This document shows positions 1 to 64,000 of a DNA stretch of 64,000 nt, in pieces (position 1 is the stretch's first letter; each line of letters starts with the position of its first letter). A program made the position numbers and the translations under genes. The stretch comes from Propionicimonas sp. GTDB taxonomy: Bacteria; Actinomycetota; Actinomycetes; Propionibacteriales; Propionibacteriaceae. The notes below the pieces were generated by a model. The model was not told where the DNA came from. It did no database searches and was given only the letters and a program-made list of their open reading frames with translations. The stretch lies in assembly GCA_013791955.1 (NCBI GenBank), contig VMSW01000007.1, positions 1,364,001 to 1,428,000 on the forward strand, in the 5' to 3' direction.

Positions 1-164
1 GGGTGTTGCGGATCGAGATTGGCGATAGCAGCTGCTTTGACTGCTTGGTCAGCGACCAGACCGGATACGCCGATGGCCGCGGCCAGTATCCAGTACCGGC
101 GCGCGGAATCGTTGGCGTGCTGAGCGGCTATCGCCGTTCCTCCCGCTGCTTGCAGGCCACACAC
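1..164 (-). CDS. lspA: Signal peptidase II, N-terminal part (truncated by window edge)
   Basis: Lipoprotein signal peptidases remove the signal peptide of prolipoproteins in the membrane. The minus-strand frame stays open to the window edge and reads YWILAAAIGVSGLVADQ followed by AVKAAA, which fits the first membrane helix and the conserved D-Q-x-x-K segment of the family. The start is unclear. No ATG is in frame; the only upstream start-type codon I see is GTG at 164, which would overlap the preceding zinc finger gene by 37 bp. A good GGGAGG ribosome site instead sits just before an in-frame ATA at 131. Only about 40 to 55 residues are visible, so the identification rests on one motif and on the position after divIVA and traR. 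Confidence 0.6.
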   Translation of the reverse strand, partial: MCGLQAAGGTAIAAQHANDSARRYWILAAAIGVSGLVADQAVKAAAIANLDPQH

Positions 165-565
165 ATGGTGGCGCGTGGGAATACCTGTAGCCGATCCTTA
201 CCGATCGGTTCGCCACAGGACTCGCAGATCCCGTAGCTCCCCGACTCAAAGAGCCGGAAGGCGTTCTGAGCCTGCTCGAGCATCTCCCGGGCGTTCTGAG
301 CCAGGGACATCTCTTGGTCGCGCTCGAAGTTGGAGGAGCCGACATCGGCCGGGTCACGCCCAGCTCCGTCGCCGCCATCCTCGAAGAGGTCGGCCAAGCC
401 GGCCTCCGCGACCTCGATGGCCTTTTCCATCCTGGCCATTTCGGCCAGGAGCTCCTCACGGATTTCTGCTACTTCTTCCTCGGTCCAGGGCTCTTCGCCC
501 TCAGCAACCGGGAAGGAGGTTACGGGAGCCTTGGGGGTGGCCCCCCGACGCTGGGCCGGTGGCAT
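128..565 (-). CDS. TraR/DksA-family C4 zinc finger protein
   Basis: This 145-aa protein belongs to the DksA/TraR family. The middle is acidic and helical (EELLAEMARMEKAIEVAEAG, then a DGGDGAGRDPAD stretch), and the C-terminus has a four-cysteine zinc finger, CESC and CVAC separated by 17 residues. Family members bind RNA polymerase through the secondary channel or act as small regulators; the actinobacterial homologs that sit beside divIVA and lspA are poorly characterised. The ATG at 565 is chosen because an AGGAGG site lies 7 bases upstream; an upstream start at 613 would fall inside the divIVA terminator. It ends immediately before or within the lspA start region. Confidence 0.8.
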   Translation of the reverse strand: MPPAQRRGATPKAPVTSFPVAEGEEPWTEEEVAEIREELLAEMARMEKAIEVAEAGLADLFEDGGDGAGRDPADVGSSNFERDQEMSLAQNAREMLEQAQNAFRLFESGSYGICESCGEPIGKDRLQVFPRATMCVACKQREERR

Positions 566-612
566 TGTCAGATCCCTCCTGCTGTGATCACTGGGGATGG
601 AGAGTACCAGCA

Positions 613-644
613 AACGCGCCCCGGTCTTTCGACCGGGGCGCGTT
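613..644 (-). terminator. Hairpin terminator after divIVA
   Basis: A perfect 14-bp inverted repeat (613-626 and 631-644, core CGCGCCCCGGTC) with a four-base loop lies 17 bp past the divIVA stop. On the minus strand only TTT follows, so termination may be partial, separating divIVA from traR-lspA. Confidence 0.7.
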
Positions 645-660
645 GCGATTGCGTGGTTTT

Positions 661-1659
661 TTAGCGGCCTTCGCCCAGCAGGGCGTCCAGCCTCGGCGTC
701 GCGGATCCCTGCGACGGCTCGCTGAGCACTCCGGGAGCATTTCCGGGCTCAAGCCGGACCTCGCCGAGCGACCGCAGCTGGCTCTGCAGATGATTGGTCA
801 GCAGGCTGCGGTAGTTGTTCTCGAAGGAACGCAGCTGCTCCACCTTGCTCCGCAGCGTGTCACGCTCCGCTTCGAGCTTGGTGAACATCTCCGCACGACG
901 GCTCTCAGCCTCACCGGTAACCGAGTCGGCACGCTGTTGCGCCTCAGCGGTGACCTTCTCGGCGTTGACCCGAGCCTCAGACTCGATCCGATCGGCGCGA
1001 GTACGCGCATCGGTGAGAGTCTCGTGAGCTTTCCGGTTGGCGCTGTCGATAACGTTCTCGGCCTCAGCGCGAGCTGTTGCCAAGATCCGCTGGGCCTCCA
1101 CCTGGGACTCGCCCACGAGGCGCTCAGCCTGTTCGGTGGCCATCTGCAGCAGCCTGGTGACTGCCGGCGAGGCCTCCGCGGACGTGGTCACCACGATGTT
1201 CTCGATCTTGCCCGTGGAGATCACACTGCCACCGACGGGCATGTGCGACGCCGCGTCGCCAGCCTGACGAAGATTGGCTACCTCAGACCGCAAGGCTTGG
1301 ATCTCGGATTGGGCTCGAGACAGCTCGTCACGAGCCGAACCCAACTCCTGGCTACGCCGGTTGAGTTCTTCACTCCTGCCGGCCAACTCGTTGCGGGTTC
1401 CTTCAAGCTCGGCTTCACGGCGCTGCAGGTCAGCCCTTGCGCGGTCGCTGGCACCGGAGTCGCCGGGGACGAAGACGCTCGAGGGCTGGCTACTGCTCAG
1501 CGACTCGATCTGCTGCTTCAGTGCACCGTTTTCTTCGGTCAGCTGGGCGAGCGTCGCCTCGACTTTGTCGACGAAGTTGTCGACGTCGACCGGCTCATAG
1601 CCGTTTCTCCGCGCCAAGTGAAAGCGGGTCTGGCGGACCTGCTCCAGGGTCAGGGTCAT
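661..1659 (-). CDS. divIVA: Polar growth / division scaffold DivIVA (Wag31)
   Basis: DivIVA (Wag31 in mycobacteria) is a coiled-coil scaffold that collects at curved membrane at poles and septa and directs wall synthesis. The 332-aa product starts with the DivIVA lipid-binding domain (residues 1-40: LTLEQVRQTRF, then GYEPVDVDNFVDKVEATL). A long heptad-rich coiled coil with many E, A, R and Q residues follows, interrupted by a short linker (residues about 60-75) and a region near DAASHMPVGGSVISTG. The C-terminal end (SEPSQGSATPRLDALLGEGR) is likely disordered. GAGGTGAG lies just before the ATG. It follows yggT in the dcw cluster, with about 150 bp between them that could hold its own promoter, and is followed by a hairpin terminator. 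Confidence 0.93.
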   Translation of the reverse strand: MTLTLEQVRQTRFHLARRNGYEPVDVDNFVDKVEATLAQLTEENGALKQQIESLSSSQPSSVFVPGDSGASDRARADLQRREAELEGTRNELAGRSEELNRRSQELGSARDELSRAQSEIQALRSEVANLRQAGDAASHMPVGGSVISTGKIENIVVTTSAEASPAVTRLLQMATEQAERLVGESQVEAQRILATARAEAENVIDSANRKAHETLTDARTRADRIESEARVNAEKVTAEAQQRADSVTGEAESRRAEMFTKLEAERDTLRSKVEQLRSFENNYRSLLTNHLQSQLRSLGEVRLEPGNAPGVLSEPSQGSATPRLDALLGEGR

Positions 1660-1810
1660 TGCTCACCTCACGTGCTCGGTTACGAACCTCGGCCAAGCCG
1701 GGACTCGTTAGGTCGTTCTCAGGCTAGTGCAGCCCGATTGATCAATCCAATAACCAACAGTATTGCGTGGCCCGGGGGTAAACCGGAGGTACAGACATTT
1801 TTCCTCGCCG

Positions 1811-2089
1811 CTACCACAGGGTTCTGGCCAGCCAGAGCACGGCCAGGTACAGCAGCAGGAAGGCGAGATCGAGATTCACCTGACCCAACCGCAACACCGG
1901 CACGACCCGCCCCAGGAGACTCAAGGGTGGATCGGTGAGGGTCGCGACGGCCTCGGCAATCACTTGCAGGGGCCCAACCGGGCGCCAATCTCGGATCAGC
2001 ACCGGCATCCAGGTAAGTGCGGCGCGAGCGGTCAGCACGGCTAAATAGGCCCACGCCAAGAAGCCGAGCACCGCGAGCACAATCTGCAT
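1811..2089 (-). CDS. YggT family membrane protein
   Basis: This small (92-aa) integral membrane protein of the YggT family has two hydrophobic segments: residues 2-24 (IVLAVLGFLAWAYLAVLTAR) and about 70-92 (LDLAFLLLYLAVLWLARTLW). Between them is the conserved DPPLSLLGRVVP loop. YggT proteins sit next to sepF and divIVA in actinobacteria and are thought to take part in envelope or division processes, but no biochemical role is established. The ribosome site is weak; the short distance to sepF (14 bp) suggests translation within the same transcript. Confidence 0.85.
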   Translation of the reverse strand: MQIVLAVLGFLAWAYLAVLTARAALTWMPVLIRDWRPVGPLQVIAEAVATLTDPPLSLLGRVVPVLRLGQVNLDLAFLLLYLAVLWLARTLW

Positions 2090-2103
2090 TAAGGCTTGTC
2101 AGC

Positions 2104-2589
2104 TCAGGATTGATTGAAGAATCCGCCAGCGAGGCGCTCTTTGTCCTCTGCGGTCACCGACACATTGTGTGGCGAGAGGAGGAAGACCTTGCTGGTGATG
2201 CGCTCAATGCTTCCGCGCAACCCAAAGATCAGCCCGGCCGAGAAGTCGACTAGGCGCTTGGCGTCGGCCTCATCCATGTCGGAGACGTTCATGATCACCG
2301 GGACGCCTTCGCGGAAGTTCTCCCCGATCGTGCGCGCCTCGTTGTAGGTGCGGGGGTGCACCGTGATGATCCGATTGATGTCGGCAACCCGGGGCTGATC
2401 GCGAACCGGACGCCGCGACTCGAGCTCGGTAACCGTCGCCGGTGCGTCCGGCGTAGTGCCTGGCCTAGCCAACTCGCGCGGTGCTGGCACCTGCTCAGTG
2501 ACATCGTCAGCCTGCGGATCAACCTCGGAGTAGTCATCGTCCGAGACCAAGCCGAGCCAAACAGCGGCCTTCCTCAAGCCATCAGCCAT
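2104..2589 (-). CDS. sepF: Cell division protein SepF
   Basis: SepF polymerises into rings, binds the C-terminal tail of FtsZ and tethers the Z ring to the membrane; actinobacteria lack FtsA and ZipA and depend on it. The 161-aa product has an N-terminal amphipathic membrane-binding helix (ADGLRKAAVWLGL), an acidic and proline-rich linker (residues 18-65), and the globular SepF core from about residue 70 (INRIITVHPRTYNEARTIG, later VIMNVSDMDEADAKRLVDFS and GLRGSIERITSKVFLLSP). The second ATG (2589) is preferred because AAAGGGG lies about 7 bases upstream; the first ATG at 2595 touches the ribosome site. It lies between pgeF and yggT, the usual actinobacterial order. Confidence 0.93.
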   Translation of the reverse strand: MADGLRKAAVWLGLVSDDDYSEVDPQADDVTEQVPAPRELARPGTTPDAPATVTELESRRPVRDQPRVADINRIITVHPRTYNEARTIGENFREGVPVIMNVSDMDEADAKRLVDFSAGLIFGLRGSIERITSKVFLLSPHNVSVTAEDKERLAGGFFNQS

Positions 2590-2698
2590 AGTCATGCCCC
2601 TTTAGGTTGCCGTACTCAGAAAAACTGTAACCCGATCCGTCGCCGGAGCCGGGAAGGCCGCCAACGACACGCGACGACGACCTTAGGTCAACTGCGAC

Positions 2699-3406
2699 TC
2701 AGGGCAACCACACCACACCGGCCTGCCGGCCAGCTGCGGTGCCATCTCGTCGATGGGAATGCAGGGTCGGGGTCGTGCGGGTGCAGGGGTCAACCCGGCT
2801 CACCACGCAGTCCAGGCCCGCCAGCTGCTCAGCTGCGGCCCGGCCCAGGTCCAGACTGGGGGTCCCCCAGCTCGTCCAAGCCGCGGCAGCAGGCATTTGC
2901 TGGCAGTAGTCCTCGCGCAGCTCTGCTGGCACTTCATAGCAGGCCCCGCAGATGTGCGGACCGATCCAGGCCGAGATCGCCCCAGCGCCAAGCCGACGCA
3001 TTTGTTCAATCACCGAAACCAACACCCCACCAGCCAAACCAACCCGGCCGGCGTGGGCTGCCCCGATGACCCCGGCCTGGGAATCAGCCAGCAGCACCGG
3101 GAGGCAATCTGCCACGCGCACCGCCAACCCGAGCCGCCTGCTGCTAGTCACCAGCCCATCGGCGTGCTCGACTGCAACGGCCCGGGCATCGCTGGCTGAG
3201 GAGACCACCAGCGTCCGATCCCCATGCACCTCGTAGGCGTTGAGCACTGGCAGCCCGAGCTCGGCCTCCACCAGATCCCAGTCAGCTCCGCGCCAACTCG
3301 AGGCACTTCGCAAAGTCAGATCCAACCGCCCACCACTTGGGGCGACCGCATTGAAGAAAGCGATCCCGACGCCATCGGCGCCGGGATCGTTGGTGAAGCT
3401 ATACAC
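2699..3406 (-). CDS. pgeF: Peptidoglycan editing factor PgeF / YfiH-family protein
   Basis: This 235-aa member of the YfiH (DUF152, 'multicopper laccase') family carries the conserved ligand residues: VHGDR, ADCLPVLLAD, a histidine in AAHAGRVGL, the cysteine of CGACYEV, and HSHRRDG near the end. Proteins of this family have been reported to act as purine nucleoside phosphorylase/adenosine deaminase and, in E. coli, to prevent misincorporation of serine into peptidoglycan. The HAGRVGLAGG segment departs from the more common HAGWRGL. Translation likely starts at GTG 3406, with GGAGG about 9 bases upstream. It lies 24 bp downstream of ftsZ, as in other actinobacteria. Confidence 0.88.
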   Translation of the reverse strand: MYSFTNDPGADGVGIAFFNAVAPSGGRLDLTLRSASSWRGADWDLVEAELGLPVLNAYEVHGDRTLVVSSASDARAVAVEHADGLVTSSRRLGLAVRVADCLPVLLADSQAGVIGAAHAGRVGLAGGVLVSVIEQMRRLGAGAISAWIGPHICGACYEVPAELREDYCQQMPAAAAWTSWGTPSLDLGRAAAEQLAGLDCVVSRVDPCTRTTPTLHSHRRDGTAAGRQAGVVWLP

Positions 3407-3430
3407 CGTTGCCTGCCTCCTGAACTGGAG

Positions 3431-4582
3431 CTACTTCAGGAAGTCGGGGACGTCCAGCTCATCGTCAGCCACCGGCGCTCGGCGGACCTCAGCAACCGGA
3501 GCCGGAACCGGAACCGGCACCTCTGCCGTCTCATCGCTGGGGCTCACCCGCGGTTCAGCCATCACCGGAGCTGTGGCCATTGGCTTACGGGGCTCGATTT
3601 TCGGATCAAACCGGGTGGTGCGTTTCGGCGGCGCTCCCCCGTCAAAGCCAGCCGCGATGACCGTCACTCGAACCTCATCACCGAGCGCATCGTCAATCAC
3701 GGTGCCAAAGATGATGTTGGCATCCTCATGCGCAGCAGCCTCGATCAGGTTCGCCGCGGCTGAGACCTCGAACAGACCGAGATCGGAACCGCCAGCGATC
3801 GACAACAACACGCCATGTGCGCCTTCGATGCTGGCCTCCAGGAGTGGCGACGATACTGCCATCTCCGCAGCGGCGCGGGCCCGATCCTCGCCCCGGGCGG
3901 AGCCGATCCCCATCAGGGCCGAACCGGCGTTCTGCATTACCGCCTTCACATCAGCGAAGTCGAGGTTGATCAAGCCAGGGGTCGTAATCAGATCGGTGAT
4001 GCCGGAGACACCCTGCATCAGCACCTGGTCGGCTTGGCGGAAAGCGTCCAGGATCGCAACGTGATGGTCGGTCATCTCCAGCAACTTGTCGTTGGGGATG
4101 ACGATCAGCGTGTCGACCTCTTCGCGCAGGCTTGCGATGCCGTCCTCGGCCTGGCCGGAGCGTCGTCGACCCTCAAAGCTGAATGGGCGGGTCACCACGC
4201 CGATGGTCAAGGCGCCCAAGGAGCGCGCAATCCGAGCGACCACCGGGGCGCCACCGGTACCGGTGCCACCGCCTTCGCCAGCGGTAACGAACACCATATC
4301 GGCGCCCTTGATTACCTCTTCGATTTCGTCGGCGTGGTCTTCGGCGGCCTGTCGCCCCTTGATCGGGTCGGCGCCAGCGCCGAGGCCACGGGTGAGGTCA
4401 CGGCCGATGTCGAGTTTCACGTCGGCATCACTCATCAAGAGCGCTTGGGCGTCGGTGTTAACCGCAATGAACTCAACGCCGCGAAGACCGGATTCAATCA
4501 TCCGGTTCACCGCGTTGACGCCACCGCCGCCAACCCCAACCACCTTGATGATGGCCAGGTAATTCTGGGAGGCAGTTGCCAC
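3431..4582 (-). CDS. ftsZ: Cell division GTPase FtsZ
   Basis: FtsZ is the bacterial tubulin homolog that forms the Z ring. The 383-aa protein shows the nucleotide-binding loops [13 protein letters not shown] and the tubulin signature [14 protein letters not shown], the T7 catalytic loop [11 protein letters not shown], and a variable proline-rich linker. The C-terminal peptide [11 protein letters not shown] is the binding site for SepF and FtsW-type partners. I place the start at GTG 4582 because AGGGTGGG lies five bases upstream and the N-terminus ([16 protein letters not shown]) then matches the family; GTG 4591 would add three residues. A 186-bp gap to ftsQ, with a palindrome ACTCTAGAGT near 4732-4741, probably holds ftsZ-specific promoters. 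Confidence 0.97.
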
Positions 4583-4768
4583 TTGACCCACCCTAACTGA
4601 GCAATCGAGAAAAACTTGGTCCGCAGAAGCGCAGGCGGGGAAGGTGCGTGCTCCGACGTGTTCTCAAGGGTATGAGGGGGCTTTTGGGCTTGTCCAAGAA
4701 TGGTCCGGGCCACGGCGAGTCCCTCAACTGTGACTCTAGAGTTCCCGAACGGGTGACACCGGCGGCCG

Positions 4769-5488
4769 TCATCTCTTTGTCGGAAACCCCGGAGCCGAGA
4801 CATCGAAGACGCGGCCGCCTTTGGTCAACAAATCGTCCAACACCTGGCTCTTCAGGGTCGACTGCTCCGCACTACCCCAAATCACTCGGACGCCATCGCG
4901 GAACTTCAACTCGATCCCGTCGCGGGTGCGCGCCTCCACCCGCTCCACCTTTGCGGCGGTGTCGGCGCTGAGCGCTGAGAAGACCGTCCCCACGTCGGCC
5001 AGCAACTGCTGGTCGGAGGCCGGAGCCGCCACCAGCACCAACCCTGAGGGCAGTTCGGTCACCGTTTGAAAGACCACGCCAGCAGCGTCGGCCAACAAAT
5101 ACCCGCCGTCGGTGGGAATCGCGAGGCGCGCACGGCGCTCGGTGATGGTGATCTGCAGAGTGTCGGGCCAGGCTCGCGAAACCGTCACCTCGCCCACCGG
5201 CGGCAGGCCGGCCACCTGATCAGCCACCGCGTTGGCGTCAACCGCGGCCAGCGGCGTCCCTACCCGCACCCCGGCAGCGGCGATGACTTGCTGTTTGGTG
5301 AGCACCTTGGTGCCCGAAACTGCGATCTTCTGAATCGCGAAGGCTGGGGAGAAACCGACCAGGTAGATCAGTCCGGCCACCACCAGTGCCACCAAGACCC
5401 AGGCAAGCACCGTGGCGGTTCGGCCTCGCTTGCGCTGATCCGCCCGCAACTTCAGCCGACTGGTGGCATCAGTCACCTTTGGACTCAC
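4769..5488 (-). CDS. ftsQ: Divisome protein FtsQ
   Basis: FtsQ is a bitopic membrane protein that recruits the FtsB/FtsL partners to the septum. The 239-aa product has a basic cytoplasmic N-terminus (SRLKLRADQRKRGR), one transmembrane segment (about residues 27-49, VLAWVLVALVVAGLIYLVGF), a POTRA domain (FAIQKIAVSGTKVLTKQQVI) and a beta domain (ITERRARLAIPTDGGYLLADAAGVVF). GTG 5488 overlaps the murC stop in a GTGA, implying translational coupling. Confidence 0.92.
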   Translation of the reverse strand: MSPKVTDATSRLKLRADQRKRGRTATVLAWVLVALVVAGLIYLVGFSPAFAIQKIAVSGTKVLTKQQVIAAAGVRVGTPLAAVDANAVADQVAGLPPVGEVTVSRAWPDTLQITITERRARLAIPTDGGYLLADAAGVVFQTVTELPSGLVLVAAPASDQQLLADVGTVFSALSADTAAKVERVEARTRDGIELKFRDGVRVIWGSAEQSTLKSQVLDDLLTKGGRVFDVSAPGFPTKR

Positions 5489-6906
5489 CGATCAGGCCCC
5501 TCGCCCAACTCGCGGGCCAACTTGGGGCCGACCTTGGTGACATCACCGGCACCGATGGTCAACACCACGTCCCCGGGACGCACCAGGGCTGCCAGCAGTG
5601 ACACCCCTTCGTCGAGACTCTCGGCATAGCTAACCCGGCCAGCGCCGACGACGGCCCTGGCCGCTTTGGCGACCAGCTCCCCGGTGACCCCCTCGATGGG
5701 GTCCTCCCTGGCCGGATAGATGCCGAGCACCACAATCTGGTCCGCGATGGCCAATGCAACTCCGAAAGCCTCCGCGAAGTCGCGAGTACGGGTGAAGAGG
5801 TGCGGTTGGAAGCAGGCGACCAGGCGTTGTTCGCCGGCCAGACCTCGGGCCGCTGTCAGGGTGGCGGCCACTTCTGTCGGATGGTGGGCGTAGTCGTCGA
5901 AGATCCGTACCCCTTTGACCTCAGCCACCAGCTGAAACCGTCGGTAAGTGCCCGAGAATGCGCCGGCGGCTGCCCGCAGCGCGGCACCGTCGATTCCCAG
6001 CAGCCGCCCAACGGCGTAGGCAGCCGCCAGGTTGTGCAGGTTGTAGCGACCAGGCACGGCCAACTTCAGCGGCCCGGAATCGCCGTCGGCACTCAGCACG
6101 GCCGATCCGCCGGACCCGCCCAACTGCAACTCGGTGAGGAGAACTTCAGCCTGTGGGCTCTCGCCGAAAGTGAGGACCTGCTTACCAGCAGCGCGGATGG
6201 CCGGGATCAACTCCTGGGCGCCGGGGTCATCGGCGCTGATCACCACAGCCGACACCGTCTCGGCCGTGGCCAGCCGGACGAACCCTTCGGCATATGCCTT
6301 CGGGGTGCCCCAGTTGTCCAAGTGGTCAGATTCGACATTGGTGATCACGACGATCTCAGCCGGATATTGCAGGTAGGAGCCGTCGCTTTCGTCGGCTTCC
6401 ACTACGAAAGCTGCGCCCTGGCCCAGCTGATGGCTTCGGCCGGTGGTGGTCAGCGGTGACCCAACCACGTAGCTGGGGTCCGCTCCGGCCTCGTCCAGCA
6501 GGGTTGCGGTCATCGCCGAGGTGGTCGTTTTCCCATGAGTTCCGGTGACCGCAACCCCGCGTCGGCCCAACATCAGGGCCCCCAGCGCCGCACTGCGGTG
6601 CCAGATGCGCAGACCCCGCCGACGAGCCTCGGCAAGTTCGGGGTTGGTCTCACGCACTGCGGTGGAGACGACCACGGTCGAAGCATCGCCCAACTGGTCG
6701 CGGTGATGGCCAACAAAGGTCCGCACGCCGGATTGCTCGAGCCTGGCCAGGTTGTCCGAAGTGACCTGGTCACTACCACTGGTGGCTACCCCCAGTTGGC
6801 CGAACATGGCAGCTATCCCACTCATTCCGGCGCCGCCGACGGCGATGAAGTGCACCGCCCCCAAAGCGTGTGGTGGCAGCAGTTCGACCGGCTCGATCAG
6901 AGGCAT
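5485..6906 (-). CDS. murC: UDP-N-acetylmuramate--L-alanine ligase
   Basis: MurC adds L-alanine to UDP-MurNAc, the first peptide addition in peptidoglycan precursor synthesis. The 473-aa protein has the N-terminal UDP-binding motif VGGAGMSGIA, the Mur ligase P-loop GTHGKTTT, the central VVEADESDGS and NVESDHLDNWG motifs, and DDYAHHPTE before the C-terminal domain. I prefer ATG 6906, five bases after the murG stop; TTG 6924 would give six more residues and a 14-bp overlap, and neither has a strong ribosome site. The end overlaps ftsQ by four bases. Confidence 0.95.
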   Translation of the reverse strand: MPLIEPVELLPPHALGAVHFIAVGGAGMSGIAAMFGQLGVATSGSDQVTSDNLARLEQSGVRTFVGHHRDQLGDASTVVVSTAVRETNPELAEARRRGLRIWHRSAALGALMLGRRGVAVTGTHGKTTTSAMTATLLDEAGADPSYVVGSPLTTTGRSHQLGQGAAFVVEADESDGSYLQYPAEIVVITNVESDHLDNWGTPKAYAEGFVRLATAETVSAVVISADDPGAQELIPAIRAAGKQVLTFGESPQAEVLLTELQLGGSGGSAVLSADGDSGPLKLAVPGRYNLHNLAAAYAVGRLLGIDGAALRAAAGAFSGTYRRFQLVAEVKGVRIFDDYAHHPTEVAATLTAARGLAGEQRLVACFQPHLFTRTRDFAEAFGVALAIADQIVVLGIYPAREDPIEGVTGELVAKAARAVVGAGRVSYAESLDEGVSLLAALVRPGDVVLTIGAGDVTKVGPKLARELGEGPDR

Positions 6907-6910
6907 CTGT

Positions 6911-8017
6911 TCAGTCTTTACCAACGGCCAGGCTCAACACCAACTGAGCCAATGCTCGCGCAGCCCCAGACGGGGCCAAAGCGCGGCAGGTGTCCGACAT
7001 CAGCCGGAGCCGCGCCGGATCGCCAATCAGCTCCTGCACTTCACCCACCAGACGGTCAGCCGTGAGCTCGGCATCCTCAACTCGGACACCAGCGCGGGCG
7101 TTGATTAGAAAATCGGCATTGCGGGCCTGCTCACCGTTGCCGTGCGGCAGCGGCACAAAAATCGTCGGCAGCCCGGTCATCGCGGTCTCCATCACGGTGG
7201 CGGCACCGGATCGTCCCAACATCAGATCTGCCGCGGCGTAGGCCAGGCCCATGTCGCTGACGTAGCCGAGTGGCCGATAGGTGGCACCGGTCTGGGGGTC
7301 TTCGATCGGCTGGTTCTGATCGGTGAAGTTCGCCGAACCCAATACGTGCAGGACGCTGATCCCGCCAGCGAGCAGGCGCCGCGCGGCATCGATAGTGGCC
7401 AGGTTGAGGCTGCGGGCGCCCTGCGAACCACCTGAGACCAGCAGCACCGGACCGGTTTTGGGCAGACCGAACTCCACCCGTCCAGCTGGACCGGTGGCCT
7501 GCCGGTCGAGGCCGGCGATGGCCGCGCGTACCGGCAACCCAAGCATCTGAGCGTGCGGCAGATCGGTGGCCGGGAAGGTGGTCACCACGTGGGGGGTGAA
7601 CAAGGCGGCGATCTTGTTGGCCAACCCAGACACGGCATTGCCCTCGTGCACCACCAGCGGGATCTTCTCCCGCCGGGCGGCCAGGTAGACCGGTAGCGAT
7701 ACATACCCGCCGAAACCAACCACCACCTGGGCACGATGTCCCCGCAGCAGTGCGCGGGACTGATTGACCGCTGCACGCAGCCGCGTGGGCACGCGCACCA
7801 GATCCCCGGACGGGCGCCTGGGCAGCGGCACCGCCGGAATCATCGCCAACTCCAAGCCGGCCTCTGGGATCACCCGGGATTCCAGTCCTTTGGGGGTGCC
7901 AACACAGAGAATGTCGACCTCAGCAAGTTCGGCCAACTGCTCAGCGGTGGCGATCAACGGCGAAGTATGGCCGGCGGTACCACCACCGGCCATCACAACT
8001 CTGATCGGACTGCTCAC
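6911..8017 (-). CDS. murG: UDP-GlcNAc:lipid I GlcNAc transferase MurG
   Basis: MurG transfers GlcNAc from UDP-GlcNAc to lipid I, making lipid II at the cytoplasmic face. The 368-aa protein has the GT28 glycine-rich loop AGGGTAGHTSPLIA at the N-terminus, VVGFGGYVSLPVYLAA, the C-domain motif LLVSGGSQGARSLN, and the donor site GRSGAATVMETAMTGLPTIFVPLPH. The start GTG 8017 forms a GTGA overlap with the ftsW stop and is preceded by a G-rich ribosome site; the same frame is open further upstream but runs inside ftsW. Confidence 0.95.
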   Translation of the reverse strand: MSSPIRVVMAGGGTAGHTSPLIATAEQLAELAEVDILCVGTPKGLESRVIPEAGLELAMIPAVPLPRRPSGDLVRVPTRLRAAVNQSRALLRGHRAQVVVGFGGYVSLPVYLAARREKIPLVVHEGNAVSGLANKIAALFTPHVVTTFPATDLPHAQMLGLPVRAAIAGLDRQATGPAGRVEFGLPKTGPVLLVSGGSQGARSLNLATIDAARRLLAGGISVLHVLGSANFTDQNQPIEDPQTGATYRPLGYVSDMGLAYAAADLMLGRSGAATVMETAMTGLPTIFVPLPHGNGEQARNADFLINARAGVRVEDAELTADRLVGEVQELIGDPARLRLMSDTCRALAPSGAARALAQLVLSLAVGKD

Positions 8018-9282
8018 GATCGCCCCACCCTTGCTGTCGTCACCAGCGCTTTGGTCTTGTTTCGGTTCCGCTTGCGAGCATACGCGCGAGCATCGGGCTC
8101 CTGTCGAGCGCAGGCCAGCAGCACGCCCAGGCCCATCAAATTGGCCATCAGCGCCGAACCGCCATAGGACAGCAGCGGTAGCGGGACGCCAAGCACTGGC
8201 ACCATCCGCAGTACCACCGCAATGTTCAGCAACGCCTGGATCATGAACCAACTGGTGACACCGGCGGCCAGATAGCGGGAGAACCGATCATCAGAGCGCA
8301 TGGCGATCCGCAGGCCGGCATAGCCCAGCACCAGGAAGAGCCCCAGTACCGACAGCGTCCCAACCAAGCCGAGCTCTTCCCCGATGATGGCCAACACGTA
8401 GTCAGTGTGCGATTCGACCAGGCCACTCCACTTCTGTCGACTCGCGCCGAGTCCTAGCCCCCACCAACCCCCTGAGGCCAAGGCCGAGATCGCCTTCATC
8501 GGTTGGTGATTCACCCCTAGCGGGTCACTGGTGGGGTTGAAGAAGCCAAAGATCCGGCTCATCCGGTTGGGCGAGGCGATGACCAGCCCAATTACGCCAG
8601 CACCCACTGTTGCCACCAGTCCAGCGATCACTTTCCAGGACGCACCGACGTACCACAAGGTGACTAGGACCAGTGCCCCCATGATCAGGCCGGTGCCAAG
8701 GTCGTCCTGAAGCACTACCAAAGCGATGAGGACCAGTGAGATCGGCAGGAACGGGATCAGCAGGTGCCAGGGGTCAGCGAGCTTCTTGTGCTTGCGCGCC
8801 AGGACGTCCGCACCCCACATCACGATGGCGAGCTTGGCTAGCTCCGACGGTTGGATGCGGAACCAGGGGTTGCCGAACTGAACCCAGTTGGTGTTGCCAT
8901 TGTTGGTGAAACCCAGCGAGGTGAAGGTGAGCAACTGCAGAACTAACGCACCCACCACCAGCGCCCAAGCCACCACTTTGAGGTGGCGCGGCTGCATCTT
9001 GGCGAGAACGAAGGCGCCCACCCCACCCAGGATCAGGAAGACGACCTGGCGCTTCACGAAGTAATAGGCGTCGCCCCAGCGGGTGAATGCGTAAACGCTG
9101 GAGGCGGAAAGAACCATAACCATGCCCAGGGCCAACAGCAGCACCGCAGGCACGAGCACCAAATAGAAGCTGGCCTGAGGATGCGCCAGCCACTCGACCA
9201 CGAGACTTCTTCGACGCCGCGGGTATGCAGACGCCGATTCAGTGCCGTGACGATCCGCAATGGGGGAAGCCAGGATCGCCAA
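8014..9282 (-). CDS. ftsW: SEDS glycosyltransferase FtsW
   Basis: FtsW is the septal SEDS-family peptidoglycan glycosyltransferase and partner of FtsI. The 422-aa protein shows about ten hydrophobic segments, an N-terminal cytoplasmic arginine-rich stretch (AYPRRRRSLVVEW), GMVMVLSASS, the conserved WVQFGNPWFRIQPSELAK loop and the second large loop QPMKAISALASGGWWGLGLG. LPLLSYGGSALMANLMGLG lies near the C-terminus. The start is TTG 9282, 13 bp after murD, with GGGGG about 11 bases upstream; this start is less sure than the gene itself. Confidence 0.94.
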   Translation of the reverse strand: MAILASPIADRHGTESASAYPRRRRSLVVEWLAHPQASFYLVLVPAVLLLALGMVMVLSASSVYAFTRWGDAYYFVKRQVVFLILGGVGAFVLAKMQPRHLKVVAWALVVGALVLQLLTFTSLGFTNNGNTNWVQFGNPWFRIQPSELAKLAIVMWGADVLARKHKKLADPWHLLIPFLPISLVLIALVVLQDDLGTGLIMGALVLVTLWYVGASWKVIAGLVATVGAGVIGLVIASPNRMSRIFGFFNPTSDPLGVNHQPMKAISALASGGWWGLGLGASRQKWSGLVESHTDYVLAIIGEELGLVGTLSVLGLFLVLGYAGLRIAMRSDDRFSRYLAAGVTSWFMIQALLNIAVVLRMVPVLGVPLPLLSYGGSALMANLMGLGVLLACARQEPDARAYARKRNRNKTKALVTTARVGRS

Positions 9283-9295
9283 CGCGCGTTGCCCC

Positions 9296-10771
9296 CTATC
9301 CGGTCAACTCCGCGACTGCGGCAGCAAAGTCGTCACCTCTGGCCGCATAGTCGGAATACATGTCTTTGCTGGCGCAGCCGGGTGCGAGCAGCACAACATC
9401 ACCGGAACTCGCCCGGGATGCCGCCCACTGAACCGCCTGTCTCATAGCTCCATGATCCCCGGATTCGATCACCAGCAGCGGCACCTCGGGTGCGTGTCGC
9501 CTAATCGCTGCCGCGATGACCTCACGATCGACACCGAGCACTACTACGGCTCGCAATTTGTCACCAACTTGGGTGACAAGTTCGTCAAAGCTGGTGCCCT
9601 TGGCCTGTCCGCCGGCCACCCAGACCACCGAATCGAAGGCGGCCAGCGACGCCGCAGCCGCGTGCGGATTGGTGGCCTTGGAGTCATCGACATAACGCAC
9701 GCCGTTTCGCTCGGCGATCGTCTGGATCCGATGATCACCGAACCTGAGTCGCTGAAGGCCCTGCGCCACTGCCTGCGGTGGCACCCCGAAAGAACGGGCC
9801 AGCGCACCGGCAGCAAGGGCATTGGCGATGTTGTGTGGCGCGTTGGGCACCACATCGGCGACCTTGGCGATCTCGACCGCCGAGTCGTGGCGCTGAGAAA
9901 TGAAGGCTCTGTCCACGAGGACGTCATCGACCACTCCGAGCATGGACGGCCCCGGCACCCCGAGAGTGAAACCGATGGCCCGGGCACCCTCAACCACCTC
10001 GGCATTCTCGACCAGCCGTTCGGTGGCCGGATCAGCCACGTTGTACACACACGATTGTTGGACCCGCTCGTAGATGAGCGCCTTGTCAGCGGCATAGGCG
10101 CTCATCGGATCGCTGATCCCGGTCGGCCAACCGGCCCGATCGGCGTACCACTCCAAGTGGTCGGGGGCGATGTTGAGGACCGCCGCCGAATGCAGGCTCA
10201 GGCTGTTCGTCCAGTGCAGTTGGAAGCTGGACAACTCCACCGCGAGCACGTCATAGCTGACCTCGTCCAACACAGCTTCAATGATCGGCCGTCCAACATT
10301 GCCGACCGCCGAGGTGGTCAACCCGGCCGCAGTGAGCATCGATTCCAGCATGCCAACGGTGGTGGTCTTGCCATTGGTACCGGTGACGGCCAACCAGGGC
10401 ACCTGGCGATCGGGCAGGCTCATTCGCCAAGCCAACTCCACTTCGCCCCAGATCGGGATACCCCGCAAGCGGGCCTGGGTCAACAGCGGCGCCGAAGGAA
10501 GCCAGCCCGGTGAGGTCACCACCAGATCGACATCTTCAGGCAGTTCGGCGGTGGCTCCGGGCCCGAGACGAACCTCCGCGTCGAGCATCTCTAGGACTTT
10601 GGCCTTTTCCGCGTTGGTATCGCTGGCCGAGTCGTCCAGCACCAGCACCCGCGCGCCCAGGTCGATCAGACCGTCGGCCGCCGCGAAGCCGGAGGTGCCC
10701 AGACCGGCGACCACGACCTTGGCCTGCGGCCACGGCGAGAGCCGGTCGGCATTGGCGATCCAAGACTTCAC
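9296..10771 (-). CDS. murD: UDP-N-acetylmuramoyl-L-alanine--D-glutamate ligase
   Basis: MurD adds D-glutamate to UDP-MurNAc-L-Ala. The 491-aa protein has an N-terminal nucleotide fold ([17 protein letters not shown]), the P-loop [25 protein letters not shown] and the C-domain [15 protein letters not shown] and WVAGGQAKG motifs. The start is placed at GTG 10771, which overlaps the mraY stop (GTGA) like many neighbours; an ATG at 10786 would add five residues inside mraY. FtsW follows after 13 bp. Confidence 0.95.
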
Positions 10772-11838
10772 TGACCAACGACCCATTCGGCGTAGAACAA
10801 TCCCAGCCCGACCGCGACGAACAAGCCACAGATGATCCAGAACCGGATCGTGATCGTGACTTCCTTCCAGCCCATCAGCTCGAAGTGGTGCTGCAAAGGC
10901 GCCATCTTGAACAAACGTTTGCCGCCAGAAATCTTGAACCAGCCCACTTGGAGCACCACCGAAAGGGTGATGATCACGAACAGACCGGCCACAATGGCCA
11001 TCAGCAGCTCGGTGCGGGTCAACACCGAAAGCCCGGCCAACGCCCCCCCGATAGCCAGCGAGCCAGTGTCGCCCATGAAGATTTTGGCGGGGCTGGCGTT
11101 CCACCAAAGGAAGCCGAAGCAGGCCCCAGCCAGCGCGATTGATACCACCGCGAGGTCGTAGGGGTCACGCACTTCGTAGCACTGTGGTCCAGCTCCGGAG
11201 GCCAGTGCGCAGGACTGGTTGTATTGCCAGATGTTCACAATCGCATAGGCGGCAAACACCATCGCCGCCGCGCCGGTGGCCAGGCCATCGAGGCCATCGG
11301 TGAGGTTGGCTGCGTTGGACCAGGCCGAGATCAGGAAGACGATCCAGATGACCGCCGCCCACACCGGCAACTGCACCCAAGCGATATCGCGCAGGAACGA
11401 GATGTACGAACTGGCTGGAGTGAGCCCACGGGCATCGGAGAACATCAGCGCCAACACGCCGAAGGTCACCGCAACCAGCCCCTGCAGGGTGAGCTTCATC
11501 GGTGCACTCAGCCCAAGGGAACGCGCTTTGCTGATCTTGATCAGGTCATCTGCCAGTCCGACCATCCCTAGCCCCGTGAACAACCCGATTAGCAGCAGCC
11601 CCGATGCTGTGGGCGGCGTCCAAGTGGCTAAGTGGGCTATCGCGTAGGCGACCGCCACGCTGAGGATGATGACCAATCCACCCATGGTCGGGGTACCGCG
11701 CTTGGTGTGGTGGCTGGTGGGACCGTCGTCACGGATGAACTGGCCGTAGCCGCGTTCCACCAGGAACCGGATCGCATAACGGGTGCCCAGCAAGGTGCCC
11801 AGCATGCCGAGCGCACCAGCCAACAGGATGCTTCTCAT
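10768..11838 (-). CDS. mraY: Phospho-MurNAc-pentapeptide transferase MraY
   Basis: MraY transfers phospho-MurNAc-pentapeptide onto undecaprenyl phosphate to make lipid I. The 356-aa protein has about ten transmembrane segments and the catalytic loops [22 protein letters not shown] and [12 protein letters not shown], plus the histidine-rich loop [13 protein letters not shown] near the end. ATG 11838 overlaps the murF stop (ATGA), and the stop overlaps the murD start. Confidence 0.97.
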
Positions 11839-13259
11839 CGCTCACTCTCCGTGGCCGCTACCTCAGCAAGCCGCTGGGCCACAGACTCCAACGCTAGCCC
11901 CCTTGAGGCCTTCACCAGGACAACATCTGCCGTACGCGCCAAAGTTGCTGCTACCTCGGCCGCGGCCGAGGTTGAGCCCACCACCCGAACTGCCGAACCG
12001 TGTGCCCTCGCCCCGGCGGCTAGCGCTTCAGCGTGATCGCCCACGACGATCAGCTCATCAAACCCCAGTGAGCCAGCCAACTCACCAACCCGGTGATGGG
12101 CCTCGTCTGCCTCCGGGCCCAATTCGAGCATGTCGCCCAGGACGGCGAGCAGCCTGCCCCCACTGCGACGCATCCCAGCGGTGGCCCGCAACGCAGCGGC
12201 CATCGAGTCGGGGTTGGCGTTGTAGGAGTCGTTTACGACCAGCAGCCCGCCGGGCGCGTCCAACAATTCCATCCGCCAGTGTGATTTGGCGATCGCTGCG
12301 CTCAGCGCGTCGGCCACCTCGGCCACCGTCAGCCTCTGGGTGAGGCCCACGCAAGCGGCGGCCAGCGAATTGGCGACCTGATGCAGGCCGCTCACCTGGA
12401 GCCTCACCTGTGCCCGACCCTGGATACTGCCAGCCGCGTGCAAAGTGAATCTGGCCCGCTGGCGGTCATCGACACTCACCTCGGTGGCCCACACCCGAAC
12501 CTCGCCGAAACCCGGCTCAGCCTCAACACCGAACCCGGCCAGCTTGGCCGTGGTCTTGGTCGCCATCGAGGCCACCAATGAATCATCTGCGTTCAGGATT
12601 GCCCATCCCGATGGTGGCAGTGCGGCTACCAACTCCGCCTTCGCGGTCGCGATGGCCTCGACTGAGCCGAACTCACCGACGTGCGCGTGCCCAACATTGG
12701 TGACCACACCAACCGAGGGCTGCACAATGTCGCACAGCCACCTGATGTGTCCCTGCCCGCGGGATCCCAACTCGCTCACCAGGAAGCGGGTCGCGGAGTC
12801 GACTCGCAATGCAGTCAACGGCGCCCCGATTTCGTTGTTGGCTGAGCCGACCGGTGCCACCGTCGCGCCAGCCTGGGCCAGCACCTGAGCGATCAGGTCT
12901 TTGGTGCTGGTCTTCCCCGACGAACCGGTAACCGCCACCGAGACCAGGCCGGCACCGATTCGCTCGGCAACCACAGCGCCAGCCAAGTCGGCTAGTGCCT
13001 TCGCGGTGTCCTCAGCGATCAGTTGGGGGACGTCCAGGGCGAGCTGTCTGGAAACCAGCACTGCGGCCGCTCCCCCAGCCACCGCAGCGGCTGCAAAGTC
13101 GTGCCCGTCGACCCGCTCACCAGGTAGCGCAACGAAAAGGCAGCCTGGCGTCACCGCGCGCGAATCGATCACCACATCGGGTCCGATTCCCACCCCGGGC
13201 GCGCCGACCAGGCGGGTTTGAGCCAACGCCGCGATAACTTCTGCGGTCTTAGCCAGCAT
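11835..13259 (-). CDS. murF: UDP-MurNAc-tripeptide--D-Ala-D-Ala ligase
   Basis: MurF adds D-Ala-D-Ala to complete the pentapeptide precursor. The 474-aa protein has the N-terminal substrate domain ([27 protein letters not shown]), P-loop [35 protein letters not shown] and the C-domain [15 protein letters not shown] and [14 protein letters not shown] 13259 shares one base with the murE stop region (ATGA). No oddities. Confidence 0.96.
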
Positions 13260-14773
13260 CACTGTCTCCTGAGCTTGGCCCACTCCTGGGCGAGGGCGGT
13301 GACATCGTCAAAAGGTACTGTGCGGTCGGCCAGTTGCTGACCAGTTTCGTGCCCCTTGCCCAACACCGCGACCCAGTCTCCCTGGCCAGCCATGCTCAGC
13401 GCTAGGCCGATCGCGTCCCCGCGGTTGCCACCATCAATCACCGTGGCCCCAGAAACGAGAGCCACCCGCCGCGCACCGGCAAGCACACTGGCACGAATCT
13501 TGGCTGGGTCCTCACTTCGCGGGTTGTCGTCAGTAACCACAACCACTGCCGCTCCCAGAGCTGCCGCAGCCCCCATGGGTTCACGCTTGGCCTGATCCCG
13601 GTCGCCACCGCAGCCGAGTACCACCAGCCGCCGCCCTGGCGGCAGCGCGGCCAATGCCGCAGCGACCGACTCCGGGGTGTGGGCAAAATCGACCACCGCA
13701 CTCGGCGCAGCCCCTCCGAGGTCGACCAGTTGCATTCGGCCGGGGACGTTGGCGTTGGCCAGCCCGGGTAGAGCTGCGGCCAAATCGACCCCAGCTAACT
13801 CCAACATGGCCACCGCAGTGGCAGCGTTGCGCTGATTGAAGTCGCCCAGCATGCCCAGATCGAATTCGAGGGCGCCGCTCGGGGTGGCCAATTGCAGCCG
13901 GTTTCCGCCGCCAGGCAACGGATCTGCGGCCACCACCCGGTAGTCAGCAGCACTTCCCCGGCCGGTGGTGACCAACTTGATTCCGCGAGTCGACACTTCG
14001 GCGGCGAGCCGTTGTCCGTACTCATCGTCAATATTGATCACCGCTGACCGGGCACGCCCGTCCCGAAACAGCCGGGCCTTGGCTTGGAAGTAATCCTCCT
14101 GGTCAGCGTGGAAATCAAGATGATCCCGTCCGAGGTTCGTGAATCCGGCCACGTCGAAGGTCAACTCATCAGTGCGCGAAAGCGCCAACGCGTGGGAGGA
14201 GACCTCCATGGCGACCGCGGTTGCGCCGCGCTCGACCAAATACGCCAACAGCGCTTGCAGATCCGGCGCTTCGGGGGTGGTCACAGTGGTGCGCGAGGAG
14301 GCCAGAGTCTCGGCGTCCAGCCGGAAGCCCAGGGTGCCGATTGTGCCGACGTGCTGACCGGAGGCAGTCAGGCCAGCCGCGAGCAGAAAAGTGGTCGAAG
14401 TCTTGCCAGTGGTTCCGGTGACCCCGAGCAACGCCAATTGGTCACCCGGACGTCGATAGACCTCTGCGGCTAGCCGGGCCATCTCCGCTCGTGGATTCGG
14501 GCTGACCACCACCACTGCTGGCAGACCCGCGGCAATGTCGGCTCCGGCAGCATCGGTGAGCACCGCCACGGCCCCATTGGCGACGGCCTGGGCTGCGAAA
14601 CGGGCACCGTGGGTGCTGGCTCCCGGCAGAGCCACATAGAGGTCGCCTGGGGCGATGTTGCGCGAATCTAGGCTGACCCCGCTGATCGGCAGCTCGGGCG
14701 CCTCGGGTAGCAGGGATGCCAGGGAAACCGGTACCAAATGGTCCGGACGCAGGCTCGTCGGAGTTGCTGTCAT
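13259..14773 (-). CDS. murE: UDP-MurNAc-L-Ala-D-Glu--diaminopimelate ligase
   Basis: MurE adds the third stem-peptide residue. The 504-aa protein has SLDSRNIAPGDLYVALPG, the P-loop VTGTTGKTSTTFLL, NLGRDHLDFH, and VDFAHTPESV before the C-domain. The motif DNPRSEDP matches the DNPR signature that marks diaminopimelate rather than lysine as substrate; it cannot separate meso- from LL-diaminopimelate. ATG 14773 is chosen; GTG 14776 and TTG 14782 are also in frame just upstream, with AGGG about 12 bases before the ATG. ftsI ends 23 bp upstream. Confidence 0.96.
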   Translation of the reverse strand: MTATPTSLRPDHLVPVSLASLLPEAPELPISGVSLDSRNIAPGDLYVALPGASTHGARFAAQAVANGAVAVLTDAAGADIAAGLPAVVVVSPNPRAEMARLAAEVYRRPGDQLALLGVTGTTGKTSTTFLLAAGLTASGQHVGTIGTLGFRLDAETLASSRTTVTTPEAPDLQALLAYLVERGATAVAMEVSSHALALSRTDELTFDVAGFTNLGRDHLDFHADQEDYFQAKARLFRDGRARSAVINIDDEYGQRLAAEVSTRGIKLVTTGRGSAADYRVVAADPLPGGGNRLQLATPSGALEFDLGMLGDFNQRNAATAVAMLELAGVDLAAALPGLANANVPGRMQLVDLGGAAPSAVVDFAHTPESVAAALAALPPGRRLVVLGCGGDRDQAKREPMGAAAALGAAVVVVTDDNPRSEDPAKIRASVLAGARRVALVSGATVIDGGNRGDAIGLALSMAGQGDWVAVLGKGHETGQQLADRTVPFDDVTALAQEWAKLRRQ

Positions 14774-14796
14774 CACCGCCAACCCTAGTGGCTTGG

Positions 14797-16641
14797 TCAG
14801 GGTTCGATCTTGTACTTCGGCGCCTCGGTCGTCGACTGCGGCACCGCGTACCTGGCCAACGCCAGCGACATGAGCTTCTGGACGACCGGGCCAGCGACCG
14901 TCGAACCCGAACTGCCACGACGCGGGTTATCCACCACGACGTAGACCACGAACCGCGGGTTGTCGATCGGGGCAACGCTGATGGCCGAGGTGACCAATCC
15001 GCGGAAACAGCCGCACTTGGCGTTGTACTTCTGCGAGGTTCCGGTCTTGGCGCCAACGCGGTAGCCCGGCACATCGAAGCGGTGGCTGGTGCTGCTCTGC
15101 GCCATCGCCTCCATCATCGACAAGACCTTGACTGCAGCGTCCTCGGAAACCACCCGATGCGACTTGCCCGCCGCGATGTCCTGAACCGAACCATCGGGCA
15201 GGGTTTGCGACTTGGTCAGCTGCGGCGGGTTGTAAACCCCGCCATTGGCGATGGCTGCGACCGCAGCGGCCATCTGCACCATGGTGGTGGTTACCGCGCT
15301 GCCACCGAAGGCTTGGCCGTCACGGGCGTAGTCGGGCATATCGGCAGCCGGAATCGAACCGGTGGCTTCACCCGGCAACCCCACCTTGGTCTTGGACCCC
15401 ATCCCGAAGGAGACCATGTAGTCGTGCAAGGACTGCTTGGTGGCCCGCCTGGCCAAAATGATGGTGCCGATGTTTGACGACTTTGCGACAACCCCGCGTG
15501 CGTAAAGCTTGATGGTGCCGTGAGCCCAGGCGTCTTCCACGGTGTGATCGCCGGACTTGATCTTGCTCGGCACCGTGACCACCTCGTCCGGGTCCACCAG
15601 ATCCTGATCAAGCAGCGCGGCGAAGGTGAGCAGCTTCTGCACGCTGCCGGGGGTGTAGGAGTCGGTGACTGCCCGGTTTCCCAGGTTGGACTGGTCAGCC
15701 TTGCTGTACTGGTTCGGGTCGTAGCCGGGAGCCACCGCCATCGTCAGGATTTCGCCGGTCATGCGGTCGACAACGACAGCACCGCCCCAGTTGGCGTCGG
15801 TGCGCCGCACCTGGTCAGCGATCAGTTGTTCGGCCAGCCACTGCAGGCCCGCGTCGACGGTAAGGCGGTAGCTGACGCCGTTCACCGCGGCGATGACCGT
15901 GTTGTTGCCCATCGGGATCTTCTCCCCAGCGGCAGATCCTTCGTAGACCTCCTTGCCCGGGGTGCCGGTCAGCGACTTGTTCAGGGTGTACTCCAGCCCA
16001 GCGGCGCCCACGCCCTCAGCATTCACATAACCCAACAGGTTCGCCGCCAGGGAGCCGTTGGGGTAGGTGCGAGTGAGCACATCCTCCTTGCCGATGCCGA
16101 CCAATCCCGCATCAGTGACGGCCTGCCTTAGAGCGCGGAACGTCGCCGACGGCACCACGGGAGCCAACACCTCCCAACTGCTGTCGGGCTTGGTCAGCTT
16201 GGGCAGGTAGGTCTCGGTGGTGCCACCTAGGTACTGCACCAACAGGGCGGCCAATCGCGCCGGGGCTGCAGCCGCTACCTGCTTGTCCTTGGCGGTCATC
16301 GGCGCGCTCATTCGACCGTTGGTTGCGATCATCTTTGGGCTGGCCACTACCCGCACGGTGTCTTGGGTGTAGACCAACAGCTCACCGTTTCGATCGGTGA
16401 TGGTGCCGCGAATCGCTGGCAGCGGGCGGCTGACTGTCCGCTGATAGGCGGCTTTGTCGGCGACGGTGCTGGCGTCGATCGCCTGCACCTGAACGGCCCG
16501 TCCGGCGGCGAGGGAGAAGACCACCGCCACCAAGATCAGCAAAATGCGCAGCCGCGGTACGGCAGCGGACACCGGCAACCGGCCGGGCCGCTTCTTGGTC
16601 GCCTTCTTCTGATTGAAGAAGCGATCCAACGGCCGGCTCAC
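14797..16641 (-). CDS. ftsI: Septal penicillin-binding protein FtsI (PBP3, class B)
   Basis: FtsI is the septum-specific D,D-transpeptidase. The 614-aa protein has a basic N-terminus, one membrane anchor (about residues 29-46, RLRILLILVAVVFSLAAG), a PBP dimerisation domain and a C-terminal transpeptidase domain. Active-site motifs are SVQK (SxxK, in YTPGSVQKLLTF), SSN (KSSNIGTI) and KTG (GAKTGTSQ). GTG 16641 overlaps the ftsL stop (GTGA). Confidence 0.96.
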   Translation of the reverse strand: MSRPLDRFFNQKKATKKRPGRLPVSAAVPRLRILLILVAVVFSLAAGRAVQVQAIDASTVADKAAYQRTVSRPLPAIRGTITDRNGELLVYTQDTVRVVASPKMIATNGRMSAPMTAKDKQVAAAAPARLAALLVQYLGGTTETYLPKLTKPDSSWEVLAPVVPSATFRALRQAVTDAGLVGIGKEDVLTRTYPNGSLAANLLGYVNAEGVGAAGLEYTLNKSLTGTPGKEVYEGSAAGEKIPMGNNTVIAAVNGVSYRLTVDAGLQWLAEQLIADQVRRTDANWGGAVVVDRMTGEILTMAVAPGYDPNQYSKADQSNLGNRAVTDSYTPGSVQKLLTFAALLDQDLVDPDEVVTVPSKIKSGDHTVEDAWAHGTIKLYARGVVAKSSNIGTIILARRATKQSLHDYMVSFGMGSKTKVGLPGEATGSIPAADMPDYARDGQAFGGSAVTTTMVQMAAAVAAIANGGVYNPPQLTKSQTLPDGSVQDIAAGKSHRVVSEDAAVKVLSMMEAMAQSSTSHRFDVPGYRVGAKTGTSQKYNAKCGCFRGLVTSAISVAPIDNPRFVVYVVVDNPRRGSSGSTVAGPVVQKLMSLALARYAVPQSTTEAPKYKIEP

Positions 16642-17198
16642 TGGTCAGTCCCGGTCTGGTTGGTCGCAGCCTCAGCCTTCTTCGCTGCCTCGGCGGCTTT
16701 CTTGGCGGCCGCAGCTGCCTTGAGCCTGGCAATCCGATCAGCTTCGGTCTGGTTGTAAGCAGCAATTTGTGCTGCGGCCTCTGCGTCGCTGAGGTAGCGC
16801 GTCTCCGGCACCTCGTTGCCCAACACCGGTCGCGGCGTGCCGAAGACCTTGCCATCACTGAGGCGCATCGGCACCGCATAGGGATTTGGCCGCATGCCCA
16901 GGCCCTGCGCGGCGATAGCCAGGTTCTTGATCGATCGCGCATCAGCTACTTGGGATTCAAGCTGCGAAACCCGATTGGCCAACGCGTTGGCCTCATGCTG
17001 CTTGGCCTGCACGGCGAAGGCCTGGTCCTGCAGGGCAGTAGCCAGGACGACCATGCCCACCATGCCGATGGCAAGAATCGCGGCCATCACGAACACGAAC
17101 GGCATGGTGGCCGCCCGCTGTTTGGGTGCCTCCAGCGCGCGCAGGTTTGGCTTGGGTTTGGCTTGCCGAGCCGGGCGGGGGGCTAGCTGGGCGGACAT
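16638..17198 (-). CDS. ftsL: FtsL-like divisome protein with alanine/lysine-rich tail
   Basis: The gene lies between rsmH and ftsI, the position of ftsL. The 186-aa product has a basic cytoplasmic part (residues 1-30), one transmembrane helix (about 33-54, FVFVMAAILAIGMVGMVVLA) and a short extracytoplasmic coiled coil (HEANALANRVSQLESQVADA). A conserved-looking GLGMRPNPYAVPMRL segment follows. The last 50 residues are an unusual Ala/Lys-rich helix (RLKAAAAAKKAAEAAKKAEA), longer than in a typical FtsL. FtsL joins FtsB and FtsQ to activate FtsW-FtsI. Sequence identity of FtsL proteins is low, so topology and position carry the assignment. The start overlaps the rsmH stop (ATGA). Confidence 0.85.
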   Translation of the reverse strand: MSAQLAPRPARQAKPKPNLRALEAPKQRAATMPFVFVMAAILAIGMVGMVVLATALQDQAFAVQAKQHEANALANRVSQLESQVADARSIKNLAIAAQGLGMRPNPYAVPMRLSDGKVFGTPRPVLGNEVPETRYLSDAEAAAQIAAYNQTEADRIARLKAAAAAKKAAEAAKKAEAATNQTGTDQ

Positions 17199-18169
17199 CA
17201 GGAAACCTCCTGGTTGCGGACGACGGCTCGTAAGCGAGCAGAGGCGGCCCTTGGGTTGAGGGTCGTTTCGTCAGGGGAAGGGCGCTCGGCACCCCGAGTT
17301 AACAAACTGAACTTGGCTGCATAGCCAGCCGGGACCGCAGGCACTCCAGCTGGCACGCGATCACTGGTCGCCGCCGCGAAGGCCCGCTTCACCAAGCGGT
17401 CCTCGCCGGAGTGGTAGGCCAGTACCGCCAGCCGCCCGCCGGGTGCCAACGCGTCCAAGGCGGCCGGGAGCACGCCAGCCAACGACTCAAGTTCGGCGTT
17501 GACCACGATGCGTAGTGCCTGGAAGGTCCTCTTGGCCGGGTGTCCCCCGGTGTGCCGGGCGGCCACCGGAATTGCGTTGGCGATCACCGAAACCAACCGC
17601 GCAGATGAGTCGAACGGGGCAACATCGCGGGCTTCGACGATCGCTTGGGCGATCCGATTGGCGAACCGCTCGTCGCCGTGGATACGCAAGATCCGGGAGA
17701 GCTCCAACGCCGAGGCCGAGTTGAGGATCTCTGCGGCCGTGAGTTCCTGTTCGGGATTCATCCGCATGTCGAGGGGAGCATCAACCGAGTAGGCGAAACC
17801 CCGCTCAGTACTGTCGATCTGAAGGGAGGACAGCCCCAGATCAAGGCAGATGGCCTGAACTGCCGTCACCTCGGCTTCGTCGAGCACTTCAGCCAGTTCG
17901 TGATAGGTGGCGTGAAAGAGGTGAACCCGATCGCCGAAAGGTGCCAGCCGACGGCCAGCCAGCTCCAGAGCCTGCGGGTCGCGATCGATACCGATCAGGC
18001 TGGCCTGCGGGCAGGACGTGAGCATCGCCTCAGCATGACCGCCAAGGCCGAGCGTCCCATCCACGTAGATCGACCCCGGTGCCTGAAGGGCGGGTGCCAG
18101 CAGTTCGAGCATTCGACCCAGCAGTACCGGCACATGGGTAGCGGCAGCTGGATCGCCAGTTGCAGCCAT
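17198..18169 (-). CDS. rsmH: 16S rRNA (cytosine1402-N4)-methyltransferase RsmH
   Basis: RsmH (MraW) methylates N4 of C1402 in 16S rRNA using S-adenosylmethionine. The 323-aa protein opens with HVPVLLGRMLELLAP and has the SAM-binding motif YVDGTLGLGGHAEAML, IDRDPQALELA, the DLGLSSLQIDSTERGFAY block, DMRMNP, and near the end LAYHSGEDRLVKRAF. It follows mraZ after a 144-bp spacer containing a long inverted repeat. Confidence 0.96.
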   Translation of the reverse strand: MAATGDPAAATHVPVLLGRMLELLAPALQAPGSIYVDGTLGLGGHAEAMLTSCPQASLIGIDRDPQALELAGRRLAPFGDRVHLFHATYHELAEVLDEAEVTAVQAICLDLGLSSLQIDSTERGFAYSVDAPLDMRMNPEQELTAAEILNSASALELSRILRIHGDERFANRIAQAIVEARDVAPFDSSARLVSVIANAIPVAARHTGGHPAKRTFQALRIVVNAELESLAGVLPAALDALAPGGRLAVLAYHSGEDRLVKRAFAAATSDRVPAGVPAVPAGYAAKFSLLTRGAERPSPDETTLNPRAASARLRAVVRNQEVS

Positions 18170-18199
18170 GTTCGTCCAATCAAAGATTCCGACTCAGAT

Positions 18200-18299
18200 G
18201 ATTCGTGCGCCGTGGTTTCAATCCGCGCACCGCTCCTGGCACCGGGGAAGGTGCGCCAGGGGAACGATGGACGCGGATTGAAGCCGCACCGCACGAATC
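18200..18299 (-). repeat. Long imperfect inverted repeat between mraZ and rsmH
   Basis: Arms at 18200-18227 and 18272-18299 are 28 bp each, nearly complementary: GATTCGTGCG at the outer end and TTCAATCCGCG at the inner end, with a few mismatches between. The loop itself can pair (CCTGGC-ACC with GGT-GC-GCCAGG). In the mraZ-rsmH transcript this would form a long stem-loop of about 100 nt. There is no T tract, so a processing, stability or attenuation element is as likely as a terminator. Confidence 0.75.
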
Positions 18300-18313
18300 A
18301 GACTTCGGCCGGT

Positions 18314-18742
18314 TCATCCGGCCTCCGCCGTGCCCTCATCCAAGGCCGCGAAGGCCTCTTCCTGTGCTGCCGAATACTCAGCCCAAGCCACTGCGTCCCA
18401 GACCTCGAGGCGATTGAAGGCGCCGATTACGACGATCTCCTTCGCTAGCCCCGCGTAGGCCCGAAGCGGCGCCGGGATTCCCACCCGGCCCTGACTATCC
18501 GGCAGTTCGTCCGAAGCGCCCGAGGCCACCATGCGCTGGTAATCCCGAACTCCGCGGACGGTGGAGGGCCCGGTTGCCGCGTTGGCGACTTCGGCCAGAA
18601 ACGCCTCGGTCGGCCAGATCGCCAGACAGCGATCCTGCTGCCGGGTGATGACCAGGCCGGTGGCCAACTGCTCACGGAATTTTGCGGGCAGAAAGAACCG
18701 GCCTTTGTCGTCGAGCTTGGGTGTGTAGGTGCCCAGAAACAC
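18314..18742 (-). CDS. mraZ: Transcriptional regulator / nucleoid protein MraZ
   Basis: MraZ is the first gene of the dcw cluster, a DNA-binding AbrB-fold protein that represses its own operon. The 142-aa product starts VFLGTYTPKLDDKGRF and has two MraZ repeats, each with a D-x-x-GR motif (LDDKGRFFLPAKFRE; DSQGRVGIPAPLRAYAG). Start GTG 18742 has a strong AGGAGGT site 7 bases upstream. The frame remains open further upstream but would read through the operator boxes described below. Confidence 0.95.
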   Translation of the reverse strand: MFLGTYTPKLDDKGRFFLPAKFREQLATGLVITRQQDRCLAIWPTEAFLAEVANAATGPSTVRGVRDYQRMVASGASDELPDSQGRVGIPAPLRAYAGLAKEIVVIGAFNRLEVWDAVAWAEYSAAQEEAFAALDEGTAEAG

Positions 18743-18764
18743 GGCGCCGACCTCCTTCGCTCTC

Positions 18765-18800
18765 CTCCACTTGCCGCCACCATACTCCACTTTCCTCCAC
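18765..18800 (-). promoter_or_regulatory. MraZ operator: four 6-bp boxes at 10-bp spacing
   Basis: On the minus strand the boxes read GTGGAG (18800-18795), GTGGAG (18790-18785), GTGGCG (18780-18775) and GTGGAG (18770-18765), each starting exactly 10 bp after the last, about 23 to 58 bp upstream of the mraZ start. Regularly spaced TGGG/GTGGAG-type repeats upstream of mraZ are the known binding site of MraZ oligomers, so this is the predicted autoregulatory operator of the dcw cluster. Confidence 0.88.
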
Positions 18801-18894
18801 TTACCACCTCATTGAGCGGTTTTCCTCACCCGCTCCTCCACCGCCCTCGCTACCCAGCCGAGGGCCAGTTGGAGTGCTCCGTCTACCGGCACAC

Positions 18895-18924
18895 AAAAAA
18901 GGGGCGGTGGATAACCACCGCCCC
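18895..18924 (-). terminator. Rho-independent terminator of the DUF3040 gene
   Basis: A perfect 10-bp stem (GGGGCGGTGG, 18901-18910, with 18915-18924), four-base loop and a run of six T on the minus strand lie 27 bp past the DUF3040 stop. It isolates that gene from the mraZ promoter. Confidence 0.92.
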
Positions 18925-18950
18925 GTAAGGACTGGAACTACTGCGAGCCG

Positions 18951-19325
18951 TTAGCTCGGATCGTCATCTCGCCGCCGCCGACGCTCGTCGGGGTGCCCAG
19001 TGAAGTCGCGCTCCGACTTCCCGCCCGGCTTCGGATCGTGAACCCGCGGATCGTCAACGCCACCAGGCTGCTGCCAAGCCGTGATTGCGACCACGGTTGC
19101 ACCCAGCATCACCACAAACCCCAGCACACTGACTAGGGGGTGAATCTCCATGCCAATGATGAGGGTGGCGACACCAACGACAAACACCACCACGGAGACG
19201 GCGATCCGTCGCTGGTACCAGCGACGCTGACTACCTCGCAGGGCATTCGCCAGGCGAGGATCCTCAGCCGCCAAGGCCGCTTCCATCTGTTCAAGGAGCC
19301 GTTGCTCCTTTTCCGATAGCGCCAT
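18951..19325 (-). CDS. DUF3040 family membrane protein
   Basis: This 124-aa actinobacterial DUF3040 protein starts with the family hallmark MALSEKEQRLLEQMEAALAAEDP, followed by two adjacent hydrophobic segments (about residues 42-60 and 66-83). The C-terminal tail is highly charged and ends in RRRRRDDDPS. The function of the family is unknown; it is commonly found near mraZ in actinobacteria. ATG 19325 has GGAGGTGG directly upstream. A separate terminator follows. Confidence 0.85.
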   Translation of the reverse strand: MALSEKEQRLLEQMEAALAAEDPRLANALRGSQRRWYQRRIAVSVVVFVVGVATLIIGMEIHPLVSVLGFVVMLGATVVAITAWQQPGGVDDPRVHDPKPGGKSERDFTGHPDERRRRRDDDPS

Positions 19326-19407
19326 GGCCACCTCCCCACCTATTCCCGCTGACAATATGTTCAGTCTAGGCGCAGGAGAGGCGTTTCGGAACAAAACAGG
19401 CCTTAGC

Positions 19408-20583
19408 TCAGATGCTCAGTCCGCGCTTGCGCCCAGCCAAGACGGCTCGCTGAACCGATCGCGGCCCAAAGGCCTTGTTGAGCTTGTCAACAGCCAGTTC
19501 GGCAGCATCCCAGTCAACCTCGGACTCATCCAGGGTGGGCTGACGCCACACCCGAGCCCGTTGACTCAGCTCAGTGACCCGAACACCGACCCGACGCAGG
19601 ATCACCGGCTTGCCGACCATCCGGGAGTGCAATCGCAGGGCTGCGGCATAGACCTCCACCGACGAATCCGTCGGCGAACTCAGCGCCAACGATCCGGAAC
19701 GAGCGGTGAAATCTGCAAAACCTAGGCTCAGAGTCACCGTGCGGCCGACTACCCCAGCTGCCCGCATCCGTGCGGCCACCTTGTCCGATACCCGCAGTAT
19801 CTCTGCGCGAACGCCGCCAAGGTCGCCGACGTCACTGGCGAAAGTCACCTGTGCGCCAACCCCCCGCTCCCCCGGACGCGACCAGCGTCGGCCGCCGTCA
19901 CGACCCCAGGCCAGTTCGGCCAACAGCTCCCCTGACTGACGGCCAAGGGCCTGCCGCAGAGCCGACCGAGAACACTGAGCCAGATCTCCGATCGTGACCA
20001 CACCAAGGCGACGCAATCGAGCTGCAGTCGAATCCCCCACCCCGACCAACCGCTCCACTGGCAATGGATGCAGGAAGCTGACCACTTCAGTCGGCGCAAT
20101 TTCGACCAAACCATCAGGCTTGGCCGCCACCGAAGCCATCTTGGCAACCAACCGATTCGGACCGATGCCCACCGAAGCGGTGATGCCCTGCTCATCACAG
20201 ATCATGGCGCGCACTCGCTGCCCGATGTCGGCCGCCTGATCCTGGGCGCCCACCACATCAGTGAGATCGAGATAGGCCTCGTCAATAGAGGCCATCTCCA
20301 CTTTCGCCGAGACTGTGGCCAGAATTGCGGCCACTCCCCCCGAGACTTCGGAGTAGCTGGCAAAGTCGGGCCGGACGCCAACGCCCTGCGGACACAGCCG
20401 GCGCGCCTGAGCCACCGACATCCCGCCCCGGACCCCGTATGAGCGCGCCGGGTAATTGGCCGACAGCACCACGCCGCGTATTTGCCCACCCACCCACATC
20501 GGCGTCCTCACCAATTCCGGCCGCCGACGCATTTCGACCGCGGCATAGAAGGCATCCATGTCGACATGCATTAACACGGCCAT
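19408..20583 (-). CDS. dinB: DNA polymerase IV (Y-family translesion polymerase)
   Basis: DinB copies damaged templates with low fidelity. The 391-aa protein has the first catalytic aspartate in LMHVDMDAFYAAVE, the YPARSYGVRGGM fingers segment, the SIDEAYLDLT active-site motif, the GIGPNRLVAKMAS palm motif, a helix-hairpin-helix region (VGVGDSTAARLRRLGVVTIGDLA) and a little-finger domain. The very C-terminus has no evident beta-clamp QL-rich box, ending RAVLAGRKRGLSI. ATG 20583 overlaps the stop of the HEPN gene (ATGA), so the pair is translationally coupled and probably under the SOS-like promoter at 21093-21147. Confidence 0.95.
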   Translation of the reverse strand: MAVLMHVDMDAFYAAVEMRRRPELVRTPMWVGGQIRGVVLSANYPARSYGVRGGMSVAQARRLCPQGVGVRPDFASYSEVSGGVAAILATVSAKVEMASIDEAYLDLTDVVGAQDQAADIGQRVRAMICDEQGITASVGIGPNRLVAKMASVAAKPDGLVEIAPTEVVSFLHPLPVERLVGVGDSTAARLRRLGVVTIGDLAQCSRSALRQALGRQSGELLAELAWGRDGGRRWSRPGERGVGAQVTFASDVGDLGGVRAEILRVSDKVAARMRAAGVVGRTVTLSLGFADFTARSGSLALSSPTDSSVEVYAAALRLHSRMVGKPVILRRVGVRVTELSQRARVWRQPTLDESEVDWDAAELAVDKLNKAFGPRSVQRAVLAGRKRGLSI

Positions 20584-20954
20584 CAGCCGACACCGCTGGC
20601 CAGGCCGCGGCGCCGCAAGCGGGCCAACACCAGGACTAGAAACGCCCGCGCGTCACGGACCAGGTCATCAGCCTCCCGGGCGCTGATCAAGTACTGCCCT
20701 AGCCCAGCGCCGCGAGCCTTTGCCGCCGCGGCGGCAAAGTAGGCCGCCCACTCCGCCAGCTCTGGGGCTCGTCGCGTCATCGCCAGCCAAATCTCGGCAT
20801 CAACTTCGGCAGTGGCGCCCAACCGCCTACTGGCCAACAGCGCAGCCGCCGAACGCTTCGCGGAGGTCAAGGCATGCCCGAACCGGGCATCGGACCTTTC
20901 AGCAGCTTCAGCCCACGCCAGGGACGATCGCGCCAGCGCCAGCAAATCCTCCAC
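20583..20954 (-). CDS. SAV_6107-type HEPN domain protein
   Basis: This 123-aa, almost entirely alpha-helical protein matches what I know of the SAV_6107 family of HEPN-like proteins encoded just upstream of dinB in actinobacteria (start VEDLLALARSSLAWAEAAE, centre FGHALTSAKRSAAALLASRR, end READDLVRDARAFLVLVLARLRRR). Classic HEPN RNases carry an R-x4-6-H motif; I do not see a clear one, so nuclease activity is doubtful. Its role with the polymerase is unknown. GTG 20954 has GGAGGT about 10 bases upstream. The leader upstream is about 150 nt and contains an inverted repeat. Confidence 0.75.
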   Translation of the reverse strand: MEDLLALARSSLAWAEAAERSDARFGHALTSAKRSAAALLASRRLGATAEVDAEIWLAMTRRAPELAEWAAYFAAAAAKARGAGLGQYLISAREADDLVRDARAFLVLVLARLRRRGLASGVG

Positions 20955-20984
20955 CTTCGGCGCACCTCCGCCCGTCCTAGCCGA

Positions 20985-21026
20985 CGCCGGCGTGGAATGC
21001 TGGGTCGAAGAGCATCCACGCCGGCG
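20985..21026 (-). repeat. Inverted repeat in the leader of HEPN-dinB
   Basis: Arms CGCCGGCGTGGAATGCT (20985-21001) and AGCATCCACGCCGGCG (21011-21026) pair perfectly apart from one bulged base, with a nine-base loop. It lies between the predicted promoter and the HEPN start and ends about 30 bases before the start codon, so it could act on translation or as an attenuator. Confidence 0.7.
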
Positions 21027-21092
21027 CCGGTTCGACCGCCTAGAGCGTCACAGCGAGCCTTCCCCAGCTCAGCCACACCCACCCCGGCGTTA

Positions 21093-21108
21093 TCGAACAT
21101 CTTTTCGA
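21093..21108 (-). promoter_or_regulatory. LexA (SOS) box upstream of HEPN-dinB
   Basis: TCGAACATCTTTTCGA on the plus strand (TCGAAAAGATGTTCGA on the minus) matches the actinobacterial LexA consensus TCGAAC-N4-GTTCGA at 11 of 12 defined bases. It lies just downstream of a minus-strand promoter (next entry), where a repressor would block initiation. Confidence 0.82.
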
Positions 21109-21116
21109 TTAACTCC

Positions 21117-21147
21117 ATAATACTCACACCGCTTGGCCCCCCGTCAA
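21117..21147 (-). promoter_or_regulatory. Promoter for HEPN-dinB
   Basis: Minus strand: -35 TTGACG (21147-21142) and -10 TATTAT (21122-21117), spacing 19 bp (18 bp if GTATTA is used). Predicted initiation near 21110, inside or at the edge of the LexA box, giving a leader of about 155 nt. Confidence 0.65.
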
Positions 21148-21203
21148 CCCGGCCACGCCGCCGTTTTGCCGTCCAACCGCACCGCCGGGCTAGGCTCTGC
21201 GGC

Positions 21204-21785
21204 ATGGATCTGGTCGCGCTCACATTCGCCTCCGGTTGGGCCAGCGGCATCAACGCCTATGCAACCGTTCTGGTGCTCGGTCTGCTCGGTCGGTTCGCTG
21301 GCATCGCCGAGGTGCCCCTCGGCCTGCAGCGCACCGATGTGCTGATCGTGGTGGGAATCCTGGCGGGCCTAGAGTTCTTCGCTGACAAGATTCCCTACCT
21401 GGATTCGGTTTGGGACGGCGTCTCGACCTTCATCCGGCCCATCGCTGGCGCGGTCATCGGCGCGCTCATCGCCGGAGCCAGCGGCGACCTGCCCACTCTC
21501 GCGCTGGCTGCGGTGGGCGGGGTAACAGCGTTGATCAGCCATCTGGTCAAGGCGGGGCTTCGAATAGCTATCAACACCTCCCCCGAGCCTCTCACCAACA
21601 TCGGAGCCTCCCTTACCGGCGACGCCGCAGTGGTGTCGGTGGCCTCACTGGCGGTGCTCTACCCAGTGCCGGCCGCGATCATCGCCGCGGTGCTACTACT
21701 GGCCACGATCATTCTGCTGATCTTTGCCTTCACTCGGATGAGGAAGGGCTGGCGGGCACTGCGCGCATGGCTGGCCAAGGACTGA
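21204..21785 (+). CDS. DUF4126 family membrane protein
   Basis: This 193-aa integral membrane protein of the DUF4126 family starts MDLVALTFASGWASGINAYA with the conserved glycine/asparagine-rich first helix and has about five to six hydrophobic segments. The family motif FFADKIPYLDSVWDGVSTFIRP follows, then glycine-rich helices (AGAVIGALIAGASG). It ends with a basic tail (RMRKGWRALRAWLAKD). Function is unknown. ATG 21204 is the first credible start. The FAD oxidoreductase gene begins inside its last 19 bp, so the two are probably co-expressed, divergent from HEPN-dinB. Confidence 0.82.
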   Translation: MDLVALTFASGWASGINAYATVLVLGLLGRFAGIAEVPLGLQRTDVLIVVGILAGLEFFADKIPYLDSVWDGVSTFIRPIAGAVIGALIAGASGDLPTLALAAVGGVTALISHLVKAGLRIAINTSPEPLTNIGASLTGDAAVVSVASLAVLYPVPAAIIAAVLLLATIILLIFAFTRMRKGWRALRAWLAKD

Positions 21786-22849
21786 TAGCTGTCGTCGGCG
21801 CTGGCCTGGCCGGACTGGCCGCGGCCACGAGGCTGCGCGGTCTCGGCCACCCAGTAGTGGTGATCGAGGTCGACCACGAGCTCAGCGACCAGGATCTGTC
21901 CACCGAAGCTGACCGGCTCACCTTCACCGGATTGCCTGCCTGGCAGGAGTTGTTCTTCGACACCGGCACCGACCTGACCAGCGTGCTGGCCAAGCGCGGC
22001 TTGGAGCTCCGCCCGGCACCGCCAGCCAAGCACCGCCTTGCTGACGGTCGCACCATCGAATTGCCCACCGACCGCCTGGGCCAACTCGACGCCATCACCG
22101 CCGCCCTGGGCGAGGACGCGGCCACTGCCTGGAATGAGCTTCTGGGCCGGCTAGCCGAAGTGTCCCGGGTGGTCTCCTACCTAGGCCAGGACCATCCGTT
22201 CACCCGAACCAGCCTGACCACGCCCGAGCGGCACGCACTACAGGTGAAATACAGCCTGGCCGATTTAGCTGCGGCGCTGCCGTCTGTCGAGCTTGGCGAG
22301 ATCGTGCTCAATCTCGCCGCCTGGCTAGGTCAGCGTCCGCAGTGGCTGCCGGCCTGGCAGGCCTACCGACTTGCAGTTGACGGCGAGCAGGGACGCTGGC
22401 GCCTAGTCGATGCGGCCGGCCGGCCGCAGCCTCCCAGCGCCCTGGCCGAAGCCTTGGTCTCCCGACTGCGCGAGCTCGGCGGCGAAATGCGCCTGGGCGA
22501 AGAGGTGCTCGAAGTCCGTCGCGGTCCACGCCTGAGCACGACCGCCGGATCGCTGTCGCCAGCAGCGGTGATCAGCACAGTGAGCCCCTTCACCCACGCC
22601 GATCTAACTCACGAGCGCGCCGACCAGAAGCTCACCCGTCAGCTGTGGGCCTCACCATCAGGTGGCCCGATGTGGCGTGGGTGGCGAACGTTGCTCGATC
22701 TGCCGAAGTTGGAACCGTCCCTGCCGCGAGTCGTGGTGGCCTCAGCCTGGTCACCGGGTGGGCCGGACTCCTGGGCCCAAATCCTCACGGGGAGGTTGGC
22801 CGCCGACCATCTCGCCGCCGACCTGGGACCGATCAGGCAAGCACGGTAA
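21767..22849 (+). CDS. NAD(P)/FAD-dependent amine oxidase-like oxidoreductase
   Basis: This 360-aa flavoprotein of the phytoene desaturase/protoporphyrinogen oxidase superfamily has the N-terminal dinucleotide-binding fold LIAVVGAGLAGLAAATRL ending in an acidic residue (VVVIEVD). The C-terminal FAD contact region is only loosely recognisable (LPRVVVASAWSPGGPDSWAQ). It is shorter than typical carotenoid desaturases and its substrate cannot be told. ATG 21767 overlaps DUF4126 by 19 bp. Its 3' end overlaps the convergent transglutaminase gene by 17 bp, leaving no room for a separate terminator. Confidence 0.75.
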   Translation: MAGQGLIAVVGAGLAGLAAATRLRGLGHPVVVIEVDHELSDQDLSTEADRLTFTGLPAWQELFFDTGTDLTSVLAKRGLELRPAPPAKHRLADGRTIELPTDRLGQLDAITAALGEDAATAWNELLGRLAEVSRVVSYLGQDHPFTRTSLTTPERHALQVKYSLADLAAALPSVELGEIVLNLAAWLGQRPQWLPAWQAYRLAVDGEQGRWRLVDAAGRPQPPSALAEALVSRLRELGGEMRLGEEVLEVRRGPRLSTTAGSLSPAAVISTVSPFTHADLTHERADQKLTRQLWASPSGGPMWRGWRTLLDLPKLEPSLPRVVVASAWSPGGPDSWAQILTGRLAADHLAADLGPIRQAR

Positions 22850-23678
22850 TTTCGACCTCAACGAAGAGATCCGATGCCTGCGATCCGGCATAGACACCCT
22901 TCAACGGTGGGACGTCGAAATAGTCGCGGCCCACCCCGACTTCAACGTGGAAGTCACCCGGCGCACTGTCGTTGGTGGGATCAACGCCAACCCAGGCGCC
23001 ATCCCAATACTGCAGCCAGGCGTGCGACTCGGCGGTTTGTCCCTCGCCCACGACCGGCGTCGCCGAGGGCATCACATAGCCGGACACATAGCGAGCCGGG
23101 ATTCCCACCGTCCGCAGAGCGCCCAAGCCCAAGTGCACCAGGTCCTGGCACACGCCAGCACGCCGGTCCCACACCGCACTCGCTCTGGTGCTGACCTCGG
23201 TAGAGCCCGGGACGTAGGCGACCCGATCCCGGATTCGGCCGATGATGGCCGTCACCGCATCGGCGGGACAGTCGGCCTGACGGGCTGCGTCCAGCGCCCA
23301 ACGGCGCATTTCTGATCCGGGATCAACGTGATCAACGATGGTGAGCATCTCCACGTGTTGATCGACGAACTTCAATTCCCGGATCTCGTCCCACGCCACT
23401 CTGGAGCCGACTGAAAGCCGGTCACCGACATCGACCGTGCTGGTGGCCACCACCTCAAGATCGGTGTGCGGTTCGGCGATTTCGAAGGCGGTGACCTGAG
23501 TGCCCCAATAGTCGACGAAGGAATGGGTCCATGCCACCGGAGTGATGTCCAGCCGAGTGGCCTGAACGAACTGCTCGCGGGTGGCGCGGGGAGTCATCCG
23601 CGCTTCGTTGTGGGAGGCGCCGATCCGGCCGGCGTAGTGATAACCGGTGTGGTGAACGACCCGGAGCTGCCTGCCCAT
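22833..23678 (-). CDS. Transglutaminase-like cysteine peptidase/ligase
   Basis: The 281-aa protein has an N-terminal bacterial transglutaminase-associated beta domain (LRVVHHTGYHYAGRIGASHNEARMTPR) and a C-terminal transglutaminase core. Its triad is visible as C in GVCQDLVHLGLGALR, H in ESHAWLQYW and D in VGVDPTND. This class occurs in a fixed cassette with an alpha-E protein and a circularly permuted ATP-grasp enzyme, as here, and is predicted to handle a peptide or peptide-tagged substrate; no substrate is established. ATG 23678 has GGAGG upstream and overlaps the alpha-E stop (ATGA). Confidence 0.88.
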   Translation of the reverse strand: MGRQLRVVHHTGYHYAGRIGASHNEARMTPRATREQFVQATRLDITPVAWTHSFVDYWGTQVTAFEIAEPHTDLEVVATSTVDVGDRLSVGSRVAWDEIRELKFVDQHVEMLTIVDHVDPGSEMRRWALDAARQADCPADAVTAIIGRIRDRVAYVPGSTEVSTRASAVWDRRAGVCQDLVHLGLGALRTVGIPARYVSGYVMPSATPVVGEGQTAESHAWLQYWDGAWVGVDPTNDSAPGDFHVEVGVGRDYFDVPPLKGVYAGSQASDLFVEVEITVLA

Positions 23679-24598
23679 CAGTTACCTCCACTCCAACTGG
23701 CTGCGGTGGAGCCACTGAAGTACCGCTCGGTGATTGCCTGGCTGACTTTGTTGCAGGTGCGCTGCAGTTCAGCCATCCGCTGCGGCAGATCGTCGAGGAC
23801 CCGTTCAGGGTCGCGATACTCCAATGAGGCTCGCGCCGTACCCAGCAGTCGAGTGGCCTCGTCCTCATAGCCACGAGTGCTGGCGGCCAGATCAAGGGCG
23901 CCCAGTGCTGCCTCGGCGCCGCGCAAGTTGTGCACGACCGAGCGCGGGAAGAGCCGGTCGAGCAGCACGAACTCGGCCGCATCCCGGTCGGTGGTAACCC
24001 CGCCATATGACCGGACGAAGGCGTGGTGAGCTCCGCAGCCGCGCAGCACATTGCTCCAAGCACTCTGAGTGCCAGCCACCTGAGCAATCGAGATCAGCCT
24101 GGCGGTCATGTCGATCCGCTCCACGCTGCGTCCCAAAGTCAGGAAAAGCCAGCCCTCATCGTGACTCATCGTCTGGTCGGCTGTGCCGGTGATCACAGCA
24201 CACCGCTCGCGCACGAGCCTGAAGGCCGCAGTCGGACGCATCCGCTGCAACCGACCGCCCTTGACTGAGTTCCAGGTGGTATTGATCGCTTCCCACACCT
24301 CGCTGGAGACTGTCTCCCGTGCCCGCCGAGCCGCCTCCCGCGCGCCGCCCAAGGTGGCCGCAACCGAAGCCGGTGACACGGGGTCATAGCAGAGAGCTCG
24401 CAGCACCTCCGTGGTGCTCGCGACCTCCACCGAGGGCGCCCCCATCACTGCCAGCAGCGTGATGGCGGCGTCGTCCTGGTCCACCGTTGGGTCGTCCACC
24501 AGTAACTGCAGGTGCATTTCGACGATTCGACAGGTATCTTCGGCTCGCTCAAGATAGCGGCCAATCCAGAACAGAGATTCCGCGATCCGACTCAGCAT
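23678..24598 (-). CDS. Alpha-E domain protein
   Basis: This 306-aa all-helical protein of the alpha-E superfamily begins with the family signature MLSRIAESLFWIGRYLERAEDTCRIVE and has several further E/R-rich helices (RSVERIDMTARLISI, DRLFPRSVVHNLRGAE). Alpha-E proteins always accompany ATP-grasp and transglutaminase genes and are thought to form part of their complex; no activity has been shown. The start overlaps the ATP-grasp stop by seven bases and the stop overlaps the transglutaminase start, a tightly coupled triad. Confidence 0.88.
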   Translation of the reverse strand: MLSRIAESLFWIGRYLERAEDTCRIVEMHLQLLVDDPTVDQDDAAITLLAVMGAPSVEVASTTEVLRALCYDPVSPASVAATLGGAREAARRARETVSSEVWEAINTTWNSVKGGRLQRMRPTAAFRLVRERCAVITGTADQTMSHDEGWLFLTLGRSVERIDMTARLISIAQVAGTQSAWSNVLRGCGAHHAFVRSYGGVTTDRDAAEFVLLDRLFPRSVVHNLRGAEAALGALDLAASTRGYEDEATRLLGTARASLEYRDPERVLDDLPQRMAELQRTCNKVSQAITERYFSGSTAASWSGGN

Positions 24599-26187
24599 GG
24601 CCGCTCGACTCGCGTCTGCTGTTGCTGCGCTTGCTGCTCGGCCAGCCGCTCCTCACCCAGGCCGCCCAACGGCACCGAGGCCACCGAATCCCGGGTGCGG
24701 CGGCGACGACGCTTGCCCCGGACGCCGTCGCGGGCCAATACCCAAGTGTCCTTCGACCCACCGCCGTGACTGGAGTTGACGATTAGCTCGCCCTCGGGCA
24801 GCGCCACTCGGGTTAGCCCGCCGGGCAGCACGTAAACACCGTCCCCGGAGTTAACGGCAAAGGGCCGCAAATCCACGTGGCGCGGCGCCATCTTGCCGTC
24901 AATCATGGTCGGCACTGTGGACAGCTGCACCACCGGTTGGGCGATCCAGCCGCGCGGGTCTTTCATAATCCGCGCCCGCAGTGCGTCCAATTGCCTGGGG
25001 GTGGCTTTGGGACCGATCACTATCCCTTTGCCACCGGAGCCGTCCACCGGTTTGAGTACCAGCTCATCCAACCGATCAAGCACCTCTTCGCGATGAGCTG
25101 GCTCCTCCAGCCGCCACGTATCGACGCTGGCGAGCTTCGGCTCCTCGCTTAGGTAGTAGCGGATCAGGTCAGGAATGTAGGTGTAGACGAGCTTGTCGTC
25201 GGCCACCCCATTGCCCACGGCGTTGGCGATGGTGACGTTGCCGGCCCGGGCTGCGGTGATCAAGCCGGCGCAGCCGATCATCGAATCCGAGCGGAACTGC
25301 GCTGGGTCGAGGAACTCATCATCAACCCGGCGATAGATCACATGCACTGGACGGAGCCCTTGGGTGGTGCGCACCGACACCCGGCCGTTGTGGCAGACCA
25401 GGTCTCGGCCCTCTACCAGTTCGACACCCATCATGCGCGCGAGCAGCGCGTGCTCGAAGTAGGCGGAGTTGAAGACCCCCGGGGTCAACACCACCACGGT
25501 CGGGTCCTTCACCCCGGACGGGGCTGCGGCCCGCAACGCGGCCAGCAATTGCAGTGGATACCCCTCCACCGGGCGGATCCGGTGTCGGCTCGTCACCTCC
25601 GGCAGCGCAGAGAACATCGCCCGCCGATTGGTCATCACGTAAGAAACCCCAGAGGGCACCCTGACGTTGTCTTCGAGCACCCGAAACCGGCCAACCTCGT
25701 CGCGCACCAGGTCGATGCCAGCCACATGACACCGGACGCCGTTGGGCGGTCGAACTCCAGCCATCACTCGGTGGTAATGCGGTGAGGTGACCACTACTTT
25801 TCGCGGGATCACCCCGTCGCGGAAGGCCCGGCCTTCACCGTAGACATCGGCCAGGAAGGCCTCTAAAGCCTGCACCCTTTGGGCGACTCCAGCCTCAACA
25901 TCGGCCCACTCATTGGCCAGCAGTACCCGCGGCACGATGTCGAGGGGAAATGGCCGTTCCTCACCTCCGATGTCGAAGGTGACTCCCTGATCGAGATAGG
26001 TCGACTTCAGGTATTCGGCCCGGGACCGGACCTCTTCCGCGTCCAACTTGGCCAACTGTCGCAATACCGATCCGTAGGCCACCCGGACGCCTTCAGCCCC
26101 CACCACCTCGTCGAATGCCTTGGGGGTGCCAGCGTAGTCTCGGAAGAGCAGGCTCACACTCGTCAGGTTACGAGCGACGTGTTTCAA
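24592..26187 (-). CDS. Circularly permuted ATP-grasp type 2 protein
   Basis: This 531-aa predicted ATP-dependent ligase belongs to the circularly permuted ATP-grasp family (DUF404/407). Visible motifs: LFRDYAGTPKAFDEVV, LDIVPRVLLANEWADVEAGVAQRVQALE (in two pieces), VLEDNVRVPSGVSYVMTNR, VIYRRVDDEFLDP and the grasp lysine/glycine loop LKPVDGSGGKGIVIGP. The C-terminus is basic then glutamine-rich (RKRRRRTRD, EQQAQQQQ). The start is uncertain: TTG 26187 has no clear ribosome site, and GTG 26157 would remove ten residues. It lies 18 bp after the RDD gene and heads the ATP-grasp/alpha-E/transglutaminase unit. Confidence 0.88.
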   Translation of the reverse strand: MKHVARNLTSVSLLFRDYAGTPKAFDEVVGAEGVRVAYGSVLRQLAKLDAEEVRSRAEYLKSTYLDQGVTFDIGGEERPFPLDIVPRVLLANEWADVEAGVAQRVQALEAFLADVYGEGRAFRDGVIPRKVVVTSPHYHRVMAGVRPPNGVRCHVAGIDLVRDEVGRFRVLEDNVRVPSGVSYVMTNRRAMFSALPEVTSRHRIRPVEGYPLQLLAALRAAAPSGVKDPTVVVLTPGVFNSAYFEHALLARMMGVELVEGRDLVCHNGRVSVRTTQGLRPVHVIYRRVDDEFLDPAQFRSDSMIGCAGLITAARAGNVTIANAVGNGVADDKLVYTYIPDLIRYYLSEEPKLASVDTWRLEEPAHREEVLDRLDELVLKPVDGSGGKGIVIGPKATPRQLDALRARIMKDPRGWIAQPVVQLSTVPTMIDGKMAPRHVDLRPFAVNSGDGVYVLPGGLTRVALPEGELIVNSSHGGGSKDTWVLARDGVRGKRRRRRTRDSVASVPLGGLGEERLAEQQAQQQQTRVERPC

Positions 26188-26205
26188 GCATGTGGCGCCG
26201 AGGTT

Positions 26206-26802
26206 TCAGACCGACGGCGAGAACTCCGCGGGCCAGGATTCAGTGGGCGGGTCGTCCTCGGCAGCTGAGTCCGACTCCGGATCGGCAAAGCGACGGCCAG
26301 CCGCCACGGTGATCACGGTGGTGCCGGTGAGCCAGTCATACACGGTGTGACCACCGTCTAGGAACAGCGAGGCCACGTAGACCGCTGGCACCACCAGGGC
26401 GATCAGTGCCCCCAGCGCAGCATCCGGTGCTGGCGAGGTGATCACCGCCAAGACCGCGAACTGACCCAAGGCCCAAGGCAACCCCAGTTTCAGCAGATTG
26501 CGCACCAGCGAACGACCCCAGCCGACTCGTTCCCCGGACGGATCCCGCCGCACCCGAAGCCCCACTAAATGCTTGCCTGGGGTGGCCTCGTAACGTCCAG
26601 CCTCGAGCAGGGTGAGGGCCACCGTCACCGGCAGCACCACCAGCAACATTGAAAACAGGTTGTAGCCGAACGGTCCGAGCCGGATCGGCACCCCGGCCAG
26701 TGCCACTGCCCCCAGCACCAGCGTGACCACGGCTGCCCAAGCCAACATCCAACCGACATCGATCAAGGCGGCGAGTATCCGTTGCCGCGGGTTGGCAGTC
26801 AC
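26206..26802 (-). CDS. RDD family membrane protein
   Basis: This 198-aa RDD-domain protein has four hydrophobic segments. The first contains the family arginine and aspartates (RILAALIDVGWMLAWA), followed by the EATPGKHLVGLRVRR loop and a late HTVYDWLTGTTVI motif with the second conserved aspartate. The acidic tail (ADPESDSAAEDDPPTE) is cytoplasmic by charge. RDD proteins are of unknown function; some are suspected ion antiporters. Start GTG 26802. It is divergent from the GNAT gene and may lead the ATP-grasp cassette transcript. Confidence 0.82.
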   Translation of the reverse strand: MTANPRQRILAALIDVGWMLAWAAVVTLVLGAVALAGVPIRLGPFGYNLFSMLLVVLPVTVALTLLEAGRYEATPGKHLVGLRVRRDPSGERVGWGRSLVRNLLKLGLPWALGQFAVLAVITSPAPDAALGALIALVVPAVYVASLFLDGGHTVYDWLTGTTVITVAAGRRFADPESDSAAEDDPPTESWPAEFSPSV

Positions 26803-26856
26803 GCCGAAAGGGTACTTCCCGGGCCAACCCTCGGCCTAGGGCAATACCCTGGGGAT

Positions 26857-27984
26857 ATGCCGGAATTTCACCTGGTCGAGGGCGCCCCCGCCACCCCTTG
26901 GGTGGTCGGAGCGCTGCACCACCTCGAACAGGCCACCTCATTGGAGTTGTTCGGCGAAGATCGGACGATGTCGGTGGAGTCACTCACCCACAACTTGTCC
27001 ACCGAAACCAGCGCACTCAAGGGACTGCTGCTGGCTTTGACCGGACCGATACCGGCCGGTTGCGAGGTGGGCCGTTTCGGGCTGCCGCTAGCGCCGACCG
27101 AACCCGCGGAGGTGCTCGGCACCGTAAGTTTCACCCTGCCGCTGCGCGAAAACCGCCATCTGATTGAAGACATCTACATTCAGGTGGCCGGGCCAAACCG
27201 TCGCCAGCGCATCGGTTCAGCGATGCTGGACTCGTTGCGCGAGATCGCGGCCGCCTTCGAACGCGACACCTTGCTGATGTGGACCGAGCACGACTTCGCC
27301 GCTGGGAGTCAGCTACCCCAGGTCTCTCCCACCACCGGTTCGGGCAGTCTGCCGGTGGACGCAGCGGCGAGTTTTGCGCTGGCACACCAATTCAGGCTGG
27401 CCCAGGTGGAACGACAATCGCGCCTTCACCTGCCGATCGACCCCAACCTGCTTGCCGAGTTCAGCGCAGCGGCCGAGGCTGCGGCGACCGGCTACCGCCT
27501 TGTCTCCTGGCACGGTCCGACACCGCAGGAGTACCTGGCCGGGGTTGCCGCAGCCAACTGGGCGATTTCGACGGATGCACCCACCGGAGGGATCGACTGG
27601 GAGCCGGAGAATTGGGATGAGAGGCGGGTTCGCGATCTCGACGCCATGCTGCACCGCAGCGGTCAGGCTGTCTCCACTATTGCCCTGGCCGCCGACAGCG
27701 GCGAAGTGGCTGGCCTGACTACGATCTTCGTCGAGAACGGACGCCTCGATCGGCCTTACCAGTTCAACACAGTGGTGTTGGCCGCCCACCGAGGACAGCG
27801 GTTGGGCTGGTGGCTGAAGGCAGCCAATCTGGCCCGGCTTGAGTTCCACTACCCGCAGGCGAAACACATCGATACCTGGAACGCTAATGAGAACGAGCAC
27901 ATGCTGGCGATAAACACCGCTCTGGGTTACCGGATTTGGGCAATCAGCGGCGGCTGGCAGCTGAAACTGGCAGCCGCCGGGTAG
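26857..27984 (+). CDS. GNAT-type acetyltransferase with two GNAT-like halves
   Basis: This 375-aa protein resembles actinobacterial double-GNAT proteins. The first half contains IYIQVAGPNRRQRIGSAMLDSL, a degenerate acetyl-CoA loop (R-R-Q-R-I-G). The second half contains FNTVVLAAHRGQRLGWWLKAA (H-R-G-Q-R-L-G, the Q/R-x-x-G-x-G/A loop), then LARLEFHYPQAKHIDTWNANENEHMLAINTALGYR. The second half is probably the active one. Substrate unknown; mycothiol synthase is built on a similar plan, but key matches are not evident. Start ATG 26857, with TACCCT only six bases upstream, so the transcript could be leaderless. Confidence 0.75.
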   Translation: MPEFHLVEGAPATPWVVGALHHLEQATSLELFGEDRTMSVESLTHNLSTETSALKGLLLALTGPIPAGCEVGRFGLPLAPTEPAEVLGTVSFTLPLRENRHLIEDIYIQVAGPNRRQRIGSAMLDSLREIAAAFERDTLLMWTEHDFAAGSQLPQVSPTTGSGSLPVDAAASFALAHQFRLAQVERQSRLHLPIDPNLLAEFSAAAEAAATGYRLVSWHGPTPQEYLAGVAAANWAISTDAPTGGIDWEPENWDERRVRDLDAMLHRSGQAVSTIALAADSGEVAGLTTIFVENGRLDRPYQFNTVVLAAHRGQRLGWWLKAANLARLEFHYPQAKHIDTWNANENEHMLAINTALGYRIWAISGGWQLKLAAAG

Positions 27985-28007
27985 TGCCAGGCGCCTCGGC
28001 TATCGCT

Positions 28008-28934
28008 TCAGGTCTGGCCCGCAGTTCGCGGCGGCGAATTGGTCGCAGCTTTCAGTAGCTGGCGCAGCAACTCGTTCACCGGAGTCGCAATGTCATGCTT
28101 GCGACCCAATTCACACACTCGCCCAGCGAAGACGTCGACTTCAGTCTCCCGTCCGGCCAGCGCATCCTGGGCCATCGAGGTGTAGTTGTCCGGGCCGAGT
28201 TTGGCGAGCACTTCCAGCCACGCCTCCAGGTCGCGCTCCCCCAGCCCGATTCCCTCAGCGTTCGCCACCGCGATCACCTCACGCTGGGCCGAGATCATCG
28301 CTTCCCGAGCTGGGGCATCCGGAGTCTGGAAGGCCAGGTAGGGCGCGCCCAGCACCGCCGATACCTGGTTCACCCCGACGTTGATCAGGAACTTCCACCA
28401 CAACTGGTGCAACATATCTGGCGCCACGCTGGCATCGATCCCCGATTCCGCCAGCAAGCCAGCCAATTTGGCTACCGCCGCCGTGGGTTCAACGCCGTTG
28501 GTGGCTTCGCCGAAGATGATCCGCCCCAGGGAGGTATAGCGCACCTGCCTGCCCACCCGAACCGCGTCGATGCCCACCGTTACCGACAGCAGCACCTGCG
28601 CCTGCGGAAATGCCTTGGCCAGCACCCGCTCGCTGTCAATGCCGTTGAGCAGACTCAGGATCACCGTGCCTTCGGCGATGTTGGGAGCGATCAACTCGAT
28701 CGCCTCAGCCAGAGCCGGGTACTTCACCGCAACGACGACCACTTCGGCCGGGGTTCTATCGCCAGTGGCGAGCACGGGAAAGTGGTACTCGACTCCGTTG
28801 ACCACGCTGGCCTCGCGGCGGTACTTGGCCGCGCGTTCGGGATCGGCGACCACTTTGAGGTCCACGCCGGCAGCGAGCATTCGACTGCCGTAGCCCGCGC
28901 CGACTGCTCCCAGCCCGACCAGATGAACGCGCAC
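28008..28934 (-). CDS. panE: 2-dehydropantoate 2-reductase
   Basis: This 308-aa ketopantoate reductase-family enzyme reduces 2-dehydropantoate to pantoate with NADPH in pantothenate/CoA synthesis. It has the dinucleotide loop VHLVGLGAVGAGYGSR, VVVVAVKYPAL, LLNGIDSERVL and the catalytic lysine region LWWKFLINVGVNQVSAVLG. GTG 28934 lies two bases after the map stop, so it ends the secY-adk-map transcript. In many actinobacteria this position is the start of the alpha ribosomal operon (infA, rpmJ, rpsM...). Family paralogs exist, so true PanE activity is probable rather than certain. Confidence 0.82.
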   Translation of the reverse strand: MRVHLVGLGAVGAGYGSRMLAAGVDLKVVADPERAAKYRREASVVNGVEYHFPVLATGDRTPAEVVVVAVKYPALAEAIELIAPNIAEGTVILSLLNGIDSERVLAKAFPQAQVLLSVTVGIDAVRVGRQVRYTSLGRIIFGEATNGVEPTAAVAKLAGLLAESGIDASVAPDMLHQLWWKFLINVGVNQVSAVLGAPYLAFQTPDAPAREAMISAQREVIAVANAEGIGLGERDLEAWLEVLAKLGPDNYTSMAQDALAGRETEVDVFAGRVCELGRKHDIATPVNELLRQLLKAATNSPPRTAGQT

Positions 28935-28936
28935 GG

Positions 28937-29779
28937 TCAATCTGCCAGCGGCGCGAAGCGAGCGCCACGAGCGGTCAACTCGGACTCGCCGCCGTCTTCG
29001 GCAGTCAGCACCCAGAGTCCTTCGGGCAGTACCGCCACGGTGTGCTCCCAGTGGGCAGCGACCGATCCGTCGCGAGTGACGACCGTCCATTCGTCGTCCA
29101 GATTGGCCGTCGCCGCTGAACCCAAGGTAACCATCGGCTCGATCGCCAAACACACGCCTTTGGTGATTAGTTCGCCGCGACCAGCTCGACCGACATTCGG
29201 CACGTCCGGCGCCTCGTGCATCGCTCGGCCGATACCGTGCCCGGTGTATTCGGCTACCACGCCATAACCAGCTCGGCGATTGCGTACCGAGGTCTCCACG
29301 GCGTGGGAGACGTCGCCGATTCGACCGCCCACCCGGGCGGCAGTGATGCCGTCCCACATGGCCGCTCGGGTCACCTCGCTCAAGGCGGCCCGCTCAGCAG
29401 TCACTTCGCCGACGCCGAAGGTGACCGCCGAATCAGCGTGCCAGCCGTTCACCGAAACGGCGAAGTCAACGCTCACCAGGTCTCCGGAAACCAGAACATG
29501 ATCACCCGGGATGCCGTGGACGATTTCGTCGTTCACCGAGATACAGGTCACTGCCGGGTACGCCGGCATACCGAATGAGCTCCCGTAGCCAAGGAAGGAG
29601 GAAATCGCACCAGCAGCTGCGATGTGTTCTCGGGCCAAGCCGTCAAGATCGGCCGTAGTGACCCCCGGCTTGGCTGCTTCGCGGACGGTGGCCAGAATGC
29701 TGGCCACGACCAGCCCGGCCGCCCGCATTGCCTTGATCTGAACAGGGGACTTGACCTCGATTGCGGGCCGTCGTCGCAC
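28937..29779 (-). CDS. map: Methionine aminopeptidase, type I
   Basis: Map removes the initiator methionine from nascent proteins using two divalent metals. The 280-aa protein starts VRRRPAIEVKSPVQIKAMRA. Metal ligands are visible: D in VDFAVSVNGWHADSAVTF (two aspartates), H in YTGHGIGRAMHE, E in AIEPMVTLG and E in HWEHTVAVLPEG. GTG 29779 is one base past the adk stop. It is longer at the C-terminus by a short LTARGARFAPLAD tail. Confidence 0.94.
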   Translation of the reverse strand: MRRRPAIEVKSPVQIKAMRAAGLVVASILATVREAAKPGVTTADLDGLAREHIAAAGAISSFLGYGSSFGMPAYPAVTCISVNDEIVHGIPGDHVLVSGDLVSVDFAVSVNGWHADSAVTFGVGEVTAERAALSEVTRAAMWDGITAARVGGRIGDVSHAVETSVRNRRAGYGVVAEYTGHGIGRAMHEAPDVPNVGRAGRGELITKGVCLAIEPMVTLGSAATANLDDEWTVVTRDGSVAAHWEHTVAVLPEGLWVLTAEDGGESELTARGARFAPLAD

Positions 29780-29780
29780 G

Positions 29781-30353
29781 TCAGGCCAACTTCGCGTCCA
29801 GCGCAGTGGTGATGCGCTCGCCGACTTCTTCGATGGTGCCGAGGCCGTCGACCTCAATGAGGAGCCCGCGCTCACGATAGGTGTCCAGCAGCGGGTCGGT
29901 GGCGGCGTGATAGACGTCCATCCGGTGCCGGATGGTCTCAGCATTGTCGTCGTCGCGGCCTTCGATCTCGGCCCGTTTGAGTAACCGCCCCACCAGCAGA
30001 TCACGATCGGCCAACAGCGAGATGACGGCATCCAGCGCTGAGGATTCCTCGGCGAGGAAGGAGTCGAGCGCTTCCACCTGAACCGCGGTGCGAGGGTAGC
30101 CGTCCAGCAACCAACCGGCGGCCGCATCGGTTTGCTGCAAACGATCCGCCACGATGGCGTTGGTTACCTCATCAGGCACATAGCCACCCGCCGCCAAGGT
30201 CGCAGATATCCGCTGGCCTAGCGGAGTCTGACCCTTCACATGGTTACGGAAGATCTCGCCGGTTGAAATCGCCGGGACTCCATAGTGTGTAGCTACCCCA
30301 CAGGCCTGTGTGCCCTTACCTACCCCGGGCGGGCCCATGATCAGCAGCCTCAT
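29781..30353 (-). CDS. adk: Adenylate kinase
   Basis: This 190-aa adenylate kinase interconverts ATP + AMP and 2 ADP. Motifs: P-loop [16 protein letters not shown]-binding [25 protein letters not shown] and the short lid form ([19 protein letters not shown]) without a zinc knuckle, as in other actinobacteria. ATG 30353 overlaps the secY stop (ATGA). Confidence 0.96.
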
Positions 30354-31672
30354 CGCAGGAATCCCTCATAGTTCCGCTGCTGCAACTGGCTTTGGATCTG
30401 CTTGACCGTATCCAAGCCGACGCCGACGATGATCAGGATCGAAGTACCGCCGAAGGGGAAATCGTTCTGGGTGCCGAACAACGCGAAGGCGATCGCTGGG
30501 ATCAGCGCGATGATGCCCAGGTAGAGCGAGCCGGGAGCGGTGAGCCGCGAAAGCACAAAGGCGAGATAGCGCTCGGTCGGGCCGCCAGCACGGATGCCTG
30601 GGATGAACCCGCCGTACTTCTTCATGTTGTCGCTGACCTCGACCGGATCGAAGGTGATCGACACATAGAAGTAGGCAAAGAAGATCACCAGCAGGAAGAA
30701 CACCAGGTTGTACACCCAGCTGCCATTGGCCATGTAGGTCGAGATCCACAGCGACACCTGGTTTGGCGCATCTGCGGTGCCCGGCTGGAACTGGGCATAA
30801 AGCATTGGCAGGTAGAGGATGGAGGAGGCGAAGATCACCGGGATAACGCCGGCCTGGTTCACCTTGATCGGGATGTAGGTGGTGCTGCCGCCGATCAGTT
30901 TGCGCCCGACCATTCGCTTGGCGTACTGCACCGGAATCCGGCGCTGCGCCTGCTCCATGAAGACCACTGCGGCCATGACTGCCAGACCCACAGCGATGGT
31001 CGCAGCGAAGATCAGCCAACCTTGAGCGCCTTCGCGGCTTTCCTTGATCGCCCATAGCGATGCGGGGAACTGGGCGGCGATCTGGGTGAAGATCATCACC
31101 GACATGCCGTTGCCGACGCCGCGATCAGTGATCAACTCGCCCAGCCACATGATCACGCCGGTGCCAGCAGTCATGGTGAGGATCATCGTGATGATCGGGA
31201 ACAGTCCCTTGTCGTAGACGAGTTCCTGGTTACAGCCGGGGAACAGTTGACCGTTTACGGCCAAGGTCACGAAGGCAGTGGAGTTGAGCACCGCCAACAC
31301 GATGGTGAGGTAGCGGGTGTACTGGGTGATCTTCGCCGTACCCGAGGCACCATCCTTCTTCAGGGTTTCGAGCCGCGGGATCACCACCGTCAGCAGCTGC
31401 AAGATGATGCTCGCGGTGATGTAGGGCATGATTCCCAGCGCGAAGATGGCCAGCTGAAGCAGCGCGCCGCCAGAGAACAGCTGGATCATTGAGTACAGGC
31501 CGGCAGAATCACCAGCAGCCGCGCTGGCGCGGCACTCATTCACCGCAACCACGTTCACGTTGGGGGACGGGATCACCGAGCCGAGGCGGAAGACCGCCAA
31601 GATCATCAAAGTGAACAGGATCTTCTTGCGCAGGTCAGGCGTGCGTAGCGCGTTACCAAAAGCGGAGAGCAT
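30350..31672 (-). CDS. secY: Protein translocase channel subunit SecY
   Basis: SecY forms the membrane pore of the Sec translocon. The 440-aa protein has ten predicted transmembrane segments, the start [22 protein letters not shown], the plug/helix 2 region [25 protein letters not shown] (in parts) and the cytosolic ribosome/SecA loops [13 protein letters not shown] and [16 protein letters not shown]. It is separated from rplO by a 216-bp gap with a hairpin, so part of its expression may be set there. Confidence 0.97.
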
Positions 31673-31823
31673 TGCCGAACCTAACTCCTAACCGTGTGTG
31701 CGCCCGGCGACCGATCCGGCCAGCCGAACCGCACCTGGGCAACCTTGGCAACTGTACCAAGGACACTGCGTTTTCCCGATTCCGGCGGGCACGGTCTCGA
31801 ACCGCATCCAGCCGGTGATACGC

Positions 31824-31856
31824 GTTGAGGGCCAGCCATGGCGGCTGACCCTCAAC
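31824..31856 (-). repeat. Hairpin between rplO and secY
   Basis: Arms GTTGAGGGCCAGCC (31824-31837) and GGCTGACCCTCAAC (31843-31856) pair over 14 positions, with one G-U wobble in the minus-strand RNA and a five-base loop. No T tract follows, so it may attenuate or mark RNA processing rather than end transcription. Confidence 0.65.
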
Positions 31857-31888
31857 ACCTAGTCGCACTGCAAGCGCGTCGGCCGAAC

Positions 31889-32329
31889 TCAGAGTTCGGT
31901 AACGCTGCCGCCAGCAGCTTCGATTTTGCCCTTGGCCGAAGCGGAGAACGCATGCGCGTTCACCTTCAGTGCAACGGTGAGCTCACCGTTGCCCAGAATC
32001 TTCACCAGCTGGCCGTCGCGCACCGCGCCCTTGGCCACCAGGTCGAACGGCGTGACCTCGCCACCTTCGGGGAACAGCTCGGCGAGCCGGGCCACGTTGA
32101 CGACCTGGTACTCCACGCGGAACGGGTTGTTGAAGCCACGAAGCTTGGGCAGCCGCATGTGCAGCGGCATCTGCCCACCCTCGAAGTTCTCCGGAGTGTT
32201 CTTGCGCGCCCCGGTGCCTTTGGTACCGCGACCCGCAGTCTTACCCTTGGAGCCTTGGCCACGACCCACGCGGGTCTTAGCAGTCTTGGCGCCCGGAGCC
32301 GGACGCAGGTGATGAACCTTTAGTGCCAT
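31889..32329 (-). CDS. rplO: 50S ribosomal protein L15
   Basis: L15, 146 aa, typical length. Family features: N-terminal [22 protein letters not shown], the glycine/lysine-rich loop [30 protein letters not shown] and a C-terminal domain with [17 protein letters not shown]. It assembles late at the base of the central protuberance of the 50S subunit. One base separates it from rpmD. Confidence 0.97.
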
Positions 32330-32330
32330 A

Positions 32331-32513
32331 TCACTCGACCTCCTCTACGGCGACCAGGTGCGGAATGGTGTTGACCATCCCCCGAATCTCGGGACGGTCC
32401 TCCTTCACCACCACATCGCCGATGCGCTTCAGACCCAGCGAACGCAGGGTTTCACGCTGATTGTGCTTGCCACCGATCCCGGAACGGACCTGGGTTACCT
32501 TCAGCCGTGCCAT
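32331..32513 (-). CDS. rpmD: 50S ribosomal protein L30
   Basis: L30, 60 aa: [31 protein letters not shown] in sequence halves, with the conserved SLGLKRIGD and a C-terminal [18 protein letters not shown] 32513 overlaps the rpsE stop (ATGA), the usual spc operon arrangement. Confidence 0.97.
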
Positions 32514-33127
32514 CAGTGGGCCCCCTCCGCACGAGCGCGCAGGATTGCCGCAGGAGTGACGTCCTCCACCGAGAGACCGCGGCGCTTGGCCACCGCCTCC
32601 GGCTCTTCAAGGCTCTTCAGCGCGACGACCGTGGCATGCACCACGTTAATCGCGTTGTCCGAGCCAAGAGACTTGGCGAGCACGTCATGAACACCGGCGC
32701 ACTCCAGCACTGCGCGAACCGAGCCGCCGGCGATAACGCCGGTACCCGGGGAGGCCGGGCGCAGCATAACCACGCCAGCAGCCTTTTCGCCCTGAACCGG
32801 GTGCGGGATGGTGCCCTGAACCCGCGGCACGCGGAAGAAGTTTTTCTTAGCTTCCTCTACGCCCTTGGCAATCGCAGCTGGCACTTCCTTAGCCTTGCCA
32901 TAGCCGACGCCGACGGTACCGTCACCGTCACCAACCACTACCAGAGCAGTGAAACTGAAGCGGCGGCCACCCTGAACGACCTTGGCCACGCGGTTGATCG
33001 CGACCACCCGCTCGAGATAGTTACTCTTTTCCTTTTCGGCGGCTGCATCCCGGCCACGACGATCTTCGCGGCCGCGACGCTGTTCACCGCCCGCGGCATT
33101 GCCTCCGCGGCGCTGGGTTCCATTCAT
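32513..33127 (-). CDS. rpsE: 30S ribosomal protein S5
   Basis: S5, 204 aa. A basic, glycine-rich N-terminal extension (residues 1-35, many RR/RG pairs) precedes the double-stranded RNA-binding-like domain ([20 protein letters not shown]) and the C-terminal domain ([17 protein letters not shown]). S5 contacts h28/h34 and affects decoding accuracy. ATG 33127 has AAAGG about 12 bases upstream; the upstream open frame up to 33247 overlaps rplR and is not used. Confidence 0.96.
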
Positions 33128-33149
33128 CGCTTTGTTACCTTTCGATCCG

Positions 33150-33527
33150 TCAGAATCCGAGACCGGCCTCGCGGGCGCTGTCAGCCAGCGCCGCGATCCG
33201 ACCGTGGTACCTGTTGCCGGCGCGGTCGAAGACCACACTCTCCACACCGGCCTGCTTGGCGCGCTCGGCGACCATCTTGCCTACTTGCGCAGCCTTGACC
33301 GACTTGTCGCCGGACTCGGTGCGCAACTCCAGGCTCGAAGCCGCAGCCAGGGTGACCCCGGCGACGTCGTCGATCACCTGAGCGGCGATATGGCGGCTGG
33401 AGCGGAAGACCACCAGGCGCGGACGCACCGCGGTACCAGCGATCTTCTTGCGGCCACGGGCCTGGCGGCGCACTCGCGCCGCAGCCTTGTCGGCCATGCT
33501 CTTGTGATTGGACAGCGAGATAGCCAT
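33150..33527 (-). CDS. rplR: 50S ribosomal protein L18
   Basis: L18, 125 aa, binds 5S rRNA with L5. Features: basic N-terminus ([21 protein letters not shown]), [15 protein letters not shown], and the end [21 protein letters not shown] (in parts). ATG 33527 (TGATG junction with rplF) is preferred, with AAAGG nine bases upstream; GTG 33530 would add one residue. Confidence 0.96.
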
Positions 33528-34069
33528 CACTTACCAGCCTTTCCAACCTTGCGCCGAACGTGTTCGCCGGCATATCGCACGCCCTTGCCCTTGTAGGGCT
33601 CCGGCTTGCGGATCTTGCGGATGTTCGCGGCGACCTCGCCGACCGCCTGCTTGTCGATCCCGTAGACGGTGAACTTGGTGTTGGTCTCGACCGTGAAAGT
33701 GATGCCCGCCGGAGCGTTCACCACCACCGGGTGAGAGAAACCGAGGTTGAACTCCAACTGCTCGGGGCTCTTCAAAGTGACGCGATAACCCACGCCGACG
33801 ATTTCGAGCTTCTTCTCGTACCCGGCAGTGACACCGGTGACCATATTGGCCACCAGAGTCCGGGTCAGACCGTGCAGCGAGCGGCTGATGCGCTCGTCGT
33901 TGGGACGGCTCACCTCCAGCTCGCCGGCTTCGTTGCGCGCAACCTTGATCGGTTCAGCGACAACATGCTCCAGGTTCCCCTTCGGGCCCTTCACCGATAC
34001 CTTCTGGCCATCCAGGGCAACGTCCACCCCGGCCGGGACAGTGATCGGAAGCTTGCCAATTCGTGACAT
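33527..34069 (-). CDS. rplF: 50S ribosomal protein L6
   Basis: L6, 180 aa, two similar domains: [21 protein letters not shown] at the N-terminus, then [24 protein letters not shown], and the conserved C-terminal [20 protein letters not shown]. It sits near the sarcin-ricin loop of the 50S subunit. Eighteen bases follow the rpsH stop. Confidence 0.97.
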
Positions 34070-34087
34070 CTGTTCAGCTCCTTCCGG

Positions 34088-34495
34088 TCACCAGACGTAG
34101 GCGAGGACTTCCCCACCTACACTCCGAGAGTTGGCTTCCTTGTCGGTCAAAAGACCCTGGGAAGTAGAGATGATCGCGATTCCCATGCCGCCCAGCACCT
34201 TCGGCAGCGCGGTCGACTTTGCGTAGACGCGCAGGCCTGGCTTAGAAATGCGGCGCACCCCAGCGAGCGAACGCTCCCGGTTCTGGCCGTACTTCAGGGT
34301 CAGCGTCAGGGTCTTGCCCACTTCGCCGGCGCCCGGTTCGAGCACCTCGAAGCCGGCGATGTAGCCCTGAGTCTTCAGGATTTCGGCGATTCCCACCTTG
34401 ATCTTGCTGTGCGGCATGCTGGTCGACTCGTGGTACGCCTGATTGGCGTTCCGCAGCCGCGTAAGCATGTCCGCGATCGGATCGGTCATGGTCAT
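34088..34495 (-). CDS. rpsH: 30S ribosomal protein S8
   Basis: S8, 135 aa, start [20 protein letters not shown] as in other actinobacteria (a second ATG lies at 34489), centre [18 protein letters not shown], and the RNA-binding end [21 protein letters not shown]8 binds 16S helix 21 and in other bacteria represses the spc operon; I cannot confirm a matching mRNA site here. Confidence 0.96.
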
Positions 34496-34577
34496 GGCAG
34501 TTGATAACTCTTTCTCGCCGCGGTTTCCGCAAAGCTGCGGACCTTCAGCGGGTTGTGGATTGGCCTGGTCGAGTTAC

Positions 34578-34763
34578 TCACCAGGAGGACTTAGTGACGC
34601 CCGGCAGTTCGCCCTTGTGGGCGAGTTCGCGGACGCAGATCCGGCACAGGCCGAACTTGCGGTAGACGGCCTTGGGCCGACCACACTTGTTGCAGCGGGT
34701 GTAGGCGCGTACGGCGAACTTCGGCTTGCGAGCCTGCTTCACCTTCAGAGCGGTCTTGGCCAT
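34578..34763 (-). CDS. rpsN: 30S ribosomal protein S14, zinc type
   Basis: S14 type Z, 61 aa, with the intact zinc site C-x2-C ... C-x2-C ([24 protein letters not shown] in halves). Actinobacteria often also carry a zinc-free paralog elsewhere, induced when zinc is scarce; none is in this window. It lies 82 bp upstream of rpsH. Confidence 0.97.
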
Positions 34764-34771
34764 ATTTCAGC

Positions 34772-35401
34772 TCACTTCTTCCTCTTGCCCGCGAACGCCG
34801 GGCCCTTCTTCTTGACGGCCTTGGCGACCTCATCGGCGGGGGCCTTAAACGGGAAGCCCAGCGCCTTCAGCAGCGCCCGCCCCTCGTCATCGGTCTTGGC
34901 GGTGGTCACGAAAGTGATGTCCATGCCGCGCAGCTTGTCGATCCGGTCCTGGTCGATCTCATGGAACATCACCTGTTCGGTCAGACCGAAGGTGTAGTTG
35001 CCCAGACCGTCGAACTGGCGCGCGCTCAGGCCGCGGAAGTCGCGGATCCGAGGCAGCGCCAAAGTGAGCAGCCGATCGGCAAACTCCCACATCCGGTCGC
35101 CGCGAAGGGTCACGTGGCAGCCAATCGGCATACCTTCACGCAGCTTGAACTGCGCGATCGACTTGCGCGCCTTGGTGACGGTCGGCTTCTGGCCGGTGAT
35201 CGCGGTCAGATCGCGCACAGCGGCGTCGATGACCTTAGAGTCCCGGGCAGCTTCACCAACGCCCATGTTGACCACGATCTTGACCAGACCAGGGATCTGC
35301 ATGACGTTGGCGAAACCGAACTCGGAGTAGAGCGCCGGAGCGATCTCGGAGCGGTACTTCTCCTTGAGCCTCGGCAGCGATTTGGTCGCGGTGGCGGCCA
35401 T
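34772..35401 (-). CDS. rplE: 50S ribosomal protein L5
   Basis: L5, 209 aa, a 5S rRNA-binding protein at the central protuberance. Motifs: [59 protein letters not shown], and FYLTEQ-like [15 protein letters not shown]. The C-terminal 20 residues are lysine-rich ([16 protein letters not shown]). ATG 35401 overlaps the rplX stop (ATGA). Confidence 0.97.
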
Positions 35402-35778
35402 CAGATTTCCTTCCCGGTCTTGCGGGCGACGCGGACGCTGCGCTCGGCGGTGTACTCAGTGCCATCAGGACGACGCTTGGTCACCTGGTCGCGCTGGTAC
35501 CCGACACGGGTCACAACTTCCTTGCCATCCACCTTCACGACCAGCTGCACGTTGGAGACGTTGATAGGCGCCTCCACCGAGATGATTCCGCCAGCGTTGT
35601 TCTGCCGGGTCTGGTTGTTCGGGGTTTCACGCTTGTGCTTCTTGACGATGTTCACGCCCTGGACCACCACGCGGCCAGCCTTGGGGTCAACGGAGAGGAT
35701 CTCACCGATGCGGCCCTTGTCTTTGCCGGCGATGACCTTGACGCGGTCACCCTTCTTTACATGCAACGAATTCGCCAT
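35401..35778 (-). CDS. rplX: 50S ribosomal protein L24
   Basis: L24, 125 aa. The KOW motif is visible in [21 protein letters not shown], followed by [20 protein letters not shown] and [18 protein letters not shown]. It is an early assembly protein at the exit-tunnel side of the 50S subunit. The C-terminal 30 residues are a variable extension. Confidence 0.96.
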
Positions 35779-35779
35779 T

Positions 35780-36148
35780 TCACAGCACCTCCGGCGCCAG
35801 CGAGATGATTCGCATGTACTTCTTCTCGCGCAGCTCTCGGCCGACCGGGCCGAAGATGCGGGTGCCGCGAGGCTCCCCGTCGTTCTTCAGAAGCACGGCG
35901 GCATTCTCATCGAACTTGATGTAGGAGCCGTCGGGACGACGGGTCTCCTTCACCGTACGGACGATGACCGCCTTGACGACCTCGCCCTTCTTCACGTTGC
36001 CACCGGGGATGGCGTCCTTGACCGTTGCGACGATCTTGTCGCCCAGGCCGGCGTAGCGACGCTTGGAGCCGCCGAGCACCCGAATGCAAAGGAGTTCCTT
36101 CGCACCGGTGTTGTCGGCGACCTTCAGTCGCGATTCCTGCTGGATCAT
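35780..36148 (-). CDS. rplN: 50S ribosomal protein L14
   Basis: L14, 122 aa, the exact usual length when started at ATG 36148: [60 protein letters not shown]. It lies at the subunit interface next to L3 and L19. The upstream open frame to 36190 runs into rpsQ and is not used. Confidence 0.97.
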
Positions 36149-36164
36149 CTGCAATATCTCCTGG

Positions 36165-36446
36165 TCACTTGGCCTTTTCGAGGACCTCAACCAGCCGCCA
36201 GCGCTTGGTAGCGCTGAGCGGGCGGGTCTCCATCACCCGTACGCGGTCACCGACGCCGGCCTCATTGGCCTCGTCGTGCGCCTTGAGGCGCTCCGACTTG
36301 GTCATGACCTTGCCGTACAGCGGGTGCTTGACCCGCTGCTCGACGGCCACGACGACGGTCTTGTCCATCTTGTCCGACACCACGATGCCCTCGCGGACCT
36401 TGCGGGCGCCGTTACGGACGTTCTCGTTTTCGCTCATCTGACTCAC
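36165..36446 (-). CDS. rpsQ: 30S ribosomal protein S17
   Basis: S17, 93 aa, OB-fold primary 16S-binding protein: [60 protein letters not shown]. Start is GTG 36446 (GTGA overlap with rpmC) or ATG 36437; a GAGG lies five bases before the GTG, so I keep the longer form. Confidence 0.95.
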
Positions 36447-36673
36447 TTGTCCTCATCCGGCTCTGGCACGATGCCGAGGTTGCGCTCCTGCAACACGGTG
36501 TAGATGCGAGCGATATCCTTGCGGGCCTCGCGCAGCCGACCGTGGGATTCCAACTGTCCGGTGGCAGCGGCGAAACGCAGCCCGAAGAGCTCTTCCTTCA
36601 ACTCGGTCACCTTGGCGTTGAGCTCCGCGCGGCTCAGGCCGCGCAGCTCATTGGCCGTAACGATGTTAGCCAT
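36443..36673 (-). CDS. rpmC: 50S ribosomal protein L29
   Basis: L29, 76 aa, two-helix protein by the tunnel exit where trigger factor and SRP dock. Motifs: [39 protein letters not shown], and a short acidic tail (VPEPDEDK). ATG 36673 overlaps the rplP stop. Confidence 0.96.
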
Positions 36674-37092
36674 CAGATCTCACCTACTTCCCGCTTGATG
36701 AAGCGAGCCTTGAACGGCAACTTGTGAATCGCCAGACGCATGGCCTCGCGGGCCACCGACTCGTCAACGCCGGACAACTCAAACAACACCCGTCCGGGCT
36801 TGATGTTGGCGATCCACCACTCCGGCGAACCCTTACCCGAACCCATCCGCGATTCGGCTGGGTGCTTGGTCATGGGCCGGTCGGGGTAGACGTTGATCCA
36901 CACCTTGCCGCCACGCTTGATGTGACGGGTCATGGCAATACGAGCGCTCTCGATCTGACGGTTGGTCAGGTAGGAGGACTCGAGTGCCTGGATTCCGAAG
37001 TCACCGAAAGCCAGCTTGGTGCCACCCTTGGCCATGCCATTGCGCCTCGGGTGATGCTGCTTGCGGTGCTTGACTCGACGAGGAATCAACAT
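36673..37092 (-). CDS. rplP: 50S ribosomal protein L16
   Basis: L16, 139 aa: start [20 protein letters not shown], then [20 protein letters not shown], the KGGKVWI-like [16 protein letters not shown], and the conserved [13 protein letters not shown] loop. It contacts the A-site tRNA and is needed for late 50S assembly. ATG 37092 is one base after the rpsC stop. Confidence 0.97.
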
Positions 37093-37093
37093 G

Positions 37094-37927
37094 TCAGGCT
37101 CCTGCGCTCTCAACAGCCTCCGGCGCGGCAGCGCTCGGAGCGCTCGCGTCGGCGGCGACGGCATCGGCGCGACGGCGTCCGCCACGCTCAGGACGATCTC
37201 CACGAGCCGGCGCGCTATCGCGACGCGGGCCACGGGCGGGACGGCCACGGCCACCACCGGCGACCTGGCGTGCAGCCTTCTGAGCAGCACGCTCGGCCCG
37301 GTTGCCCGAGACATCACCCTTGTAGATCCAGACCTTCACGCCGATCCGGCCGAAGGTCGTACGGGCCTCGTAGAAGCCGTAGTCGATGTCAGCACGCAAG
37401 GTATGCAGCGGCACCCGACCCTCGCGGTAGAACTCCGACCGGCTCATTTCGGCGCCACCTAGACGGCCCGAGCACTGAATCCGGATGCCAAGGGCACCGG
37501 CGCGCATCGCGCTCTGCTGGGCCTTGCGCATCGCGCGGCGGAAGGCCACCCGGGCGCCAAGCTGCTCGGCAACACCTTGGGCAACCAGCTGGGCATCGGT
37601 CTCAGGGTTCTTCACCTCGAGGATGTTCAGCTGAACCTGCTTGCCGGTGAGCTTCTCCAGCGCCGCACGGACGCGCTCGGCTTCGGCGCCGTTACGGCCG
37701 ATGACGATGCCCGGACGCGCGGCGTACAGGAAGATGGTCACCCGCTCGCTGCGACGCTCGATCTCCACACTGGAGATGCCGGCCCGCTCAAGGGTCTTGG
37801 CCAGGTAGCGACGAACCTTTACGTCCTCGGCTACCAGGTCGGCATAGCTCTTGTCGGCGTACCAACGGGTCTTGTGATCGGTGGTGATCCCAAGGCGGAA
37901 GCCATTGGGGTTGATTTTCTGGCCCAT
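37094..37927 (-). CDS. rpsC: 30S ribosomal protein S3
   Basis: S3, 277 aa: start [22 protein letters not shown] domain ([22 protein letters not shown] in parts), [20 protein letters not shown], and the C-terminal [17 protein letters not shown]. From about residue 218 a basic, glycine/arginine-rich then alanine-rich extension ([15 protein letters not shown]... ending EAVESAGA) is longer than the E. coli protein, as is common in actinobacteria. S3 lines the mRNA entry site. Confidence 0.97.
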
Positions 37928-37929
37928 GC

Positions 37930-38328
37930 TCAGGCTCCCTTCTCGGTCTTCGGCTCGACTACAACGGTGATGTGACTGGCCCGCTTGAGGATTCGGCTAG
38001 CCGAACCCTTGGCCCGCGGGCGAATCCGCCGCAGGGTCATGCCCTCGTCGACGAAAGCCTGGGACACGAACAGTTCCTCGACCCGAAGGCCTTCAGTGTT
38101 CTCGGCGTTGGCGGTGGCACTGGCCACTGCCTTGTACACCGGCTCGGAGGCCGCCTGCGGGGCGAACTTGAGCACGTTCAGGGCGTCGGTGACGTCCATC
38201 CCGCGCACGAGGTCGATCACGCGACGTACCTTCATCGGGCTCATCCGGACGTGGCGGGCAATCGCGTACGAACCGGGACGATCCCCGAGCAGGGCGGCGC
38301 GACGAGTGGGTCGCTCTTTGTTGCTCAT
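37930..38328 (-). CDS. rplV: 50S ribosomal protein L22
   Basis: L22, 132 aa, whose beta hairpin lines the exit tunnel constriction. Motifs: [40 protein letters not shown], and the hairpin end [20 protein letters not shown]. An N-terminal 20-residue extension ([19 protein letters not shown]) precedes the core. Confidence 0.97.
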
Positions 38329-38357
38329 GATGTGAATCAGTTCCTCTTCTCGCCCGC

Positions 38358-38639
38358 TCAGCGGCGGCGTGACTTCTTGTCGTCCTTGATGTGCCCGCGG
38401 AAAGTGCGGGTTGGGGCAAACTCGCCCAGTTTGTGGCCGATCATCGACTCGGTCACGAACACCGGCACATGCTTGCGGCCGTCATGCACCGCAATGGTGT
38501 GCCCGATCATGTCGGGAGAGATCATCGAGCGCCGTGACCAGGTCTTGATGACCTGCTTGGTGCCCTTCTCGTTTTGGGCGTCCACCTTCTTGGCCAGATG
38601 GTCATCGATGAACGGGCCCTTCTTCAGGCTGCGTGGCAT
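38358..38639 (-). CDS. rpsS: 30S ribosomal protein S19
   Basis: S19, 93 aa: [20 protein letters not shown] at the start, [20 protein letters not shown], and [20 protein letters not shown] at the end. It forms a heterodimer with S13 in the 30S head. Usual length, between rplB and rplV. Confidence 0.97.
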
Positions 38640-38660
38640 TTTGTTACCTCACCTGTCCTA

Positions 38661-39497
38661 TCAGCGCTTCTTGCCGGACTTGCGGCGGCGGATGATCAGG
38701 CGAGAACTCGCCTTGTTCTTGTCGCGGGTGCGGCCTTCCGGCTTGCCCCACGGAGTTACTGGGTGACGACCACCGGAGGTCTTACCCTCACCACCACCAT
38801 GCGGGTGGTCGATCGGGTTCATCGCCACACCGCGGACGGTTGGGCGAATGCCCTTCCAGCGGTTGCGGCCAGCCTTGCCCCAGTTGATGTTGGACTGCTC
38901 GGCGTTGCCGACCTCACCGACGGTGGCGCGGCAGCGCACGTCAACCAGACGCATTTCACCAGAGGGAAGTCGCAGCGTGGCCATCTTGCCCTCGCGAGCG
39001 ACCAGCTGGATCTTGGCGCCGGCCGAACGGCCCATCTTGGCGCCGCCACCGGGACGCATCTCCACCGCGTGCACCGTGGTGCCCACCGGGATGTTGCGCA
39101 GCGGCAGGTTGTTGCCTGGCTTGATGTCGGCGCCTTCTCCGGCCTCAACGAAAGCACCCTGAACCAGTCCGTTGGGAGCGATGATGTAGCGCTTCTCGCC
39201 ATCGGCGTAGTGCAGGAGCGCGATCCGAGCGGTTCGGTTCGGGTCGTACTCGATGTGCGCAACCTTGGCTGGCACTCCGTCCTTGTCATAGCGACGGAAG
39301 TCGACCAGCCGGTAGGCCTGCTTGTGACCGCCACCGATGTGCCGAGTGGTGATTCGGCCGGAGCTATTCCGACCGCCAGTCTTCGGCTTGGAGGTGACCA
39401 GCGACTTCTCCGGCGTGGAGCGAGTCAGTTCGACGAAGTCGGCCACTGAGGAGCCACGACGGCCCGGAGTGGTCGGCTTGTACTTACGGATACCCAT
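38661..39497 (-). CDS. rplB: 50S ribosomal protein L2
   Basis: L2, 278 aa, required for peptidyl transfer and subunit association. Motifs: [39 protein letters not shown], and the universally conserved catalytic-region loop [20 protein letters not shown] containing the histidine implicated in activity, then a basic C-terminus. Usual length. Confidence 0.98.
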
Positions 39498-39529
39498 GAG
39501 TTCGTTTTCCTATCTCAGCTGCCAGCGGC

Positions 39530-39838
39530 TCAGGCGATGGCGCCGGAGAAGATGTCAATGCGCTGGCCCTCAGCGATGCTCACAATGGCGCGCTTGGTGT
39601 CCTTTTGCTTGCCCCACCCGGCGCGGGTGCGCTTGCGCTTGCCCTGGCGATTGGCGGTATTGACCGCAACCACCTTCACTCCGAAGACAGCCTCGACCGC
39701 GATCTTGATCTCGGTCTTGTTGGCGTCCGGAGCAACCAGGAACGTGTACTTGTTCTCGTCCAGCAGGCTGTAGGCCTTCTCGCTGACCACGGGGGCCAGC
39801 AGGATGTCGCGATGGTCGCGGATCTTTAGGTCGCTCAC
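39530..39838 (-). CDS. rplW: 50S ribosomal protein L23
   Basis: L23, 102 aa, at the tunnel exit, docking site for SRP and trigger factor. Motifs: [40 protein letters not shown], and the RNA-binding loop [23 protein letters not shown] 39838 overlaps the rplD stop (GTGA). Confidence 0.97.
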
Positions 39839-40662
39839 TTCGTCTCCTCCTTGGGCTCAGCCTTGGCCTTCGGAGCGGCCTTGGCTTTCGGCGCAGCCTT
39901 GGCTGGCTTGACGTCAGCCTCCTCGGCGACCTCAGCAGCCTCAGCCTTGACGGCCTTGGCTTTCGGGGCGGCCTTGACTGGCTTGGCCTCTTCAACTTCC
40001 GGGGCAGCAGCCTCGACGACAGTTACCTCGCTGGCACCGTTGAGCGGCCCGCCGATGAAGGTGGCCAGCGCTGAGGTGGTGAACACCACGTCGTCGCTAA
40101 CCAGCACGTCATAGGCGTTGAGCTGGTCGACTGCCAGGGCGTGCACGGTCGGCACGTTGCGCAGGCTCAGCCACGCCACGTCCTCGTCACGGTCCAGAAC
40201 GACCAGCAGCTTGGCACCGCTGATCTCAGCCAGCGCGGACAGCGCAGCTTTGGTGGAAGGAGTCTCGCCGATGACGATCGACTCGATCACGTGGATGCGA
40301 CCGTCACGGGCCCGATCAGAAAGCGCTCCGCGTAGCGCGGCGGCGATCATCTTTTTCGGCGTCCGCTGGGCGTAGCTGCGCGGCTGCGGGCCGTGGGCAA
40401 TGCCACCGCCAGCCCACTGCGGCGAGCGACGCGAACCCTGACGGGCGCGGCCAGTGCCCTTCTGACGCCACGGCTTGGCTCCACCGCCGGAGACTTCGCC
40501 CCGGGTCTTGGTGGAGTGGGTGCCCTGGCGAGCAGCGGCCAGCTGGGCCACCACAACCTGGTGGATCAGCGGCACATTGGACTGAGTGTCAAACAGGGCG
40601 CCAGGCAACTCGGCCTTCGCCGACTTGGTGCCCAGCACAGCAACGGTTCGGGTCTCGCTCAT
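39835..40662 (-). CDS. rplD: 50S ribosomal protein L4 with long Ala/Lys-rich C-terminal extension
   Basis: L4 core (residues about 1-218): [59 protein letters not shown], then a C-terminal domain ending [20 protein letters not shown]. The core loop lines the exit tunnel next to L22. The last 57 residues are low-complexity with repeated PKAKA units and alternating acidic stretches ([18 protein letters not shown] at the end), which standard L4 lacks. In other bacteria L4 also regulates the S10 operon. ATG 40662 overlaps the rplC stop (ATGA). Confidence 0.96.
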
Positions 40663-41315
40663 GCCTTGGCTCCCTTCTTGGCCGAAGTACGCAGCACGAC
40701 CAGCGTCCCCTTGGGGCCGGGCACGGAGCCCTTCACCAGGATCAGCCCGCGCTCGGTATCGACGGCATGGACGGTCAGGTTTTGCACGGTCACCTTTTCG
40801 ACGCCCATGCGGCCAGCCATCTTGGTGCCCTTGAACACGTGGCCGGGGGTGGCGCAGGCGCCGATTGAACCCGGGGAACGGTGCTTGCGGTGCACACCAT
40901 GGCTGGCGCGGAGGCCGTGGAAGCCGTGTCGCTTCATGACGCCGGCGGTGCCCTTGCCCTTGGTCACGCCGGTGACATCGATGATGTCGGTGGCGGCGAA
41001 CACATCTGCGTTCAGCTCTTGGCCCAGGGTGTAGGTGCTGGCATCAGCGGTACGCAGCTCAACGAGATGCCTACGCGGAGTGACGCCAGCCCGCTCGAAG
41101 TGCCCGGCAGCGGGCTTGGTGACGTTCTTAGCCTTGACCGCACCAAAACCCAGCTGGACGGCGGCATAGCCGTCCACATCGGGGGTACGGACTTGGGTGA
41201 CCACGCAAGGGCCAGCCTGGATGACGGTCACCGGGACAACCTTGTTGTCGGCATCCCATACCTGGGTCATGCCGAGCTTGGTGCCCAGCAACCCCTTCAA
41301 AGTCTGATCGCTCAT
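40659..41315 (-). CDS. rplC: 50S ribosomal protein L3
   Basis: L3, 218 aa with ATG 41315 as start ([20 protein letters not shown]), chosen because AGG lies eight bases upstream and family proteins begin here; GTG 41330 is an in-frame alternative. The conserved [20 protein letters not shown] and [20 protein letters not shown] segments reach toward the peptidyl transferase centre. C-terminal [16 protein letters not shown] is typical. Confidence 0.97.
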
Positions 41316-41326
41316 CTCAGTTGACC

Positions 41327-41638
41327 TCACGGAAGCTTGATCTCGATGTCGACACCGGCCGGCAAGTCGAGACGCATCAGCGAGTCGACGGTCTTCGGCG
41401 TCGGGTCGAGAATGTCGATCAGCCGCTTGTGCGTGCGCATCTCAAAGTGCTCGCGGCTGTCCTTGTACTTGTGGGGAGAACGGATCACACAGAACACGTT
41501 CTTCTCGGTGGGCAACGGCACGGGGCCTGCCACCTTGGCGCCGGTACGGGTCACCGTGTCGACGATTTTCTTCGCCGAAGAGTCAATGACCTCGTGGTCG
41601 TAAGCCCGGAGTCTGATCCGGATCTTCTGTCCCGCCAC
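41327..41638 (-). CDS. rpsJ: 30S ribosomal protein S10
   Basis: S10, first gene of the S10 operon; also known as NusE, which binds NusB in antitermination and NusG/ribosome coupling. The 103-aa form from GTG 41638 ([20 protein letters not shown]) matches the usual length and has AAGGA seven bases upstream. An in-frame ATG at 41677 would add a lysine/glutamate-rich stretch ([12 protein letters not shown]) not found in the family. Motifs: [40 protein letters not shown]. Confidence 0.96.
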
Positions 41639-41842
41639 TGGTTCGTCCTTCTTCTCGTCTTTCTCGACCGGCTGCATCTACCGATGGAGCGTGTTCCTCC
41701 GACCCCCGAGGTCGGGCGTGTCGGGCCTATTCTGGGCCGCGCATGACCGTTTTTGATTTGGGTCGTGGTAGGGCCCGGCACCCGCGCGCCAGACTTATCG
41801 GCAAGGCCGCCTAGCGGGCGTCCTCGTCGGAGCAACCTGACG

Positions 41843-41871
41843 ATTCTCCCACGCACGCCGCGTGGATGCAA
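41843..41871 (-). promoter_or_regulatory. Candidate S10 operon promoter
   Basis: Minus strand: TTGCAT (41871-41866) and GAGAAT (41848-41843) with a 17-bp spacer. Initiation near 41836 would give a leader of about 200 nt before rpsJ, which contains a small hairpin (CCGACC/GGTCGG, 41699-41715). A long leader is consistent with control at the mRNA level, but no known L4 site is recognised. Confidence 0.5.
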
Positions 41872-41893
41872 AATCGGTCTCCGGACGGGCAGA

Positions 41894-42886
41894 ATGCCAC
41901 CCGTGCCCTCCCAGTATGTCGCCTCCACACCCACCTCGATGCACCCAGCAGCTGGGCTCATGCTCGGTTTGGCGGCTTCACTTGCTTTCGCCACCTCCGG
42001 TGCCTTCGTCCGGCCGCTGCTTGATGCTGGCTGGACGCCGTTGGCAGCGGTCTTCTGGCGCGTCTGCGCGGCCTCGGTGCTGCTGTTGCCACTGGGATTG
42101 TGGTCGATTCGAGGCCGCCTGCGACTGCTACTCACCGAATGGCGGCTGATCCTCAGCTTCGGCGTGTTGGCCGTGGCCACCGCCCAGGGAATGTACTTCG
42201 CGGCCGTGTCGAGAATGAGCGTAAGCGTGGCGCTGCTGATCGAGTACATGGCTCCGGTGGCGTTGGTGTTGCTGGCCTGGCTTCGGCAACGCCACGCGCC
42301 AAGCAAGCTGGTCTTGGCCGGCGCTGCGGTCAGCGTCGCTGGCTTGTTCTTCGTCCTGGATCTGAGCGGCGCCCGGCTGGACGGTCTGGGAGTCCTGTTC
42401 GGCCTCGGCGCGATGACCGGCGCCGCCGCCTATTTCGCCCTCGGCGCGCGGCGTACCGAACTGCCTGCACTGGCGCTGCCAGCGTTCGGGCTCCCGGTCG
42501 GGGCAGCCGCCCTCGGTCTACTCATCGCTTCCGGGGTACTCCCCTACTCCGCCCCGCTGGTGCCCGTGGACCTGATGGGTGCACAAGTGCCGTGGTGGGT
42601 TCCGCTCGGGGTGGTCGTGGTGTTTGCGACCGCTGCCGCCTACGCACTCGGGGTGGCGGGCATCGCGCTGATGGGTGAGCGCCTGTCGAGTTTTGTGAGT
42701 CTGTCTGAAGTACTGTTCGCCGCTTTGGTGGCTGCTGTTGTCTTGGGGGAGATCCCCACCGGCATGCAGATCATCGGCGGGGTGCTAATCGTCGTCGGCG
42801 TCGTGCTGATTCGAGTATCCACGGGCAACGCCCCGGCCGGAATCCCCGCGCTGCCTGACGAAATCGAGATCGGCCACGCCCAGTAG
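41894..42886 (+). CDS. EamA/DMT-superfamily transporter
   Basis: This 330-aa integral membrane protein with ten hydrophobic segments is built of two EamA repeats, typical of RhaT/YdcZ-like drug/metabolite exporters. Segments include LMLGLAASLAFATSGAFVRP, VALLIEYMAPVALVLLAWL and, in the second half, FVSLSEVLFAALVAAVVLGE followed by QIIGGVLIVVGVVLIRV. Substrate unknown. ATG 41894 is chosen; an internal ATG at 41939 precedes HPAAGLML. No strong ribosome site. It is divergent from rpsJ and sits in the block that separates tuf from the S10 operon. Confidence 0.85.
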   Translation: MPPVPSQYVASTPTSMHPAAGLMLGLAASLAFATSGAFVRPLLDAGWTPLAAVFWRVCAASVLLLPLGLWSIRGRLRLLLTEWRLILSFGVLAVATAQGMYFAAVSRMSVSVALLIEYMAPVALVLLAWLRQRHAPSKLVLAGAAVSVAGLFFVLDLSGARLDGLGVLFGLGAMTGAAAYFALGARRTELPALALPAFGLPVGAAALGLLIASGVLPYSAPLVPVDLMGAQVPWWVPLGVVVVFATAAAYALGVAGIALMGERLSSFVSLSEVLFAALVAAVVLGEIPTGMQIIGGVLIVVGVVLIRVSTGNAPAGIPALPDEIEIGHAQ

Positions 42887-42897
42887 TCCATCGGCAA

Positions 42898-43635
42898 TCA
42901 GCGCGGCATTCGCCGCCACAGCGCGCGCGGCACAAAGCGGGCAACGGCGAACATCACCCGCAGTTGCCACGGGATCCACAGCTCCACCCCACGCCCAGAC
43001 CGGACGCGGCGCACGACCGCATCGGCCACCTGATCGGGGGTGGACGAAAAGGGTGCCGGGCTCAGGCCCGCAGTCATCCGACCGATGACGAAGCCGGGCC
43101 GGGCGATGATCAGGTGTACCCCGCTGCCATGCAGCGCGTCGGCCAGACCGGAGGCGAATCCGTCCAACCCGGCCTTGGCCGAGCCATAGACATAGTTGGC
43201 TCGCCGAACCCGCTGCCCGGCAACAGAGGAGAAGGCCACGATGGTGCCCAGCCCACGCTGCCGCATCCGATCGGCCAGGACGGTCAGCAGCGCGGCCTGG
43301 GCGATGAAGTCGGTATGCAGGAGTGCGGCCGCCGCCATCGAGTCGCGCTCAGCGATCGCCTGATCGCCCAGAATCCCGAAGGCCAGCACCGCCACATCGA
43401 TCGGACCAACACGGTCCTCAATTGCGGTCACCAGGTCGGCTTGAGCCGCAATGTCGTCTGCGTCGAAGTCGAAGACCTCGACTCGCTGTGCGCCTGCTTC
43501 TTCACAGGCCGCCACCGCCTCCGCCAAGGAACCGGGACGGGCGGCCAGCACCACGGTTGCGCCAGGCGCAAGCCGGGTGGCTACAGCCAGTCCGATTTCA
43601 CTGCGGCCACCAAACACCGCCACCACCTGGCTCAC
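42898..43635 (-). CDS. Short-chain dehydrogenase resembling DprE2
   Basis: This 245-aa SDR has an atypical cofactor loop VAVFGGRSEIGLAVATRLA (G-G-x-S-E-I-G), DFDADD, LAFGILGDQ, active-site S and YxxxK (AFSSVAGQRVRRANYVYGSAKAGLDGF in parts) and the end RFVPRALWRRMPR. This combination resembles DprE2, the reductase that with DprE1 epimerises decaprenyl-phospho-ribose for arabinan synthesis, more than ordinary SDRs. No DprE1 partner is in the window, so the substrate is uncertain. GTG 43635 overlaps the gltX stop (GTGA). Confidence 0.75.
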   Translation of the reverse strand: MSQVVAVFGGRSEIGLAVATRLAPGATVVLAARPGSLAEAVAACEEAGAQRVEVFDFDADDIAAQADLVTAIEDRVGPIDVAVLAFGILGDQAIAERDSMAAAALLHTDFIAQAALLTVLADRMRQRGLGTIVAFSSVAGQRVRRANYVYGSAKAGLDGFASGLADALHGSGVHLIIARPGFVIGRMTAGLSPAPFSSTPDQVADAVVRRVRSGRGVELWIPWQLRVMFAVARFVPRALWRRMPR

Positions 43636-45098
43636 AGGAGGCTGGCCAACTTCTCCAGCCGGGCCAGCGAGGAATCCCGACCAAGCAACTCCATCGACTC
43701 GAACAGGGGCGGCGAGACGTTGGAGCCGGTGATCGCCAACCGGACCGGACCAAAGGCGAATTTCGGCTTGATCCCCATGCCATCCACCAGCGCTTCGCGC
43801 AACGCGGTCTGGATCGTGTCATGGTTCCACTCGCCGAGCCCAGACAGCGCAGCCCGCGCCGAAGCTACGACCTGGGCCGCGTCCGGACCGGCCTTGGCCA
43901 GGGCATCAGGATCAATCACCAGGTCGGCGTCTGCGGTGAAAAGGTAGGCCAACTTCGGCACCGCATCGCTAAGCAGGATCAGCCGCTCCTGAACCAGCGG
44001 GATGGCAGCGCGCAGCAGAGCAACCTCAGCCTCGCTTGGGTCATCCCACTGCCCATACCGGGTGGCGTAGGCAATGACCTGATCAGCCAACTCGGATGCG
44101 CTGAGCGCCCGGATGTAGTCGGCGTTCAACGAGTTGAGCTTGGTGAGATCGAAAATGGGCCCGGTCGTGTTCACCTTCGCCCAGTCGAATGCCGCCACGA
44201 ATTCGGCGAAGCTCGCCACGTCGCTGCCCTCATGCAATGGCGGGTAGGCCAGCAACTGCAGGAAGTTGCGCAGCGCGGCTGGCAGGTAGCCCTGCTCGGC
44301 GAACCAGGTCAGCCGGGCGGCTGGGTTCTTGCGCTTGGAGATCTTCGACTTGTCGGTGTTGCGCAGCAACGGCATGTGGGCAAACGCCGGCGCAGCCAGC
44401 CCCAGCCACTTGTAGAGCAGCAGGTGTTTCGGCGTCGAAGAGATCCACTCCTCACCCCGGACCACATGGGTTATGCCCATCAGGTGATCATCGACCACCA
44501 CCGCCAAATGGTAGGTAGGGAAGCCGTCCGCTTTCAGAATCACCTGATCATCAGGCAGCGGCGCGTTCACCTCGCCGCGAATCAGGTCGGTGAAGCGCAG
44601 CTCGACATCATCAGGGATCAACATCCGCACAACCGGCGTTTCGCTGAACCCGGGCAAGGCGGCCCGCTCCTCGCGGGTCTTGCCGTAACAGAGCCGGTCA
44701 TAGCCGGTCACCGACGCCTTGGACGCCTGCTGCTCGGCTCTCAGCTCGCCCAGCCGCTGTGTGGAACACCAGCAGTAGTAGGCGTGCCCAGCATCGATCA
44801 GCCGGTCAACGAATGGACGGTAGGTCGCTAGCCGCTCCGACTGCCGGTAGGGGGCGAACGGGCCGCCGATGTCGGGACCCTCGTCCCAGTCCAGGCCTAG
44901 CCAATGCAACGTGTCGTAGATCTGTTGCTCTGAAGAAGCGACATAGCGAGCGCGATCGGTGTCTTCAATGCGCAGCAGGAACTGGCCACCAGTCGCCTTG
45001 GCGTAGGCAAGATTGAACAAGGACATATACGCCGTGCCGACGTGCGGATCACCAGTCGGCGAAGGCGCTACGCGGAGGCGGGCAGGAGCTGAAGTCAT
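43632..45098 (-). CDS. gltX: Glutamyl-tRNA synthetase
   Basis: This 488-aa class I synthetase has RVAPSPTGDPHVGTAYMSLF (HIGH motif as HVGT), RIEDTDRAR, a zinc-knuckle-like CWC...YDRLCY region and KISKR (KMSKS motif, in DKSKISKRKNPA). It charges tRNA-Glu; because a GlnRS gene lies 0.8 kb away, it could be restricted to tRNA-Glu rather than also misacylating tRNA-Gln. The anticodon-binding domain is of the bacterial alpha-helical type. ATG 45098 with GGAG upstream (GGAGCTGA). Confidence 0.95.
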   Translation of the reverse strand: MTSAPARLRVAPSPTGDPHVGTAYMSLFNLAYAKATGGQFLLRIEDTDRARYVASSEQQIYDTLHWLGLDWDEGPDIGGPFAPYRQSERLATYRPFVDRLIDAGHAYYCWCSTQRLGELRAEQQASKASVTGYDRLCYGKTREERAALPGFSETPVVRMLIPDDVELRFTDLIRGEVNAPLPDDQVILKADGFPTYHLAVVVDDHLMGITHVVRGEEWISSTPKHLLLYKWLGLAAPAFAHMPLLRNTDKSKISKRKNPAARLTWFAEQGYLPAALRNFLQLLAYPPLHEGSDVASFAEFVAAFDWAKVNTTGPIFDLTKLNSLNADYIRALSASELADQVIAYATRYGQWDDPSEAEVALLRAAIPLVQERLILLSDAVPKLAYLFTADADLVIDPDALAKAGPDAAQVVASARAALSGLGEWNHDTIQTALREALVDGMGIKPKFAFGPVRLAITGSNVSPPLFESMELLGRDSSLARLEKLASLL

Positions 45099-45168
45099 GG
45101 CCGCAACAGCCTAGCTGAGAGCGATCACGAGCCCGCCTCCCCCACCCCATCGCTACCGGCAACCCACC

Positions 45169-45825
45169 TCAAACCTCGGCGTAGAAGTCCACCCCGCTGA
45201 GCATCGGGCGGGTGCCGAACTCGCGATTCCATTCGACCTTGATGCCGTAGTCGGCCAACACTGGCAGTACTTCGTCGCGGAAGAACTCCACCGACACCTG
45301 CTCAAACCACCACTGTTTCCCCTCAGGCAACAGCCGCTGGTATTCCTCGGGCTCCATTAGCTGGTCCAGAGCGGCACCAAAGGTGAGTTCCACATGCCCG
45401 TGATCGACCAGATGCTCGGCATCGGCCTGGTGATAGAACACGTAGCCGCGCTGGCGCTGCTCAGTGTCCAGCAGCTCGTGGATGTCCCTGGCACCGCACT
45501 CAGCGCAGCAGGAGAAGCCTTCCAAGGCCAGGATCCCGCGAGCATTCAGCTCAATGAAGGCCTTGGTCAAGGTGGTGGTTGCCGCATCGGCGAAGGACGC
45601 CTGCTGCTCTCGACGAGCGGCCAGCACGGCCTCGAACGCCGCAGCCAGTACCGCGTCCGGCAGCTTGAACTCATCGCGAACATCCTCGACAAAGTCGGAC
45701 GGATCGCTGAAGCCAAGGATCACCTGCCGCCAGGCCACGATGACCAGGTCAGCCTCCGGACCAACATCTAGGCCAAGCGATGCGGGCAGCCGCAGCTCTT
45801 CGGGGGGTTGGTTGTATCGGTACAT
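45169..45825 (-). CDS. DUF6891-like protein of unknown function
   Basis: This 218-aa soluble protein has a CCAEC pattern (FSCCAECGARDIHELLDTE) followed by GYVFYHQADAEHLVDHGHVE and LTFGAAL; the end is EWNREFGTRPMLSGVDFYAE. It resembles the DUF6891 family as I remember it, whose role is unknown; the cysteines may bind metal. ATG 45825 is preferred over GTG 45831 because AGGG lies eight bases before it. It is divergent from glnS, with 81 bp between start codons. Confidence 0.6.
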   Translation of the reverse strand: MYRYNQPPEELRLPASLGLDVGPEADLVIVAWRQVILGFSDPSDFVEDVRDEFKLPDAVLAAAFEAVLAARREQQASFADAATTTLTKAFIELNARGILALEGFSCCAECGARDIHELLDTEQRQRGYVFYHQADAEHLVDHGHVELTFGAALDQLMEPEEYQRLLPEGKQWWFEQVSVEFFRDEVLPVLADYGIKVEWNREFGTRPMLSGVDFYAEV

Positions 45826-45906
45826 GTCCACACCCTGTCAGCACCAGGTATCCGCCGGGTTACGACCGTCTCTGGCAGCCCTTGGGAGCGTGCTAACTTG
45901 GCCGTC

Positions 45907-47592
45907 ATGACCGAGTTGGATGCCTACAGCGATTTCATCCGCGATCGGGTCCGAAAGGACCTTGAGGAAGGCACCTACTCCGGCCGAGTCCAGACCAGGT
46001 TCCCGCCTGAGCCCAATGGCTACCTCCACATCGGCCATGCCAAAGCGATCACAGTTGACTTCGGCACGGCCGAGCAGTTTGGCGGCATCTGCAACTTGCG
46101 GCTGGACGACACCAACCCAGACACCGAGGAGACCGAGTACTTCACCTCGATCCTGGCCGACATTGAATGGCTCGGTTTCCACCCGGCCGCAGTACTGCAC
46201 GCCTCGGACTACTTCGGCCAGCTCTACGAATGGGCTGTGCACTTGATTTCCCAGGGACTGGCCTATGTGGATGATTCCGACACGGAGACCATCTCCACCC
46301 AGCGCGGCGGCTTCGGTAAGCCCGGCATCGACAGTCCCTTCCGCAGTCGGCCGATCGAGGAGAACCTCGACCTGTTCGCCCGGATGCGCGCCGGGGAGTT
46401 CCCAGATGGTGCCAAAGTGCTGCGCGCCAAGATCGACATGAACCACGAGAACATGGCCCTGCGCGACCCGGTGATGTACCGCATCCGCCATTCGCACCAC
46501 TTCCGCACCGGTGACCAGTGGTGCATCTACCCCACTTATGACTGGGCGCACGGCCAAAGTGATGCCATCGAGAAGGTCACCCACTCCATCTGCACGCTGG
46601 AGTTCGACACCCATCGCCCGCTTTACGACTGGTACCTGAGCAAGCTCCCGCTGCCGGCCGAGAAGCCACAGCAGATCGAGTTTGCCCGCTTGGAGCTCAC
46701 CCACACCGTCACCAGCAAGCGCCGGTTGGCCAAGTTGGTGGCCGAAGGCACCGTTGATGGCTGGGACGATCCTCGGATGCCAACGTTGGGCGGCCTGCGC
46801 CGCCGCGGCTACCCGGCCAAAGCGCTGCGCGACTTCTGTATCGAGATTGGCACCACCCGAACCAACAGCCGTCAGAACATCGAGGCACTGGAGTCCTACG
46901 TCCGTCGCGAGCTAAATGCCAATGCGCCGCGACGGATGGCGGTGCTGCGACCGCTGCGCCTAGTGATCGACGGCTGGCCCACTGACGCCGACGGTTCCCC
47001 GGTGGTGGAGTACTTCGAGGTTGCCAACAGCCCCGACAACCCGGAGTCCGGTACCCGCCAGGTCGCCTTCACCGGAGAGCTGTTCATCGAGGCCGAGGAC
47101 TTCGCGGAAGTGCCGCCGCCGAAGTTCTTCCGCCTCTCAATTGGCCGCGAAGTACGGCTCCGTGGCGCTTACCTGGTCACCGCCACCTCGCTGGAAACCG
47201 ATGCGGCTAGCAACGTCACCGTCGTCCATGCAAGCTACGACCCCGAATCCCGAGGCGGCGACGCCCCGGACGGCCGCAAGGTGAAGTCAACGATGCACTG
47301 GGTCTCCGCACCACACGCGATCGACATCACGGTGGCGCTTTACGATCGGCTATTCACCACACCGATCCCCGGCGAGGCCACCGGAGAGCCTTTGGACGAT
47401 CTGAACCGGAACTCGCGAGAGTTGCTGGCCGGCAGCAAGGCGGAGTCGGCCTTGGCCGGGACGGCGCCCGGCGAAGTCGTGCAGTTCGAACGGCTGGGCT
47501 ACTTCGCTGCTGATGGCGAAACACCCGCACTCTTCCACCGCACCGTGGGCCTGCGCGACGAGTGGGCGGCCATCCAACGCCGGCTTGGCTGA
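45907..47592 (+). CDS. glnS: Glutaminyl-tRNA synthetase
   Basis: This 561-aa class I synthetase forms Gln-tRNA-Gln directly. Motifs: FPPEPNGYLHIGHAKAITVD (HIGH), LRLDDTNPDTEETEY, YDWAHGQSDAIEKVTHSICT (in parts), the tRNA-contact HTVTSKRRLAKLV (KMSKS equivalent) and two C-terminal beta-barrels (GRKVKSTMHWVSAPHAID). GlnRS is scattered among bacteria, having arisen in eukaryotes and spread by transfer; most actinobacteria use GatCAB instead. Start ATG 45907. Confidence 0.95.
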   Translation: MTELDAYSDFIRDRVRKDLEEGTYSGRVQTRFPPEPNGYLHIGHAKAITVDFGTAEQFGGICNLRLDDTNPDTEETEYFTSILADIEWLGFHPAAVLHASDYFGQLYEWAVHLISQGLAYVDDSDTETISTQRGGFGKPGIDSPFRSRPIEENLDLFARMRAGEFPDGAKVLRAKIDMNHENMALRDPVMYRIRHSHHFRTGDQWCIYPTYDWAHGQSDAIEKVTHSICTLEFDTHRPLYDWYLSKLPLPAEKPQQIEFARLELTHTVTSKRRLAKLVAEGTVDGWDDPRMPTLGGLRRRGYPAKALRDFCIEIGTTRTNSRQNIEALESYVRRELNANAPRRMAVLRPLRLVIDGWPTDADGSPVVEYFEVANSPDNPESGTRQVAFTGELFIEAEDFAEVPPPKFFRLSIGREVRLRGAYLVTATSLETDAASNVTVVHASYDPESRGGDAPDGRKVKSTMHWVSAPHAIDITVALYDRLFTTPIPGEATGEPLDDLNRNSRELLAGSKAESALAGTAPGEVVQFERLGYFAADGETPALFHRTVGLRDEWAAIQRRLG

Positions 47593-47603
47593 CCGGAGCC
47601 AAC

Positions 47604-48518
47604 ATGGCGCGAGCTTCCCGAGTCCCTGATCGGCTGGCGCCCTTGGCACTGCCTGCGCTCAACGGCAAGCAGGTGGTCGTCACCGGTGGCAGTGCCGGCA
47701 TCGGTCAGGCCTGCGCCCTAGCCTTGGCTGCCGCTGGCGCCACGGTGGTTTTGGGGGTGCGCAACCTTGCCAAAGGCCAAACCACTGCCGGGCTGATCCG
47801 GGCGGCGACCCCTGGCGCCCAGGTGCGCGTGGAAGAGATCGAACTCGGCTCGCTGGCCGGCATCAACGCTTTCGCCACTCGAGTGGGCACGACCCCAATC
47901 GATTTGTTGATCAACAACGCTGGTCTCAGCAGTAACGACCCAGCAGCGACCACCACCGACGGACTTGAACTCCTGGTGGGCGTGAACTACTTCGGCGCCT
48001 ACGCGCTGACCTGCGGCCTGTGGCCAGCGCTGACAGCTGCCGCTGGTCGGGTAGTGATGCTCGGCTCGTTGATGGCAACTCGCGGCCAAATCAACGCAGA
48101 GTTCGGAGGTCCAACCGGCTCCACTACGCGCTCGTATTCGGATTCCAAACTGGCTGCGGTCCTCTTCGCCTCGGAATTGCACCAGCGCTGCCAGCGGGCC
48201 GGTTCGCCGGTCACCGCAGTAGCCGCGCACCCGGGATGGGCCCAAACCGACATCTTCACCGCCAACGGGCCGCCCGGAGTAGTGAACTGGCTCGGCAAGC
48301 TGTTCGGTGCGCTCCAATCCCCCGCTGACGGTGCCCAGCCAGTGCTAATGGCCGCCACTACCGCTGACCCGGCACCGTATTACGGGCCGCTCAGCCATGG
48401 TGGGCTCGCTGGCCCGGCGGGCGCCGTTGCGCTGCCGCGGGGTGCGCTGGTCGATGGTGCCGGCGCCACAATATGGAAAATCTCCGAGCAACTCACCGGC
48501 GTCACGCTGCGGCCCTAG
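47604..48518 (+). CDS. Short-chain dehydrogenase/reductase
   Basis: This 304-aa classical SDR has the NAD(P) loop VVVTGGSAGIGQACALAL (T-G-G-x-x-x-G-I-G), LLINNAGLSSND, active-site S in MLGSLMAT and YSDSKLA (YxxxK). It resembles retinol-dehydrogenase/WW-oxidoreductase-like SDRs with a C-terminal extension (EQLTGVTLRP). Substrate unknown. ATG 47604 has CGGAG about seven bases upstream, 12 bp after glnS, so the two may be co-transcribed with pfkB. Confidence 0.85.
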   Translation: MARASRVPDRLAPLALPALNGKQVVVTGGSAGIGQACALALAAAGATVVLGVRNLAKGQTTAGLIRAATPGAQVRVEEIELGSLAGINAFATRVGTTPIDLLINNAGLSSNDPAATTTDGLELLVGVNYFGAYALTCGLWPALTAAAGRVVMLGSLMATRGQINAEFGGPTGSTTRSYSDSKLAAVLFASELHQRCQRAGSPVTAVAAHPGWAQTDIFTANGPPGVVNWLGKLFGALQSPADGAQPVLMAATTADPAPYYGPLSHGGLAGPAGAVALPRGALVDGAGATIWKISEQLTGVTLRP

Positions 48519-48528
48519 AGTGTGCGCC

Positions 48529-49455
48529 ATGGAGCCTGCCGTCACCGTAGTCGGGGAAGCCCTCATCGATATCGTGCTGTCACCGTCCGGCGAAGCCGTC
48601 GAACACGTGGGCGGCAGCCCGGCCAATGTTGCCATCGGATTGTCCCGCCTAGACCACCGCACCCGGTTGGCCACCCACATCGGCACCGATGAGCGTGGTG
48701 CGCGGATTGCGTCGGCGTTGGCAGCCGAGGGCGTGCAACTGACCATCGGCAGCCAGGCCGCTGAACGCACGCCCACTGCCACCGCGCGGCTGGACGCGGC
48801 GGGGGTCGCGAACTACGAGTTCGATCTGACCTGGAACCCCACTCCGGACAGCCTCCGACCACCCCCCGGCAGTCACCTACACACCGGTTCCATTGCCGCC
48901 ACGCTGGCGCCGGGTGCCGCTGCGGTCGCCGCCGCCGTGGCCAAAGCTCGTCATCGCTCCACCGTCTCCTACGACCCAAATGTCCGGCCTTCGCTGATGG
49001 GCTCACCCGAGCGGGCCCGACCGGTCATCGAGACGATGATCGCCCTCGCCGATGTCGTAAAGGCCTCGGCCGAGGACACTGAGTGGCTCTACCCGGGCAA
49101 GCCGTTGCCCCAAGTGCTGGCCGACTGGGCCATGCTCGGGCCCGCCGTGGTGGCCGTCACCAGGGGCGGCGCCGACACGCTGCTCCTCGTCGGCGGTGAG
49201 CTGTTTGAACGCCGTCCGCTGCCCTCCAAGGTGGTCGACACCATCGGGGCTGGAGATTCGTTCATGGCCGGTCTGATCTCCGGGCTGTTGGACGGCGGCT
49301 TCCTGGGTGGGCAGGAGGCTCGCGAGCGCCTGCGCTTTGTCCATTTCGACCGGATCGCCGCTGCCGTGGACCGCGCACTGGCTTGCGCAGCCATCACTGT
49401 GTCGCGAGCCGGGGCGAATCCGCCCACCCGTGCCGACCTGCTCATCCAGACGTGA
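48529..49455 (+). CDS. PfkB-family sugar kinase (fructokinase-like)
   Basis: This 308-aa ribokinase/PfkB kinase shows the first PfkB signature near VGGSPANVAIGLSRLDH, and the second, VVDTIGAGDSFMAGLISGLL, with the catalytic aspartate. VSYDPNVRPSLMG and VVAVTRGGADTLLLV are typical of fructokinases. It phosphorylates a sugar or nucleoside with ATP; fructose is the best guess. It begins 11 bp after the SDR stop and ends before a strong hairpin shared with tuf. Confidence 0.82.
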   Translation: MEPAVTVVGEALIDIVLSPSGEAVEHVGGSPANVAIGLSRLDHRTRLATHIGTDERGARIASALAAEGVQLTIGSQAAERTPTATARLDAAGVANYEFDLTWNPTPDSLRPPPGSHLHTGSIAATLAPGAAAVAAAVAKARHRSTVSYDPNVRPSLMGSPERARPVIETMIALADVVKASAEDTEWLYPGKPLPQVLADWAMLGPAVVAVTRGGADTLLLVGGELFERRPLPSKVVDTIGAGDSFMAGLISGLLDGGFLGGQEARERLRFVHFDRIAAAVDRALACAAITVSRAGANPPTRADLLIQT

Positions 49456-49478
49456 GCGCCGCCAGCTACTGAAGTCGG

Positions 49479-49520
49479 AAAAGCGACAGCGCCGGTCCCC
49501 AAGGGAACCGGCGCTGTCGC
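49479..49520 (-). terminator. Terminator between tuf and the convergent pfkB gene
   Basis: A perfect 14-bp stem (GCGACAGCGCCGGT 49483-49496 with 49507-49520) plus inner CCC/GGG pairs, followed by TTTT on the minus strand. It lies 16 bp past the tuf stop and 28 bp past pfkB and could serve both. Confidence 0.85.
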
Positions 49521-49535
49521 AGCCTAGCTAGAAGA

Positions 49536-50729
49536 TCACTTGAGGATCTTCACCACGCGACCGGCGCCCACGGTCCGGCCACCCTCGCGGATGGCGAACT
49601 TCAGGCCGTCTTCCATGGCGATCGGCTTGTTCAGGTGCACGGTCATGTCGGTGGTGTCACCGGGCATCACCATGTCGGTGCCCTCCGGCAGCTCAACCAC
49701 ACCGGTCACGTCGGTGGTGCGGAAGTAGAACTGCGGGCTGTACTTGGTGAAGAACGGCTTGTGACGGCCACCCTCCTCCTTGGTCAGCACGTAGACGTTG
49801 GCATCGAAATCGGTGTGCGGGGTGGTCGAACCCGGCTTGATCACGACCATGCCGCGCTCAACCTCGTCCTTCTTGGTGCCACGCAGCAGCAGGCCGACAT
49901 TCTCACCCGCACGACCCTCGTCGAGGATCTTGCGGAACATCTCAACACCGGTGATGGTGCTGGTCAGCTTCTTGTCAGCAATGCCGATGATGTCGACGGT
50001 CTCGCCGGTCTTGACGATGCCACGCTCGATACGGCCGGTCACCACGGTGCCACGACCGGTGATGGTGAACACGTCCTCAATCGGCATCAGGAACGGCTTC
50101 TCAGTGTCGCGCTCCGGCTGCGGGATGTACTCATCAACTGCGTTCATGAGTTCCAGGACAGCTTCGGACCACTTGGCGTCGCCGTTCATCGCCGGGAAGG
50201 CAGCCACCCGAACGATCGGGCAGTTGTCGCCGTCGAACTCCTGCGAGCTGAGCAGCTCACGGACTTCGAGCTCGACGAGCTCAATGAGCTCCTCGTCGTC
50301 GACCATGTCGCACTTGTTCAGCGCAACCACGATCGCCGGGACGCCTACCTGGCGGGCCAGCAGCACGTGCTCGCGAGTCTGGGGCATCGGGCCGTCGGTG
50401 GCGGCCACGACCAGGATCGCACCGTCCATCTGAGCAGCACCGGTGATCATGTTCTTCACGTAGTCAGCGTGACCGGGGCAGTCAACGTGAGCGTAGTGAC
50501 GCGCCTCGGTCTGGTACTCGACGTGCGCGATGGAGATCGTGATACCGCGCTGGCGCTCTTCGGGCGCCTTGTCGATCTGGTCGAACGCCGAAACCGCATT
50601 CAGCTCGGGGTACTTGTCGTGGAGCACCTTCGTAATCGCCGCGGTGAGCGTGGTCTTGCCGTGGTCGATATGCCCGATGGTGCCGATGTTGCAGTGCGGC
50701 TTGGTCCGCTCGAACTTGGCCTTTGCCAC
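49536..50729 (-). CDS. tuf: Translation elongation factor Tu
   Basis: EF-Tu delivers aminoacyl-tRNA to the ribosome. The 397-aa protein has P-loop [16 protein letters not shown], the [14 protein letters not shown] switch I region, [20 protein letters not shown] and conserved domains 2 and 3 ([12 protein letters not shown] at the end). GTG 50729 with AAAAAGGAG six bases upstream. A 132-bp gap to fusA contains a hairpin (around 50802-50825), which could allow separate regulation. Confidence 0.98.
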
Positions 50730-50861
50730 TTGGGCTCCTTTTTCGGATAGTCGCCACGCGCTACTCGCGGGGCGTTGCTTACACTTCTGACTGCATGGTC
50801 ATGGTCCGCGCCAGAGCACGGACCAGGACAAGTTTTCTCTACCGGCCGACCTGAGTCAAAC

Positions 50862-52976
<2,115 letters not shown>

Positions 52977-53035
52977 TTCGGGCTCAACCTTCCATTGCTG
53001 CTGCACCCTGTTTTCAGGGCGCCCTGTTTCAGAGG

Positions 53036-53067
53036 ACAGGGCACGGCGTTGGTCTGCCGTGCCCTGT
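53036..53067 (-). repeat. Hairpin between rpsG and fusA
   Basis: A 12-bp perfect stem, ACAGGGCACGGC (53036-53047) with 53056-53067, eight-base loop, 23 bp past rpsG. There is no T run on either strand, so it may be a processing or attenuation structure in the str operon mRNA. Confidence 0.65.
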
Positions 53068-53089
53068 GTTGTTCATGAGCTGGTTAGGT

Positions 53090-53560
53090 TCACCAGCGGT
53101 AGTGGGCGAACGCACGGTTCGCTTCAGCCATCTTGTGAGTGTCTTCACGACGCTTCACCGAAGCGCCCAAGCCGTTGGACGCATCCAGCAGCTCGTTCAT
53201 CAGGCGCTCGGTCATGGTCTTCTCACGACGCTGACGGGAGAAGGTCACCAGCCAACGCAGAGCCAGGGTGTTAGCCCGGACCGGCTTCACCTCGATCGGC
53301 ACCTGGTAGGTGGCACCACCGACGCGGCGGCTCTTCACCTCAAGGGCGGGACGGATGTTGTCCAGCGCCTTCTTCAGGGTCTGAACCGGATCGATTCCGG
53401 TCTTGGACCGGGTGCCCTCAAGGGCGTCGTAAACGATGCTCTGCGCGGTGGTCTTCTTGCCGTCCAGCAGGATCTTGCTGACCAGTTGGGAGACCAACGG
53501 CGAGCCGTAGACCGGATCGACAACGATTGGACGCTTCGGGGCGGGACCCTTGCGAGGCAT
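53090..53560 (-). CDS. rpsG: 30S ribosomal protein S7
   Basis: S7, 156 aa, organises the 3' domain of 16S rRNA near the exit site. Motifs: [60 protein letters not shown], and the end [18 protein letters not shown] 53560 shares a base with the rpsL stop (TAATG), with AAGGAG upstream. Confidence 0.98.
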
Positions 53561-53931
53561 TACTTCTCCTTCTTCGCGCCGTAGCGGCTACGAGCCTGCT
53601 TGCGGTTCTTCACACCTTGGGTGTCAAGGGAGCCGCGGATGATCTTGTAGCGCACACCAGGCAGGTCCTTCACTCGACCACCCCGCACCAGCACCATCGA
53701 GTGCTCCTGCAGGTTGTGGCCAACACCTGGAATGTAGGCAGTCACCTCAACACCGGAGGAGAGTCGCACGCGCGCCACCTTGCGAAGGGCCGAGTTCGGC
53801 TTCTTCGGGGTGGTGGTGTACACCCGGGTGCAAACACCGCGGCGCTGCGGGGAACCCTTCAGCGCAGGGGTCTTGTTTTTGCTGACCTTGTCAGTGCGGC
53901 CCTTGCGGACCAGCTGCTGGATGGTGGGCAC
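53560..53931 (-). CDS. rpsL: 30S ribosomal protein S12
   Basis: S12, 123 aa, sits at the decoding centre. Motifs: [40 protein letters not shown] (site of streptomycin-resistance lysine, K43 type, wild type here) and [20 protein letters not shown] (K88 region reads [10 protein letters not shown]). Start GTG 53931. Confidence 0.98.
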
Positions 53932-54067
53932 CGGCTGGTATCTCTTTCCGTCGGAGGTTTTCGTGGCGCGCGCCGAGCGCCACCAGTCTTAGTCCTTCAC
54001 TACAGCTAAGGACGAGGCCGGACGCGGCGCACGCACGCATGGTTCGGTCTCCCGAACACAGCTAATA

Positions 54068-54096
54068 AGGCTACTGGAACGCCTGAGTACCGTCAA
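54068..54096 (-). promoter_or_regulatory. Promoter of rpsL-rpsG-fusA-tuf
   Basis: Minus strand: TTGACG (54096-54091), 17-bp spacer, TAGCCT (54073-54068). Initiation near 54061 gives a leader of about 130 nt. It lies after the rpiB stop, so the str operon can be transcribed apart from rpoBC-rpiB. Confidence 0.75.
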
Positions 54097-54117
54097 AACG
54101 GACCCAGGCGGGAGCCC

Positions 54118-54564
54118 TCAGGTAGAGGACCCTTCAATCTCACTAATCAAATTCACCCGACGGGCGTGGCGACCACCTTCGAACTCAGTGGCCAACCATT
54201 CCCGAACGATTTGTCGACCGAGGCCGACACCAACAACTCGAGCGCCCAACGCCAACACATTGGCGTCGTTGTGGGCACGCGACATCACTGCACTGAACGG
54301 CTCGGAGCAGACCACGGCCCTGATGCCGGGTACCTTGTTGGCCGCGATCGAAATCCCGACTCCGGTACCGCAGACCAACAAGCCACGGTCGTACTCCCCT
54401 GCCGCCACCAGACGACCGACTCTCTCGCCGTTCACCGGATAGTCGATGGACTCACCGGCTTGCGGACCGAGATCGACCACTTCGTGGCCGAGCTCGACCG
54501 CCTCGGCGGCGATCTCCTTGCGGAGATCGACGCCAGCGTGATCGGAAGCCACAACAATCCGCAT
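54118..54564 (-). CDS. rpiB: Ribose-5-phosphate isomerase B
   Basis: This 148-aa RpiB/LacAB-family isomerase interconverts ribose-5-phosphate and ribulose-5-phosphate. Motifs: RIVVASDHAGVDLRKEI, the phosphate and catalytic loop YDRGLLVCGTGVGISIAANK (cysteine present), VCSEPFSAVMSRAHNDANVL and ALGARVVGVGLG. It starts two bases after the rpoC stop, an unusual place for this gene, and would be co-expressed with RNA polymerase subunits. Confidence 0.92.
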   Translation of the reverse strand: MRIVVASDHAGVDLRKEIAAEAVELGHEVVDLGPQAGESIDYPVNGERVGRLVAAGEYDRGLLVCGTGVGISIAANKVPGIRAVVCSEPFSAVMSRAHNDANVLALGARVVGVGLGRQIVREWLATEFEGGRHARRVNLISEIEGSST

Positions 54565-54566
54565 GA

Positions 54567-57500
54567 TCAGCGCAGCTCGCCGGTGTCGTACTCGTCCAGA
54601 CCGATCGACGGCCCCCCGACACTAAGGTCGTAATCGTAGGGGTCGTAGGTCAGGTCGTAGGCCGCCGCCCTGGCTTCCGCAGTCGGTTCGACGCGGATGT
54701 TGCGGTACCGATCCAAACCGGTGCCGGCCGGGATCAGCTTGCCCAGGATCACGTTCTCCTTCAGGCCGACCAGCGAATCGGACTTGGCGTGGATCGCCGC
54801 GTCGGTCAACACCTTGGTGGTCTCCTGGAAGGAAGCCGCGCTAAGCCACGATTCGGTGGCCAGCGAAGCCTTGGTGATACCCATCAGCACCGGACGTCCC
54901 TGAGCAGGGGTCTTGTTCTCGGTGATCATCTGACGGTTCTCCGTCTCGAAGGTCTTCCGGTCGACAAGTTCGCCAGGCAGCATCGAAGTCTCACCGGACT
55001 CAATCACCGTGACTCGGCGCAGCATCTGCCGAATGATGATCTCGATGTGCTTGTCATGGATCGGGGCGCCCTGGGTGCGATACACCGCCTGGACCTCCTC
55101 GACGAGATGCTCCTGCACCTTGCGCAAGCCCGATACGCGAAGCACATCCTGCGGATCAGGAGTACCGGCGTAAAGCTGCTCACCAGCAGCGACATGCGCA
55201 CCATCAGCGATGGAGTGCTGGAAGCCGGCCTTGTCCTCCCACTCCAGGCGCACGCGCCGCGGCAGCAGGTATTCCAGATCCGGCTCGCCATCGTCACGGA
55301 CGAGGATGAGCTTGCGGGTGCGCTCGCCTTCGTCGATCCGAACCCTGCCAGCAGCCTCCGCAATCGGAGCCTTGCCCTTTGGCGAGCGAGCCTCGAAGAG
55401 CTCGACCACACGCGGAAGACCCTGGGTGATGTCGTCGCCAGCCACACCACCGGTGTGGAAGGTACGCATCGTCAGCTGGGTGCCGGGCTCACCAATCGAC
55501 TGGGCCGCCACGATGCCGACGGCTTCGCCGACATCGACCAGCTTGCCGGTGGCCAGTGAGCGGCCGTAGCACATCGCACAGGTGCCGGTGGCGGCCTCAC
55601 AGGTGAGGACCGAGCGGACCTTCACCTCAGTGATGCCGTGCTTCAACAGCTTCTTGATGTTTACATCGCCCAGATCGACGCCAGCTTCAACCAGCACCTT
55701 GCCCTCAGCGCTAACCACATTGGTGGCCAACGTGCGGGAGTAGACACTGGTCTCATTGTCACGAGCCGCAACCAGCTTGCCATTCTTGCCTTCGGCCGCG
55801 ATCGGCCTGATCAGGCCACGCTCGGTCTGGCAATCCTCTTCGCGGATGATCACGTCCTGAGAGACGTCAACCAGACGACGAGTCAGGTAGCCGGAGTCGG
55901 CCGTCCGCAGTGCGGTATCGGCCTGCCCCTTGCGACCACCGTGGGTGGAGATGAAGTACTCCAGAACGCTCAAGCCCTCACGGAAGTTGGACTTGATCGG
56001 GCGCGGAATGATCTCACCCTTCGGGTTGGCCACCAAGCCTCGCATGGCCGCAATCTGACGCATCTGGGTCATGTTCCCTCGAGCGCCGGAGTGCACCATC
56101 ATGAAGATCGGGTTGTCCTTGGTGAAGTTCGCCTCCATGGCCGCAGTCAGCTCAGCGGTGGCGTCATTCCACAGCTGAATCAGCTCCTGGGAACGTTCCT
56201 CATCGGTCACCTTGCCGCGTTCGTACTGCTTGGTGATCTTGGCTGCCCGAACCTCGTAGGAAGCCATGATCTCCGGCTTGGAAGGCGGAGTCTGGACGTC
56301 CGAGATCGACACGGTGACGCCGGACCGGGTGGCCCACTTGAAACCGAGAGCCTTGAGCCGGTCCAGGGTGACCGCAACTTCTACCTTCGGGTAGCGCTCG
56401 GCGAGATCGTTGACAATCTGGCTGAGCTTCTTGCGATCGACCTCGACGTTGACGTAGGGGTAATCGGCCGGCAGCGCCTCATTGAACAGCGCCCGTCCCA
56501 AGGTGGTCTCCAGCAGGACGCTGCCGTCAGCGCGCAGCTCAAACCCGGCCGGCGGAACCACACCGGTGAGCCGGATCCGGCAAATCGCACCAATGGCAAG
56601 CTGACCGCGGTCGAAGGCCATGTAGGCCTCTGCGACCGAGCTGAACGCATGACCTTCACCTACCGCACCTGACTTCTCCAGGGTGAGGAAGTAGTGACCG
56701 ATAACCATGTCCTGGGTGGGCAGGGTCACCGGACGACCGTCGGCGGGCTTGAGGATGTTGTTGGTGCTCAGCATCAAGATGCGGGCTTCAGCCTGGGCCT
56801 CGGCGCTCAGCGGCAGGTGCACTGCCATCTGGTCACCGTCGAAGTCGGCGTTGAAGGCGGTGCAGACCAGTGGGTGCAGCTGGATGGCCTTGCCTTCAAT
56901 GAGCTGCGGCTCGAACGCCTGAATACCCAGACGGTGAAGGGTAGGTGCTCGGTTCAGCAGCACCGGATGCTCAGCGATGACCTCTTCAAGGACATCCCAA
57001 ACCACCGGACGCTGGCGCTCGACCATTCGCTTGGCGCTCTTGATGTTCTGCGCCAAGTTCAGGTCGTCCAGGCGCTTCATCACGAAGGGCTTGAACAGCT
57101 CCAGAGCCATGTTCTTCGGCAGACCACACTGGTGCAGCTTCAACTGCGGGCCGACCACGATGACCGAACGGCCGGAGTAGTCAACGCGCTTGCCCAACAG
57201 GTTCTGCCGGAACCGGCCCTGCTTGCCCTTGAGCATGTCGGAGATCGACTTCAGCGGACGGTTGCCAGGACCGGTGACCGGACGGCCACGACGGCCGTTG
57301 TCGAACAGCGAGTCGACGGCTTCCTGAAGCATGCGCTTCTCGTTGTTGACGATGATCTCCGGAGCGCCCAGATCGAGCAGTCGCTTCAGCCGGTTGTTCC
57401 GGTTGATCACTCGGCGGTACAGGTCGTTCAGGTCGGAGGTAGCGAAGCGGCCACCGTCCAGCTGAACCATCGGGCGCAGGTCGGGCGGGATCACCGGGAC

Positions 57501-58448
57501 GGCGTCCAGCACCATACCGAGCGGGCTGTTAGTGGTGTTCAGGAAGGCCGAAACCACCTTCAGACGCTTCAGCGCCCGGGTCTTGCGCTGACCCTTGCCG
57601 GTCTTGATGATCTCCCGCAGATTCTCCGATTCAGCCTGCAGATCGAAGGTGCCAAGGCGCTTCTTGATCGCCTCAGCGCCCATGTAGCCCTCGAAGTACT
57701 TGCCGAAGCGTGCCTTCATCTCCCGGTAGAGGATCTCGTCACCCTCAAGATCCTGGATCTTGAGCGCCTTGAACCGGGCCCACACCGCATCCAGCCGATC
57801 AAGATCCCGCTGGGCCTGGGTCCGCAGCTGGCGAACTTCGCGCTCACCGGCGTCACGGACGCGCTTCTTGACGTCGGTCTTGGCACCCTCGGCTTCGAGC
57901 TGAGCGATGTCCTCTTCCAGCTTCCGCAACCGCGCCTCGGCGTCGGAATCCCGGCGAGACTCGAGCTGCTTGCGCTCGACCTCCACCTTGGCTTCCAGCG
58001 AGGGCAGGTCGCGGTGGCGGGCTTCTGCGTCAACCGCAGTGATCATGTACGCGGCGAAGTAGATGACCTTCTCCAGGTCCTTCGGCGCGATGTCCAGCAG
58101 GTAACCCAGCCGGCTCGGCACACCCTTGAAGTACCAGATGTGAGTCACTGGAGCGGCGAGCTCGACGTGGCCCATCCGATCACGACGCACGTTGGAGCGG
58201 GTCACCTCAACGCCACAGCGCTCACAGATGATGCCCTTGAAGCGCACCCGCTTGTACTTGCCACAGTTGCACTCCCAGTCCCTGGTGGGACCGAAAATCT
58301 TCTCGCAGAACAAGCCGTCGCGCTCAGGCTTAAGCGTGCGGTAGTTGATGGTCTCGGGCTTCTTTACCTCGCCGTGTGACCATTCGCGGATCTGATCGGC
58401 GGTAGCCAGCCCGATCCGAAGCTCGTCGTAGGAGTTCACGTCCAGCAC
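54567..58448 (-). CDS. rpoC: RNA polymerase beta' subunit
   Basis: Catalytic subunit of RNA polymerase, 1293 aa. N-terminal zinc site [20 protein letters not shown], clamp and rudder region ([20 protein letters not shown]), active-site [16 protein letters not shown] with three aspartates binding magnesium, trigger loop region ([20 protein letters not shown]), and second zinc site [16 protein letters not shown]. No insertions beyond the actinobacterial pattern (a charged coiled insert at residues about 140-230). GTG 58448, 72 bp after rpoB. Confidence 0.98.
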
Positions 58449-58520
58449 GTTGCTTCTCTTTCCCCTGCAGTCAGGAAATCTGGTTTGTCTGAGTTGTCTG
58501 TTTGACTGAGTTGGTGCAAC

Positions 58521-61500
58521 TCAGACTTCGTCCACGGAGCGGAACGAGTCAGCTCCGGGGCGGCGGGACAGGTCGATGCCGAACTCTTCGCTCGCGCGGT
58601 AGTCGTCCTCGGAGTCACGCAGTTCCACCACGGTGCCATCGCTGGAGAGAACCTCCACATTCAGGCACAGCGACTTCATCTCCTTGACCAGAACCTTGAA
58701 CGATTCGGGAATTCCAGGCTCGGGGATGTTCTCGCCCTTGACGATCGCCTCGTAGACCTTGACCCGGCCTGCGACATCGTCGGACTTGATGGTGAGCAAC
58801 TCCTGCAGCGCCCAAGCGGCGCCATAGGCCTCGAGCGCCCACACTTCCATCTCACCGAAGCGCTGGCCACCGAACTGAGCCTTACCGCCCAGCGGCTGCT
58901 GGGTGATCATCGAGTACGGACCGGTGGACCGCGCGTGGATCTTGTCGTCGACAAGGTGGTGCAGCTTCAGCATGTAGATGTAGCCGACACCGACCGGATC
59001 CGGGTAAGGCTCACCGGAACGACCGTCGAAGAGCCTCGCCTTGCCACTGGCGTCGACCAGCTGCAGGCCATCGCGCTGCGGCAGACCGTGCTCGAGCAGA
59101 CCGGCGATCTCGTCCTCGTTGGCACCGTCGAAAACCGGCGTAGCCAAGCGAGCGTTGCCGCCAACCTTTTCCAGCCCAACACTGCGGAGCCGCTCCGCCC
59201 ATGGCTCATCCACCCCAGCGAGGTCCCAGCCGGTCTTGGCCACCCACCCAAGGTGGGTCTCCAGCACCTGGCCAACGTTCATCCGGGAAGGCACGCCCAG
59301 CGGGTTGAGCACGATGTCCACCGGGGTGCCGTCCTCCATGAACGGCATGTCCTCGATGGGCAGGATCTTGGAGATGACGCCCTTGTTGCCGTGACGACCG
59401 GCGAGCTTGTCTCCATTGGAGATCTTTCGCTTCTGAGCGACGTAGACCCGCACCATCTGGTTCACACCGGGGGGCAGCTCGTCGTCCTCTTCACGATCGA
59501 AGACGCGCACGGCAATGACCGTGCCGGACTCACCGTGGGGCACCTTCATCGAGGTGTCGCGCACTTCGCGAGCCTTCTCACCGAAGATGGCCCGCAGCAG
59601 TCGCTCTTCCGGAGTCAGCTCGGTTTCGCCCTTCGGGGTGACCTTGCCGACGAGGATGTCGCCGGTGCCAACCTCAGCGCCGATGCGGATGATGCCGCGC
59701 TCGTCGAGATTGGCGAGCATGTCCTCACCGATGTTGGGGATGTCGCGAGTGATCTCTTCTGCACCCAGCTTGGTGTCGCGGGCATCGATCTCGTGCTCTT
59801 CGATGTGGATGCTGGTGAGAATGTCGTCTTGCACCAGGCGCTGGCTGAGGATGATCGCGTCCTCGTAGTTATGGCCTTCCCAGGGCATGAACGCCACCAG
59901 AAGGTTGCGACCCAGGGCCATCTCGCCACCGTCGGTGCAGGCACCGTCGGCCATGGGAGAGCCAACCTCGACCCGTTGACCGGACGCGACCAACGGACGC
60001 TGGTTGATGCAGGTGGCCTGGTTTGAACGACGGAACTTGGCCAGCCGGTAGCTGCTGTAGGTGCCGTCGTCATTGGTGACATCGATGATGTCGGCGCTGA
60101 CGGCGGTGACCACACCGGCTTTGCTGGCCACGGTGACGTCACCAGCATCGATCGCTCCGCGGTACTCCATGCCAGTGCCGATGAACGGCGCCTCGTTGCG
60201 GATCAGCGGAACAGCCTGACGCTGCATGTTGGCGCCCATCAGGGCCCGAGAGGCATCGTCGTGCTCGAGGAACGGGATCAGCGCCGTCGCGACCGACACC
60301 ATCTGGCGCGGCGAAACGTCCATGTACTGAACCTGGTCAGGAGCAACCTCATCGGCGTCACCGTGCTTCTTACGCACGAGCACGCGATCTTCGATGAACT
60401 TGCCGCCCGCGGCCAGCTTGGCGTTTGCCTGGGCGATGACGTAACGATCCTCGAAATCGGCGGTGAGGTAGTCGATCTGGTCGGTGACCAGGCCGTCAAC
60501 GACCTTGCGGTAAGGCGTCTCGATGAAGCCGAAGGCATTGACCCGGGCGAAGGAAGCCAGCGAGCCGATCAGACCGATGTTCGGGCCTTCAGGAGTCTCG
60601 ATCGGGCACATCCGGCCGTAGTGGCTGTGGTGGACGTCACGCACTTCCATGCCAGCACGATCACGCGACAGACCGCCGGGCCCGAGCGCTGACAGGCGGC
60701 GCTTGTGAGTGAGGCCGGCCACCGGGTTGGTCTGGTCCATGAACTGCGACAACTGGGAGGTGCCGAAGAATTCCTTGAGCGCCGCCGAAACCGGGCGGAT
60801 GTTGATCAGGGTCTGTGGCGTGATCGCCTCGATGTCCTGAGTGGTCATCCGGTCCCGAACGGTGCGCTCCAACCGGCCAAGGCCGATCCGGAGCTGGTTT
60901 TGGATCAGCTCACCGACGGTGCGAAGCCGGCGGTTGCCGAAGTGATCGATGTCGTCGGTTTCGACGATGGTCTCGCCCAGTTCCGTGCGACCCTCGTGCA
61001 GCATCACGATGTAGCGGATGGCCGCGACGATGTCCTCGATGGTGAGCACCTGGGTGTCGAACGGCAGCGACAGGCCGAGCTTCTTGTTGATCTTGTAGCG
61101 ACCAACCTTTGCCAGGTCGTAGCGCTTTGGATTGAAGTAGTAGTTCTCCAGCATCTGCTGGGCAGCTTCACGGGTCGGCGGCTCGCCCGGACGCAGCTTG
61201 CGATAGAGATCCAGCAGCGCCTCGTCAGTGTTGGCGGTGTGGTCCTTTTCCAGGGTCAAGCGGATCGACTCGAACTCACCGAACTCAGCCAGGATCTGCT
61301 CGTTGGTCCAACCCAGCGCCTTCAGCAGGACGGTGACGTTCTGCTTGCGCTTGCGGTCGACCCGCACGCCCACCATGTCGCGCTTGTCAATCTCGAACTC
61401 CAGCCAAGCGCCCCGGGACGGGATCATCTTGCAGGTGAAGATGTCCTTGTCGGAGGTCTTGTCGGCGGTCTGCTCGAAGTAGACACCAGGAGAGCGCACC

Positions 61501-61994
61501 AGCTGGGACACCACGACGCGCTCGGTGCCGTTGATGATGAAGGTGCCCTTATCGGTCATCAGCGGGAAGTCGCCCATGAACACGGTCTGGCTCTTGATCT
61601 CGCCGGTCTCATGGTTCATGAACTCCGCGGTCACGAACAGCGGCGCAGCGTAGGTGAAGTCCTGGTCCTTGCACTCCTCGGTGGTGTGCTTGGGTTCCTC
61701 GAACCGGTTGTCGCGGAAAGACAGCGACATGGTCTGAGATAGGTCCTCGATCGGGGAGATCTCTTCGAAGATCTCTTCCAGGCCCGACTTGGTGTTGACG
61801 TCGGTCCTACCCGCGGCTTTTGCTACGGCGACCCGGTTGGCCCAGGTCTCGTTTCCGATCAGCCAGTCGAAGGATTCGACCTGGAGATCCAACAGATTGG
61901 GAACCTCTAGCGGCTCGTGGATCTTCGCAAAGGAAATCCTCCCGCTGGGTGAGACAACATTGGTGTTCTTCGACGCAGTGCGCGAGACGGCCAA
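58521..61994 (-). CDS. rpoB: RNA polymerase beta subunit
   Basis: 1157-aa beta subunit. Start TTG 61994 ([12 protein letters not shown]) has GGAAGG eight bases upstream and matches actinobacterial RpoB; the upstream ATG at 62039 would add 15 residues. Motifs: [20 protein letters not shown], the rifamycin region [40 protein letters not shown], and the C-terminal [20 protein letters not shown]. Relative to E. coli numbering, 516 D, 526 H and 531 S are intact, but positions 518, 521 and 522 are T, V and A (residues 422, 425 and 426 here). Confidence 0.98.
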
Positions 61995-62092
61995 GGTGGG
62001 GTCCTTCCAGAAGCCCGGGCGTTGCCGGTTTCGTTGCACGCAGAACGGCCCGCGTCAAGGCACGGGTCGTCGATGGCATTGGGCAAAGCGTT

Positions 62093-62122
62093 AGCCTACC
62101 GGAAGGCCCCGAATTTCTGCAA
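62093..62122 (-). promoter_or_regulatory. Candidate rpoB promoter
   Basis: Minus strand: TTGCAG (62122-62117), 18-bp spacer, TAGGCT (62098-62093). Initiation near 62086 would give a leader of about 90 nt to the TTG start. Confidence 0.65.
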
Positions 62123-62326
62123 ATGACCCTGGGCACGCCGATCGCCCTCGCCCGAGAGTCGATCCAGGCGAGCTCGCAGGATCGACAGTGATCCGCGCCC
62201 AACTGCCACCCGGGCCAGCTGTGTGCCCCATGATAGCCACGCCCAATGGTCCTTTTTCTACTTCAAGGTGAACGCCGACTCACCGCGACGGGCGCGTGGC
62301 TCAGCTGAGAGGTCCGGACACACCTA

Positions 62327-62381
62327 GGGCCGGTGCCTGTAGGCAGCGGGAGGGGTTGCCGCACCTTACAGTCACCGGCCC
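62327..62381 (-). repeat. Long imperfect hairpin downstream of the XRE regulator
   Basis: Arms 62327-62349 and 62359-62381 pair at 19 of 23 positions (outer GGGCCGGTG perfect), nine-base loop. It follows the regulator by about 70 bp. No T run, so terminator, structured RNA or processing site are all possible. Confidence 0.65.
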
Positions 62382-62436
62382 AGGCGGTGTACTCATCCGA
62401 CGCGCTAGGGGGGCGCCGACTGGTATAAGTCCACCA

Positions 62437-62462
62437 GACTTGACCAGTTGGTGTCAAGTCTT
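62437..62462. promoter_or_regulatory. TTGAC/GTCAA palindrome over the regulator stop codon
   Basis: Perfect 9-bp arms AGACTTGAC and GTCAAGTCT separated by eight bases. The half-sites are the same as in the operators at 63751-63784, and a further TTGACA follows on the regulator side. It is a candidate third binding site for the regulator, or a weak terminator. Confidence 0.55.
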
Positions 62463-63710
62463 TGTCAACGTTTCTTCCTCGGAATCTCCGAAACTCTGTC
62501 GCCAGGCCTTTACCGCGGCCCGCATCCGGCCCTCATGCTCAAGCGACTCAGCCGCGCCTCGGAACTGGGCGCGGGCCTCTGGCTCGCGTCCAAGGGCCAG
62601 CAGAGCTTCAGCCCGCAACAACTCGGTGTTGCTACGAGACAGTGCCGTCGCGCCCATTACCGGATCGACCAGCACCTCAGAGGTGATCCGCAGCGCCTCC
62701 ACCGGATCCCCGGTACGCAATGCGAGCTGCGCCTCTACCTGCCGTAGTTCGACCAGGTCGTAGGTGTTGCCAAGGATCTCCAAGCCCAGGGCCGCGGTAC
62801 GAACCAACTGCGGCACCCCGTCCACAATGCCCGCACTCAGCAGGCAACTGGCCGCCGACCGATGGAACCGTGACCAAAGGCGCAGGTCGCGGCGAGCATC
62901 CAGCAACTCCTTGGCCTCCCGGTGATGGGCGATACCTGAAGCCGCGTCGCCAGCCGCGAACTCCGCGGTGCCGATGGCCCAAGCGATCATTCCGCGGGAG
63001 TGATCGGAGGTCAGTTGCGGGGCCAATTCGGCGAGTCGGCGAAGGTAGCGGCTACTCTCGTCAGGCGAGTGACCTGCCTCCGACATGGCGCTGACTAGGG
63101 ACATTAATGCCTCGGCCGCAATAATCGGTGGCGCACTCGAGGAGGCCTCTACTGCCCGCGCCCCGTAGGCAACGGCCCAACCGAGATGGTCAGCGGCACG
63201 GTGGGAGATGGACGCCAGAGACAACGCCTGGGAACGCGCTACCGCAAACCGACGGGCGGTTGGGTGTTCAGCCAACCGCTCGGCAAGGTCAGCGGCGTCG
63301 GCGAACTCGCCCGAGGCGAACAACGCCTGCGCCATCACATAGCGCGATTCCCACTCACGGCCCAGATCGCCAGCCGCAACTGCAGCCTCGGCCGCCTGCT
63401 TGGCATGCCGCAGCGCTGCGTCCCAGTCGTGGTCTGACCATGCTCGCTCAGCTACCAGGAGGTCTTCGATGGGGTCACGGATGGCTTGGATGCCATCGAC
63501 CTTGCCGGTGACACCCCACTCCAGCAGCGACACTCCCAGTCGACGAGACACAAAGTCGAGGACTTCAGGGGTCGCTACTCGGCGTCCGCTCTCCAGATGG
63601 GAGATGTAGCTGCCCGAATACTTGCCGTCACCAAGCTCCACCTGCGACAGGCCCTTCTTCCGGCGGGCTTCACGGAGCAATGCACCGAACTCAACCGCAC
63701 TCGTGTCCAC
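62454..63710 (-). CDS. XRE-family HTH regulator with TPR-like sensor domain (RRNPP-like)
   Basis: This 418-aa protein has an N-terminal helix-turn-helix (residues about 8-62: FGALLREARRKKGLSQVEL, then SGSYISHLESGRRVATPEVL) followed by about 350 residues of paired helices with TPR-like spacing. Examples are WDAALRHAKQAAEAAVAAGD, ALFASGEFADAADLAERLAE, GTAEFAAGDAASGIAHHREA and ALLALGREPEARAQFRGAAE. HTH plus TPR is the plan of RRNPP peptide receptors such as NprR (about 420 aa). GTG 63710 has GAGAGG nine bases upstream; TTG 63731 lacks a ribosome site. It is divergent from a short exported peptide gene and shares palindromic operators with it. That it senses this peptide is inference. Confidence 0.85.
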   Translation of the reverse strand: MDTSAVEFGALLREARRKKGLSQVELGDGKYSGSYISHLESGRRVATPEVLDFVSRRLGVSLLEWGVTGKVDGIQAIRDPIEDLLVAERAWSDHDWDAALRHAKQAAEAAVAAGDLGREWESRYVMAQALFASGEFADAADLAERLAEHPTARRFAVARSQALSLASISHRAADHLGWAVAYGARAVEASSSAPPIIAAEALMSLVSAMSEAGHSPDESSRYLRRLAELAPQLTSDHSRGMIAWAIGTAEFAAGDAASGIAHHREAKELLDARRDLRLWSRFHRSAASCLLSAGIVDGVPQLVRTAALGLEILGNTYDLVELRQVEAQLALRTGDPVEALRITSEVLVDPVMGATALSRSNTELLRAEALLALGREPEARAQFRGAAESLEHEGRMRAAVKAWRQSFGDSEEETLTKT

Positions 63711-63750
63711 GCTACGCGACCTCTCTGTCAATTTTCTGGTCCATCAAATC

Positions 63751-63765
63751 TGTCAAATCTTGACA
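63751..63765. promoter_or_regulatory. Operator palindrome 1 between regulator and peptide gene
   Basis: TGTCAA-ATC-TTGACA, perfect 6-bp arms with a three-base centre. Its right arm is the -35 hexamer of the peptide-gene promoter, so occupancy would affect initiation. Further TGTCAA half-sites lie at 63726 and TCAA at 63744. Confidence 0.7.
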
Positions 63766-63788
63766 AACTAGTCAAGCTTGACTAACTT
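63760..63788 (+). promoter_or_regulatory. Promoter of the small peptide gene
   Basis: TTGACA (63760-63765, perfect -35), 17-bp spacer, TAACTT (63783-63788, weak -10). Initiation near 63795, leader about 30 nt with GGAG before the ATG. A strong -35 with weak -10 and a palindrome spanning the spacer suits activator- or repressor-controlled expression. Confidence 0.75.
63769..63784. promoter_or_regulatory. Operator palindrome 2 in the promoter spacer
   Basis: TAGTCAAGCTTGACTA is a perfect 16-bp palindrome that fills the region between the -35 and -10 of the peptide-gene promoter and reaches two bases into the -10. Half-sites TTGACT/AGTCAA are like those of palindrome 1. The minus-strand TTGACT could also be the -35 of the regulator gene (CAGATT 17 bp downstream), giving overlapping divergent promoters. 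Confidence 0.75.
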
Positions 63789-63826
63789 CTAGTCATCGAG
63801 CCAGTCAAGAGAGAGGCTTTGGAGCC

Positions 63827-63988
63827 ATGAACTTCCGCAGGATCATCGCTACCGTAACTATCACCGGCGCCATCATGGCCCTTCCTATCACTTTGGTCGC
63901 TTCCAACGGCATGAGCGCCGGCGGAGTAGGCGGCACTTCCAAGATCATCACCATCCAGGGTGGACAGGGCAACTGGCCCCTGAAGTGA
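63827..63988 (+). CDS. Small exported peptide precursor, candidate signalling pheromone
   Basis: A 53-codon gene with ATG 63827, GGAG five bases upstream and stop TGA at 63986-63988. The product has a basic start (MNFRR), a hydrophobic helix (residues 6-25, IIATVTITGAIMALPITLVA) and a small-residue region SNGMSA that could be cut after residue 31. That leaves a 22-residue Gly-rich tail with a hydrophobic centre (SKIITIQ) and end GQGNWPLK. It has no cysteines and no LPxTG or lanthionine features. I know of no named family. Size, export signal and divergent XRE-TPR neighbour fit a peptide pheromone precursor; a small secreted protein of other function is the alternative. Its coding status rests on ribosome site, promoter and signal-peptide logic. 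Confidence 0.72.
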   Translation: MNFRRIIATVTITGAIMALPITLVASNGMSAGGVGGTSKIITIQGGQGNWPLK

Positions 63989-64000
63989 CCCAGGTCGCGT

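Follow-up and report, generated by a model that had tools for sequence, protein, structure and literature searches.

The window, a stretch of 64,000 nucleotides, comes from a genome of 3.10 Mb in 11 contigs. Close to its right-hand end lie a regulator gene, a very short gene divergent from it, two candidate operators and a structured RNA. From left to right the features are:

58521-62039, minus strand: rpoB (context gene)
62323-62420, minus strand: small RNA of about 98 nt, with two hairpins whose loops are C-rich (CCCCCC and ACCCCTCCC)
62428-62457, minus strand: small-RNA promoter read by eye, -35 TTGACA at 62457-62452, spacer of 18, -10-like TGGACT at 62433-62428
62440-62457: candidate operator 2, TTGACCAGTTGGTGTCAA, in minus-strand reading TTGACACCAACTGGTCAA; overlaps the regulator stop codon
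62457-63710, minus strand: regulator coding sequence, 418 aa in the ORF reading; GTG start at 63710, stop codon at 62454-62456
63752-63782: candidate operator 1, overlapping palindromes GTCAAATCTTGAC (63752-63764), TTGACAAACTAGTCAA (63760-63775) and GTCAAGCTTGAC (63771-63782)
63760-63788, plus strand: peptide promoter read by eye, -35 TTGACA at 63760-63765, 17-nt spacer, -10-like TAACTT at 63783-63788
63827-63988, plus strand: ORF of the peptide precursor, 53 aa, MNFRRIIATVTITGAIMALPITLVASNGMSAGGVGGTSKIITIQGGQGNWPLK

As a preliminary description of this DNA had proposed, the minus strand encodes a 418-aa HTH-TPR protein, on which the ORF, a match to HTH_3 and a TPR-like predicted fold agree, and a divergent gene for a short exported-type peptide stands 116 nt away, counted between the two start codons, its ORF being as described. 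GTG 63710 is the most likely start of the regulator; an alternative TTG start at 63731 would lengthen it to 425 aa. The pair had also been placed next to rpoBC; rpoB does lie on one side, and open frames recognised by sequence as rplL and rplJ lie on the other, just past the window end (64192-64611 and 64599-65219 in window numbering). Because these two follow there, the unit sits between rplL and rpoB, an interval in which, within the window, no protein gene besides the regulator and the peptide is evident. The unit is larger than first described, the minus-strand RNA at 62323-62420 being added behind the second palindrome.

Comparisons were drawn across a close set of 37 loci (L002, L014, L022, L027, L030, L031 and L032-L062), mostly from Propionibacteriaceae and one from Curtobacterium; culturable carriers among them are Micropruina glycogenica (L048), Propionicicella superfundia DSM 22317 (L049) and Curtobacterium sp. 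ISL-83 (L056). Loci judged to be on the same contigs (L003-L013, L015-L021, L023-L026, L028 and L029) were left out, and within the set the peptides of L032 and L033 are identical.

At both promoters the palindrome, read by eye on the transcribed strand, starts with TTGACA and is followed by a -10-like hexamer about 17 nt further on. Operator 1 covers the -35 and spacer of the peptide promoter and operator 2 those of the small-RNA promoter, so placed that the palindrome at the regulator stop looks like the operator of the latter. The small-RNA promoter has a 17-nt spacer in many relatives, and two of them (L053 and L055) read by eye as TTGACA-17-CATACT at the regulator stop. A site over the -35 and spacer suggests repression, which we propose as the mode of control because the palindromes sit in that position.

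The preliminary description had noted TTGAC/GTCAA palindromes in the intergenic promoter and over the regulator stop, and these were located and found to be conserved. The pattern TTGACN5-9GTCAA occurs upstream of the regulator in 31 of the 37 close loci. It also stands at the regulator stop in 25 of 35, the sequences of L031 and L062 ending too early for this second count, whereas the remaining 274.9 kb of the close loci has four sites. Across the 3.10-Mb genome it is found at 10 places, two of them at this locus, and a reversed control pattern at 39. The few genome sites and the enrichment in close loci thus indicate that the palindromes are more than chance. The other eight genome sites fall mostly inside long ORFs (L064, L173, L174, L176 and L177), two are unclear (L067 and L175), and the sole intergenic one (L063), about 40 nt before an ORF, has no TTGACA half-site; a larger direct regulon was rejected on these grounds, in a scan that covered TTGACN5-9GTCAA sites.

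Evidence that the RNA behind operator 2 is a conserved structure comes from an alignment of 20 loci (19 distinct). Its 19 pairs are standard in 94.1% of cells, against 31-43% when the structure is slid along the alignment. Two-sided changes occur in nine pairs (5.7 in shuffles; 8 of 500 shuffles reach nine) and in 50 cells (16.6 in shuffles; none of 500 reaches 50). The covariation support comes from the long second hairpin, the first showing one-sided changes only. The window RNA has a folding z of -3.63. An RNA model, R1, matched 21 of 146 relatives, 20 of which are regulator carriers with the match beside the regulator. These carrier matches are expected by construction, and the absence from other genomes is therefore the informative part; ten regulator carriers gave no R1 match, in a search whose size entails stricter filters under which weak matches can be lost. 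The twenty-first match is weak (E 3.4e-4; G094, locus L111, about 2048-2141) and lies in another family, in a genome with no regulator match; at that locus neither an HTH-TPR ORF nor any short exported-type ORF with a WP tail was seen. In L050, L053, L055, L058 and L059 the place downstream of the regulator is taken by another conserved RNA, which has a CGUCCCCCAAGCCCU loop and a second long hairpin, and the RNA on the regulator's 3' side looks further diverged in L060 and L027.

Several other identities for this RNA were considered. Rfam gave no convincing match for the window RNA or those of six relatives; a sub-threshold hit to mir-1304 on the opposite strand, overlapping the RNA, has E 1.1 and was taken as chance. 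A small protein read from the RNA (ATGAGTACACC...) was rejected, its ATG being absent in L014, L042 and L045-L049 and a 2-nt insertion lying behind it in L038 and L039. Pairing with the ribosome-binding region of the peptide gene found no support: the mean duplex energy was -25.9 over 24 true pairs and -26.9 with shuffled leaders. The defining feature of 6C RNA (RF01066) is a pair of hairpins, each with at least six C in its loop. This RNA resembles the window RNA in being a small RNA whose hairpins have C-rich loops, and by eye the window RNA fits the two-C-rich-hairpin description, its second loop, CCCCUCCC, not being six consecutive C; the window RNA differs in standing behind an operator, beside an HTH-TPR regulator. 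RF01066 did not match the window RNA (up to E 5) or the RNAs of six relatives (up to E 3). Among 60 genomes scanned it was found in none of the 36 at family level, and its one match, in G103 of another family, was under the cut-off, as was the control, C. glutamicum. The 6C RNA is reported to occur widely among actinobacteria, to have C-rich loops and to be more abundant in stationary phase (PMC9569102).

The promoter at operator 2 might instead mainly drive rpoBC, the RNA being the 5' leader of an extra rpoB transcript and the system tuning RNA-polymerase synthesis. The promoter points at rpoB, and a motif of the RpoB N-terminus lies 339-780 nt behind the regulator stop in 26 of the 37 close loci, and at 996 nt in L044, where the regulator frame is broken; rpoB also follows in G034 and G043, and no clear T run comes after the strong hairpin. 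We nevertheless regard this reading as unlikely. Judged by eye, a separate promoter for rpoB seems to lie a short way upstream of it, near 62090-62125, with a similar sequence in relatives that lack the regulator; since this appears to hold for carriers and non-carriers, rpoB is the less likely target of operator 2. Moreover, the operator is present in none of 10 regulator-less rpoB upstream regions (the rpoB start was located in 10 of 21 loci), the distance and sequence between the RNA and rpoB vary widely, and L051, L052 and L056 have the pair with no rpoB adjoining in the stretch examined. The rpoB leader itself (about 62040-62130, minus strand; GACGACCCGTG...TTGACGCGGGCCG) has a possible hairpin and is similar in carriers and non-carriers of the family.

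The short ORF is conserved beside orthologous regulators with its frame and signal intact, a check that the preliminary description had itself set. In 36 of the 37 close loci the divergent ORF is intact and 46-103 aa long, and its N-terminus is basic-hydrophobic; the exception is L054, a MAG locus in which the frame is broken and the other frame reads GSGEWPQIKK. The tail carries G-x0-2-W in 35 of the 36 intact precursors, with Tyr in place of Trp in the remaining one (L037). Tryptophan is followed by proline in 27, by tyrosine in three and by another residue in five, and five precursors of the close set carry three to five tandem copies of the motif. Comparison within groups indicates that the peptide frame is under purifying selection: 45 of 46 pairs have a dN lower than their dS, and the first, second and third codon positions show 539, 489 and 941 differences. 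Conservation is concentrated in the signal and the tail, while the linker varies in length and sequence. The export signal was assigned by visual inspection together with a scripted hydropathy rule, and sites resembling the A-x-A of signal peptidase precede the tail in some precursors, again by eye (e.g. SHAQA-GGGEGHW in L053 and L058). The conserved signal and Trp motif, variable linker and tandem copies together make the pattern that of a pheromone precursor. The 53-aa peptide matched no Pfam or NCBIfam family; its C-terminal GGQGNWPLK is proposed as the candidate pheromone.

The regulator begins with an XRE-type HTH domain (about residues 7-65; Pfam HTH_3 at 2.4e-9, HTH_31 also matched) and continues as a TPR superhelix (about residues 80-406). 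The predicted structure is all-helical with a TPR-like superhelix, the Pfam TPR matches all being below curated cut-offs (TPR_14, 5.6e-4). RRNPPA receptors are described as having "5 to 9 TPR" (PMC9765709), and the regulator has that architecture, an HTH N-terminus and then a superhelix of 5-9 TPR repeats, in a fold common to unrelated TPR proteins. In fold comparison the model matches Rap, NprR and AimR, but unrelated TPR proteins too. By sequence, RRNPP receptors match it in HTH stretches only (ComR at 3.3e-4; chain 4yv6/4yv9 at 3.1e-3, where 4YV9 is Rgg, PMC9765709), with no match beyond the HTH at E 0.01. Stronger HTH matches are found elsewhere (immunity repressor 8bny, 4.9e-8; C.AhdI, 2.4e-6; ClgR, 8.6e-6), and the TPR part matches designed consensus TPRs. 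Conserved polar and aromatic residues of the TPR part occur only in A-helices (W120, R171, E211, W244, W279, R281 and D318), and the helices lining the groove are the most conserved portion of the domain. We propose that the regulator is a cytoplasmic peptide receptor; its architecture, its fold and the confinement of those residues to A-helices support the earlier view of an "RRNPP-like" pair.

Relatives of the regulator occur in 42 of 146 genomes at E<=1e-3, some of them HTH-only or partial, and full-length relatives are present in the genus and family (31 loci). A phage collection gave no match at E 1e-3, and plasmids gave eight partial matches, seven in Streptomyces and one in Embleya, so that a phage or plasmid origin was rejected. 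Beside the homologue of Streptomyces sp. Mg1, two small ORFs have no terminal Trp motif.

In a phylum-level sample of 396 genomes, a regulator profile detected relatives in 54 at E<=1e-8; with the broader profile A5, at E<=1e-30, they turned up in 103 of 394 genomes of the class. Divergent tails beside distant regulators read NWPHH, NWPKH, GYPWPK, GFPWPK, GNWPDPM (three times), TVGGSWP (three times), DIEWP (twice) and GGIWCC. Some precursors in distant genomes are very short, 28-30 aa, and consist of little more than a membrane helix and an NWPHH-like tail. A uniform test asked for an ORF of 24-110 aa on the divergent strand, no more than 700 nt away, that has a Shine-Dalgarno-like site, begins with a basic-hydrophobic stretch and includes Trp among its final 14 residues; the Trp criterion was chosen after the first peptides were known. 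Such an ORF lies beside 28 of 84 distinct regulators outside the close set, a count that includes two doubtful cases (L125, which looks spurious, and L129, with Trp in the signal helix only). Controls gave 0 of 81 in the next 700 nt, 1 of 62 on the downstream side and 4 of 84 on the same-strand upstream side; an earlier count put the background for the stricter "WP" tail at two matches in 186 kb. The 84 are best-scoring or hand-picked profile matches, with a few from the first search for relatives, rather than all matches; regulators without an HTH match or with less than 700 nt upstream were dropped, and the loci from the class search (L179-L227) were fetched once the Trp criterion had been chosen, some repeating earlier genomes. 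Among the 56 regulators without such an ORF are most of a large clade whose genomes measure 6-11 Mb. Given 28 of 84 against low controls, and given the 56 negatives, the pairing is by these counts far from random, yet not universal in the regulator protein family, and the peptide-regulator system is not confined to the lineage of the window.

We think it likely that the unit is a peptide-pheromone system working like those of the Firmicutes RRNPP(A) family, in which the regulator represses the peptide gene and the adjacent regulatory RNA until re-imported peptide relieves repression. Comparison among genomes supplies the parts: a short precursor whose N-terminus is Sec-like and whose tail has a conserved G-x-W(-P), encoded divergently from an HTH-TPR regulator and linked to it in nearly all close homologues and many distant ones, and an operator, TTGACA-N5-GTCAA, over the -35 and spacer of two promoters, that of the peptide gene and that of the RNA of about 98 nt. 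The regulator would bind both operators and, when unliganded, repress both promoters by blocking the -35. The precursor would be exported and trimmed, and its Trp-containing tail would be re-imported; the source genome encodes five oligopeptide-binding-type proteins of SBP_bac_5, a common family present in 11 of 14 control genomes. The returning tail may bind the concave groove of the TPR domain, lined by the conserved A-helix residues, and so release the regulator, whereupon the pheromone would stimulate its own production and the small RNA would be made in a burst. Since the RNA would act on mRNAs through its C-rich loops, the output would be post-transcriptional.

It is also conceivable, if quite improbable, that the precursor is never re-imported and instead binds the regulator inside the cell, reporting the state of export or the membrane and hence secretion capacity or growth rate. 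The position inside a cluster of ribosomal-protein and RNA-polymerase genes would suit such a role, as would the distant precursors of 28-30 aa that are almost only membrane helix and NWPHH-like tail, but the A-x-A-like sites seen by eye before the tail of some precursors argue against it, and precursors with several tail copies are easiest to understand if processing takes place outside the cell. It is very unlikely that the small protein is an effector, an antimicrobial or toxin-like peptide that is secreted or inserts into the membrane, held in check by the HTH-TPR protein as in an autoregulated peptide-immunity or toxin-antitoxin-like pair. It is small, of exported type and divergent from a repressor-like gene with operators at its promoter, but conservation is largely limited to its signal region and a short Trp motif, with a variable linker between them, and several precursors carry two to five tandem copies. 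In addition, no further protein gene is evident in the window from rplL to rpoB, and TPR conservation is highest in the groove-lining helices.

The pheromone circuit that we favour resembles the RRNPP(A) systems of Firmicutes (Rap, Rgg/ComR, NprR, PlcR, PrgX and AimR) in its HTH followed by 8-9 TPR-like repeats, its adjacent short exported-type precursor, its candidate operators at the pheromone promoter and its fold matches to Rap, NprR and AimR. It differs in phylum, in the G-x-W-P tail motif, in the multi-copy form of some precursors and in having a structured RNA as the second operator-bearing target. In the agr/RNAIII system of Staphylococcus a quorum signal controls a regulatory RNA through the second promoter of the same locus, and C-rich loops of that RNA contact mRNA; the receptor is a membrane histidine kinase and the signal a cyclic peptide. 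The proposed likeness is a quorum-controlled RNA from a second promoter of the same locus, with C-rich loops for contact with mRNA, whereas the receptor in the window would be cytoplasmic and DNA-binding. Gamma-butyrolactone-type signalling has in common with the window system that it serves population signalling in the actinobacterial phylum, but its signals are made by enzymes rather than being gene-encoded peptides, and its receptors belong to another family.

In Bacillales RRNPP systems the pheromone gene is described as lying immediately downstream (PMC9765709), whereas in the close set it is divergent. One large RRNPP survey covers genomes of Firmicutes and viruses (PMC10075063); a second covers Firmicutes, and its main text has no word beginning "actino" (PMC9765709). 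Both present peptide quorum sensing with cytoplasmic receptors as a Firmicutes trait, and actinobacterial signalling is presented mostly as a matter of small molecules: a review of actinobacterial quorum sensing names gamma-butyrolactones and similar small molecules for Streptomyces, AI-2 for Propionibacterium, and cyclic or modified peptides in general (PMC4748050). Searches of open-access PMC papers yielded no description of such peptide-regulator pairs in actinobacteria.

With less assurance than for the unit itself, we lean toward the view that Actinobacteria have their own ancient, phylum-wide class of gene-encoded pheromones with C-terminal Trp motifs (NWP, GIWY, EWP and WCC), read by cytoplasmic HTH-TPR receptors, and that Propionibacteriaceae gained an RNAIII-like, pheromone-controlled RNA with C-rich loops between rplL and rpoB. 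Variants of the peptide and its likely receptor are found across many actinobacteria, a group from which hardly any such system is known. Conserved Trp-tail peptides beside HTH-TPR regulators in many actinobacterial families would offer a signal, open to direct testing, through which populations control their metabolism and natural-product genes, and the pheromone-controlled RNA would, by the comparison with agr/RNAIII drawn above, be a second case of that circuit design.

Neighbours that look biosynthetic by eye were seen in two cases. In a 9-Mb genome, L147 (the same as L183) has a 43-aa exported-type peptide ending in ASIEWP (1246-1378) in tandem upstream of an HTH-TPR gene (1486-2685), and an adenylation-domain-like, NRPS-like gene adjoins the pair on the other strand. 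In Curtobacterium sp. ISL-83 (L056; 256-4317 and 4992-6194) the regulator and a precursor with four copies of AGEGNWP adjoin several enzyme genes in a row, with tRNA-synthetase-like and FAD-oxidoreductase-like ones among them, which together resemble a biosynthetic cluster. Adjacent exported-type peptides end in or near WCC (PGGIWCC, HWCCG) in L112, L113, L213, L223 and L226, and are perhaps disulphide-bonded or modified. Small exported-type ORFs with a common WSDGH tail stand beside more distant HTH-TPR genes in L134 and L146 and may represent a further peptide type.
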